A DNA stretch of 43,005 bases, taken from an uncultured Anaerolineae bacterium. Lineage in GTDB: Bacteria; Chloroflexota; Anaerolineae; J036; Brachytrichaceae. A model generated the notes under the pieces. The model did not search any database, had not been told where the DNA came from, and saw only the letters and a program-made list of their open reading frames with translations. Shown here in pieces: positions 1 to 43,005 of the stretch (position 1 is the stretch's first letter; every line of letters begins with the position of its first letter). Location of the stretch: contig CALHLE010000017.1 in NCBI GenBank assembly GCA_938034415.1, forward strand, positions 1 to 43,005. Direction: 5' to 3'. The position numbers and the translations under genes were made by a program.

Positions 1-2
1 TG

Positions 3-1046
3 GGGCTGGCGCAGGAGCTGAAGCAGGCGCTCGCCACCTATACCGAAAGCGGCGGCACAGGGCGCACGGCGCTGGACCAGGGCGAGGCCGTGGCCGTGAT
101 GCTGGAGAAGTACGAGGTGTGCTGCGATCTCTTCCACGGCTTCGACCGGGGGAAGTGGGTGAGCGGCACGCCTCAGGAGCGGCTTTCGCTCCTCCCCGCC
201 GCGCAGGAGCACGTGCTGGCGCAGGAAAACGGCAAAGATCGCCTGCTGAAGGCCGTGCAAGAGTTGTGTAAGGCGTTTGCCTTGGCTGTGCCACACGAGG
301 AAGCGCTGCGTATCCGGGACGACGTCGCCTTCTTTCAGACGGTGCGGGCGAGCCTTGCCAAGCGGGCGCCTGGTGAAGTCAGAACCGAGGAGGAGCTTGA
401 CCATGCCATTCACCAGATCGTCTCCCGCGCCGTGGCCCCTGAGGGCGTCGTGGATATCTTCGCGGCAGCGGGCCTCAAGAAGCCCGACATCTCCATCCTC
501 TCTGCGGAGTTCCTCGCCGAAGTGAAAAACATGCCTCACAAAAACCTCGCCGTGGAGTTGTTGCAGAAACTGCTCAAGGGGGAGATCAGCACCCGGCGCC
601 GCAAGAACGTCGTACAGGCCCGCTCGTTCGCCGAGATGTTGGAACGGACCATCCGCCGTTACCAAAATCGCGCCATCGAAGCGGCGCAGGTGATCGAGGA
701 GCTCCTCCAGCTCGCGAAGGACATGCGGGAAGCGAGCGCTCGGGGCGAGGCCCTGGGCCTGTCCGAGGACGAGCTCGCCTTCTACGATGCGCTCGAAACG
801 AACGACAGCGCGGTCAAGGTGCTGGGCGACGAGACGCTCCGAAGGATCGCGCGCGAGCTGGTCGCCACCGTGCGCAACAACGTCACCATCGACTGGACCT
901 TGCGCGAGAACGTCCGCGCGCAACTGCGCGTGCTCGTCAAGCGCATCCTGCGCAAGTACGGCTACCCGCCCGACAAGCAGGAGAAGGCGACGCAAACGGT
1001 GCTGGAGCAAGCGGAGGTGCTCTCGGCGGAATGGGCGGCGGGGTGA
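3..1046 (+). CDS. hsdR: Type I restriction enzyme R subunit (HsdR), C-terminal part; 5' end outside window
   Basis: The reading frame is open from the window edge (first full codon at position 3) to a TGA at 1044-1046, so this is the C-terminal part of a longer protein. The text just before the first internal Met ([14 protein letters not shown]...[22 protein letters not shown]) and the helical remainder match the HsdR C-terminal domain (EcoEI_R_C/DUF3387), including a conserved [25 protein letters not shown] stretch split by short variable segments. In type I systems HsdR carries the nuclease and DEAD-like translocase, and this domain docks onto the HsdM/HsdS methyltransferase. The motor and nuclease motifs would lie upstream and cannot be checked, so whether the gene is intact is unknown. 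The next frame downstream is a decayed restriction gene, suggesting a defence locus partly in decay. Confidence 0.85.
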
Positions 1047-1455
1047 AAGGGATCTACCCCTACCCTGCCGCTCTTCTACCAAGACGACCTGCGCCGCCGG
1101 CTCATCCTCACACTCAACATGCCCCGGGGCGTCCGACACGTGTGGGATTCTGGCTAGACAACAGCTACGCCATGAGTGCGTGGGCGAAGAACGCCCCTCT
1201 TCGTGCTCTACATCTATCGTGGGATAGTGCGGAAGTATCGGCCCGATTTCCTGCTGCGCCTCAAGAACGGCGATGACCTCGTGCCGGAGACCAAGGGCCG
1301 GGATCCGGGCGAAACGGCGCTATCTGGACGAGCGGACGCAGGCGGTGAACGTCCGCGGCGGCTTTGGCCGTTGGCGATGGGCAGTCGTGCGACACCCTGG
1401 CGAGATTCGGGACGTGCTCATGCAACACGAGGAAGCGACGACAGGCGGCGCATAG
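1047..1455 (+). pseudogene. Frameshifted, internally deleted remnant of a type III-like restriction endonuclease (Res) C-terminus
   Basis: No intact ORF spans this stretch, but fragments in three frames read in order like the end of one restriction/helicase protein. Frame 3 from 1047 gives LPLFYQDDLRRRLILTLNMPRGVRHVWDSG and then a stop at about 1155. Frame 2 then gives NSYAMSAWAKNAPL. Frame 3 resumes with FVLYIYRGIVRKYRPDFLLRL and NGDDLVPETKGRD (about 1200-1302). Frame 1 finishes with KRRYLDERTQAVN, GGFGRWRW and PGEIRDVLMQH (to 1455). The PDF...ETKG series is the D-(E)xK nuclease-like signature of such C-termini. At least two frameshifts and a probable internal deletion are needed, so no functional product is expected. 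The exact family name is from memory of these motifs. Confidence 0.7.
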
Positions 1456-1479
1456 CGGTTTATCGCCGGCCGGCTCGGC

Positions 1480-1485
1480 GATAAT
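1480..1485 (+). promoter_or_regulatory. Candidate -10 box (GATAAT) for the FMN reductase gene
   Basis: GATAAT matches TATAAT at 5 of 6 positions and ends 10 nt before the ATG at 1496. Transcription would start about 3 nt before the start codon, a near-leaderless mRNA. No convincing -35 is visible. Confidence 0.45.
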
Positions 1486-1495
1486 TGCGCGCCGT

Positions 1496-2047
1496 ATGGC
1501 CACGCACATTCACATCCTCGGCATCTCCGGCAGCCTGCGGCGCGGATCGTTCAACACCGCGCTGCTGCGCAACGCGCAGGCCATGCTGCCCGAGGGCGCT
1601 TCGCTGGAGATCGCCGACTTGTCCGGCATTCCGCTCTTCAATCAGGACGACGAACACGCGCCGCCGGAGGCCGTGGTCGCGCTGAAGGCCAAGATCGCCG
1701 GCGCGGATGCGCTCTTGTTTGCCGTGCCGGAGTACAACCACTCGATCCCCGGCGTGCTGAAGAACGCGATTGACTGGGCGTCGCGCCCGGTCGCCGATCA
1801 ACCCTTCAGCGGCAAACCGGCCGCCGTGATGGGCGCCGGCGGGCGCTTCGGCACCGCGCGGGCGCAACTGCACTTCCGGCAGATCGCGGCCTGCCTGAAC
1901 ATGCTGCTGCTGCCCAAGCCGGAGCTGATGATCCCGTCGGCGCAGCAGAAGTTCGACGCCGACGGCGCGTTGACCGATCCAGAAGCGCGCGAGCAACTCA
2001 AGGCGCTGGTGGATGCGCTGGTCGCGTGGGCGAGGAAGCTGAGGTAG
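1496..2047 (+). CDS. NADPH-dependent FMN reductase family protein (chromate/quinone reductase-like)
   Basis: The 183-residue protein has a flavodoxin-like fold. It begins with the phosphate-binding loop GSLRRGSFN (residues 12-20) after a first beta strand (HIHILGIS), and has the family motif PEYNHSIPGVLKNAIDW, which contacts FMN, and a later GAGGRFGTARAQ segment. Members reduce FMN, quinones, azo dyes or chromate with NAD(P)H in the cytosol, and the substrate cannot be told from sequence. The frame is open further upstream, but residues before this Met are arginine-rich junk over the decayed restriction gene, and a -10 box lies 10 nt before ATG 1496, so that start was chosen. Its last 50 bases overlap the end of the convergent decarboxylase-like gene. 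It is not part of the operon to its right. Confidence 0.85.
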   Translation: MATHIHILGISGSLRRGSFNTALLRNAQAMLPEGASLEIADLSGIPLFNQDDEHAPPEAVVALKAKIAGADALLFAVPEYNHSIPGVLKNAIDWASRPVADQPFSGKPAAVMGAGGRFGTARAQLHFRQIAACLNMLLLPKPELMIPSAQQKFDADGALTDPEAREQLKALVDALVAWARKLR

Positions 2048-2711
2048 CGCCGCCGTCGTCCTCCGCAAGGTATCCTCGGAGCACTTCCGGCGGCGGGAAG
2101 GTCATGCGAAAGCCGCTCACGGCGATCACCGCGATCGGCCTGAGGCGCGAGAGGTCGGGGAAGTATGCGCCGTCAACGCGCAGCGCGCGGGCGCGACACA
2201 AACGCGCCCAGCCTCGCGCCGTCGAGCGCGTGATCAACAAGTCGCCGCGCCGGGCCTGCGCCACGGTCAACGGCACGAGCGACGACGAGATCGGGAAGCG
2301 CGGCCCAAACGGCGCCAGCTTGGCGGAGAAGAACACCCGGCCGTCGAGCGCGGCGCTGAAGCATTCGCTGCCGTCGCCGCGCCGCTCGCGCGCGAACGAT
2401 GCCATCTCCTTGGGGATGCCCCAGTTCTCGACGCCGCCGCGGACGCTGGCTTCGGTGCTCACGTAGATCTTGCTGATGGAGAACATGCGCCGCCCGCCGA
2501 CGCGGAAGCGGCCGGGAATGAACAACAACTCGCGATACGGCCCGACGTTCGTCTGGCGATAGTCCACCAGCATCACCGCGCCGAGCGCGCTCGCCAGGCG
2601 CGCGCGCTGCCAATCGGCCATAAAGCCCTCGCGCTCGACGAACGCGCGCGAGAAGCGAAACAGCCAGATGAAGCCGTCGCCGGTCAACTGCCACGGGGGA
2701 GGGGCGATCAC
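1998..2711 (-). CDS. Acetoacetate decarboxylase-like (ADC superfamily) protein
   Basis: This 237-residue protein starts with GTG, and its start overlaps the upstream carboxylase stop by 4 bases (GTGA), a sign of translational coupling. The motifs [30 protein letters not shown] and [12 protein letters not shown] fit the acetoacetate-decarboxylase superfamily. Lys101 in the IPKE segment sits where the Schiff-base lysine of true decarboxylases is found. I would not assign acetoacetate as substrate, because many members of this superfamily have other or unknown chemistry. The C-terminal 15 residues are Pro/Ser-rich and overlap the convergent FMN reductase end, so they are probably unconstrained. 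As last gene of a four-gene operon with an acyl-CoA carboxylase subunit, a role in acyl or keto-acid metabolism is plausible. Confidence 0.6.
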
Positions 2712-4264
2712 AGCGGTATGTTGCCGTGCTTCTTGGGCGGGTTGGCGTCGCGCTTGTTGCGCAGCATTTGCAGCGCGTTGATCAGGCGCGGGCGGGTGTC
2801 GTGCGGCTCGATGATGTCGTCAATGAAGCCGCGCTGCGCCGCGGTGTAGGGGCTGGTCACCTCTTCCTGATACTGGCGCACCAGCTCGGCCTTCTTCGCC
2901 GCCGGGTCTTCGGCGTTGGCGATCTCGCGCCGGTAGATGATGCTGACCGCGCCATCGGCGCCCATCACGGCCAGCTCGGCCGACGGCCAAGCCAGCACCA
3001 GGTCGCCGCGCGTCGCGCGCGGGCTGAGCACGCAATACGCGCCGCCGTAGGCCTTGCGCGTGATCACGCAGATCTTCGGCACGGTCGCCTCGCAGTAGGC
3101 GTAGAGCAGCTTGGCGCCGCTGCGGATGATGCCGCCGTGCTCCTGCGCCACGCCCGGCAAGAAGCCCGGCACGTCCTCGAAGGTGATGATGGGGATGTTG
3201 AAGCAATCGCAGAAGCGCACGAAGCGGGCCGCCTTCTCGCTGGCGTTGATGTCCAGCACGCCGGCCAGCACCGCCGGCTGGTTGGCGACGATGCCCACCG
3301 AATGGCCGCCCAGCCGCGCGAAGCCGATGATGATGTTGGTCGCGTAGTGCTCTTGCACTTCAAAGAACTTGCCGTCGTCCACGATCTTGGTAATCACCTC
3401 TTTCATGTCGTACGGCTTGTTCGGGTTGTCGGGCACGATGGTGTCCAGCGCGGCATCGGTGCGCAGGGGGTCGTCCTTGCTCTTCACGAACGGCGGCTCT
3501 TCCAAGTTGTTGCTGGGCAGATAGCTGAGCAGCACGCGGATGAGGTATAGGCAATCGCCCTCGCTTTCGGCGGCGAAGTGCGCCACGCCGCTCGTCGTGT
3601 TATGCACCAGCGCGCCGCCCAGTTGCTCGAACGTCACGTCCTCGTGGGTCACGGCTTTCACCACGTCCGGCCCGGTCAGGAACATGTAGCTAGTGTTCTT
3701 CACCATGAAGATGAAGTCGGTCAGCGCCGGCGAATACACCGCGCCGCCGGCGCACGGCCCCATGATCGCGCTGATCTGCGGGATCACGCCGCTGGCCATG
3801 GTGTTGCGCAGGAAGATGTCGCTGTAGCCGACCAGCGACATCAGCCCCTCCTGGATGCGCGCGCCGCCGCTATCGTTGATGCCGATCACCGGCGCGCCGT
3901 TCTTGAGCGCCATATCCTGAATTTTGACGATCTTGCCGGCGTGCGCCGCGCCCAGGCTGCCGCCCATCACGGTGAAGTCCTGCGAGAAGACATAGACCAG
4001 CCGCCCATCAATCGTACCCCAGCCGGTCACCACGCCATCGGTCAACCAGTGCTGACTGCTCATCCCGATCCCGCTGGGGCGGTTGGTGACGAAGGCGTCA
4101 ATTTCGCGGAACGAGCCAGGGTCGAGCAGCAAGTCGAGCCGCTCGCGCGCGGTGAGCTTGCCCTTGGCGCGATGCGCTTTGATCTTGTCTTCGCCGCCGG
4201 CGACCAAGGTTTGCGCGCGCAGTTCGCGCAATTTGCGGATGCGAGGATCGGAAGAGTCGAGCAT
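2708..4264 (-). CDS. pccB: Acyl-CoA carboxylase, carboxyltransferase (beta) subunit, propionyl/methylmalonyl-CoA type
   Basis: The 518-residue protein is full length for the biotin-dependent carboxyltransferase beta subunit. It transfers CO2 from carboxybiotin to an acyl-CoA alpha carbon, or the reverse in sodium-pumping decarboxylases. Both crotonase-like halves are present: N-terminal SGGARIQEG (132-140) and [16 protein letters not shown] (169-184), and C-terminal [17 protein letters not shown] (377-393) and [11 protein letters not shown] (403-413). These supply the oxyanion holes. The position that separates propionyl- from acetyl-CoA use in actinobacterial enzymes (Asp or Ile after YGGAY) is Cys411 here, so the substrate is uncertain. 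No biotin carboxylase or biotin carrier gene is in the window, so partners must be elsewhere. It sits third in a tight minus-strand operon, 13 bases after the small membrane protein. Confidence 0.9.
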
Positions 4265-4277
4265 GGTGGTCAGATGA

Positions 4278-4703
4278 TCAGATTCGGATGTTGGATTTTG
4301 GTGACGGATGCGCGTCGGGCCGGCGCACTGCAGACCGACGGTCTAGCCACAGCGCGGCCCCGCCGACGCACAGGATGGACAGTGCGCTCAGCAAGGCGCC
4401 AAAGCCGGCGCGCGCGTTCGCTTCGGACGAACGGGCAAACGCGAAGTGATTCAGCCAGAGATTGGCCTGATACAGCACAATAACTGCGATGGTAACACGC
4501 GCCGCCCGGCGGTGCGCGCGCGCCAGGCCAAGGGCGCAAGCGCCAAAGGCGATGGCCCAGGCGACGCTCGTGAGTGCGATGTAAGGCGCCGGCGCGACGG
4601 CCGGCAAATCCGGCAGCCGAGTGGCCTGCTGGGCGGCAAGGAGCGCGCGCGCGGCGTTAGCCAGTGCAAACAGCGCGGTTGCGACCACCAGGGCAAGCCT
4701 CAT
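4278..4703 (-). CDS. Small integral membrane protein, unknown function
   Basis: The product has about 141 residues from ATG 4703; a TTG two codons upstream (4709) is possible. Four hydrophobic segments are visible: [52 protein letters not shown] and [19 protein letters not shown]. Between them are short arginine-rich loops, and the C-terminal tail is basic and polar. I recognise no family. The gene lies 9 bases after the FAD oxidoreductase stop and 13 bases before the carboxylase start, so co-transcription is likely. A structural or transport role alongside the carboxylase is possible but not shown by any motif. Confidence 0.65.
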
Positions 4704-4712
4704 CGCCAAAGT

Positions 4713-5726
4713 TTAGCCTGCAAATGCCAACGCCGCGATTCGCTCGGCGACGACGGGCGCCCAGGCCAAGCCGTATGCGCCCAAGCCAAGAGCGTAAAGC
4801 ACGTTGCCTTCGACATCCAGGCGGCCGACGCGCGGCGCGCCGTCGTCGGTGGTCGTCGTCACGCCTGTGATCCATCGGCTGGTCTGTTCGGGCTTGCCCA
4901 GGTCGAATCGCCTGAGGAAGCCGCGCAACGCTTCGGACGGGTCTTTGTCGGCGTCGCGCTCGCGCCAAAGCCACGCCGCGGCATGCAACTCGCCGTCTTT
5001 GCCCGGCATCAGCGCCCACCGCGCATCGTCAAAGAGCAGCGGCATGCTGGCGTAGGGATGGCCGGGCGCGCCGGCGGTATGCAGCGGCTGCGACGACCAG
5101 ATCGCCCCGCGCGCGCCGCGCACCGAATCGGCCAGGTAGGGCGACAGCAGGCCGACATAGACGTTCGTCGCCAATACCACGCAATGCGCCTTGAGCGTGA
5201 GGGCTTTGCACAGCGCGTAGGTCATCTGGTCGCCACGCTCCAGCCTGAGCACCTCGGCGTGCTGGCGAATCGCAATGTTGGGATGGCGCAGCAGGTGGAC
5301 GAGCAGCCGGTCAATGTCCACCAGCGCGCTGTCGTGCACCAGCAGGCCGCCCGCGAAGCCGGGGGGCAACTGGTCGCGCTGGGTCGTCCACTCCAGGCCG
5401 GCGTCTGGCGCAGCCTCGGCGAGTTGCCGCAAGGCCCGTTCGCCTTCGGGAGTGGTCGCCAGATGGAGCGTGCTGCACGATTGGAGCAGCGCGCCGTGCT
5501 GCGCGGCAAGGCGCTTGAGGCGCTGTAGCCCATATTTCGTCTCCTGGAGGTGCGCCATGTGGGGGCTGAGCGTCGCCAGGCCGAGCGCGCGGCGCGTTGC
5601 CGCTTGGCCGACGCGCCGGGCATCCACGACGCCGACGCGCGCGTTGCGCTCGGCGAGCTGCGCGGCGATCATCGCGCCGGTCAGGCCGGCGCCGATGACG
5701 AGTACATCGGGGGTGAAATCATCCAT
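4713..5726 (-). CDS. FAD-dependent oxidoreductase of the DAO (glycine/D-amino-acid oxidase-like) family
   Basis: The N-terminus holds the dinucleotide fold GAGLTGAMIAAQLAE (GxGxxG at residues 12-17) after a VLVI strand, followed by the acidic end of the second strand (VVDARR). A C-terminal FAD-contact segment reads GNVLYALGLGAYGLAWAPVVAERIA. At 337 residues it is on the short side for the DAO family, with the substrate cap in the middle (about residues 80-290). Such enzymes oxidise amines, such as N-methyl or D-amino acids, with FAD. The substrate cannot be named. It is the first gene of the operon running leftwards through the membrane protein and carboxylase, with a GATAAT -10 box 17 bases upstream of the ATG. 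Confidence 0.8.
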   Translation of the reverse strand: MDDFTPDVLVIGAGLTGAMIAAQLAERNARVGVVDARRVGQAATRRALGLATLSPHMAHLQETKYGLQRLKRLAAQHGALLQSCSTLHLATTPEGERALRQLAEAAPDAGLEWTTQRDQLPPGFAGGLLVHDSALVDIDRLLVHLLRHPNIAIRQHAEVLRLERGDQMTYALCKALTLKAHCVVLATNVYVGLLSPYLADSVRGARGAIWSSQPLHTAGAPGHPYASMPLLFDDARWALMPGKDGELHAAAWLWRERDADKDPSEALRGFLRRFDLGKPEQTSRWITGVTTTTDDGAPRVGRLDVEGNVLYALGLGAYGLAWAPVVAERIAALAFAG

Positions 5727-5743
5727 GACGCATCGAGGCTGCG

Positions 5744-5749
5744 ATTATC
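5744..5749 (-). promoter_or_regulatory. Candidate -10 box (GATAAT) for the FAD oxidoreductase operon
   Basis: On the minus strand GATAAT lies 17 bases before ATG 5726, which would give a leader of about 10 nt. No clear -35 is seen. Confidence 0.4.
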
Positions 5750-5781
5750 GGCGATGATGACTGGCACGGCGCGCGAAACGA

Positions 5782-5807
5782 AAACCCGACTCGCGCGAGC
5801 CGGGTTT
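5782..5807 (-). terminator. Rho-independent terminator after the peroxiredoxin gene
   Basis: The arms AAACCCG and CGGGTTT, extended inward by CTCG/CGAG with one A.C mismatch, make a stem of about 11 bp with a tight GC loop. On the minus strand it is followed by TTTTCGTTTCG. It lies 10 bases beyond the bcp stop and would end the tatA-DUF697-bcp transcript before the FAD oxidoreductase promoter. Confidence 0.75.
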
Positions 5808-5816
5808 GGGCGACCG

Positions 5817-6347
5817 TCACTTCTTCGCGCCGGTCTTCTTCTTGGCCGGCGCGGCTTTCTTCGCCGGCCGGGGCGCGGCTGCTGCTTCAGCCGTCGGGTT
5901 CAACCAGCGATACACCTCCTCGGCGTGGCCTTCCGGCTTCACCTTCTCCCAGACGTGTTCCACTTTGCCGTCGGCGCCGATGACGAACGTGGTGCGCAGG
6001 ATGCCCACGTACTTCTTGCCGTACATGCTCTTCTCGCCCCAAGCGCCGAACGCCTCGGCCACTTTGTGGTCGGTGTCGGCCAGCAAAGGGAAGTTCAGCG
6101 CGTGCTTGGCGGCGAACTTTTGCTTCGACTGCACATCCTGCGGGCTGACGCCATACACCGGCACGCCGAGCGACTCGAATTTGGGCAAGTAGTCGCGGAA
6201 GCCGCAGGCTTCTTTCGTGCAGCCCGGCGTGTCGTCGGCCGGATAGAAATACAGCACGTAGCGCCTGCCGAGCAGGTCGGACGACTTGACCGGGCCATTC
6301 TGAGACATCAACTCGAACTCAGGGACGGGATCGCCAACTTTCAACAT
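5817..6347 (-). CDS. bcp: Peroxiredoxin, Bcp/PrxQ type (thioredoxin-dependent thiol peroxidase) with Lys/Ala-rich tail
   Basis: The 176-residue cytosolic enzyme reduces hydroperoxides with a thiol donor such as thioredoxin. The catalytic segment YPADDTPGCTKEACGFRDY holds peroxidatic Cys43 and resolving Cys48, spaced five residues apart as in the Bcp/PrxQ class. The core ends near residue 150 (EEVYRWLNP). Bcp proteins are usually about 150-160 residues, and here a further stretch of roughly 25 residues rich in Ala, Pro and Lys follows (including AKKAAPAKKKTGAKK), like a histone H1 tail. The gene starts 6 bases after the DUF697-like gene ends and is followed by a strong terminator, so it is the last gene of a tatA-led operon. 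Confidence 0.93.
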   Translation of the reverse strand: MLKVGDPVPEFELMSQNGPVKSSDLLGRRYVLYFYPADDTPGCTKEACGFRDYLPKFESLGVPVYGVSPQDVQSKQKFAAKHALNFPLLADTDHKVAEAFGAWGEKSMYGKKYVGILRTTFVIGADGKVEHVWEKVKPEGHAEEVYRWLNPTAEAAAAPRPAKKAAPAKKKTGAKK

Positions 6348-6353
6348 AGCGCA

Positions 6354-7451
6354 TCAATGCAGTTGCGCCGCGCCGTTGTAACTGGGCGGCGGCGCGATCA
6401 TCGCCGGTTCAGGCGGATTGGGCTTAGCCCTCGCTTGGGCCGGGCGCGTGGCGCGCCGCTGCCGCAGGCCGGCGGCCAGGGCCTTGCCGCGCTCCACGGC
6501 CAGCGCGTAGATCGCCCTCAGCCCATCCTCGGTCAGCCGTTCGCCCGACCGGCTCCAACGATAGACGGCTTCGCCGATGGCGAACGTGCCGGCGAAGGCG
6601 ATCGCCACCTTGGGCGCAACGCCTAGCCCCGGCAGCCAACCGACCGCCAGGCGCGCGACCTGCCGGAAGATGAGGCCGCCGCCGATCACGCCGGCGATCT
6701 GCGGCATGACATGTCTGAAATCCGGGGGCAGCCCCATCGCCAGCGCGATCTTGTAGGCCATGATGGCCTGGTTCTTCGTCAGGATGACGGTGTCGGCGAC
6801 GGCGATCGGCAGGCCGGTGGCGGGGTTGATTTGCAATAGGCCGGAGCCCAGGCTATACGTGGCGTTGGCCGTGGCGACGTCTTCGATCAGCGCGCGGACT
6901 ACCGGCGCGCGAAAGGCGGGCAGGTGACGCGCCAGCGCCAAGTCGTCAATCGCCTTGAGCTGGCGGATCGCTGCCGTCAGGCGCTCAATCGCCGTCTGCT
7001 CATCGAGTGCGCCGTCGTCGAGCGGCAGCGTCACGGCATGGCCAATGGCGGCGCTCTGCGCCGGCGGCGGCGCGGAGCGCTCTTGCGCAAAGCACATGAG
7101 CGCGGGCGTGTTCGACGCTTCCAGCGCGCGCTTCAGCCGCAGCGCTTCGTCGAGGAGCTGTGGGTCATCGCGCGCGACGATGACCACGACGTTCGCGCGC
7201 GAGATCGGCGCAGCATCAGTGATCGGCGCGCCGATCGCTGCGCGGTAGGGCGGCGTGTCGGCCGGCCGGTCGCCGCGATACATCAAGGCGGCCAGATGTT
7301 CGGCGAACTGCGCGTCGCGGCTGACGAACGCAATCAGAAAGGGCGTCTCCGCCGCGATGCGCGCCGGACGCACATCTATCTCGCGCAGCACGCCCAGGAT
7401 TGCGCCGAACGGCCCAAGCGACGAGAGCGCGGAGAAGGGAGACCTAGCCAT
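6354..7451 (-). CDS. DUF697-like membrane protein
   Basis: About 365 residues from ATG 7451 (a TTG two codons earlier is possible). The N-terminal half (to about 165) looks like a nucleotide-independent Rossmann-type domain, with VVVIVARDD and PALMCFAQE strands. The C-terminal half carries DUF697-type sequence, including PVVRALIEDVATANATYSLGSG, DTVILTKNQAIMAYKIALAMG and the hydrophobic AGVIGGGLIFRQVARLAVGWLPGLG and VAIAFAGTFAIGEAVYRWS. DUF697 domains are often fused or linked to Era-like GTPases, but no P-loop is present here. Function is unknown. It lies between tatA (57 bases upstream) and bcp (6 bases downstream), presumably in one transcript. Confidence 0.7.
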   Translation of the reverse strand: MARSPFSALSSLGPFGAILGVLREIDVRPARIAAETPFLIAFVSRDAQFAEHLAALMYRGDRPADTPPYRAAIGAPITDAAPISRANVVVIVARDDPQLLDEALRLKRALEASNTPALMCFAQERSAPPPAQSAAIGHAVTLPLDDGALDEQTAIERLTAAIRQLKAIDDLALARHLPAFRAPVVRALIEDVATANATYSLGSGLLQINPATGLPIAVADTVILTKNQAIMAYKIALAMGLPPDFRHVMPQIAGVIGGGLIFRQVARLAVGWLPGLGVAPKVAIAFAGTFAIGEAVYRWSRSGERLTEDGLRAIYALAVERGKALAAGLRQRRATRPAQARAKPNPPEPAMIAPPPSYNGAAQLH

Positions 7452-7508
7452 CCGCAATGACGAGAGAACCGGCGACTGAGGACGAATCTTCGCCTCTCGC
7501 GGCTCAGT

Positions 7509-7703
7509 TCAAGAGACCTTCGTCTCGCTGCCTTCGGCCTTCGTCTCGCTCGGCTTCTTTGGCTCGTCGCCTTCCAGGCCCTTGCGGAATTCGCGAATGC
7601 TCTTGCCCAGCTCACCGCCGATCTTGCCGATGCGGCCGACGCCGAACAGCAGGATGACGATGACCAAGATGATGATGATCTCGAACGGTCCGAGGTGTGG
7701 CAT
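7509..7703 (-). CDS. tatA: Twin-arginine translocase subunit TatA/TatE family
   Basis: The 64-residue protein shows the TatA plan: short N-terminus (MPHLGPFE), one hydrophobic segment (IIIILVIVILLFGVGRI), the FGVGRI-GKIGGELGKSIREFRKGL amphipathic helix, and an acidic/basic tail. TatA forms the pore of the Sec-independent pathway that exports folded, often cofactor-containing proteins. The frame is open 18 codons further up, but the chosen ATG has an AAGGAG ribosome site about 10 bases ahead and gives the usual family N-terminus. No tatC is in the window. Confidence 0.9.
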   Translation of the reverse strand: MPHLGPFEIIIILVIVILLFGVGRIGKIGGELGKSIREFRKGLEGDEPKKPSETKAEGSETKVS

Positions 7704-7724
7704 GCCTTTTACGCTCCTTTTTAG

Positions 7725-7742
7725 ATCGCGCGTTGGCGCGAT
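7725..7742 (-). promoter_or_regulatory. Hairpin in the tatA leader
   Basis: ATCGCGC and GCGCGAT form a perfect 7-bp stem with a 4-base loop, ending just upstream of the tatA ribosome-binding site. A second perfect 6-bp hairpin (CCTCCA/TGGAGG) lies farther up in the same 80-nt leader. A regulatory role is possible but unproven. Confidence 0.4.
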
Positions 7743-7784
7743 GATTCGAGTGCTCACCCTCCACCGCGATGGAGGTTAACGAAG

Positions 7785-7790
7785 ATTATA
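7785..7790 (-). promoter_or_regulatory. Candidate -10 box (TATAAT) for the tatA operon
   Basis: A perfect TATAAT on the minus strand lies 81 bases before the tatA ATG, giving a leader of roughly 75 nt that holds two hairpins and an AAGGAG site. No good -35 hexamer is visible. Confidence 0.5.
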
Positions 7791-7881
7791 AGCGCCGTGC
7801 AAGAGAAAGGGGCGGGGACAGGGGACGTTTCTGGCGATGGCAAGCGCAACAGGCACAAGCCAAGCGCTCCGCTGCCGACGA

Positions 7882-8760
7882 CTAAACGACGGCCGCCCGC
7901 GCGATGGCAAATGCCAATAGGCCAACTGCCAGCCAGCCGTAGTTGTGGCGCGGCGAGCCCAGGATCAACGATGGTGCCCAGAGGGTTGCCAAGACAAACG
8001 CGCCGATGGGCTGGCGCGTGAGCGCGGCTATCAGCACAGCCAACGCATAGCCTGCGTTGCGCGTGCGCGGCGATCCCTTGCGAATGCCGGCGAATGCCAC
8101 AGCGACGGCGACGCTGACCGGCCACACGTCCGGCGCAACCGGCGCAAAGGTCGCAGCGCCCAGCAGCATCGGAAGCCCGACCACGGTTGCGCCTTCCAGG
8201 ATGGCGCTTGGAGCGCCGTCTCCGCGACAGGCAACGACGGCGACCTGGGCGAGGCAGATCGCGCCGATGGCCAACAGCGTCGCCGCCGGCCCCAGCGCCG
8301 CCGCCAGCACGATCATGATGGCCAGCCCGGTCGCCCCGAGGAGCAAGATTGCGCCGTAGCGCGGCAACAGTTCGCGTTCCAGCCAATTCACAAGCTGGCC
8401 GATGCGGAGCGATGCATATGCCGCGTCGGAATCCGGCCGGGTGTAGGGAAGCGCCTTGAGCGGCGCGCCTTGCGTCCAGCGTTGCCAGAGCGACAGGGGA
8501 GCAGACCAGTTCACGCCGGCGATCGTCCCCCACACGCTCACCCAGGCCAGGCTCAGCAACACGGCCATCGCCAGCGTCAACATCCAGCCGGGGCGCGCGA
8601 AGGCGACGCCGGAGGATATTGCGCCGCCGATCACGGCGACCGGCGCTAGCCATGTCGCTCCGGGCAGATGGGCCAACAGGGCGGACGCGGTGGAAGCGCG
8701 CGCTCCGTCTGGCGCATGAGCGGCGCACGCAGCCTGTTCCTGCCCGGAAGCGAAGCTCAT
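7882..8760 (-). CDS. Polytopic membrane protein, unknown function
   Basis: The 292-residue protein has roughly seven to eight hydrophobic segments (for example TWLAPVAVIGGAISSGVAF, MLTLAMAVLLSLAWVSVW, YGAILLLGATGLAIMIVLAAAL and WLAVGLLAFAIARAAVV). A soluble loop of about 45 residues, TQGAPLKALPYTRPDSDAAYASLRIGQLVNWLE, lies between the second and third. Superficially it resembles UbiA-like prenyltransferases in layout, but no NDxxD-type motif is present, so I do not assign that function. Its ATG overlaps the stop of the preceding S41 protease gene by four bases (ATGA), so it is probably translationally coupled to it. A role with the protease in the membrane is an inference from that coupling only. 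Confidence 0.65.
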   Translation of the reverse strand: MSFASGQEQAACAAHAPDGARASTASALLAHLPGATWLAPVAVIGGAISSGVAFARPGWMLTLAMAVLLSLAWVSVWGTIAGVNWSAPLSLWQRWTQGAPLKALPYTRPDSDAAYASLRIGQLVNWLERELLPRYGAILLLGATGLAIMIVLAAALGPAATLLAIGAICLAQVAVVACRGDGAPSAILEGATVVGLPMLLGAATFAPVAPDVWPVSVAVAVAFAGIRKGSPRTRNAGYALAVLIAALTRQPIGAFVLATLWAPSLILGSPRHNYGWLAVGLLAFAIARAAVV

Positions 8761-10082
8761 GGCAGCGGTGTGGGGGCGACGGTTGGGATGGGCGTCGGCG
8801 CCGGCGTCTTCCCCGTGGTGAGGAACTCGATAGCCGCCTCGAGTTGCGGGTCTTTGCCGTCGCGCACGTCCTCCGGCGGGTTGCTCACAACGTAGTCGGG
8901 GGTGATGCCTACGCCGTGGATGGCGCGGTCGTTCGGCGTGTACCAGCGCTCAATGGTAATGCGCAACTGGCCGCCGTTGGAGAGCGTCTGCGGCGATTGC
9001 ACCGACCCTTTGCCAAAGGTCTTTTCGCCGATCAGCGTGGCGCGCCCCCTGTCCTGCAGAGCGCCGGCGACGATCTCCGCCGCGCTGGCCGAGCCGCCGT
9101 TGACCAGCACCACCATCGGAATATCCTGCGCGATGCCGCGATCGGTCGTTGACGTGACCTTCTTGTTGCCGCGATAGTCGCGCTCGATGACGAACGTCCC
9201 CCGCTTCAGGAAGATGTCACCGACTTCCTTGGCTTGGCTGAGCAGCCCGCCGGGGTTGTCGCGCAGGTCGAGAATCAGCGCCTTGGGCTGTTTATCCAGG
9301 ATCTCCTTCAAGTGCTTCTCCAGTTGCTTGCTGGCCGGCTGGCTGAAGTCGAACAAGCTGATGTAGCCGATCGAGCCATCGCCGACCATTCGGCTGGAGA
9401 CGAGCGGGATCTCGATGCGCTCGCGCACCAGCGTTACCTGGAAGGGCCGCGAGCGGCCGGCGCGGCGCAGGGTGAGCGTCACCTCCGTGCCGCGCGGCCC
9501 GCGCACCATCGCTGCGACTTCGGTCGAGTTGAGGCCCTGCGTGCTGACGCCGTCCACCGCCTCGATGATGTCGCCGGGCAAGACGCCGCCGCGCTCGGCC
9601 GGCATCCCTGGAAAGGTGCGCACGATCTGAATGCTGCCCGACGGCGTTTGTTTCAGCGTGGCGCCGATGCCCTCGAACGCGCCGGTGATGTCTTCGTTCA
9701 ACATCTTGGCGAAGCGCGGCTCGACATACTGCGTGAATTCATCGCCCAGCGCGTTGACCAGGCCTTTGATCGCGCCGTCGGTGAGCTGCGCGCTCGACGG
9801 CATCTCGCCATACCACTGCGCGCGCAGGCGGCCGATCACGTCCTTGATCAACGCAAAGTCCAACTCCGCTTGTCCGGCTGCGGCGTCGCTCGCGCCGGCG
9901 CTCGCGGCGATGTTGGTCGGCGGAAAGGGCGAAGCGCCCGTGAACAGCAGGCCGCCGGGGCGCGACAAGACGACGCCGGCGGTCATGCCGAGGATGAAAA
10001 TCAGCGCGCCGATGAACATGCCGAGCAAGCCCAGCGCGATGTTTTTGACCGGGCTGCTGCCGGTCGAGTTCAATCGTTCCAT
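8757..10082 (-). CDS. S41 family C-terminal processing peptidase (CtpA-like), membrane anchored
   Basis: Of 441 residues, an N-terminal membrane anchor lies at about 14-40 (NIALGLLGMFIGALIFILGMTAGVVL). A PDZ domain follows at about 130-215 (FEGIGATL, GGVLPGDIIEAVDG). The S41 catalytic core holds the predicted nucleophile Ser333 in NGGSASAAEIVAGALQD and the general base Lys358 in GEKTFGKGSVQ. The enzyme should cleave C-termini of extracytoplasmic proteins. The C-terminus is Thr/Pro-rich (PAPTPIPTVAPTP). ATG 10082 was chosen because AAGGTGG sits just ahead and the anchor then starts near the N-terminus. The frame is open for 63 more codons upstream over arginine-rich sequence that overlaps the end of the next protease. 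A second S41 gene ends 65 bases upstream, and a membrane protein gene overlaps the stop. Confidence 0.93.
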   Translation of the reverse strand: MERLNSTGSSPVKNIALGLLGMFIGALIFILGMTAGVVLSRPGGLLFTGASPFPPTNIAASAGASDAAAGQAELDFALIKDVIGRLRAQWYGEMPSSAQLTDGAIKGLVNALGDEFTQYVEPRFAKMLNEDITGAFEGIGATLKQTPSGSIQIVRTFPGMPAERGGVLPGDIIEAVDGVSTQGLNSTEVAAMVRGPRGTEVTLTLRRAGRSRPFQVTLVRERIEIPLVSSRMVGDGSIGYISLFDFSQPASKQLEKHLKEILDKQPKALILDLRDNPGGLLSQAKEVGDIFLKRGTFVIERDYRGNKKVTSTTDRGIAQDIPMVVLVNGGSASAAEIVAGALQDRGRATLIGEKTFGKGSVQSPQTLSNGGQLRITIERWYTPNDRAIHGVGITPDYVVSNPPEDVRDGKDPQLEAAIEFLTTGKTPAPTPIPTVAPTPLP

Positions 10083-10147
10083 GATCCACCTTACCTGACC
10101 TGTGATGCGTTTGTAATTGGGAGCGTCCGCTTCTACGAACCGCCGCC

Positions 10148-11365
10148 TCATCGCGCGGCGTCGCCCAATGCGCGGAGGGCGCGTTCGAGCTGCGCATCCG
10201 CGTCGCCGGTCACTTCGATGTCCGGCGTCAAGCCAACCCCATCCAGCTCGCGCCGCTCCGGCGTGAGCCACTTCGCCGACGTGACGCGCACCGCCGAGCC
10301 ATCCGACAGCTCGAAGATCAACTGCACCGATCCTTTGCCGAAGGTCTTTTCGCCTATCAGCAAGCCGCGTCGGTGGTCTTGGATCGCGCCGGCGACGATC
10401 TCCGCTGCGCTGGCCGTGTTGCCATTTACCAAGACGGCGACGGGGTGGCCATCCGCCGGCTTGGCGCGTCCCTTTCGCACGCGATGGACGATTTCAAGGT
10501 GATCGCGCCGCTGCTCGATGGCGACGACGCCGTCGCCCAGAAATTCGCTCGCCACCTCAACTGCAGCGGCCAACGAACCTCCACCATTGTCGCGCAGGTC
10601 AATGAGATAGGCCTGAGAGTCTGCGGCGGACAGCGCGGCGAGCGCGCGCTTCACCTCTTCGCCCGTGCGTTCGGTGAAGTTGCGGATGCGCACGTAACCG
10701 ATCGTCATCGGCGCGCTGCCCGTGGTCGTGGTGATCGCGCGCCATTCGACCGACTTCACCTCGATCATCTGGCGGATGATGGTGAACGTCAATCGCTCGC
10801 GTTGTGGGCCGCGCAGCACCTCGATCGTCACCGGCGCGCCGACCGCGCCGCGGATGCGCGCGACATCTTCGAGGTCGGCCGGCGAAGGCAGCGGCACGCC
10901 GTCTATGCCGACCAGGATGTCGCCCTCGCGCACGCCGGCCTTGGCCGCCGGCCCATCGGGCATGGGCGAGAGCACAATCTCCCCCCGTTCGTTGCGCGCG
11001 AAGCCGACGCCGATGCCGCCGAAGCTGCCGCGCATGTGATCGCGCTCCAGCGCGCGCGCCTGGGGTTCGACGAACGTCGTGTAGCGGTCGTTCAACGTCA
11101 TCAGCGCGCCGCGCACGGCGCCGTACTCGCGCACCGTATCGCTGGGCACCACGCCGACGAAATGATCGCGCACGTATCCCCACGCCTCGTCGAGCAAGGC
11201 GTGCGGATTGCTGCCGTAGCGGTAGATGCGCTCGGTGCGCAGCTCAACCGGGGCGAGCAACATGCGACCCACGTATCCCGCGCCAACCATCATCGCGCTC
11301 CACACAAAGAAAGCGGCGATGACCAGTCCCTTCTCAATTCGACTCATTTGTCGCGATGTTGTCAT
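10148..11365 (-). CDS. Second S41 family C-terminal processing peptidase, membrane anchored
   Basis: The 405-residue paralogue of the downstream protease has a signal anchor (residues 12-38), a PDZ domain (about 112-195; GGIGVGFARN, AGVREGDILVGIDG) and the catalytic segment with Ser319 in NGNTASAAEIVAGAIQD and Lys344 in GEKTFGKGSVQ. Both catalytic residues are present, so it should be an active periplasmic or cell-envelope protease. An alternative start at Met7 (ATG 11347) is equally good. The two copies share the VAGA-QD and GEKTFGKGSVQ blocks but differ widely elsewhere, so the duplication is old. They are likely co-transcribed (65-base gap) and may divide substrates. Confidence 0.93.
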   Translation of the reverse strand: MTTSRQMSRIEKGLVIAAFFVWSAMMVGAGYVGRMLLAPVELRTERIYRYGSNPHALLDEAWGYVRDHFVGVVPSDTVREYGAVRGALMTLNDRYTTFVEPQARALERDHMRGSFGGIGVGFARNERGEIVLSPMPDGPAAKAGVREGDILVGIDGVPLPSPADLEDVARIRGAVGAPVTIEVLRGPQRERLTFTIIRQMIEVKSVEWRAITTTTGSAPMTIGYVRIRNFTERTGEEVKRALAALSAADSQAYLIDLRDNGGGSLAAAVEVASEFLGDGVVAIEQRRDHLEIVHRVRKGRAKPADGHPVAVLVNGNTASAAEIVAGAIQDHRRGLLIGEKTFGKGSVQLIFELSDGSAVRVTSAKWLTPERRELDGVGLTPDIEVTGDADAQLERALRALGDAAR

Positions 11366-11404
11366 AGTCCCAGGCTGCCTGCGCAGCGCTCTCCCTGAAC
11401 ACGA

Positions 11405-11410
11405 GATAAT
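11405..11410 (+). promoter_or_regulatory. Candidate -10 box (GATAAT) for the 132-residue hypothetical gene
   Basis: GATAAT ends 7 bases before ATG 11418, the classical -10 to +1 distance, so the mRNA would begin at or next to the start codon. The box overlaps an alternative in-frame ATG at 11409, which argues for the start at 11418. Confidence 0.5.
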
Positions 11411-11417
11411 GCCCCCT

Positions 11418-11816
11418 ATGGCCGAGGATATCCAGTTTTACGACAACCCGAACGGTCAGCCGTTCGATAAGCTCCCGAAACGCCCGCCGAGCGACGCGCG
11501 CATCACCGACTATCGCGTGATGCCCTGGCCGGATGGCACGCGCGTGACGGTAGAGATGGGCCTGACGCCGTTCAAGGAATTCCCCTCCATTGATGTGAGC
11601 ATCCTGACCGAGGATGGCGAGGTGTTGCGCTATACCTCGTTGGTGGGCGCGATGGAGCGCCGGCCGGCGCCGACGATGTGGCTGCCGCGCGGCATCCCCA
11701 AGGGCACGCCGCTGGTCGCGTTGATCGAGGTGCTGGGCGACGAAGGGCCGCTCCAGACGGTGCGCGTGGCGTTCAACGTCGCCGGGCCGATCATCAAGCA
11801 AGCGGTGGAGCCATAG
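11418..11816 (+). CDS. Conserved-looking hypothetical protein, 132 residues
   Basis: I do not recognise the family. The protein is soluble, with no signal peptide or membrane segment, and looks like a small beta-rich domain. Its order is a Pro-rich N-terminus (FYDNPNGQPFDKLPKRPPSD), strands such as DYRVMPWPDGTRVTVEMGLTPF and SIDVSILTEDGEVLRYTSLVGA, and a C-terminal LVALIEVLGDEGPLQTVRVAFNV. This resembles an immunoglobulin-like or C2-type sandwich. Codon use matches its neighbours. It is monocistronic, divergent from the S41 gene, with a -10 box 7 bases before the ATG. A start three codons earlier (11409) is possible but would overlap that box. Confidence 0.65.
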   Translation: MAEDIQFYDNPNGQPFDKLPKRPPSDARITDYRVMPWPDGTRVTVEMGLTPFKEFPSIDVSILTEDGEVLRYTSLVGAMERRPAPTMWLPRGIPKGTPLVALIEVLGDEGPLQTVRVAFNVAGPIIKQAVEP

Positions 11817-11905
11817 CGCCGAACCGATTACCCCGCCGTCCCGAATTGCGCGCGGCTGCTGCCGCGCCGTTGCGCTAATACCAAGCCGGTCGCCGCGCCG
11901 ATGGG

Positions 11906-12940
11906 CTACCGGTACTCCAGCGCGCCCGGCGCTGCGCTCAGCCGCTCGACCGGCACACCCAGGGCGACCAGGATCACGCGCGCCACAGACGCGCCGAACA
12001 ACTGCGCGAACGGCGTCTGCCGGCGATACTCGATCACGCGCGGCTCGCCGGTGATGCCCCCCCGCGACGCCGCCTCTTTGACCGCATCATCGAAGTAACC
12101 GAGCTGATCCACCAACTTGAGCGCATACGCCTGCCGGCCGGTGTAGATGCGCCCGTCGGCTAGTTGCTTCACCTGCTCGACCGTCATGCGCCGGTTGTCG
12201 GCGATGATCTTGACGAAGCTCTCGTAAGTCTCATCAATGACGGCCTGCCACAACTGGCGGGCCTCTTCGGTGAAGGGCGAGGTGGGGTTGCCGAAGTCCT
12301 TGAACTTGCCGGACTTGATGACCGTGCTCTTCAGGCCCAGCTTCTCATACAGCCCTTCGATGTTGGTGAACTCGCTGATGACGCCGATGCTGCCGGTGAG
12401 CGTATCGGGGTGCGCAACGATGTGGTCGGCGGCCATGCTGACGTAGTAGCCGCCCGACGCCGCCAGCGCGCCCATATACACCACCACCGGCTTGTTGGCC
12501 TGCTTCAGGGCATGGTAAATCTCGTCGCTGCCGATCACGCTGCCGCCCGGCGAGTCCACGCGCAGCAGGATCACCTTGACCTGTGGGTCGCTCGCCGCCG
12601 CTCGGATCAACTGGACGATGCTGCCCGAAGCCGCGACGGCCACAGGGCCGGTCAGGTCGAATTCCGGCGCCTCGCCGCTGACAATTGGGCCGTTGACGCT
12701 GATGACGGCCACCGCCGGGCCGGTGAGCGGGCCGGAGATGTGACGCGGCGCGATCGCCGTCGCGCTCGTCGCCATTGCGGGGTCGCCCAGCGAGCCGAGC
12801 GATGCGCCGAAGCCAACCAGCGTGGTCAACATTAAGCACGCGCACATGAAGATCGGCAGCGAAAATCCAACAAGCACGCCGATGAGCGTCCATGTCGCCG
12901 TGCGGTTGCTGGCAACGGCAACGGTCTTTTGTTCGGTCAT
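11906..12940 (-). CDS. sppA: Signal peptide peptidase SppA (S49 family)
   Basis: The 344-residue membrane protease degrades cleaved signal peptides in the cytoplasmic membrane. It has one N-terminal hydrophobic segment (about 16-48) and then the S49 core. The core shows LLRVDSPGGSVIGSDEIYHAL, the nucleophile region GALAASGGYYVSMAAD with Ser162, GSIGVI, and the lysine region VIKSGKFKDFGNP, where Lys214 is the probable general base as in the short B. subtilis-type enzyme. The length matches that short single-domain class. AGGAGG lies four bases before the ATG, an unusually short spacing. The gene sits alone between the convergent hypothetical gene and the M14 peptidase gene upstream, which ends 131 bases away. 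Confidence 0.93.
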   Translation of the reverse strand: MTEQKTVAVASNRTATWTLIGVLVGFSLPIFMCACLMLTTLVGFGASLGSLGDPAMATSATAIAPRHISGPLTGPAVAVISVNGPIVSGEAPEFDLTGPVAVAASGSIVQLIRAAASDPQVKVILLRVDSPGGSVIGSDEIYHALKQANKPVVVYMGALAASGGYYVSMAADHIVAHPDTLTGSIGVISEFTNIEGLYEKLGLKSTVIKSGKFKDFGNPTSPFTEEARQLWQAVIDETYESFVKIIADNRRMTVEQVKQLADGRIYTGRQAYALKLVDQLGYFDDAVKEAASRGGITGEPRVIEYRRQTPFAQLFGASVARVILVALGVPVERLSAAPGALEYR

Positions 12941-13071
12941 TTTGCCTCCTTAGGCGTCTTTCCGCCGCGTTTGAATCGTCTCACGCGCCAGCCGACGACT
13001 AGGTTCAGTGTATCGGCCTTGCATGAGAGACGGGTTAAGTTTATCTTGGCGAAGCGACTGCGCGATTGCGC

Positions 13072-14886
13072 TCATCGGTAGATCAGCGGCAGATACAAGA
13101 CCCTGTCGCCGGCGACCGTTAGCCACTGCGCCGTGACCGGCCCCCAGTTCCCCTCGGCGTCGCGCCCGCGCACGAACACCAGATGCCGGCCCACGCTCAG
13201 CCCCGTCGTGTCGAGCGAGCCGACCACTGCTTCGGTCGCGCTGTCGAAGGCGCCGTCTTGCGCGGCCAGCGCGATCGGCGCGCCGCCCAACCAGGGCGGC
13301 GTGGCTAAATACGCCTCCGCGGCAGCGATGGGTTGCGCCGACGGACGGCCGACGCTCTGCGCATGATTGCCCAGCGCGTCATCGTCAATCACCGCCGTCA
13401 GCGTGACCGTTTGCCCTTGCGTCACAAGGTTGCTACTCAACGTCACCGAGAGCGTCGTCGGGCCGAGCGAGAGCGCGTAGGGCTGTCGCGCGACCTTAGC
13501 GGCGTAAAGCAGCGCCGCGCGATTGAGCGGCCAGAAAACGTCATCCTGACACGCATAGTCGGGGGTGAAGCCGCCGCAGCTGCCGGCGAACGGCCCGATT
13601 TCAAAGGTGAAGCTGGGCACGCCCAACACGCCGTATGCCCAGTCGTCGGTCGTGCCGCTGGCCGAGTAGAGCAGCTCGGACGCCTGGCCGGTCGCGTAGC
13701 CGTTGAAGTAGCTCATCCTAAAGGCAAAGGCGCGCAGGCCGGCGTCGTTCGGCGCGCGCTGCGCGGGCGGGCAGGCGCCGAAGCATGAGGTCCATGCCCA
13801 GGGCAGCAAAACCAGGTCGCCGAAGGTGTGCAAGGTGACCATTGCGCCCGTAGCCGTCATCGGCGCGGCGTCGCTCAGCGCCGGGCCGCGTTGGTCGGCA
13901 AACAGGCCGCGCATCAGCGCTTCGAGCGCGTGCTGCTCCGGCTCCGACGCCGCGCTCGGGCCGAGGTAGGCCTGATCGCATGGGTGGGCGCCGACGCCGG
14001 AGACGCCCCACTGGAACGAGGCGTTGCGGTTGAGGTCCACGCCGGGCTGCCAAGAGCCGTAGCTCGGATGGCCGGGCGGGAAGCCACACGCGCCCTGTGC
14101 GTCGTTCAGGTTCTTGCGTTGCAGATAGGGCGCGCTGCCGCCCTGTTCGACGAGGCGCCGGCCGTCGGGGTTGGCGACCGGGATCACCCACATCTCGTGC
14201 CCGTCGAGCAGCCAAGTCACGTCGGGGTCGTGGCCGTATCCGTTCACCAGGAAGTCCATCCATCGCCAGGCGATCTCGCCGGCGCTCAACTCGCGGGCGT
14301 GGACAGCGGCGATCAGCAGAAAGCGCGGCTTATCGGTGTTCGGGTCGAGCTGACAATCGCCCGCGCGGCGCCGGGTGATGCAGATCGCCTTCAGGTCGTG
14401 GCCGTCGGGCCGGCCGGCCACCTTGCGCCATGAGTCGCCGTAGTCCACTACCTGCGCCAGGTCGGGCCGCGCGGCGGCAATGGCGTCCATGTGCGCTTCA
14501 TACTCGGCCATGGTGCGATAGCCGCCGAAGTAGCCGTGAGCCGTGAGTGGCCCCAGGCGGGGAGCAAGCCGCGCGTGGATCGTAACGTCGAAGCCCCTGG
14601 CGCGTAAATCGGCCAGCGTCGCCGAGTCGCCCAGCACAAACCGCGCGTCCCCGTCGCGCGCTTCGAGCAAGTCGTAGCCGCTGCCGAGCAAGGCGAGGTC
14701 GTCGAGCGAGCGCGCGATGACGCGCAAGATAAAAAGTTCGGGCGTTGCTCGGCCGGATGCGCCCGCGCGGTCGCCGTCATCTGCGCTGGTGACAGCCGCT
14801 GTGGCAGACAGGCAACCGGCCACGACGAGCGCGAGCGCGAACACCAGCCGCTGCCATGTGTGGGTATGCGCAGGTGGTACGACCAT
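13072..14886 (-). CDS. Secreted M14 family zinc carboxypeptidase, probable lipoprotein
   Basis: The 604-residue protein has a signal peptide (WQRLVFALALVVAGC) that ends in a lipobox-like VAGC with Cys25, so it may be lipid-anchored outside the membrane. The M14 domain (about 115-470) has the zinc motif HAREL (His196, Glu199), the substrate-binding VDLNRN (283-288), third zinc ligand His353 in TLHTFG, and catalytic Glu429 in FTFEIG. It should trim C-terminal residues of peptides outside the cell. An Ig-like or beta-sandwich C-terminal region follows (about 480-604; ends RVLYLPLIYR). The gene begins 21 bases after the glnS stop, so it may be read from the glnS promoter, an odd pairing. Confidence 0.88.
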   Translation of the reverse strand: MVVPPAHTHTWQRLVFALALVVAGCLSATAAVTSADDGDRAGASGRATPELFILRVIARSLDDLALLGSGYDLLEARDGDARFVLGDSATLADLRARGFDVTIHARLAPRLGPLTAHGYFGGYRTMAEYEAHMDAIAAARPDLAQVVDYGDSWRKVAGRPDGHDLKAICITRRRAGDCQLDPNTDKPRFLLIAAVHARELSAGEIAWRWMDFLVNGYGHDPDVTWLLDGHEMWVIPVANPDGRRLVEQGGSAPYLQRKNLNDAQGACGFPPGHPSYGSWQPGVDLNRNASFQWGVSGVGAHPCDQAYLGPSAASEPEQHALEALMRGLFADQRGPALSDAAPMTATGAMVTLHTFGDLVLLPWAWTSCFGACPPAQRAPNDAGLRAFAFRMSYFNGYATGQASELLYSASGTTDDWAYGVLGVPSFTFEIGPFAGSCGGFTPDYACQDDVFWPLNRAALLYAAKVARQPYALSLGPTTLSVTLSSNLVTQGQTVTLTAVIDDDALGNHAQSVGRPSAQPIAAAEAYLATPPWLGGAPIALAAQDGAFDSATEAVVGSLDTTGLSVGRHLVFVRGRDAEGNWGPVTAQWLTVAGDRVLYLPLIYR

Positions 14887-14907
14887 CGCTCGTCGCGCAG
14901 CGTAGCC

Positions 14908-16590
14908 TCACCCTTGCCCTGCAGCCTTCGCCCAGGCGTCCTTCAAGCCGACTGCGCGGTTGAAGACCAGCCGCTCCGGCGTCGAGTCGGGGTCAACGAC
15001 GAAGTAGCCGAGCCGCTCGAACTGGTAGTGCTTGCCGACGGGCGAGCCGGCCACGCTCGGCTCGGCGAAGCCCTGCACAACTTCCAGCGACTTCGGATTG
15101 AGGTAGGACAGGAAACTTTCGCCTTCTTCCACGTCATCGGGGTCTGGGCGGGTGAACAGATGGTCGTATAGCCGCGCTTCGATGGGCAAGGCATGGGCCG
15201 CGCTCACCCAGTGGATGGTCGCCTTCACCTTGCGCCCGTCGGGCGCGCTGCCGCCGCGCGTCGCCGGGTCGTAGGTGCAGCGCAACTCCACCACGTTGCC
15301 GGCGGCGTCTTTCACGACGCCCTCGCACTTGATGAAGTAGCCATAGCGCAGGCGCACCTCGCGGCCGGGCGCGAGCCGGTAGAACTTCGGCGGTGGGTTC
15401 TCCATGAAGTCATCCTGCTCGATGTAGAGCACGCGGCTAAAAGGCACGTGCCGCTCGCCGGCGGAAGGATCCTCGGGGTTATTGATGGCCGTCAGCATCT
15501 CGGTCTGCTCGGCGGGGTAGTTCTCGATCACCACGCGCAGCGGGCGCAGCACGGCCATCACGCGGTGCGCCGTCTTGTTTAGCTCGTTGCGCAGGCTGTG
15601 CTCGAGCATGGCGATGTCCACGACGCTGTTGGCTTTGGCGACGCCGATGCGGGCGCAGAAGTCGCGGATGGCTGAGGGCGTATAGCCGCGCCGGCGCAGG
15701 CCGCGCAGCGTGGGCATGCGCGGGTCGTCCCAGCCGCGCACGTGGCCCTCCTTCACCAACTGCAGCAGCTTGCGCTTGCTCAGCACGGTGTAGCTCAGGT
15801 TCAGCCGGGCAAACTCGATCTGTCGCGGCGCGAAAATCTCCAGCTCGCGCAGAAACCACTCGTAGAGCGGGCGATGATCCTCATACTCCAGCGAACACAG
15901 CGAGTGAGTGACGCCTTCGATGCTGTCGCTTTGGCCGTGGGCAAAGTCGTACATCGGATAGATGCACCATCGGTTCCCGGTGCGATGGTGGCTGGCACGG
16001 ATGATGCGATACAGCACCGGGTCGCGCATGTTGAGGTTGCCGGAGGCCATGTCAATCTTAGCGCGCAACGTGCGGCTGCCTTCGGGGAACTCGCCGGCGC
16101 GCATGCGGGCGAACAGGTCGAGGTTCTCCTCCACGCTCCGGTTGCGCCAGGGGCTTTCCCGGCCTGGCTGGGTCAGCGTGCCGCGGTACTCGCGGATCTC
16201 GTCCGGCGAAAGGTCACAGACATATGCCTTGCCCTTCTTGATCAGCTTAACGGCATACTCGTAGAGTTGCTCAAAGTAGTCGCTGGCGAAGCACAAGCGA
16301 TCCCACTGGTAACCTAGCCAGCGCACATCCTCAATGATCGCATCCACATACTCCTGCTCTTCTTTGGTCGGGTTGGTGTCGTCGAAGCGCAGGTTGCACG
16401 TGCCGCCGAACTCACGGGCAATCTCGAAGTCCACGGCCATCGCTTTGGCGTGGCCGATGTGCAGATAACCGTTCGGCTCCGGCGGGAAGCGCGTGCGAAC
16501 GTAGGTGAAGCGGCCGGAGGCCAGGTCTTCGCGCACAGCGGTGCGGATGAAATCGGACGTTGCTTTGGCGGTGATCGGCTCGACGCTCAT
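14908..16590 (-). CDS. glnS: Glutamine--tRNA ligase
   Basis: This class I synthetase charges tRNA-Gln with glutamine directly. The 560 residues show the HIGH motif in [15 protein letters not shown] (44-47), [13 protein letters not shown], and the KMSKS equivalent VLSKR (269-273), followed by [18 protein letters not shown]. The C-terminal anticodon-binding beta-barrels end at [11 protein letters not shown]. The DTNP element and the paired beta-barrels separate GlnRS from bacterial GluRS. Many bacteria lack GlnRS and use GatCAB amidation, so its presence is informative about tRNA-Gln charging here. A TATACT -10 box lies 13 bases before the ATG, in a 32-base gap after the acyl-CoA synthetase gene. 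Confidence 0.95.
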
Positions 16591-16603
16591 AGCGCAAACG
16601 GAG

Positions 16604-16609
16604 AGTATA
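16604..16609 (-). promoter_or_regulatory. Candidate -10 box (TATACT) for glnS
   Basis: TATACT matches the consensus at 5 of 6 positions on the minus strand, 13 bases before ATG 16590, giving a leader of about 6 nt. It lies in the short gap between the acyl-CoA synthetase stop and glnS. Confidence 0.45.
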
Positions 16610-16622
16610 GCCCGAAGCGCCC

Positions 16623-18155
16623 TTAACCTTGGCGCGCGTTCTCCCGCGCCTGCAGCTCGGCGCGCGCGATCTTGCCGGTGGGCGTCATCGGCATCTGGGC
16701 GATGATCTCCACCTCGCGCAGCGCGTTGCGCTCGCCGAGCAGCGCGCCGCAGTGCGCCAGCAACTCATCGGCTGTGGCGCTTGCGCCGGCGAAGCACTCG
16801 ACGATGGCCTTGGGCACCTGGCCAGCCTGCGGATCGGGGCGACCAATGACGCAGGCGTAGCGCACGGCCGGATGGCGCAGCAGCGCCTCCTCCAGCGGGC
16901 GAGGGAAGATCGCCTGACCGTTCATCACAATGCGCTCGCTCATGCGGCCCAGGAGCGTCACATAGCCATCCGCGTCCATCACGCCGACGTCGCCGGTATG
17001 TAGCCAGCCGTTGCGCAACGCCTCGGCGGTCTTCTCCGGCAGGTTGTGATAGCCCAGCATCACGCCCCCGCGGATCAGCACCTCGCCCGGCGTCCCGCAT
17101 GGCACAGGCGCGTCATGCGCGTCGGCGATGCGCACTTCGCGGTCGGGCAATTCCGGGCCGATTGCGCCGATGTGCGCGTCGTCTTCCAGGCGCGGGTAAC
17201 CCATGGCGACGAATCCGCCCAGCTCGGATTGGCCGTAGGCCTCGATCAGCGGCACGCCCAGCTCGTCGCGATAGGCGCGCTTCAGCGCCACCGGCGCCGA
17301 CGCGCCGCCGCACAGCACAAAGCGCAGCGTGTCCGGCTTCGATCCGCCGCGGCGGATGGCGTCCAGCAAGTCGCTGAGCAACAGCGGATTGGCGGCCAGA
17401 TAGGTGACGCGCCGCTCGGCGATCTCGCGCAGCGCGTCCTCGGCCTGCCACTGCTTGCGCACGCCGACCTGGGCACAGCGGTGCATCGCAGGCAGCAGGT
17501 TCGCCACCAGGTGATACGAGCTGGCCAGCGATGTCGGCCCCAGCGAGACATCGTGGCGCGAAAGTTGTAGGCGCTCGGCGATGCAGTGCGTGGCGCGCGC
17601 GGTATAGCCGTGCGCCAGCACGGCGCCCTTGGGCGTCCCCGACGAGCCGGAGGTGTAAGAGAGATGCGCCGCGTCCATCGAGGAGACGGCGACGGCCGGC
17701 GGCTTGTATTGAGCGGCAAGCAGCTCGCCCCAGTCATGCGCGCCCTCGCGCGCGCCGTCGAAGCAGACGGCATGTTCAATCTCGGGCGCCGCCGGCAGCG
17801 CGGCCATGACCTGCGCGTGCAGATCGCCGGTGTAGATCACCACGCGCGGGTCGGCATCCTTAAAAAACCAGGCCAGGTTATTCGCCTGAAGCACGTTGAT
17901 ATGCGCCGAGATCGCGCCCAGCTTCCAGATGCCGAACATCGCCAGCACGTAGTCGAGGCCGTTGTGAGCGACGATGGCGACGCGATCTCCTTTGCGCACG
18001 CCTAAATCGGCCAACCCGCCGGCGACGCAATCGCTCAGGCGTTCTCCCTCGGCGTATGTGATGCTGCGCCGGCGATCGCTCCAATACACGAAAGTTTGGT
18101 CGGGGACGCGCCACGCCGCGCGACGCAAGATGTCGGGGAACGTCAGGTAGTCCAT
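16623..18155 (-). CDS. Class I adenylate-forming enzyme (fatty-acid/aryl acyl-CoA synthetase-like)
   Basis: The 510-residue enzyme is predicted to activate a carboxylic acid with ATP and usually pass it to CoA. The P-loop reads [19 protein letters not shown] (about 168-186). Later motifs are [42 protein letters not shown], and the C-terminal catalytic lysine in [13 protein letters not shown]. All core ANL-superfamily motifs are intact. The acid cannot be read from sequence. Long-chain fatty acyl, benzoate-like or carrier-protein loading are all possible. A TAGAAT -10 box ends only 6 bases before the ATG, so the mRNA is predicted to be leaderless. The 163-base region to the divergent penicillin-acylase gene holds both promoters. 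Confidence 0.88.
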
Positions 18156-18161
18156 GCCGAC

Positions 18162-18167
18162 ATTCTA
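18162..18167 (-). promoter_or_regulatory. Candidate -10 box (TAGAAT) for the acyl-CoA synthetase gene
   Basis: On the minus strand TAGAAT ends 6 bases before ATG 18155, placing +1 at the start codon (leaderless). Confidence 0.5.
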
Positions 18168-18318
18168 GCCAGCCTGCCCGGCATCGGTAAAACGCGCAGC
18201 GCGAGCCCGCGCGGCTGCCACGCCACGCGGCCAAGCGCTCAAAGGCAGCTTCCGGCGCGCGCGTTTACAATCCCACCCGTTAGAGCGCCCATCGAATCAT
18301 CCTCCTTGCATTAGAACC

Positions 18319-20799
18319 ATGAAACTGCTCGGCAAAGCGCTCGTCGCGCTGCTCGTCCTCGTCCTCATCGCGAGCGGGACCGGCGCCGCGAGCTTCCTCT
18401 ATACGACGCGCCGCCCCTTCCCACAAACTGTTGGCAGCCTGCGCCTGCCCGGCCTGACGAGCAACGTCGAGGTGATCCGCGACGCATTCGGCGTGCCGCA
18501 CATCTACGCCGATACGCCCGACGACCTCTTCCGCGCGCAGGGCTTCGTGCATGCGCAAGATCGCTTCTTTCAGATGGAGTTCTGGCGGCGCATCGGCCAG
18601 GGTCGTTTGGCCGAGCTGTTCGGCGCAGGCGCGCTTGAGCAGGACAAATTCATCCGCGCGCTCGGCTGGCATCGCGTCGCCGAGGCGGAAGTGCAGATGC
18701 TCGATCCAGACGTGCTGCGCGTGCTCCAGCGTTACGCCGACGGCGTGAATGCTTACATCTTGTCCAACGCCGACCGGCTCGGCGCCGAGTTCAGCGTGCT
18801 GGGCCTGATCGGCCGCCGCTGGTCGCCGGAGCCGTGGACGCCGGTGAACACCGTCACCTGGGGCAAGGCGATGAGCTACAACCTGGGCAGCAACTTGGAT
18901 CAGGAACTGGCGCGGCTGAGGCTGATCGATCGCGGCGGCGAGGCTCTGGCCGAGGCGGTTATCCCGTCCTACCCCGAAGATATGCCGGTGATCGTCCGAT
19001 CCGCGCGCGATGCGTCACGAGACGCAACGCCGCCCTTCCCCGCCCCCGGCGCAGGCGCGTCGAGCGCTGCCGACGAGCTGTATCGCGTCCACAAAGCCGT
19101 TCAGCGCGCCATCGGCCTGGCGCACGACCCCGGCATCGGCAGCAATAACTGGGTGGTGGCCGGCGCGCGCACCACGACCGGCCGTCCGCTGCTGGCCAAC
19201 GATCCGCACCTCGGCATCCAGATGCCTTCGATCTGGTATATCAACGGGTTGCACTGCCGCGTGGTGAACGACGCCTGCCCGTATGACGTGGTCGGCGTCA
19301 CCTTCCCTGGCGTACCTGGCGTGGTGCTCGGCCACAATGCGCGCATCGCCTGGGGCGTCACCAACGCCGGGCCGGACACGCAAGACCTCTTCGTCGAGCG
19401 CCCCAACCCCGACAACCCAGACGAGTTCGAGTTTCAGGGCAAGTTCGAGCCGGCGCGCATCCGCGAAGAACGCATCGTCGTCTCCGGCCAGGCCGAGCCG
19501 GTGGTGCTGCGGGTGCGCGAGACGCGCCATGGCCCTATCCTCAACGACGTGCTGGACGAAATCGCAGGCCGCGAGCCGCTGGCCTTGCAGTGGGCCGCCC
19601 TGAAGCCGGGGCAATTGTTCAAGGCCGTGTTGTTGATCAACCGCGCCCAGAACTGGGCGCAATTCCGCGAGGCGCTGCGCTACTGGGACACGCCGGCGCA
19701 GAACTTCGTCTATGCCGACGTGGATGGCAACATCGGCTACCAGTTGCCGGGCAACATCCCGGTGCGCCGCAACGGGGACGGCCGCGCGCCCGTCACCGGC
19801 TGGACCGGCGAGCATGAATGGGTTGGCAGCATCCCCTTCGATGAACTCCCGTCGGTCTTCAATCCCCCAGAGGGCTACATCGTCACCGCGAATAACGCGA
19901 TCGTGGACGCGCGTCGCTACCCCTACTTGATCGCCCGCGATTGGGACTACGGCTACCGCGCCAAGCGCATCGAGCAGATGATCCTGGCCAAGGACAAGCT
20001 CAGCGTGGAAGACATGCGCGCCATGCACTTCGACGCCTATTCGCTGTTCGCCGATGAAGTGCTGGCGGCGCTCCAGGGCATGACGCTCGCGCTTGACGCG
20101 GGGACATCCGCAGCGCTATCCACGATGGCGCAATGGGATCGCGTGTGCAACGTCGAGTCCGCCGGCTGCGCGGTCTTCGAAGTGTTCTGGCGCGAGCTGT
20201 CGCGCGCCGTGTTCGCCGACGAGGTGGGCGAATCGCTCGCCGGTGATGTGCTCGCCAACGGCACGCACGCGCAGATCGCCTTGCGTAATGTCCTGGCCGA
20301 TCCCGGCGCAGCCTGGTGGGATGACGTGACCACGCCCGAACGGGAGGCGCGCGAGCAAGTCGTCGCGCGCGCCCTGGAGCGCGCCGTTCGCGTTTTGGAA
20401 GCGCGGCTGGGACGCGATCGCGCGCGCTGGCGTTGGGGAGACTTGCACCGCGTCACGTTCGCTAATCAGACGCTCGGCCGGAGCGGTATTCCGCTTATCG
20501 AGGGCATCTTCAACCGTGGCCCATTTGCCGCGCCGGGGAGCATGGGGCTGGTCAACGCCGTCAGCGGCGACCCGCAGAACTTCACCGTGCGCTCCGGGCC
20601 TTCTTGGCGGGCGATCTACGACGTGGGCGATTGGGATCGATCGCTGGGGATTCACACCACCGGCCAGAGCGGCCATGCCTATCATCCCCATTATGACGAC
20701 ATGATCTCGCTGTGGTTGAAGGGCGAAAATCTCCTGCTGCCCTGGACGCGCCAGGTTGTGGAACGCAGCGCGCGGGAGACGTTGACACTGACGCCCTGA
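18319..20799 (+). CDS. Penicillin acylase family protein (Ntn-hydrolase, S45)
   Basis: The 826-residue precursor has an N-terminal hydrophobic anchor or signal (about 4-28: LGKALVALLVLVLIASGTGAASFLY) and the S45 domain order. The alpha chain contains VIRDAFGVPHIYA and FVHAQDRFFQMEFWRR. The maturation site GSNNWVVAG makes Ser275 the N-terminal nucleophile of the beta chain after self-cleavage. Further beta-chain motifs are LLANDPHLG, GVTFPGVPGVVLGHNARIAWGVTN and GPSWRAIYDVGDWD. Homologues hydrolyse amide side chains: penicillin G, acyl-homoserine lactones, lipopeptides or peptides. The substrate is not predictable here. It should act outside the membrane. A weak TACAAT -10 candidate lies at 18266-18271. 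The decanucleotide TTGCATTAGA sits just before the ATG. Confidence 0.93.
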   Translation: MKLLGKALVALLVLVLIASGTGAASFLYTTRRPFPQTVGSLRLPGLTSNVEVIRDAFGVPHIYADTPDDLFRAQGFVHAQDRFFQMEFWRRIGQGRLAELFGAGALEQDKFIRALGWHRVAEAEVQMLDPDVLRVLQRYADGVNAYILSNADRLGAEFSVLGLIGRRWSPEPWTPVNTVTWGKAMSYNLGSNLDQELARLRLIDRGGEALAEAVIPSYPEDMPVIVRSARDASRDATPPFPAPGAGASSAADELYRVHKAVQRAIGLAHDPGIGSNNWVVAGARTTTGRPLLANDPHLGIQMPSIWYINGLHCRVVNDACPYDVVGVTFPGVPGVVLGHNARIAWGVTNAGPDTQDLFVERPNPDNPDEFEFQGKFEPARIREERIVVSGQAEPVVLRVRETRHGPILNDVLDEIAGREPLALQWAALKPGQLFKAVLLINRAQNWAQFREALRYWDTPAQNFVYADVDGNIGYQLPGNIPVRRNGDGRAPVTGWTGEHEWVGSIPFDELPSVFNPPEGYIVTANNAIVDARRYPYLIARDWDYGYRAKRIEQMILAKDKLSVEDMRAMHFDAYSLFADEVLAALQGMTLALDAGTSAALSTMAQWDRVCNVESAGCAVFEVFWRELSRAVFADEVGESLAGDVLANGTHAQIALRNVLADPGAAWWDDVTTPEREAREQVVARALERAVRVLEARLGRDRARWRWGDLHRVTFANQTLGRSGIPLIEGIFNRGPFAAPGSMGLVNAVSGDPQNFTVRSGPSWRAIYDVGDWDRSLGIHTTGQSGHAYHPHYDDMISLWLKGENLLLPWTRQVVERSARETLTLTP

Positions 20800-20868
20800 A
20801 CATCGGCGCGTCGCTGCGCCCTTTGCTTCCGTATGGTCAGCCGCAAGCGTCAAGCAGCCGCCAAGCGG

Positions 20869-20874
20869 TATAAT
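20869..20874 (+). promoter_or_regulatory. -10 box (TATAAT) of the tRNA-Gly gene
   Basis: A perfect TATAAT ends 9 bases before the first tRNA nucleotide, so the precursor 5' leader would be only 1-3 nt. No clear -35 was found. Confidence 0.6.
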
Positions 20875-20883
20875 TTCCGCTGC

Positions 20884-20956
20884 GCGGGTATAGCTGAGTT
20901 GGCACAGCGTCTGCCTTCCAAGCAGAAGATCACGGGTTCGAGTCCCGTTGCCCGCT
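20884..20956 (+). tRNA. tRNA-Gly (anticodon TCC)
   Basis: A full 73-nt cloverleaf can be folded. The acceptor GCGGGTA pairs with TGCCCGC, with discriminator T20956. The anticodon loop is CTTCCAA with anticodon TCC, flanked by a TCTGC/GCAGA-type stem. The T loop is GGTTCGAGTCCC-like (CGGGTTCGAGTCCCG). It reads GGA and GGG. CCA is not encoded, since the next bases are TGA. It is a single-gene unit between its own -10 box and a strong terminator. Confidence 0.96.
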
Positions 20957-20971
20957 TGAGCCACAGGCGTT

Positions 20972-21008
20972 AAACTCCCGCTGTTCCTGTTTTGAGCAGC
21001 GGGAGTTT
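20972..21008 (+). terminator. Strong terminator hairpin after tRNA-Gly
   Basis: AAACTCCCGCTG (20972-20983) and CAGCGGGAGTTT (20997-21008) pair perfectly over 12 bp around a 13-base loop, followed by GTCTTATTC, a weak T tract. It starts 16 bases after the tRNA. Confidence 0.8.
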
Positions 21009-21124
21009 GTCTTATTCCTCCGCCTTCGGGGGTAGGTGAAGGCATCGCCTCCGCCTACTCGGCATGGCAAGCAGCAGGAGTTCATCCTATCAGGTGAAAG
21101 AGGAGTCAAACTAGGGAAAGAACG

Positions 21125-22303
21125 ATGAAAGCGACCGTCACTGCCAGCCTACTGAACGTGCGCCTGAAGCCCAGCCTAGAAGGCGCGGTGATTGGGATGC
21201 TGCCGAAGGGCGCCGTCGTGGACGTGCTATCGGTGCAGAATGGCTGGGCCGCTGTGCCGTTGCAGGTCAGCGGCGTAGATCTGCGCTTCGGCCTCAACCA
21301 GAGCGATCGGCCCGTCAGCGTCTTCGTATCTGCGACCTGGCTGGAGTTCGAGAGCGAGCCGCTGCCGGAGCCTGGCCAGCCAACGCACACGACGTTCAAG
21401 CTCGGCATTCATGCCATGACCAACAGCACAGTAGCATTCGAGGAAGCGCGAAGGGGCTGCAAATTCTTCCTGTGCATGGACAACTTCGCCGGCGCCAGCC
21501 AGCTCAAGCGCGCCCATCCCGATGCCGTGGTCATGGTGCGTCGGTTCTTCGCGCACGGCGTGGTGCCCAGCGTCGAGCAGATCATCAACGGCCTGGAAGG
21601 CGCGACCGACAAGAATCTGATCTACACCGGCCTGAACGAGGCCGACCAGCTCGGCCAGGACGGCAACGACCTGCGCCGGCGCGCGCAGATTGACCTCGAA
21701 GTGGCGCGACGCATCAAGCAGGGCAGCGGCGCCACCTACGCCGCCGGCACATTCTCAATGGGGTGTCCCGATTTCACCAACCCGGAGACCTGCCAGATCA
21801 TCCGCGAACTCTATGCCCCGGCCTACAACAGCGGCCTGATCGCCTTCGACATGCATCTCTACTCGCCCAACCCGCAGCACATTGATCAGCCTAACGAGTG
21901 GAAGTGGTTTGAGCGGCGCTGGGAATTCCTCTTCACCCGCTGCGGTTTCGACCCCACCGTGCGCGCCATCTACTGCTCCGAGTGCGGCCTCGACCAGAGC
22001 GGCGTGGGCGGCTTTAGGGCGCATGGCTATAGCCAGGAGAAGTTCCGCGACTGGTGCGACAAATACATCCGGCTACAAAGCGCGCCGCTGGTGGTGGACG
22101 GCAAGTCGTATCCGTCGCCGATCATCGGCGGCGCCATATTCCAGGCCAGCGACCACGACCGGTGGCAAGGCTACGAAATCAGCAACTATCTGCCCACCTT
22201 GCGCCAGTTCTACGGCGGCTTGCCCCTGCGCGTTGCGCCGGAAGAGCTGCCGCGCGCATCACGCAAGCCTGCGACGCAACGCCAGAAGCCGGCCGTTGCG
22301 TGA
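21125..22303 (+). CDS. SH3b domain plus (beta/alpha)8 glycoside-hydrolase-like protein
   Basis: The 392-residue protein opens with a bacterial SH3 domain (residues 3-74: ASLLNVRLKPSLEGAVIGMLPKGAVVDVL, NGWAAV, VSATWLEF) with an insertion of about 15 residues. After a Pro-rich linker comes a TIM-barrel region resembling clan A glycosidases. TGLNEADQ (Glu172) would be the acid/base and AIYCSECGLDQ (Glu286) the nucleophile. The C-terminus is basic. No signal peptide is present, although SH3b and glycosidase domains usually act on cell walls outside the cell. A phage-lysin-like or other non-classical export route is conceivable. It follows the tRNA-Gly terminator and heads a plus-strand run with a methyltransferase gene 19 bases on. 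Enzymatic activity is inferred from the two Glu motifs only. Confidence 0.7.
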   Translation: MKATVTASLLNVRLKPSLEGAVIGMLPKGAVVDVLSVQNGWAAVPLQVSGVDLRFGLNQSDRPVSVFVSATWLEFESEPLPEPGQPTHTTFKLGIHAMTNSTVAFEEARRGCKFFLCMDNFAGASQLKRAHPDAVVMVRRFFAHGVVPSVEQIINGLEGATDKNLIYTGLNEADQLGQDGNDLRRRAQIDLEVARRIKQGSGATYAAGTFSMGCPDFTNPETCQIIRELYAPAYNSGLIAFDMHLYSPNPQHIDQPNEWKWFERRWEFLFTRCGFDPTVRAIYCSECGLDQSGVGGFRAHGYSQEKFRDWCDKYIRLQSAPLVVDGKSYPSPIIGGAIFQASDHDRWQGYEISNYLPTLRQFYGGLPLRVAPEELPRASRKPATQRQKPAVA

Positions 22304-22322
22304 TCCCGGCAATCGCGTGGCT

Positions 22323-23423
22323 ATGTGCTGTTGCGAGGCCGACGTCATCGTCGGCCTAGAGCCGTTCCTCGGCCGAGAGCTTGCGGCGCTCGGCGCGCAT
22401 GATGCGTACTTGGCGCGGCCGGGAGTGATCCGATTCTCCGCGCGCGCCTTGCGCCCGCTGCTGGGCTTGCAGACGGCGCTGTCGGTCTACCTGCTGCGGC
22501 GCTATGCGGTGCCGCGGCCCAGGGCGCTGCTCGGCGATCAACACCTGCGCGCCTTGTTCGCGCAGATTGACGCCGCGCTTGGCCTGGCGCCACGCGGCGC
22601 ATACCGCACCTTCATGCTCGGCGCAGCCGGCGCCGGCTCAACGGTGATGACTCGCCTGAAGTCGGCAATCGCCCAGCACACCGGCCTGCGCGAGGTGAAC
22701 GAGGAGGGCGACCTCCTGATCCGCATCCGGCCCGGCCGCGACCCCTCCCCTGCCCCTGGCGCTCAAGACAGAGAGACCTACCAAGAGGCAGCAGACGACG
22801 ATGAACAGGCATCCGGCTGGGACGTGCTCGTGCGACTCTCGCCCAGGCCATTGGCCGCGCGGGCCTGGCGCGTCTGCAACATCGCCGGCTCGCTACAAGC
22901 GACCGTCGCGCACGCGATGGCGCTGTTGACCCGGCCGACGCCGGACGATGTCTACCTCAACCTGGGATGCGGCTCGGGCACATTGCTGATCGAGCGCGCG
23001 GCGGCCGGCCCAGCGCGCCGGCTGATCGGCTGCGATACCGACCGGCAAGCCCTGACTTGCGCGCAGGCAAACATCGCGGCCTACCGAGCAGGCGCGAAAA
23101 GCGAGCGCCATGAGTTCGAGTTGCACGAATGGGATATGCGCTGTTTGCCCTTGCCGGACGCGAGCGTGGATGCGATCACCGCCGATCTCCCCTTCGGCCA
23201 TCGCGTCGGATCGCACGACGACAACCTCGCGCTCTACCCGGCGCTGCTGCGCGAGGCCGCGCGCGTAGCCAAATCGGGGGCGCGCTGCGTCTTCATCACG
23301 GCGGAGATGCGCTTAATGGAAAGCGCGCTCGCGCAGACGCCGTCGCCGTGGCTGCGCGATTCAACATTCCGCGTAAACTTGGGCGGGTTGCGACCGACCA
23401 TCTTTGCGTTGAGGAGGGTGTGA
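22323..23423 (+). CDS. SAM-dependent RNA methyltransferase-like protein (Trm14/TrmN-like layout)
   Basis: About 366 residues from ATG 22323. The N-terminal part (EADVIVGLEPFLGRELAALGA) resembles the start of THUMP-linked RNA methyltransferases. The C-terminal half has SAM motif I VYLNLGCGSGTLLIERAA (about residue 210-227), an acidic motif II strand (LIGCDTD), and the amino-methylating signature DLPFG near residue 287, followed by RVGSHDDNLALYPALLREAARV. DLPFG is a variant of the [DN]PPY motif used for N-methylation of bases, as in tRNA guanine-N2 enzymes. A likely role is tRNA or rRNA modification. A less conserved, charged linker (about 140-160) separates the halves. The upstream frame is open but lies over the glycosidase-like gene; GTG 22317 is an alternative start. 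The next gene starts one base after this stop. Confidence 0.7.
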   Translation: MCCCEADVIVGLEPFLGRELAALGAHDAYLARPGVIRFSARALRPLLGLQTALSVYLLRRYAVPRPRALLGDQHLRALFAQIDAALGLAPRGAYRTFMLGAAGAGSTVMTRLKSAIAQHTGLREVNEEGDLLIRIRPGRDPSPAPGAQDRETYQEAADDDEQASGWDVLVRLSPRPLAARAWRVCNIAGSLQATVAHAMALLTRPTPDDVYLNLGCGSGTLLIERAAAGPARRLIGCDTDRQALTCAQANIAAYRAGAKSERHEFELHEWDMRCLPLPDASVDAITADLPFGHRVGSHDDNLALYPALLREAARVAKSGARCVFITAEMRLMESALAQTPSPWLRDSTFRVNLGGLRPTIFALRRV

Positions 23424-23424
23424 C

Positions 23425-25062
23425 ATGCGATCGCACAGACGAATCTGGGTTGCTGTTGCGATCTGCGCGACTGCGCTATGCGCCTGCTCGGCGCCTCCCG
23501 CCATGCCGGTTGCGTCGCCGACCGCGCCGGCGCTTACGGCAACGCCCACGCCTCGGGTTGTTGATTCGCCGACCGCCACGCCCCGACCGGCTCGGCGGAC
23601 GCCCACGCCCGATCGTCGGCCGGCTATTGCGTCGCCGGCCTGGTTTAACGACGCGACGTTATATCAGGTTTTCTTGCGCAGCTTCTACGATGCGGATGGC
23701 GACGGCATCGGCGACCTGCGGGGATTGCAGCAGAAGCTCGACTACATCCAGTCGCTAGGCGTCAACACGATCTGGCTGAACCCGCACTATCCCTCACTCA
23801 CCTATCACGGCTACGACGTCGCCGACTACAAGGCGGTCAACCCTCAGTTCGGCACGCTCGACGATTTCACAGCGCTGATAAGCGAGATCAAGCGACGCGA
23901 CATGCGCCTGATCGTGGACTTCGTCGCCAACCACACCTCGAAGGGCCATCCGTTCTTTCGGGACGCCTACGGTAATCCGGCGTCGCCCTACACCAAGTGG
24001 TTTCTGTTCAAGGACGCGAACAATCTCTCATACGATGGGTTCTACGGCATCGCCGACCTGCCGGAGTGGAATCACACCAATCGCGAAGTAAACGCCTATC
24101 TGATCGACGCAGCGGAGTTTTGGCTCGATTTGGGCGTGGACGGCTTGCGCGCCGATTACGCCCGTGGGGTTGAACGCTGGTTCTGGGAGGATTTGCGCAG
24201 GGCGGTAAAGGCCAAGCACCCAGACGCCGTATTGCTGGGCGAGGTGTGGGACGGTGAGCCGTCCACTTTGCAGCGCTACTTCGACGAGGGGTTCGACGCG
24301 CTCTTCGATTTCCCGTGGTATTTGCGCCTGTCGGGCGGTGAAAATGCGGTGGGCAAGGGCGTGCTGAACGGCGTCGTCGATCCGCTGCTGTTGCAGCCGG
24401 CCTATCGCGCGATGCTTAACTTGTATCCGCGCGGCGCGCAGATCGTGCGCTTCGCCTCCAACCACGACACGAACCGCATCGCCTCATCCGTCCAGGGTGA
24501 CCCGGCGCGCATGCGGCTGGCCGCGGCCGTCTCCATCCTCACGCCGGGCATCCCGATCATCTACTACGGCGAGGAGATCGGCATGCGCGGCGTGAAAGGG
24601 CCGGGGCCGATCTACGACGAGTTTCGCCGCGAGCCGATGGACTGGTACGCCGGCGAGTCCGGCCCAGGCATGACCACCTGGTTCAAGCCGGCAAACCGCA
24701 ACAACCGCCCCTATGACGGTGTCTCGGTCGAAGAGCAGGACGGCGACCCTAATTCGCTGCTGAACTATTACCGCGCCTTGATCCGGCTGCGCAACGAGCG
24801 AGCCGCCTTGCGCAGCGCCGACTTCCGCATGATGGACGCCGTGCCCAACTGCCCGACCTGCATGGGCCTTTGGCGCTGGGCCGGCAATGAGGTGATCGCG
24901 ATGATTTTCAACTTCGGGGGAAAGGCGCAGCGGACGGCGCTCGATCCCGCGACAGCGCCGGCGACCATCGGCGCGCCGGAGCGATTCCTGCTGGGTGAGC
25001 CGCAACCACTCGACGCGCTGGAGATCGGGCCATGGGGAGCGCTCGTGATAAGCTGGCGGTGA
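23425..25062 (+). CDS. GH13 family alpha-glucanase/alpha-glucosidase, lipoprotein
   Basis: The 545-residue protein has a signal peptide with lipobox LCAC (Cys21) and a Thr/Pro-rich linker to about residue 70. The GH13 domain starts at WFNDATLYQVFLRSFYDADGDGIGDL. The four conserved regions are DFVANHTS, GLRADYARG with nucleophile Asp244, GEVWDGEP with acid/base Glu273, and FASNHDTNR with Asp348. All three catalytic acids are present, so it should hydrolyse or rearrange alpha-glucosidic bonds of oligo- or polysaccharides at the outer membrane face. A small C-terminal beta domain ends GALVISWR. ATG 23425 starts one base after the methyltransferase stop, and manA follows after three bases, so this is one operon. 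Confidence 0.93.
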   Translation: MRSHRRIWVAVAICATALCACSAPPAMPVASPTAPALTATPTPRVVDSPTATPRPARRTPTPDRRPAIASPAWFNDATLYQVFLRSFYDADGDGIGDLRGLQQKLDYIQSLGVNTIWLNPHYPSLTYHGYDVADYKAVNPQFGTLDDFTALISEIKRRDMRLIVDFVANHTSKGHPFFRDAYGNPASPYTKWFLFKDANNLSYDGFYGIADLPEWNHTNREVNAYLIDAAEFWLDLGVDGLRADYARGVERWFWEDLRRAVKAKHPDAVLLGEVWDGEPSTLQRYFDEGFDALFDFPWYLRLSGGENAVGKGVLNGVVDPLLLQPAYRAMLNLYPRGAQIVRFASNHDTNRIASSVQGDPARMRLAAAVSILTPGIPIIYYGEEIGMRGVKGPGPIYDEFRREPMDWYAGESGPGMTTWFKPANRNNRPYDGVSVEEQDGDPNSLLNYYRALIRLRNERAALRSADFRMMDAVPNCPTCMGLWRWAGNEVIAMIFNFGGKAQRTALDPATAPATIGAPERFLLGEPQPLDALEIGPWGALVISWR

Positions 25063-25065
25063 GTC

Positions 25066-26010
25066 GTGGTCGCGCTGCTTCAACTCATCCCCGAATATCA
25101 CCCGCGCGTGTGGGGCGGCCGGCGCCTACAGCCCGACGCCAACCAGCCCATCGGCGAGGCGTGGATCGTGCACGAGCACAACCGGATCGCCGGCGGGCGT
25201 TACGCCGGGCGCACGCTGGCCGAGCTAACCGCGGAGCTGGGTGCCGCGCTGCTCGGCGAAGCCGTCGTCGCCCACACCGGCAAGCGCTTCCCCTTGCTCA
25301 TCAAGCTACTCGATTGCCACGACTGGCTTTCGATCCAAGTGCACCCCAACGACGCGCAGGCCATCGCACTGGAAGGGCCGGGGCACTTCGGCAAAACCGA
25401 GGCCTGGCACGTCTTGGAAGCCGCCCCCGGGGCGCAGTTGATCGTCGGCGTGAAACCGGGGGTTAAGCCCGAGGCGCTCCAACAAGCAATTCGCGACGGC
25501 CGCGTGCTCGAGTTGGTTCAGCGCCACGCCGCGCGCGCCGGCGACACCATCTTCATGCCTGCCGGCACGTTGCATGCGTTAGGGCCGGGGCTGCTGATCT
25601 ACGAGGTGCAGCAAACGTCCGACATCACCTACCGCGTGTGGGACTGGAACCGGCCGGCCAGCGCCGGCCGCGCGCTGCACATTGAGCAATCGCTGGCCGT
25701 GACCGATCCCAGCGCCACCGGCCAGGTGCGCCCTCTGCGGCCGATGCTGGATACCGACGCGCAACAGCTCGTCGCGTGCCCCTACTTCACGCTGGACTTG
25801 CTCGCGTCCGAGGTCGAGACGCTCGCGCTTGACACGCAGGGACAGAGCTTTCATGCGCTCACCGTGATCGCCGGCCGCGTCGTTGTCGAAAGCGATACAG
25901 GCGATGTGACGCTGGACCGCTTCGAGAGCGTGATCGTGCCGGCGGCCAACCGGCTGTATCAGGTGCGTCCGCTCGCGCCGGCGCGCGTGCTGAAGGCCAG
26001 CGCGCAGTAG
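25066..26010 (+). CDS. manA: Mannose-6-phosphate isomerase, type I
   Basis: The 314-residue cupin enzyme interconverts mannose-6-phosphate and fructose-6-phosphate. Zinc-binding motifs are present: LSIQVHPNDAQA, FGKTEAWHVLEA and MPAGTLHALGPGLLIYEVQQTSDITYRVWDW. The last matches the short bacterial (B. subtilis-like) form, and the length fits. The start is GTG at 25066, three bases after the GH13 stop. It places sugar-phosphate interconversion with glycoside hydrolysis in one operon, consistent with import and use of released hexoses or with mannose-containing glycan synthesis. The gene ends 40 bases before the convergent efp gene. No clear terminator was seen between them. Confidence 0.93.
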   Translation: MVALLQLIPEYHPRVWGGRRLQPDANQPIGEAWIVHEHNRIAGGRYAGRTLAELTAELGAALLGEAVVAHTGKRFPLLIKLLDCHDWLSIQVHPNDAQAIALEGPGHFGKTEAWHVLEAAPGAQLIVGVKPGVKPEALQQAIRDGRVLELVQRHAARAGDTIFMPAGTLHALGPGLLIYEVQQTSDITYRVWDWNRPASAGRALHIEQSLAVTDPSATGQVRPLRPMLDTDAQQLVACPYFTLDLLASEVETLALDTQGQSFHALTVIAGRVVVESDTGDVTLDRFESVIVPAANRLYQVRPLAPARVLKASAQ

Positions 26011-26050
26011 GGCGCAGCAGCGCGGCGCGTAGTCAGACGGATTCTGCGGC

Positions 26051-26617
26051 TTACTCTTTGACCCGTTCGATGTATTCGCCGGTGCGCGTATCTATCTTGA
26101 GCAAGTCGCCCTCTTTGACGAAGCTGGGCGCCTGAATCACAGCGCCAGTCTCTAACGTGACGTTCTTCAGCACGTTGGTCGCCGTGTCGCCGCGCACGGC
26201 CACATCGGCCTGCACCACCTTCAACGTGACGAAGGTAGGCAACTCCACACCGGCTATGTGCGAGCCATCGAGCACGAGCAAGTTCACCGTATCGTTCTCG
26301 CGCATAAACTGGGCGACGTCGCCCACCATGTCTTCATCCAGCGCAATCTGGTCGAAGGTCTCGGCATCCATGAAATGATACGTGTTGCCGTCCTTGTAGA
26401 GGAACTGGGCCGGGCGAACTTCAGATTGCACCACGTCAATATCGCTGCCGGCGCGCACGCGGTCTTCGATCACCTTGCCGTTGTTGATGTTCTTCAGCTT
26501 CATGCGCACCATGGCGCGCCAGTTGCCGGGCGCAATGTGTTGATACTCCAGGACGCGCCACACGTCGCCGTTGTAGCGGATGAGCATACCCCTGCGAAGG
26601 TCGGATGTCGTTGCCAT
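26051..26617 (-). CDS. efp: Elongation factor P
   Basis: The 188-residue, three-domain protein binds stalled ribosomes between P and E sites to relieve polyproline pausing. Family marks are the start [61 protein letters not shown] and the end IKVDTRSGEY-like [16 protein letters not shown]. In domain I the loop tip reads [10 protein letters not shown]. The residue normally modified (Lys34 in E. coli, Arg32 in Pseudomonas-type proteins) is Asn32 here, followed by Trp and Arg. The ATG has AGGTGG nearby, and an inverted repeat overlaps a CATAAT box upstream. It is monocistronic. Confidence 0.96.
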
Positions 26618-26636
26618 GATCCACCTGCAAAATCAA

Positions 26637-26663
26637 CCCTCCTGAGAAATTATGCCAGGAGGG
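26637..26663 (-). promoter_or_regulatory. Inverted repeat enclosing a -10-like box in the efp promoter
   Basis: The perfect 8-bp arms CCCTCCTG and CAGGAGGG are 11 bases apart, and the spacer holds CATAAT (26654-26649 on the minus strand), 5 of 6 bases of a -10 box. The leader would be about 25 nt to ATG 26617. The repeat could be a repressor operator over the -10 region or, in RNA, a small hairpin. Confidence 0.45.
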
Positions 26664-26784
26664 CAAAACGATCTCGTCGCGCTGCGCATCGGCAGCAATT
26701 CGACATTTTACATGGGAAGAATGCCGATAGCGCGGACGCTCGAAGCGATAGCGATTTAGCCCGTCGCAGTAAGATTCGGTGGGC

Positions 26785-27732
26785 ATGCTGCAACGCACCT
26801 TTCTGGCGCTCTCGCGCGCCGGCTGGGCGCAGGACCTGATCACACAGATGCCGGTTTCGCGACAGATGGCGCGGCGGTTCGTCTCCGGCGAGACCATCGG
26901 CGCCGCCATAGCCGCTGCGCGCGCGCTGAACGCAAAGGGCCTATTGGCGACGCTCGACTTCTTAGGCGAGAGCGTGACGAACGAAGCAGAAGCCCGGCGC
27001 GCCGCAGACGAATACCTGCGCGCCCTGGATGAAATTGCCGCCGGCGGCGTGCGCGCGAATGTATCGCTCAAGCTAACGCAGTTCGGGTTAGACCTGGACT
27101 ACGACTTCTGCTTGCAGAATGTGCGTCGCGTGGCGACACATGCCCGTTCCTGCGGCAACTTCGTGCGCGTGGACATGGAAGGCACGCTGCATACCGATCG
27201 CACGCTGGCGCTTGTGCGCGCGCTACATAGTGAATGCGGCAACATCGGCGCCGTGATCCAGGCATATCTGTATCGCAGCGAGGCCGACTTGCTCGCGTTG
27301 GCCGACGCCGGCATCCGCATTCGGCTGTGTAAAGGCGCCTATCAGGAGCCGCCGGACAAAGCCTACCCCAACAAGGCCGACGTAGATGCCAACTACATCA
27401 AGCTGGCGCAGTTATTGCTGGATCGGTCGGCCAACGCCGAACGCAGCGACGACGGCCGCATACCGCCCCTCGCTGCGCTGGCCACGCATGACGAGAAGAT
27501 GATCGCCGCAGCGCAAGCCTACGCCGAAGCGCATCACATCCCGCACGACCGATTTGAATTTCAAATGCTCTACGGCGTGCGGCGTGAGCTTCAAGAACGG
27601 CTTGCGGCCAAGGGCTACGCCGTCCGCATCTACGTGCCGTATGGGACGCATTGGTATCCCTATTTCATGCGGCGGTTGGCCGAACGGCCGGCCAACGTGT
27701 GGTTCTTTGTGAGGAGCACATTCGCGAAGTAG
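26785..27732 (+). CDS. Proline dehydrogenase (PRODH, stand-alone)
   Basis: The enzyme oxidises proline to pyrroline-5-carboxylate with FAD and feeds electrons to quinones at the membrane. At about 315 residues it matches the monofunctional class and has the barrel motifs in order: LDFLGESV, VSLKLTQFGLDLD, FVRVDMEGT, IQAYLYRSEADL, RLCKGAYQEP, ALATHDEKMI, EFQMLYGVR and YVPYGTHWYPYFMRRLAERPANVWFF. The Arg-Arg pair that grips the proline carboxylate is in YFMRRLAERP. ATG 26785 was chosen because a TAAGAT box lies 9 bases upstream; GTG 26779 is an alternative. The last 73 bases overlap the convergent YbbR gene. No P5C dehydrogenase gene is nearby. Confidence 0.93.
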   Translation: MLQRTFLALSRAGWAQDLITQMPVSRQMARRFVSGETIGAAIAAARALNAKGLLATLDFLGESVTNEAEARRAADEYLRALDEIAAGGVRANVSLKLTQFGLDLDYDFCLQNVRRVATHARSCGNFVRVDMEGTLHTDRTLALVRALHSECGNIGAVIQAYLYRSEADLLALADAGIRIRLCKGAYQEPPDKAYPNKADVDANYIKLAQLLLDRSANAERSDDGRIPPLAALATHDEKMIAAAQAYAEAHHIPHDRFEFQMLYGVRRELQERLAAKGYAVRIYVPYGTHWYPYFMRRLAERPANVWFFVRSTFAK

Positions 27733-28967
27733 AGCCACTTCGGCCGGCCATCGCCGGTAGCGGCCTCGGCCACTTCGACCTGCACCGTCGCGGGGATCAC
27801 GCTCTGCACGGCGACGCCCTCCGGCGCAATGACTTTAGGCGTAAGTTGATGCACGCCGACGCCCAGGCCGGTCGCATCCACCTCGACCCGCACCGAATCC
27901 CGGGTCAGGCTATTCAGCGTAGGTTGCGGCCCGGCCAACACGATGTCCACTGCCGGAGGCGACACTTTCACGCTCAGCGTTTCTGTGATGCCGATGACGA
28001 TCGGGCGGCGGGACACGGTTAACGCGCCTTGCTGCGGCTCAATCCGCACCCGCACGAGCACGGTCATATTGTCGGCGATCGGCGAGACGTTCGGCGGCAC
28101 GTTCAACCCCACGCGCTGCTCCACGTCCTGCGTCGCACCGGCAACCGAGACCTCCAGCGTGTCAATGAAGCCGGGCAGTTGCTGGATGGCGTCGCGCGGC
28201 CCGAAGACGGTCACCACCTGCGGCGAAACTGAAATGCTGGTGATCGCATAGCCTTCTGCCGGCTGGCCGGAGGGCCGCACGCGCACGGCGAGATCCTTGA
28301 AGTTGCTGCGCTGTTCCATCGGCACGCGGACGGCGGCGACGCTAGGGGTGATGCCCACATTCGGCACAAGGGCGTTGTCTTGGTCGCGCGCAATCAGCCG
28401 GACGGTCTGCTGCACCGAGGAGCGCGCGCCTTCCACGTTGATCACGGCATCCACGCTGGCCACGCGCGAGACAAGTTGTTGCGTGCCGGTGACGATTGCC
28501 TGAGTCGGTTCGACGCTGGGCAACTGCGCCTGGTAACCAATCGCCGGCACGCCCTCTACGATGACGCGGATTGGGACGCTGGCTTCGGCGATCTGTTCGA
28601 TGGTGATGCTAGCGGTGAGCGGTCGGGAGGACAACAACATCGAGGGCGCCACTTTGATCGTCGGCTCGAGTTTGACGACATGTTCGCCTACGCCAAGCTG
28701 CGAGAGGTCCACCGGCACTTGCACGCCGCTGGCGCCAAGCGCCTCGAACGTGCTCTGGGGCGCGCGTATGCGCACCATCACCGTAGGTGGCAGCGTGCTG
28801 GCGGAGATGATCTGATCGGCCGACGGCGGAGAGACGATGACCACCGGCGCAGCGAGCGTGTTCTCCACAATCGGGTCTTGTTGTAAGGAACCCACCCCCC
28901 ACGCGAATGTGGCCAGCAGCACCGCTAGGATCATCAGACTGACGTTGTTCGTCAACCAGCGCGCCAT
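27660..28967 (-). CDS. YbbR-repeat protein (CdaR-like)
   Basis: The 435-residue protein has a single N-terminal membrane segment (NNVSLMILAVLLATFAWGVGSL). The rest is an extracytoplasmic array of YbbR-type beta repeats, each about 80-90 residues with recurring phrases such as VEPTQAIVTGTQQLVSRVASVDAVINVEG, VSPQVVTVFGPRDAIQQLPGFIDT and VSVAGATQDVEQ. In Firmicutes CdaR regulates the c-di-AMP synthase CdaA and sits between cdaA and glmM. Neither is here, so that role is only a possibility. The C-terminal 24 residues overlap antisense the end of the proline dehydrogenase gene, so that tail is probably unconstrained. A perfect TATAAT lies 8 bases before ATG 28967. Confidence 0.85.
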   Translation of the reverse strand: MARWLTNNVSLMILAVLLATFAWGVGSLQQDPIVENTLAAPVVIVSPPSADQIISASTLPPTVMVRIRAPQSTFEALGASGVQVPVDLSQLGVGEHVVKLEPTIKVAPSMLLSSRPLTASITIEQIAEASVPIRVIVEGVPAIGYQAQLPSVEPTQAIVTGTQQLVSRVASVDAVINVEGARSSVQQTVRLIARDQDNALVPNVGITPSVAAVRVPMEQRSNFKDLAVRVRPSGQPAEGYAITSISVSPQVVTVFGPRDAIQQLPGFIDTLEVSVAGATQDVEQRVGLNVPPNVSPIADNMTVLVRVRIEPQQGALTVSRRPIVIGITETLSVKVSPPAVDIVLAGPQPTLNSLTRDSVRVEVDATGLGVGVHQLTPKVIAPEGVAVQSVIPATVQVEVAEAATGDGRPKWLYFANVLLTKNHTLAGRSANRRMK

Positions 28968-28975
28968 CGCTTGGG

Positions 28976-28981
28976 ATTATA
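28976..28981 (-). promoter_or_regulatory. -10 box (TATAAT) of the ybbR gene, leaderless position
   Basis: A perfect TATAAT on the minus strand ends 8 bases before ATG 28967, so +1 should be at or within a base of the start codon. The -35 region is occupied by a near-perfect inverted repeat (28996-29014) rather than a TTGACA. Confidence 0.6.
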
Positions 28982-28995
28982 GGCAGGCCGGACAC

Positions 28996-29014
28996 GGCGA
29001 GATGACATCTTGCC
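28996..29014. promoter_or_regulatory. 19-bp near-palindrome at the -35 position of the ybbR promoter
   Basis: GGCGAGATG, a central A, and CATCTTGCC form arms that pair at 8 of 9 positions. The centre lies about 36 bases upstream of the predicted ybbR transcription start, where a transcription factor would replace or block sigma contact. Confidence 0.45.
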
Positions 29015-29095
29015 CATGGATGCGCGCCGGTTGCGAGCCGGACAAGCCGTCCTACAGCGCCTCAAAGTCGCAGGCAACGCATAGCGAAAGACGGA

Positions 29096-29111
29096 TAGAA
29101 TATCTGTTCTA
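29096..29111 (+). promoter_or_regulatory. -10 box (TAGAAT) within a small palindrome, aminotransferase promoter
   Basis: TAGAA, six bases, then TTCTA form a perfect 5-bp inverted repeat whose left arm is part of a TAGAAT -10 box. The core GAAT-ATCT-GTTC is one base from the GAAC-N4-GTTC type of SOS box. The leader to ATG 29164 would be about 55 nt. Confidence 0.35.
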
Positions 29112-29163
29112 GGGCGGCGATTCGCGACCGCGGCAAAACCTGAAGCACGCAAATTCAAGCATC

Positions 29164-30477
29164 ATGGCGAAAGAAAACCTCTCTCCTGTCTGGGCGCGCG
29201 CTTTTGATATCCACATTGATCACGGCGAGGGCATATACCTATATGACAAGAGCGGCCGGCGCTACATGGACTTCACCTGCGGCATCGGCGTGACCAACAC
29301 CGGCCACGCCCACCCGCGCATCGTGCGGGCGATCCAGGAACAGGCGGCTAAGCTCCTGCACGGTCAAATCGGCATCGGCATCGGCGACACAGTGCTTGAG
29401 CTGACCGACGAGCTGGCGAGCATCTGCCCGCCGCCGATAGACACGTTCTTTTTCAGCAACAGCGGCGCCGAGGCGGTTGAAGCGGCAGTTAAGCTGGCCA
29501 AACAGGCGACCGGCCGCACCAACGTCATCGTCTTTGAAGGCTCCTTCCACGGCCGCACGCACCTGACGATGGCCATGACGATGAGCAAGACCGGCTACCG
29601 GCTCAAGTATCAGCCGCTGCCCGCCGGCGTTTTTGCTGCGCCCTATGCGCACTGTTATCACTGCCCGGTAGCCAAGCGCACGATGAGCGCGGCGCAGCGC
29701 GCGGCGCTGAGCGCGAGCTGCCCGGATGGCGACGCATGTTGCGGCTACGCGCCCGACGCCGTGCGCTTCTTGCTGAAGACGCAGACGGCGCCGCAGGAAA
29801 CCGCGGCGATCGTCGTCGAGCCGGTGCTGGGTGAGGGCGGCTATGTGGTGCCGCCGGCGTCGTTCCTGCGCGCGCTGCGGCAAATTTGCGACGAACATGG
29901 CATCCTGCTCATCTTCGACGAGGTGCAAACCGGCTTCGGGCGCACCGGCAAGTTCTTCGCGCTGGAGCACTTCGGCGTGACGCCTGATATCCTCGTCATG
30001 GCCAAGGGGCTGGCGTCGGGCATGCCGCTGAGCTGCGTCGCGGCGCGGCGCGAGATCATGGCCCGCTGGTCGCCGGGTTCGCATGGCGGCACTTACGGGC
30101 CGAACCTGGTATCGGCTGCGGCCGCCGTCGAAACCATCCGCGTGATGAAGGCCGAGAAGCTGCCGGAGAACAGCCTGGCGCGCGGCGACCAGTTGATGCG
30201 CGGCCTGCGCGCGCTGCAAAAAGACTTCCCGATCATCGGCGACGTGCGCGGCCTAGGGTGCATGGTCGCCACCGAGTTCGTGGATGCCGACACAGGCGAG
30301 CCGAACAAGCCGATCACGCAACAGATCGTGAAATATTGCGCCGATCGCAACCTGCTCCTGTTGACGTGCGGCTCGTATGAAAACGTGATTCGCTGGATCC
30401 CGCCGCTGGTGGTGAACGAACAGCAAATCGAGGAGGCGTTGCAAATCTTCGCCGCCGCGCTCGACCAGGCAACATGA
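29164..30477 (+). CDS. Class III PLP-dependent aminotransferase (4-aminobutyrate/ornithine-type)
   Basis: The 437-residue fold-type I aminotransferase is predicted to move an omega- or alpha-amino group to 2-oxoglutarate or pyruvate. The motifs are YMDFTCGIGVTNTGHAHP, FFSNSGAEAVEAAVKLAKQATGR, FEGSFHGRT, LLIFDEVQTGFGRTGKFFALEHFGVTPDILV and the Schiff-base Lys281 in MAKGLASGMP. Between residues about 160 and 200 is a Cys-rich insert (HCYHCP ... SASCPDGDACC) that could bind a metal or form disulfides. GABA is a plausible substrate, but ornithine, acetylornithine or lysine cannot be excluded. recN begins 70 bases downstream on the same strand, possibly read through. Confidence 0.88.
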   Translation: MAKENLSPVWARAFDIHIDHGEGIYLYDKSGRRYMDFTCGIGVTNTGHAHPRIVRAIQEQAAKLLHGQIGIGIGDTVLELTDELASICPPPIDTFFFSNSGAEAVEAAVKLAKQATGRTNVIVFEGSFHGRTHLTMAMTMSKTGYRLKYQPLPAGVFAAPYAHCYHCPVAKRTMSAAQRAALSASCPDGDACCGYAPDAVRFLLKTQTAPQETAAIVVEPVLGEGGYVVPPASFLRALRQICDEHGILLIFDEVQTGFGRTGKFFALEHFGVTPDILVMAKGLASGMPLSCVAARREIMARWSPGSHGGTYGPNLVSAAAAVETIRVMKAEKLPENSLARGDQLMRGLRALQKDFPIIGDVRGLGCMVATEFVDADTGEPNKPITQQIVKYCADRNLLLLTCGSYENVIRWIPPLVVNEQQIEEALQIFAAALDQAT

Positions 30478-30546
30478 GCGAATCCAAGAAGAGGCGCCAG
30501 GCTTCACATCACCGGCGTCGGCGCTGTTTTTGCGGTTGATGGTCTG

Positions 30547-32247
30547 ATGCTGGCAGAACTGCGCGTGCGCGATTTCGCAATCATCGAGGCGCTCGACGTC
30601 GAGTTTGCGCCAGGGCTGAACGTGCTCACCGGCGAGACCGGCGCCGGCAAGTCCATCATCGTGGATTGCATTGCGCTGCTGTTGGGCGACCGCGCCGAGG
30701 CCAGCATGGTGCGCGCCGGCGCGCCGGCGGCCTGGGTCGAAGGCGTCTTCGTGTGTGACGGCGCGGCGCGCGCGCAAGTCGAGGCCGCGCTGGCAGAGCA
30801 CGGCATCGAATGCGACGAACCCGGCCAACTGACGCTGGCCCGTGAGGTGCGCGCCAACGGTCGCTCGATCGCCCGGGTGAACGGACGGGCAGTAAGTCAG
30901 CACGCGCTGCGCGCGCTGGGCGAGCTGCTGGTGGACGTGCACGGCCAAAGCGAGCACCTCTCGCTGCTGCGGGTAAAAGAGCACGTGAACCTGCTCGACC
31001 GCTACGCCGGCGTGTGGGCGCTGCGCCAGCGCGTCGCGGCCAAAGTCGGCGAGCTGCGCGTCGTGCGCCGTCGGCTGGATGAGCTGCAACACGGCGAGCG
31101 CGAGCGCGCCCGGCGCATGGACATGCTCAAGTTCCAAATCGAAGAAATTCGCGCTGCCCGCCTCAAGCCCGGCGAAGAAGCAGCGCTGTTGGAGGAGCAC
31201 ACCCGACTAGCCAATGCCGAGGCGCTGGCCGCCTACGCCGACGAAGCGCACGCGGCGCTCTACGAGTCCGCCCGCGGCGCGCCGGCCGCGCTCGACTTGA
31301 TCGCCCAGGCCTCGCGCGCCCTCGTCAACCTGGCGCGCTTCGACAGCCGGTTCGAGGAATACCATCAGTCGCTCGCGGAAGCGAACGCCATCATCGCCGA
31401 AGTCGCGCGCACGCTGCGCGACTATCGCGACGCGATCGAGTTCAACCCGCAGCGGTTGCAAAAGGTCGAAGACCGGCTCGAGCTGATCAAGAAGCTCAAG
31501 CGCAAGTATGGCGAGACGGTCGAGGCGGTGATCGCCTTCGCCGAGCAGGCCGAAGCCGAACTGAACCAGATCGAGCACAGCGCAGAACACATCGAGGCCC
31601 TACAACAGCAGGCCCAACAACTGGCGCGGGAAATCGCCGAGATCAGCGGCGAGCTTTCCCGAGCGCGACAGGAGGCGGCAGCGCGCCTCGCCCAGGGCGT
31701 CGAGGCGGAGTTACAAGACCTGCGCATGGGCGGCGCGCGCTTCGCCGTGCAGATCACGCCGCAGGAGCCGGACGCCACCGGCGCCGACCACGTCGAGTTC
31801 ATGATCGCGCCGAACGTGGGCGAGGGGCTGAAGCCGCTGGCGAAGATCGCCTCAGGGGGCGAAACGGCGCGCCTGATGTTAGCGCTGAAAGCGACGCTTT
31901 CGTTGGCCGACAGCACGCCGACGCTGATCTTCGACGAGATTGACCAAGGCATCGGCGGGCGCGTCGGCACGGTCGTCGGACAAAAGCTCTGGCGTCTGGC
32001 GCGCGCCCATCAGGTGATCTGCATCACCCACTTACCCCAGCTCGCCAGCTTTGGCGACGCGCACTTCAAAGTCGAGAAAATCCAGCACGACGGGCGCACA
32101 ACGACGGCGGTGCGTCTGCTCGACCGCAAGGCGCGCCTGGAGGAGTTGGCCCAGATGCTGGGCACAACCGGCAAAGCCGGCGCGGCCGGGGCCGCTCAGT
32201 TGCTCGATGAGGCCGAGCAGTGCAAGGCGACTGTCACGGAAGCGTGA
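30547..32247 (+). CDS. recN: DNA repair protein RecN
   Basis: This SMC-like ATPase acts early at double-strand breaks. At 566 residues it has the usual RecN length. The N-terminal Walker A is NVLTGETGAGKSIIVD (Lys35, Ser36). The long central coiled coil (about 150-400) is rich in Glu, Arg, Ala and Leu. The C-terminal ABC signature region is KIASGGETARLMLALK (about 435), with Walker B TLIFDEIDQGIGGRVG and the H-loop CITHLPQLASFGDAHFKVEK. All ATPase motifs are intact. The start ATG 30547 is the first that gives the family N-terminus MLAELRVRDFAII. It ends 10 bases before the convergent homoserine dehydrogenase stop, with a small GTCACG/CGTGAC hairpin across the junction. Confidence 0.95.
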   Translation: MLAELRVRDFAIIEALDVEFAPGLNVLTGETGAGKSIIVDCIALLLGDRAEASMVRAGAPAAWVEGVFVCDGAARAQVEAALAEHGIECDEPGQLTLAREVRANGRSIARVNGRAVSQHALRALGELLVDVHGQSEHLSLLRVKEHVNLLDRYAGVWALRQRVAAKVGELRVVRRRLDELQHGERERARRMDMLKFQIEEIRAARLKPGEEAALLEEHTRLANAEALAAYADEAHAALYESARGAPAALDLIAQASRALVNLARFDSRFEEYHQSLAEANAIIAEVARTLRDYRDAIEFNPQRLQKVEDRLELIKKLKRKYGETVEAVIAFAEQAEAELNQIEHSAEHIEALQQQAQQLAREIAEISGELSRARQEAAARLAQGVEAELQDLRMGGARFAVQITPQEPDATGADHVEFMIAPNVGEGLKPLAKIASGGETARLMLALKATLSLADSTPTLIFDEIDQGIGGRVGTVVGQKLWRLARAHQVICITHLPQLASFGDAHFKVEKIQHDGRTTTAVRLLDRKARLEELAQMLGTTGKAGAAGAAQLLDEAEQCKATVTEA

Positions 32248-32248
32248 C
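32233..32248. terminator. Small hairpin at the recN/hom convergent junction, possible bidirectional terminator
   Basis: GTCACG, GAAG and CGTGAC form a perfect 6-bp stem with a 4-base loop over the recN stop codon. It lacks a T tract on either side. Confidence 0.3.
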
Positions 32249-32257
32249 CGTCACTTC

Positions 32258-33322
32258 TTACCGGCGCATCGCGCGCGACAAACTCACAATGTCGCCCAGG
32301 ACGCCGCTCGCCGTCACTTCTTGCCCTGCGCCGCGCCCGCTCACGGCCAGGGGATTGTCGCTGAAGTAGCGCGTGTGAAAGACGACGATGCTGTCGCTGC
32401 TGCGGATGCCGCCCAGCTTGCTCTCCGGCGCAGCGCCCACCAGCCCAACGCGCAGTTTGCCATCGGCGATCTCGGCAGCGTAGCGGAGCTTGCGGCCGCC
32501 GACGGTCAGCTCGGCGGCGCGTTGCTTCATCGGTGCGTCGAGCGCATCGGCCTCGCGCAGAAATTCATCCACGCTCAAGGCATCCATCTCCGGCGGATAC
32601 AGCGACTCGACGGCGACATCCCGCATCTCCAAGCGGTAGCCCAACATGCGCGCCAGGATAAGCGCCTTGCGCGCAGCGTCCAGGCCGCTCAGGTCTTGGC
32701 GCGGATCGGGTTCGGTATAGCCTTTCGCCTTTGCGTCGCGCACGGCCTGACCGAACGGCACGCCAGCCTCCAGTTGAGACGAAAGGAAGCCCAGCGTGCC
32801 GCTGAGCGAGCCTTCGATACGCAGGATGTCGTCGCCGCTGTCGAGCAGCGTGTTCAGCGTGCTGATGACGGGCAACGCCGCGCCGCAGGTCGTCTCCCAA
32901 CGCGCGCGCGCGTCGGCGATGGCGTCCCACCAGCGCAGGTCGCCGGCCAGCGGAAGCTTGTTCGCCAACACCACGCCCATGCCACGCGCCTTCGCCTCCA
33001 TCAGCCAGGGCACAGTGGCGACGGTTGCCGTCGTATCAACCACGATGGTATGCGCGGGGAGGGAATCCAGGGCCGGCGGTTGCGGGTCGTCGGCGAGACG
33101 TTCACCGCGCCCCTTGCGTTCGAGCAAATCGAGGATCGCTGCATCGGGCAAGCCGGACGGCGCCATAACGGACGAAGCGCTATCTGCGACGCCAACGATC
33201 ACGAGGCGCAGCCGGTTGCGCTGCGCATGGCGAGCGCGCGCGGCGAGGATCTGCCGCGCCAGCGCGCGCCCCACGCCGCCGAAACCCAACAAGAACACGG
33301 GTTGAGAGTACAGGTCGCTCAT
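32258..33322 (-). CDS. hom: Homoserine dehydrogenase (short form, no ACT domain)
   Basis: The enzyme reduces aspartate semialdehyde to homoserine on the way to threonine and methionine. The 354 residues begin with the NAD(P) fold FLLGFGGVGRALARQIL (GxGGxG) and continue through VVLANKLPLAGD (catalytic lysine region), GAALPVISTLNTLLDSGDDILRIEGSLSGTLGFL and GYTEPDPRQDLSGLDAARKALILAR. These are the conserved homoserine-dehydrogenase motifs, complete to the lysine loop. The regulatory ACT domain of longer forms (about 430 residues) is absent, so threonine feedback through this subunit is not expected. A TATACT -10 box with a TTGTGA -35 sits just upstream. The gene is divergent from RNase J across 222 bases. 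Confidence 0.93.
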   Translation of the reverse strand: MSDLYSQPVFLLGFGGVGRALARQILAARARHAQRNRLRLVIVGVADSASSVMAPSGLPDAAILDLLERKGRGERLADDPQPPALDSLPAHTIVVDTTATVATVPWLMEAKARGMGVVLANKLPLAGDLRWWDAIADARARWETTCGAALPVISTLNTLLDSGDDILRIEGSLSGTLGFLSSQLEAGVPFGQAVRDAKAKGYTEPDPRQDLSGLDAARKALILARMLGYRLEMRDVAVESLYPPEMDALSVDEFLREADALDAPMKQRAAELTVGGRKLRYAAEIADGKLRVGLVGAAPESKLGGIRSSDSIVVFHTRYFSDNPLAVSGRGAGQEVTASGVLGDIVSLSRAMRR

Positions 33323-33336
33323 TGCACAACGGCGCG

Positions 33337-33364
33337 AGTATAATTAAGTTCAGCAACGTCACAA
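33337..33364 (-). promoter_or_regulatory. Promoter of hom with both -35 and -10 elements
   Basis: On the minus strand TTGTGA (33364-33359) is separated by 16 bases from TATACT (33342-33337). The start would fall around 33330, giving a leader of about 8 nt to ATG 33322. The remainder of the 222-base gap to RNase J (to 33544) shows no gene, and I see no strong promoter for RNase J in it. Confidence 0.55.
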
Positions 33365-33544
33365 AGAACACGATGTCCGACCCCAAGCGTCACCTCCACG
33401 CATGAGCGCCTGTTCGCATCGCGCGGCAATACGCCTGCGGCAATTTCCTCTCGCGCGACCGAATCCCTCCTCGACCCATGAGCGCTTACGGCGTGCCGCG
33501 CGCTCGCAGGCTGCGTGCGCTGCATTCCACACTTGCATTAGACA

Positions 33545-35194
33545 ATGTCGGCTAAACCTCTGAAGTGGATACCCATCGGTGGGCTCGGCGAAGTAGGCAA
33601 GAACATGATGATGTTCGAGTACGGCGAGGACATCCTGCTCATAGACGCCGGCATCATGTTCCCCGAGTCCGATATGCTCGGCGTAGACGCCGTGATCCCA
33701 GACTATGGCTTTCTAAAGGAGAAACGCGGTCGAGTGCGCGCGCTCATCATCACGCACGGCCATGAGGATCACACCGGCGCAATTGCTCACGTCGTCCGCG
33801 ACTTTCCCGGCGTGCCGATCTACACCTTGCCGCTCACGCGCGGCCTGCTCGAAGTCAAACTGAAGGATGCCAAGCTGCTCAACCAGACGAAGATTCACAC
33901 CGTTGCCGCCGATGACGAAATCACCATCGGGCCGTTCAAGGTGGAATTCTTCCGCATGTGCCATAGCATCCCCGACAACGTGGGGTTAGGCATCACCACG
34001 CCGGCGGGATTGGTGGTGCACAGCGGCGACTTCAAGTTCGACCACACGCCGGTGGACGGCAAGCCATCGAACTTCGCCAAACTGGCCGAGTTCGCCGGAC
34101 GCAACGTGCTGGCGCTGTTCGCGGACAGCACCAACGCCGAGATTGCCGGCACCACGCCCAGCGAGCGCGCCATCGAGCCGACGTTCGAGCACATCTTCCG
34201 CGATGCGGAAGGCCGCGTGATTGTGGCCACCTTCGCCTCGCTGGTCTCGCGCGTGCAACAGGTGGTGAACGTGTGCGACATCTACGGTCGCAAGCTCGCC
34301 CTGGCCGGCACCAGCATGATCGAGAACGTCAAAATGGCCCAGAAGATGGGCTACCTCGAGATCCCCGACGGCATGCTGATCCGGCTTGAGGAAGCCAACA
34401 AGATGAAGCCCGACAAAGTCGCCATCATGGCCACCGGCACACAAGGCGAACCGAGCGCGGTGCTCGGTCGAATGGCGGTGGGCAAACATCCGGTCCTCAA
34501 CGTCATGCCCGGCGATACGATCGTCATGTCGGCGCACCCCATCCCCGGCAACGAGGAATACATCCACCGCATCATCAACCGCTTGTTTCAAAAGGGCGCG
34601 GAGGTGTTCTACGATCCGGTCGCCAAGGTGCACGTCTCCGGTCACGCCAGCCAGGAAGAGCAGAAGCTTTTGATGAGCTTGATCCGCCCCAAGTACTTCA
34701 TCCCTGTGCATGGCGAGCTGCGCATGTTGAAGGCGCATGCGCGCCTGGCGCATGAGTTGGGCATCTCGCCCGATCGCACCTTCGTGGTCGAGAACGGCAC
34801 GCCGATTGAGTTCGCCAACGGCGAGGCGCGAAAACTGGATCGCATCCCGGGCGGCTACGTGTTCGTGGATGGCAGCGGCGTGGGCGACATCGGCAAAGCG
34901 GTCATCCGCGACCGCGAGGCGCTGGCGCGCGACGGCTTCGTCATCGCCGTGATCCGACGCGACGCAGAAGGCCGGCTGGCCGAGAAGCCGGAGATCATCA
35001 CCCGCGGCTTCGTCTACATGAAAGACTCCGAGCCGCTCTTACAGAGCATGTCCCAGGCCGTCGCCACGGCACTGCGCGACATCACCGGCGCGACCAGCGA
35101 AGGCGCGATCCGCGAACGGGCGACCGACGCGCTCAACCGGCTGATCTACAGCGAGACCAAGCGCCGGCCGATGATCGTCGCCGTCGTCGCTTGA
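33545..35194 (+). CDS. rnj: Ribonuclease J
   Basis: This metallo-beta-lactamase/beta-CASP RNase has endo- and 5'-3' exonuclease activity in mRNA decay and rRNA maturation. At 549 residues it is the usual length. The zinc motif is THGHEDHTG (His71, His73, Asp75, His76). Further motifs are HSIPDNVGLGITTPAGLVVHSGDFKFDHTP, LFADSTNAE, beta-CASP IMATGTQGEPSAVLGRMA, VMSAHPIPGNE, VHVSGHASQEEQKLL and PVHGELRMLKAHA. All catalytic ligands are present. The start ATG 33545 gives the family start MSAKPLKWIPIGGLGEVGKNMM; TTGCATTAGA lies directly in front of it, as also before the penicillin acylase ATG. It ends 14 bases before the convergent FHA regulator. Confidence 0.96.
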   Translation: MSAKPLKWIPIGGLGEVGKNMMMFEYGEDILLIDAGIMFPESDMLGVDAVIPDYGFLKEKRGRVRALIITHGHEDHTGAIAHVVRDFPGVPIYTLPLTRGLLEVKLKDAKLLNQTKIHTVAADDEITIGPFKVEFFRMCHSIPDNVGLGITTPAGLVVHSGDFKFDHTPVDGKPSNFAKLAEFAGRNVLALFADSTNAEIAGTTPSERAIEPTFEHIFRDAEGRVIVATFASLVSRVQQVVNVCDIYGRKLALAGTSMIENVKMAQKMGYLEIPDGMLIRLEEANKMKPDKVAIMATGTQGEPSAVLGRMAVGKHPVLNVMPGDTIVMSAHPIPGNEEYIHRIINRLFQKGAEVFYDPVAKVHVSGHASQEEQKLLMSLIRPKYFIPVHGELRMLKAHARLAHELGISPDRTFVVENGTPIEFANGEARKLDRIPGGYVFVDGSGVGDIGKAVIRDREALARDGFVIAVIRRDAEGRLAEKPEIITRGFVYMKDSEPLLQSMSQAVATALRDITGATSEGAIRERATDALNRLIYSETKRRPMIVAVVA

Positions 35195-35208
35195 ACGCCG
35201 ACAAGCTT

Positions 35209-35937
35209 CTATTCGCCCGCCCCTGCGCTCATGCCTTTGGGGAAGAGAACTACGCCGAGTCCGTTGCGGATGATCAGGTAGCGCGGCTGAGATGGGTTCG
35301 GCTCGATCTTGCGGCGCACGCGATGGATCAGCTCATGCAAGTTATCTCTGTGGCGCCGCGCGCCCCATACGGCCTGAATCACCGTCTCGTAATCGCACAC
35401 GTCGTTGGCGCGTTGCATGAGATACTTCATCAGGCGGTACTCGGTGCGCGAGAGGAAAGCTGGCAGCCGCTTGCCGTCGCGCCACACCTCCGCGCCGGGA
35501 CCGATCCATAAGCCGACCTGCGTAGCCGGCAACTCAGCCGGTTGGGCTGACAGCGCAGCGCGCAACGCGACATCAGCCCCATCCTCTGCCTGCATGGTGT
35601 CGCCAAGATAGCAAAACACAACGTCGAACGAATCGCCTATCCGGATACAGTCGCCGCTCGATAACTTGACCTTTTCTTTGTGCAGCAAACGGCCGTTCAC
35701 GGTCGTGCCGTTGCGGCTGTAATCCTCTATGAACCATGCGCCATCCTCGAACACCAGGCGGGCATGTTCACGCGAAGCACGCAGGTCATCGGGGGGAAGC
35801 TGGATGTCGTGCGGGTCAAGTGCGCCGCGACCGATGCGCACAACGGGTGCGCGCAGGATATAGCGCTCATTAGAGCGCGTACTCGATAGCAACAGCGCCG
35901 TTTGCAGTGACGGAACGTGGCTCGACGACACGCTCAT
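35209..35937 (-). CDS. FHA domain fused to an OmpR-type winged helix: putative phospho-responsive transcription regulator
   Basis: The 242-residue protein has two domains. Residues about 12-110 are a forkhead-associated domain with the phosphothreonine-binding residues in place: RIGRG (34-38), SREH (55-58), SRNGT (74-78) and NG (81-82). Residues about 143-235 are an OmpR/PhoB-like winged helix (VWRDGKRLPAFLSRTEYRLMKYLMQRAND, HRDNLHELIHRVRRKIEPNP, RYLIIRNGLGVVL). No receiver domain is present, so control is likely by threonine-phosphorylated partners, perhaps a Ser/Thr kinase encoded elsewhere. It is divergent from the deaminase-CYTH fusion across 64 bases, so the obvious candidate target is that promoter or its own. 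A TAGAAT -10 box ends 8 bases before the ATG. Confidence 0.88.
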   Translation of the reverse strand: MSVSSSHVPSLQTALLLSSTRSNERYILRAPVVRIGRGALDPHDIQLPPDDLRASREHARLVFEDGAWFIEDYSRNGTTVNGRLLHKEKVKLSSGDCIRIGDSFDVVFCYLGDTMQAEDGADVALRAALSAQPAELPATQVGLWIGPGAEVWRDGKRLPAFLSRTEYRLMKYLMQRANDVCDYETVIQAVWGARRHRDNLHELIHRVRRKIEPNPSQPRYLIIRNGLGVVLFPKGMSAGAGE

Positions 35938-35945
35938 ATGCCGTA

Positions 35946-35951
35946 ATTCTA
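35946..35951 (-). promoter_or_regulatory. Candidate -10 box (TAGAAT) for the FHA regulator gene
   Basis: On the minus strand TAGAAT ends 8 bases before ATG 35937, so the mRNA is predicted to be leaderless. Confidence 0.5.
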
Positions 35952-35989
35952 CGTGCTTTCTAAGTTCGCGCAGGGCGTCTTGGCTGTGC

Positions 35990-35995
35990 TATAAC
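35990..35995 (+). promoter_or_regulatory. Candidate -10 box (TATAAC) for the deaminase-CYTH gene
   Basis: TATAAC ends 6 bases before ATG 36002, predicting transcription from the start codon itself. It faces away from the FHA regulator -10 box 38 bases to the left. Confidence 0.5.
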
Positions 35996-36001
35996 CGCCC
36001 C

Positions 36002-37984
36002 ATGCAGCAAGCCGACATTCTGCTCACCGGCGGGATCGTCATCACCATGGACGAAGCCTGCCATCAACACCCCAACGGCGCCGTCGCCATTCGCGGCGAT
36101 ACGATCGTCGCCGTCGGCGACGCCGACGCAATCGCGGCTGCCTACACCGCCAGCGAAGTGATTGACTGCTCAGGCTGCTGCATTATGCCCGGCCTGATCA
36201 ACTGTCACACCCACACGCCGATGACGCTGCTGCGCGGTCTGGCCGACGACCTGCGACTGGACGTATGGCTATATGGTTACATGCTGCCGGTCGAGCGCAA
36301 GTTCGTCTCGCCGGAGTTCGTGGCGCTGGGCGCGCGCCTGGCTTGCGCCGAGATGATCCGCAGCGGGGTGACCTGCGTGAACGACATGTACTACTTCGAG
36401 GAGACCATCGCGCAGACCATTGCCGAGGTCGGCCTGCGGGCGCTGTGTTCGCAGACCATTATGCAGTTCCCCACGCCCGACGCATCCAGCGCGGATGAGA
36501 GTTTGGAGTTCACCGAAGCGTTCATCCGCAAGTGGAAGGGGCATCCGCTGATCACGCCGGTGATCGCGCCACATGCGCCCTACACCTGCAGCGGCCCGCT
36601 CATGCGCGCTTGCGCCGAGATCGCCATCAAATACGACGTGCCGTTGCACATTCACATTAGTGAGACCTTCCAAGAGGTAGAAGACAGCCGTCGCGAACAC
36701 GGCATGCCGGTGGTCAACTGGGTCAAGAAGAACGGCGTGCTAGAGGCCAAGGTGATCGCCGCGCACTGCGTGGCCATAGACGCCGGTGAGATGCGCACGC
36801 TGCGCAACGCCGGCGCAACGGTAGCGCACAATCCCTCGGCCAACCTCAAGTTGGCCAGCGGCATCGCCAACGTCGCCCAGATGTTGAAGACCGGCCTCAA
36901 CGTCGGCATCGGCACCGACGGCCCGGCCAGCAACAACGACCTCGACCACTTCGAGGAGATGCGGCTGGCAGCGCTGTTGGCTAAAGGCAGCACGCGCGAT
37001 CCGGTCGCCGTGCCGGCGCGCACGGCGATGTTGATGGCGACGCGCATGGGCGCACACGCGCTGCACATCGGCCAGATCACCGGTTCCCTCGAAGTCGGCA
37101 AGCGCGCCGATGTCATCGTGCTGGAGCTGCGCCGGCTGCACAGCACGCCGCAGTATTCCAGCATCGCAGCCGGCAGCGACGCCATCTACACACAGATCGT
37201 GTATTCCAGCAAAGCCAGCGACGTGCGCGATGTGTTCGTGAACGGCAAGCCGCTGATGCGCAATCGCGCGCTGCTCACCCTGGACGAGGCTGCGATTGAA
37301 ACCGAAGCCAACCGGCTGGCGCAACAGATCCACACCTTCCTCATGGCGCGCGAAAGCGATGTGCTGCGTAAGCTCGCGGCGATCGGCGGCGTGCAGCAAG
37401 AGGAATCGTTCGAGGTGCAGGTGAAAGCTCGCATCAGCGACCCGCAGCCGATTATCGAGGTGATCAACGGCGGCGAGATCAACGTGGTGCGCCACGTGCA
37501 CTACCGCCAATACGACACCTACTTCTTCTTCCAGGACGAGCCATCACGCCTGCGCTATCGCGAAGACGAGCGCGTGGACGCGCACGGCAACGTGGTCGGC
37601 AGCCGTTACCGCCTGACGCTGGTGAGCGGCCAGAGCGAGCGCGAATACCCCCATTCCATCTTGCTCAGCCGCGTGCGCTTCATGTCGCCGGCCGATCGCA
37701 GCCTGCGCTTCTATCGCGAGTACTTCAAGCCAGCGCGCGAGGTGCAAGTTGAGAAGGATCGCCTGCGCTGGGAAGTGTTCTACGACGACGAGGAGCTGTT
37801 CATCAACATAGACCGCATGGTCAATCCGGCGCACGACGGCTACTTCCTGGAGATTAAAAGCCGCACCTGGAGCAAGCGCGATGCCGAGCGCAAAGCCGCT
37901 GTGATCGGTAAGCTACTGGCGCGCTTCGGCGTGAGCGACGACGCCGTGCTACGGCAGGAATACGTGCAGATTGCGCAGGCATGA
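36002..37984 (+). CDS. Amidohydrolase (SAH/MTA/adenosine deaminase-like) fused to a C-terminal CYTH (triphosphate tunnel) domain
   Basis: A single 660-residue frame joins two domains. Residues 1-430 are an amidohydrolase of the SAH/5'-methylthioadenosine deaminase (MtaD/TrzA-like) group. Metal ligands are His69 and His71 (INCHTHTP), His218 (PLHIHISE), His255 and Asp306 (GIGTDGPASNN), with catalytic Glu221. Family members of this length alone have about 430-450 residues. After a helical linker (about 430-465), residues 468-660 show CYTH features. These are EVQVKAR (471-477; the usual ExExK reads ExQxK), YRQYDTYFF, RLRYRED, YRLTLVSG, RLRWEVFYDDEELFINIDRM and GYFLEIKSRTW, then an aliphatic helix and EYVQIA. 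CYTH domains hydrolyse tripolyphosphate or thiamine triphosphate, or make cAMP. The fusion is not a frameshift artefact. Its function is unknown. Confidence 0.88.
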   Translation: MQQADILLTGGIVITMDEACHQHPNGAVAIRGDTIVAVGDADAIAAAYTASEVIDCSGCCIMPGLINCHTHTPMTLLRGLADDLRLDVWLYGYMLPVERKFVSPEFVALGARLACAEMIRSGVTCVNDMYYFEETIAQTIAEVGLRALCSQTIMQFPTPDASSADESLEFTEAFIRKWKGHPLITPVIAPHAPYTCSGPLMRACAEIAIKYDVPLHIHISETFQEVEDSRREHGMPVVNWVKKNGVLEAKVIAAHCVAIDAGEMRTLRNAGATVAHNPSANLKLASGIANVAQMLKTGLNVGIGTDGPASNNDLDHFEEMRLAALLAKGSTRDPVAVPARTAMLMATRMGAHALHIGQITGSLEVGKRADVIVLELRRLHSTPQYSSIAAGSDAIYTQIVYSSKASDVRDVFVNGKPLMRNRALLTLDEAAIETEANRLAQQIHTFLMARESDVLRKLAAIGGVQQEESFEVQVKARISDPQPIIEVINGGEINVVRHVHYRQYDTYFFFQDEPSRLRYREDERVDAHGNVVGSRYRLTLVSGQSEREYPHSILLSRVRFMSPADRSLRFYREYFKPAREVQVEKDRLRWEVFYDDEELFINIDRMVNPAHDGYFLEIKSRTWSKRDAERKAAVIGKLLARFGVSDDAVLRQEYVQIAQA

Positions 37985-38018
37985 CTATCGGGCACGGCCA
38001 TGACTGTCAGGCACGGCT
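37981..38018 (+). repeat. 19-bp imperfect tandem repeat over the deaminase-CYTH stop codon
   Basis: ATGACTATCGGGCACGGCC is followed immediately by ATGACTGTCAGGCACGGCT, 16 of 19 positions identical. The first unit contains the TGA stop (37982-37984). After it comes TATGATAG, which could serve as a -10 box for the next gene. Confidence 0.6.
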
Positions 38019-38059
38019 ATGATAGAGGTCGTAGTTGTAGTGGTTGTAAAGGAGGTTCA

Positions 38060-38344
38060 ATGACTAAGCTAAACGAGGCACAGATTCAGGAACGGTTGGC
38101 GCAAGCCGAGGGCTGGCGCTTGAACGAGGCCGGCGAGATCACCAAGACCTACACCTTCAGCGGCTTTCCACAGTCGCTCATGTTTACCACCGCTGTAGGC
38201 GTGCTGGCCGAAGCGGCGCAGCACCACCCCGACATCACGATCAAGTGGAACAAGGTGACGCTGGCGCTGACCACGCATGACGCCGGCGGCCTGACCGACA
38301 AGGACTTTGACCTGGCCCGGCAGATTGACGCGCTGCCGCATTGA
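38060..38344 (+). CDS. phhB: 4a-hydroxytetrahydrobiopterin dehydratase (pterin-4-alpha-carbinolamine dehydratase)
   Basis: The 94-residue enzyme dehydrates 4a-hydroxytetrahydrobiopterin during pterin recycling. The signature EAAQHHPDITIKWNKVTLALTTHDAGGLT matches the PCD pattern, with the catalytic His-His-Pro and a later Trp and His. The length is typical. ATG 38060 was chosen over upstream codons because a full AAAGGAGG sits about 5 bases ahead and the protein then starts MTKLNEAQIQERL as in the family. No aromatic amino acid hydroxylase is in the window; many bacteria carry PCD for molybdopterin-related or other roles. It is followed by a hairpin terminator. Confidence 0.93.
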   Translation: MTKLNEAQIQERLAQAEGWRLNEAGEITKTYTFSGFPQSLMFTTAVGVLAEAAQHHPDITIKWNKVTLALTTHDAGGLTDKDFDLARQIDALPH

Positions 38345-38360
38345 GCACATGTCATCAAGT

Positions 38361-38383
38361 GGGCGAAGGCACTGCCTTCGCCC
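38361..38383. terminator. Hairpin between phhB and proS, probable bidirectional terminator
   Basis: GGGCGAAGGC and GCCTTCGCCC pair perfectly over 10 bp around an ACT loop, 16 bases past the phhB stop and 40 bases before the end of the convergent proS. There is no T tract, so termination efficiency is uncertain. Confidence 0.6.
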
Positions 38384-38423
38384 ATCCTGCCTGTCCGCCC
38401 GTTCGAACGCCCGCGCAGCGCAA

Positions 38424-39854
38424 TTAATACGACTTCCCGATCAGCGCGCGCTCACGCACCTTTCTGCCGCTGACCACGCAGACCCATTCGCCTTCCGGCT
38501 GGTCAAGCGGGAAGTTTAAGCTCTTGGCCGTCAGCTCCTCGCGGATGCGCTCATCGTTCCTCGGGTTGTCCTCCAGCGGCGCAAGCGCCCAGCCGTCCTG
38601 CACAGCCTCCTTCACCTCGTCCCAGGTGAAGCACTCGCGGATGTTGCTGTTTTGGAACGCCTCCGCTTGCTGAAGCAGCGAGGCGTGGATCTCCGGCAAC
38701 AAGGCATGGATGCGCTCGGCCAGGCCATCCTGCGATACGAACGCCTTGCCGGCCTTGCCGGGCGCGTCGCGTCGGGCCAGCGCCACGCTGTGGTTCGCCA
38801 CGTCCTTCGGGCCGATCTCAACGCGCACCGGCACGCCGCGCATCTCCCAGTCGTTGAACTTGAAGCCCGGCGTCTCGTCGCGGTCGTCCAGCTTCACGCG
38901 CAGCCCCGATGCCTTGAGCGACTTGTAAAGTTGATCGGCGACGGGCATGACCTGCGACTTCTCCGCATCGTTTTTGAAGATCGGCACGATCACAACCTGA
39001 ATCGGCGCGATCTTCGGCGGCAGGCGCAAGCCCTGGTCGTCGCCGTGCACCATGATCACCGCGCCGAGCAAGCGCCAGCTTAGGCCCCATGAGGTCGTCC
39101 AGCAATACTTCTCGGTGTTGTCGCGGTCCAGGTATTTGATCTCGAACGCCCGGGCGAAGTTCTGGCCGAGGTCGTGGCTGGTGCAGCTCTGCAGCGAACG
39201 CTTGTCGCCCATCATGCTTTCGATGGAGAAGGTGTTGATCGCGCCGGCGAAGCGCTCGTTAATGCTCTTGCGCCCGCGGAAGCCGGGCAGCGCGCAGTCC
39301 TCGCGCATGTGAGCGTAATACACATTGAGCATGCGCAGCACTTCTTCCAGCGCCTCTTCGTGGGTGGCGTGCGCGGTGTGCCCTTCTTGCCAGTAGAACT
39401 CCATCGTGCGCAGGAAGGGCTTCGTGCGTTTCTCCCAGCGCACCACGCTGTTCCAGCAGTTGATCAGCACCGGCAGATCGCGGTAGCTTTTGATCCACTG
39501 CGAATAGGAGTAGCCGATGATCGTCTCGCTGGTGGGCCGCACGACGAGCGGCTCCTCCAGCGCCTCGCCGCCGCCGTGGGTGACCACGGCCAGCTCCGGC
39601 GCGAACCCTTCAACGTGGTGCGCTTCCTTCTGCAGGAAGCTCATCGGGATGAACAGCGGGAAGGCAGCATTGACGTGACCGGTGTCTTTGAAGCGCTTAT
39701 CCAAATAGTCGCGCATGTGCTCGTAGATCGTCCAACCATAGGGCTTGACGACGATGCAGCCGCGCACCGGTGCGTAGTCGGCCAAGTCCGCTTCGCGGAT
39801 AATGTCGAGGTACCATTCCGAGAAGTCCTGAGAACGAGGGGTGATCTTTGCCAT
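38424..39854 (-). CDS. proS: Proline--tRNA ligase, archaeal/eukaryotic type
   Basis: This class II synthetase charges tRNA-Pro. At 476 residues it matches the shorter ProS type without the bacterial editing insertion. It starts MAKITPRSQDFSEWYLDIIREADLADYAPVRG, as in archaeal-type enzymes. Motif 1 lies near LVVRPTSETIIGYSYSQWI. Motif 2 is VVRWEKRTKPFLRTMEFYWQEGHTAH, and motif 3 is MVHGDDQGLRLPPKIAPIQVVIVPI. The C-terminal extension ends in Tyr (IGKSY), typical of that class. ATG 39854 was preferred over one 11 codons upstream because family members begin at this Met. A TATAAT promoter 138 bases upstream implies a long leader. I saw no T-box signature in it. Confidence 0.95.
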   Translation of the reverse strand: MAKITPRSQDFSEWYLDIIREADLADYAPVRGCIVVKPYGWTIYEHMRDYLDKRFKDTGHVNAAFPLFIPMSFLQKEAHHVEGFAPELAVVTHGGGEALEEPLVVRPTSETIIGYSYSQWIKSYRDLPVLINCWNSVVRWEKRTKPFLRTMEFYWQEGHTAHATHEEALEEVLRMLNVYYAHMREDCALPGFRGRKSINERFAGAINTFSIESMMGDKRSLQSCTSHDLGQNFARAFEIKYLDRDNTEKYCWTTSWGLSWRLLGAVIMVHGDDQGLRLPPKIAPIQVVIVPIFKNDAEKSQVMPVADQLYKSLKASGLRVKLDDRDETPGFKFNDWEMRGVPVRVEIGPKDVANHSVALARRDAPGKAGKAFVSQDGLAERIHALLPEIHASLLQQAEAFQNSNIRECFTWDEVKEAVQDGWALAPLEDNPRNDERIREELTAKSLNFPLDQPEGEWVCVVSGRKVRERALIGKSY

Positions 39855-39992
39855 TTTGTGTTGACGACTGCCAAATGAAGGCGACAAAAGGAGAGCCGGG
39901 CACCCGTCGCGCAGGGCGCCGGAGTCAGACAGCAGGCGAGGCCGGGAATCGGACGGCCGGTGTCACTGAACTGTCCATGTGAGCCGCGGGAG

Positions 39993-40022
39993 ATTATAGC
40001 GGTCACGCAGTCGTCGGGTCGA
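39993..40022 (-). promoter_or_regulatory. Promoter of proS with long leader
   Basis: On the minus strand TCGACC (40022-40017, 4 of 6 of TTGACA) precedes a perfect TATAAT (39998-39993) by 18 bases. The -35 lies within the end of the ABC permease gene. The leader to ATG 39854 is about 130 nt, the longest in the window, and holds a short GC-rich hairpin (GGCCG/CGGCC). Confidence 0.55.
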
Positions 40023-40842
40023 GCGCGTCGCGCAGCCCATCACCCAACAAGTTGAAGCCGAGCACGGCCAGGGCGATAGCCGCGCCGGCGAACACCGACG
40101 GCCAGGGATTGGTCTGAATGAAGCCGTAGGTTGAAGATAGGATGTTGCCCCACGACGGCGCCGGCGGCTGGATGCCGAGGCCGAGGTAGCTCAGCGCGGC
40201 CTCGATCAATATAGCGGCGGCGATGGTGAGCGAGGTTTGCACGACGAGCGGCGCGGCAATGTTGGGCAGAATGTGTCGCCACGTGATCGCAATCGGCGGC
40301 ACGCCCAACGCGCGCGCCGCCTCGACGTACAACAATTCGCGCGTCGCCAGAGTTGAACTGCGCGCCAACCGGGCGAAGGTCGGCAAGTTGACAATCGCAA
40401 TGGCCAGGATAACGTTGCTCAGCGCTGTACCCATCACCGCCAAGATGGCGATGGCCAGCAGCACTGCTGGGAAGGCCAGCAACACATCCATCAGGCTCAT
40501 CAACAGCGTGTCCGCCCAACCGCCGCGGTAGCCAGCGACCAGTCCGATGATCACACCAATGACCAGCGAGCCGGCGACGGACAACACGCTCACCTGGAGC
40601 GACGGCATCGCGCCGTGCAGGATGCGGCTGAGCACATCGCGCCCGAAGTCGTCCGTGCCGAGGACATGCGCGGCGCTGGGGGGCTTCAGCCGCAAGCTCA
40701 TTTTTTGCGCCGTGGGGCTGTAGGGCGAGAGCACCGGGCCGAGCACGGCCATTAGCACGAACAAAGTCACCAACGCCGCACCAATGATGAATTGTGGGCT
40801 GCGGATGGCGCGGTAGAGCGCACGGCGAAGGGGCGAATTCAT
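40003..40842 (-). CDS. Peptide/nickel-type ABC transporter permease, DppC/OppC family
   Basis: The 279-residue inner-membrane permease has an N-terminal segment (FIIGAALVTLFVLMAVLGPVL), the OppC-type periplasmic lead-in (HVLGTDDFGRDVLSRILHGA), then five further helices. The cytoplasmic EAA loop is YVEAARALGVPPIAITWRHILPN, which docks to the ATPase. It pairs with the DppB-like protein encoded immediately upstream, whose stop its ATG overlaps by four bases. Substrates of this class are oligopeptides, dipeptides, nickel or sugars. No ATPase gene follows in the window, since transcription turns into the proS promoter, so the nucleotide-binding subunits must be elsewhere. Confidence 0.94.
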   Translation of the reverse strand: MNSPLRRALYRAIRSPQFIIGAALVTLFVLMAVLGPVLSPYSPTAQKMSLRLKPPSAAHVLGTDDFGRDVLSRILHGAMPSLQVSVLSVAGSLVIGVIIGLVAGYRGGWADTLLMSLMDVLLAFPAVLLAIAILAVMGTALSNVILAIAIVNLPTFARLARSSTLATRELLYVEAARALGVPPIAITWRHILPNIAAPLVVQTSLTIAAAILIEAALSYLGLGIQPPAPSWGNILSSTYGFIQTNPWPSVFAGAAIALAVLGFNLLGDGLRDALDPTTA

Positions 40843-41804
40843 CGAGCCGATAGCCTAATCCGTGGGTCAATCACGCTGTACAACACGTCTACTAGCAGGT
40901 TGATCAGGATAAAGATCACGGTGAACGTCAGCACAGTGCCCTGCACAATGGGGTAATCTCGGGTGGAGATGCCGTCGAAGACCAGACGACCTAGCCCAGG
41001 CAGAGCAAAGATCTGCTCGATGATGACTGCTCCGCCCAGCAAGCGCCCCACCTGGATGCCGATGACGGTGACGACTGGAATCAGCGCGTTGCGCATGGCA
41101 TGCTTCATCACCGTCTTCGTCTGCGTGAGTCCTTTAGCGCGCGCGGTGCGGATGTAATCCTGCCCGAATACCTCCAGCAGCGATGAGCGCATGAAGCGCA
41201 TGATAGTCGCACCCAACGGCAGCGCCAGACCCAGCGCCGGCAAGAGCAGATGACGCAGATTACCAGCCACGCTCTCGTGTAGCGGCACGTAGCCGATCGA
41301 GGGCAGCAAGCGCAGATGGAGCGAGAAGAGCAGCATAAGCAAAATCGCCAGCCAAAAGCCGGGAATGCTGATGCCCAGCAGTGAGATAATGCCGGCAACC
41401 GCATCGGCGGCCTTACCGCGATGCGTCGCAGCCAAGATGGCCGGCGGGACTCCTAGGATCAGCCCCAGCAGTAGCGATAGCGCGGTCAGCTCAATCGTCA
41501 CCGGCAGGCGCTGTAGGATGGATTGACCAACCGGCATGCGTGTGCGGATGGATTGTCCAAAATCACCGCGCAGGACGTTGGATAGCCATTCGACGTATTG
41601 CACCGGCCAGGGACGATCCAAGCCATATAGCCGACGGATGCCCTCGACGTCTGCGCCGAGGGCATCCGTTCCGAGCATGACCAGGATGGGATCACCCGGA
41701 ATCCAGCGCACCAGCCCAAACGTGAACAGGCTCACGCCGAGCACAACCGGGATGGCGACGAGCAAGCGATGGACGATATAGCGCGTCACGAATGCATTCG
41801 CCAA
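40839..41804 (-). CDS. Peptide/nickel-type ABC transporter permease, DppB/OppB family
   Basis: The 321-residue permease has the DppB marks: RYIVHRLLVAIPVVLGVSLFTFGLVRWIPGDP at the N-terminus, periplasmic region GLDRPWPVQYVEWLSNVLRGDFGQSIRTRMPV, helices to about residue 310, and the EAA-like loop DYIRTARAKGLTQTKTVMKHAMRNALIPVVT. No ATG starts it. TTG at 41804 is the furthest start, and GTG five codons later (41789) gives the usual family start VTRYIVHRLL. It lies 36 bases after the binding-protein gene and overlaps the DppC-like gene, all in one operon. Confidence 0.93.
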   Translation of the reverse strand: MANAFVTRYIVHRLLVAIPVVLGVSLFTFGLVRWIPGDPILVMLGTDALGADVEGIRRLYGLDRPWPVQYVEWLSNVLRGDFGQSIRTRMPVGQSILQRLPVTIELTALSLLLGLILGVPPAILAATHRGKAADAVAGIISLLGISIPGFWLAILLMLLFSLHLRLLPSIGYVPLHESVAGNLRHLLLPALGLALPLGATIMRFMRSSLLEVFGQDYIRTARAKGLTQTKTVMKHAMRNALIPVVTVIGIQVGRLLGGAVIIEQIFALPGLGRLVFDGISTRDYPIVQGTVLTFTVIFILINLLVDVLYSVIDPRIRLSAR

Positions 41805-41840
41805 AGAGGGCGCAAGAGCGCTCCTATGGAGTTGCCCACA

Positions 41841-43004
41841 TTACTTGTCAAGCCAGACCTGGCGGAAAGACGCATGCGAGCCGCTGAGATAATGCTCGTA
41901 GCCCTTGACGTATTTCTGCATCGCCTCGTATTCGTTCGCTGCGTATAGAAAGACCATCGGCGAATCCTCAAGCAGGATGCGCTGCGCTTCGCGGTAGATC
42001 TCAGCACGCTTGGCCTGATCGGTTTCCTGTGCGCCCTGGGCGATCAACTCATCGAACTTCGGATTGCTGTAGCTCATGAAGTTGTTCTGGCGCCCTGTGA
42101 CGTAGGTGCCATCAAGCGGCGGGTGCGGATCGGCGAAGGCGCTGTATCCGCTGACGACCGCCTCAAAGTTCTTGTCTACGAGGTAGTCCTTCAGGAAGAC
42201 GCTCCACTCCAGGGATTCAATCTCTAGGTTGATGCCGATCTCCTTAAGCTGCTCCTGGACGGCAATGCCGGCGTTGCCGAGGAAGCTATAGGTGGGCGTG
42301 TTCTTCAACTTGGCGGTGAAGCCGTTGGGATAGCCGGCCTCGGCCAGCAGTTGCTTCGCCTTCTCCAAGTCGCGTTTATAGACCGGTTCTTGCAGTCCTG
42401 GCCAAAAGGACGGCAGGAATGGCCCGGCATACAGTGGCGTGCCGGCGCCGTTCACAGCAGCCTGCAACACGGCCTCGCGATCCACCGCCCAGGCGATAGC
42501 CTGGCGCACCTTCGGATTGTCGAAGGGCTTGACCTTCGTGTTGAAGGCCAAGAAGCGCACGTTGTTGTTCCCTTCGCCAGTAATCACGATGTTGCTATCG
42601 CCACGCAGCAATTCCAGGTCCTTCGGTGGCGCATACTCGATGAAGTCCACAGCACCCGTGCGCACGGCAGTGCTGCGCGCGGTGTCATCGGGGATCGGCT
42701 GATAGATCACCTCGTCGAGCAGGGGCTGCCCAGGGATGAAGTAGTCCGGGTTCTTCTCAAGCACTGTGCGCGTGTTGGGCACCCACTCCTTGAGCTTGAA
42801 CGGGCCGGTGCCGTCGGCCACGTTGTCCAGCTTGCCGCCGTTTGCCTCGATGAAATCTTTGTTGACAATAGCCATTGTGCGGTCGGCCAACACAGCGAGC
42901 AGCGGCGCGAATGGCTTGTCGGTCTTGATGATGACGGTGTAGTCATCCGGCGTCTCAATTGCGACGATGGGTGCCAGTTGCGAGCTGCGCGGCGACTTAA
43001 CCTG
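41841..43004 (-). CDS. ABC transporter substrate-binding protein, family 5 (DppA-like); N-terminus outside window
   Basis: The frame is open from the right window edge; the codon at 42893 is an internal TTG, not a start. The 387 visible residues are the C-terminal two thirds of a family 5 periplasmic binding protein. Family motifs include PDDYTVIIKTDKPFAPLL, NVADGTGPFKLKEW, ARSTAVRTGAVDFIEY, FDNPKVRQAIAWAVDREAVLQAA and YPNGFTAKL, with a C-terminal EAQRILLEDSPMVFLYAANEYEAMQKYVKGYEHYL. It would deliver a peptide, nickel or oligosaccharide to the two permeases encoded downstream. The signal peptide or lipobox lies outside the window. Confidence 0.93.
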   Translation of the reverse strand, partial: QVKSPRSSQLAPIVAIETPDDYTVIIKTDKPFAPLLAVLADRTMAIVNKDFIEANGGKLDNVADGTGPFKLKEWVPNTRTVLEKNPDYFIPGQPLLDEVIYQPIPDDTARSTAVRTGAVDFIEYAPPKDLELLRGDSNIVITGEGNNNVRFLAFNTKVKPFDNPKVRQAIAWAVDREAVLQAAVNGAGTPLYAGPFLPSFWPGLQEPVYKRDLEKAKQLLAEAGYPNGFTAKLKNTPTYSFLGNAGIAVQEQLKEIGINLEIESLEWSVFLKDYLVDKNFEAVVSGYSAFADPHPPLDGTYVTGRQNNFMSYSNPKFDELIAQGAQETDQAKRAEIYREAQRILLEDSPMVFLYAANEYEAMQKYVKGYEHYLSGSHASFRQVWLDK

Positions 43005-43005
43005 C

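Follow-up and report, generated by a model that had tools for sequence, protein, structure and literature searches.

The window, the whole stretch of 43,005 nucleotides that was analysed, contains a single uninterrupted open reading frame at 36002..37984 on the forward strand, which starts with ATG and encodes 660 amino acids plus a stop codon. Three parts can be distinguished in the encoded protein, all read from the forward strand. Residues 1-445 (36002..37336) form an amidohydrolase of COG0402, of the MTA/adenosine-deaminase type according to Pfam, PDB and VIA matches; residues 446-464 (37337..37393) form a conserved helical linker in which F446, E451 and K457 are invariant; and residues 465-660 (37394..37981) are predicted to form a CYTH-fold barrel. 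The full-length AF2 model of the fusion has a pLDDT of 92.4 and a pTM of 0.84, with helices in the linker region at 429-451 and 454-462. No clear Shine-Dalgarno sequence is seen in 35938-36001, ahead of the ATG at 36002.

Divergent from the fusion gene and 64 bp from its start lies a gene on the reverse strand (35209-35937) for a regulator with an FHA domain and an OmpR-type winged helix (Trans_reg_C); about 8 close relatives have the two genes in the same divergent arrangement. The other flanking gene in the window encodes a pterin carbinolamine dehydratase. Upstream neighbours were surveyed at loci L038-L117 and L168-L185, and in other families they include, on the same strand as the fusion, a CinA-type gene (MoCF_biosynth plus CinA_KH) at 27 loci and, at 15 loci, a gene for an M14 carboxypeptidase-like protein.

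The deaminase half is readily recognized. Pfam Amidohydro_1 matches residues 61-417 at 6e-67, and a PDB sequence search with the N-terminal part returns 4f0r (6.5e-95), 4dzh (9.2e-92) and 4dyk from P. aeruginosa (3.9e-77). In the VIA fold comparison, the Z-scores are 59.1 to 4dzh, 58.3 to 4dyk and 57.7 to 4f0r; the top six PDB rows (Z 57.3-59.1) are all MTA/adenosine deaminases or the unassigned relative 3lnp, and the next row falls to 52.5. Thus, the domain is closest to MTA/adenosine deaminases in both sequence and predicted fold. With PA3170 (4dyk, 4gbd), CV_1032 (4f0r, 4f0s) and the X. campestris protein 4dzh, all at Z 57-59, and with TM0936 (1j6p, 1p1m; Z 51), the fusion has in common both the fold and every residue of the active centre; the known COG0402 MTA/adenosine deaminases are, however, single-domain proteins of about 400-470 residues, whereas here a CYTH barrel is appended.

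That centre is intact. The HxH metal ligands His69 and His71 (codons at 36206..36214), the metal ligand His218 and the catalytic acid/base Glu221 (first and last codons of 36653..36664), the catalytic/metal-site residue His255 (36764..36766) and the metal ligand Asp306 (36917..36919) are invariant in 126/126 fusion sequences, as are W89, E98, R146 and H191, which align to 4f0r. A preliminary description of this DNA had listed H69, H71, H218, H255 and D306 as the metal ligands; all five are present and invariant, but H255 is better placed among the catalytic residues than among the ligands, which we take to be its role in this COG0402 subfamily. The best NCBIfam equivalog score of the window protein is 456.8 against a cut-off of 540, so no substrate can be assigned by NCBIfam rules. 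We consider MTA the most probable substrate, a prediction in which we have somewhat more confidence than doubt; SAH, 5'-deoxyadenosine and adenosine are other possible candidates.

Gene order bears on this choice. The fusion and an MTA phosphorylase gene (MTAP, TIGR01694) are convergent (tail-to-tail) neighbours in 12 genomes from 8 families of the class (loci L223-L234, in G028, G042, G044, G046, G052, G056, G066, G074, G079, G097, G165 and G207), with a spacing of 20 to 265 bp in 11 of them and 2.3 kb in one. The arrangement connects the deaminase with MTA or, at the least, with the metabolite pool on which MTAP acts. The closest solved relatives of the MTAP in the window's own genome are mostly MTA phosphorylases, and that copy shares a TDYDxW motif with all twelve neighbours; the neighbour therefore does not appear to be an inosine-type (MTI) phosphorylase. 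Given this gene pair and the MTA/SAH-type deaminases as nearest relatives, the link to SAM by-products suggested at the outset is supported. Replacement of other enzymes by the fusion is rejected, because no complementary pattern is seen: SAH hydrolase occurs in 187/199 and MTAP in 193/199 genomes of the class, whether the fusion is present or absent. Thus, these genomes do not depend on the fusion for those metabolites.

The C-terminal half is recognized less directly. The domain of the window protein alone has no Pfam CYTH match and only a cyaB match (E 0.016), and a PDB sequence search with the C-terminal profile found nothing, so that structural relatives came from fold comparison alone. 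Its relatives are more informative: among 69 aligned family members, Pfam CYTH (PF01928) matches 34 (best 4.8e-9) and the cyaB model 51 (best 5.9e-8), and four fused relatives exceed the curated Pfam CYTH cut-off in a whole-genome search. The AF2 model of residues 465-660 has a pLDDT of 92.6, and VIA superimposes it on PH1819 with Z 18.9, at 2.1 A over 167 residues, followed by the class IV cyclase 3n0z (Z 17.8) and SaTTM (Z 17.5). Together, structure prediction and profile matching establish the domain as a predicted CYTH fold.

The fusion is not a local peculiarity. Its C-terminal domain is present in 115/199 genomes sampled within the class and in 89/400 sampled across the phylum, some of the latter outside the class; from their family grouping, we take these outside carriers to be Chloroflexia. 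Hits in the phylum search have E-values from 1e-97 to 1e-60, and the range between the latter value and the threshold is empty, which marks a discrete family. Each copy examined belongs to a reading frame some 660 residues long that includes the deaminase, except where the contig ends. Neither an unfused orthologue nor a free-standing copy of the fusion-type CYTH domain was found in the class and phylum samples; the short apparent exceptions (in G030, G009, G047, G344 and G570) are ruled out by frames that run into contig ends, and the unfused deaminases that were detected are at most 47% identical. Identical architecture was collected from 126 distinct sequences in many assemblies, including the complete genome of Pelolinea submarina (L078), which excludes chance or misassembly as the source of the fusion. 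In a tree of 87 fusions, 17 of the 18 out-of-class sequences split off with full support; one sequence, L172, clusters with Anaerolineae. The pattern fits an old origin of the fusion, followed by mostly vertical inheritance.

Several proposals of the preliminary description can be judged from these results. The description of the gene as one protein joining a deaminase to a CYTH domain is correct in both domain assignment and coordinates. The checks named for the CYTH identity, a domain search and a structure prediction of residues 465-660, gave CYTH/cyaB matches of relatives and a predicted barrel. The survey proposed for Chloroflexota shows the fusion to be widespread, in two classes and at the frequencies given above. 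Failure to match CYTH, or confinement to a single assembly, had been named in advance as grounds for rejection, and neither was observed.

In the tunnel of the barrel, some motifs are kept and others are uniformly altered. Counts refer to the 126 distinct fusion sequences, and the register is taken from an hhalign profile-profile alignment (E 3.9e-6) with 28 SaTTM-like proteins that are free-standing and come from the same phylum. Ten tunnel residues are invariant in 126/126: E471, K475, D505, Y507, R518, R520, K585, R587, D604 and E617. They include the DxY phosphate-water motif (PMC8233210), here DTY at residues 505-507 (37514..37522), and the phosphate-binding motifs RxR (RYR, 518-520; 37553..37561) and KxR (KDR, 585-587; 37754..37762). 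The hallmark ExExK, by contrast, is replaced by ExQxK (EVQVK, 471-475; 37412..37426), with Q473 in all sequences, and the beta-8 ExE has become ExK (EIK, 617-619; 37850..37858), with K619, also in all sequences, in place of a metal-2 ligand. The LTxK lysine (position 541) is lost, with I, V, T, L, M or R instead, which could weaken triphosphate binding. R559 apparently occupies the column of the conserved strand-5 Glu, although a gap leaves this column uncertain. Tyr654 in the C-terminal plug region (codon at 37961..37963; Tyr in 125/126) is the probable counterpart of SaTTM Y168, judged by position in the hhalign alignment and in PMC8233210. The forward strand carries all of these codons.

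The two replaced glutamates are those that matter for metal in the characterized enzyme. In SaTTM, E5, E7 and E137 together with the substrate hold two metals; metal 1 is held by E7 and E135, while the second glutamates of the ExExK and beta-8 ExE motifs bind the water-activating metal 2, for which the one in ExE is required (PMC8233210). In the fusion, E7 corresponds to Gln and E137 to Lys in 126/126. In the free-standing CYTH proteins of the phylum, ExExK, LTxK, RxR, KxR and ExE are intact in 30/30, and in two genomes (G053 and G152) such a protein with intact motifs exists together with the fusion. Signatures of other CYTH activities are also missing. Class IV cyclases are marked by HFxxxxExExK together with an RxR motif whose first position holds a small residue, and ThTPases by W/YxRxR (PMC8233210). 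The window protein has QQ at 465-466, and HF is not among the eight pairs that are most frequent there in the family (QQ, ME, EQ and others); the first Arg of RxR is R518 in 126/126 rather than a small residue; and position 516 is Arg in the window protein and in 91/126, with W or Y in only 20/126. Read from these aligned residues, the domain carries none of the published catalytic signatures (triphosphatase, class IV cyclase or ThTPase), which makes tripolyphosphate hydrolysis unlikely. The earlier suggestion of tripolyphosphate hydrolysis by the CYTH part finds no support, since Gln and Lys replace both key glutamates throughout the family. Replacements that are invariant down to about 50% identity argue for a selected new role rather than decay. 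Motif loss is no proof of lost catalysis, because activity on pyrophosphate has been reported for AtTTM1/2, which have neither of the hallmark motifs (PMC8233210).

Comparison with known families leads to the same mixture of likeness and difference. With SaTTM and PH1819/PH1012-type proteins, the fusion shares the barrel, DxY, RxR, KxR, the first beta-8 Glu and the plug Tyr position; it differs in ExQxK, in ExK, in the absence of the LTxK lysine and in its deaminase partner. With class IV adenylyl cyclase (CyaB), it shares the fold and the absence of the second beta-8 Glu, but it has no HF motif, keeps the first Arg of RxR and has a beta-8 Lys where CyaB has Ala.

Several roles for the barrel can be weighed against these data. 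A working tripolyphosphatase that clears the PPPi of SAM synthesis would place both halves in the methyl cycle, and the CYTH fold with its intact phosphate-binding residues, the MTA/SAH type of the deaminase and the MTAP neighbour speak for it. However, both determinants of metal 2 used by SaTTM are changed in every sequence, and SAM synthetase itself hydrolyses its PPPi; we regard this role as improbable. Catalysis of another kind, a pyrophosphatase or phosphotransferase working with one metal or none like plant TTM1/2, is unlikely but deserves rather more weight: TTM1/2 are reported to act on pyrophosphate without ExExK and ExE while keeping DxY (PMC8233210), the fusion keeps DxY, RxR, KxR, E471 and E617 without exception, and the fixed Lys could substitute for a metal. 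Against this, neither a catalytic base nor a set of metal ligands can be recognized, and the aromatic residue of W/YxRxR in TTM1/2 is mostly the Arg at 516.

An adenylyl cyclase of class IV, with the deaminase acting on its products, might be suggested by the cyaB matches of 51 of 69 family members, and class IV cyclases likewise lack the second beta-8 Glu. The commonest pairs ahead of the hallmark motif contain no HF, however, the first RxR residue is Arg where cyclases have a small one, and the hallmark motif has lost its second Glu as well, so that we find this reading very hard to credit. The barrel could instead be a structural module for oligomerisation or for binding a partner or nucleic acid, with no small ligand to sense. 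Mediator Med18/20 use the same fold non-enzymatically, and SaTTM dimerises via its barrel (PMC8233210); yet conservation is highest at the positions that form the tunnel lining of CYTH enzymes and not on an outer surface, and we judge a purely structural role doubtful, nearly on a par with the alternative chemistry.

A role in ligand sensing fits the retained and altered residues better than tripolyphosphate hydrolysis does, and the role of the barrel is probably to sense, not to cut, a phosphate compound. In the scheme that we propose, the gene product would be a metal-dependent deaminase of 5'-modified adenosines with a CYTH barrel permanently attached. The barrel may bind a di- or triphosphate, with ATP or another nucleotide as the first choice and inorganic PPPi or PPi as the second, and would do so without assembling the two-metal hydrolytic centre. 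Opening or closing of the tunnel, relayed through the conserved helical linker, might then turn the deaminase up or down, and disposal of adenine-containing by-products would be coupled to the nucleotide or phosphate state of the cell. For this proposal as a whole, an MTA-type deaminase controlled by a CYTH receptor whose phosphate ligand would in the likeliest case be a nucleotide, we see close to an even chance. The more particular claim, that a CYTH barrel was converted from a metal-dependent hydrolase into a polyphosphate/nucleotide receptor that can dispense with the two-metal centre and controls an MTA-type deaminase in two classes, is put forward more tentatively.

Known CYTH partners are CHAD (YgiF), HD hydrolase, exopolyphosphatase and the nucleotidyl kinase of TTM1/2 (PMC8233210). 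These fusions are likewise multidomain proteins, but none in PMC8233210 has an amidohydrolase, and the pairing of CYTH with a deaminase or amidohydrolase was not found in the literature searched, a body of work from which subscription journals are mostly absent. CYTH proteins occur widely, and what they do physiologically is largely an open question. In the present family, nature offers a strictly conserved example of replaced metal motifs beside a phosphate face that is kept; with an attached enzyme whose activity is easily measured, ligand sensing by the CYTH fold can be tested in one coupled assay. If the proposal is true, a CYTH domain would have a sensory role in a new kind of allosteric enzyme, and Chloroflexota would link the disposal of SAM by-products to their energy or phosphate state.

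Three further observations concern individual genomes. The window's genome encodes a separate long CYTH protein (L210, G000:C7:2960-3433; 568 aa frame), which is probably of the CYTH-CHAD type from its C-terminal sequence. MAG SKYG109 (G004; L038 on C121 and L042 on C53) carries the fusion twice, at 95% and 94% identity to the window protein, by duplication or from mixed strains in the bin. Finally, a fusion on a contig labelled Calditrichia (L073, JALWEA010000493.1) is nested in Anaerolineales on the tree, and is probably either a stray or mis-binned contig or a transfer.
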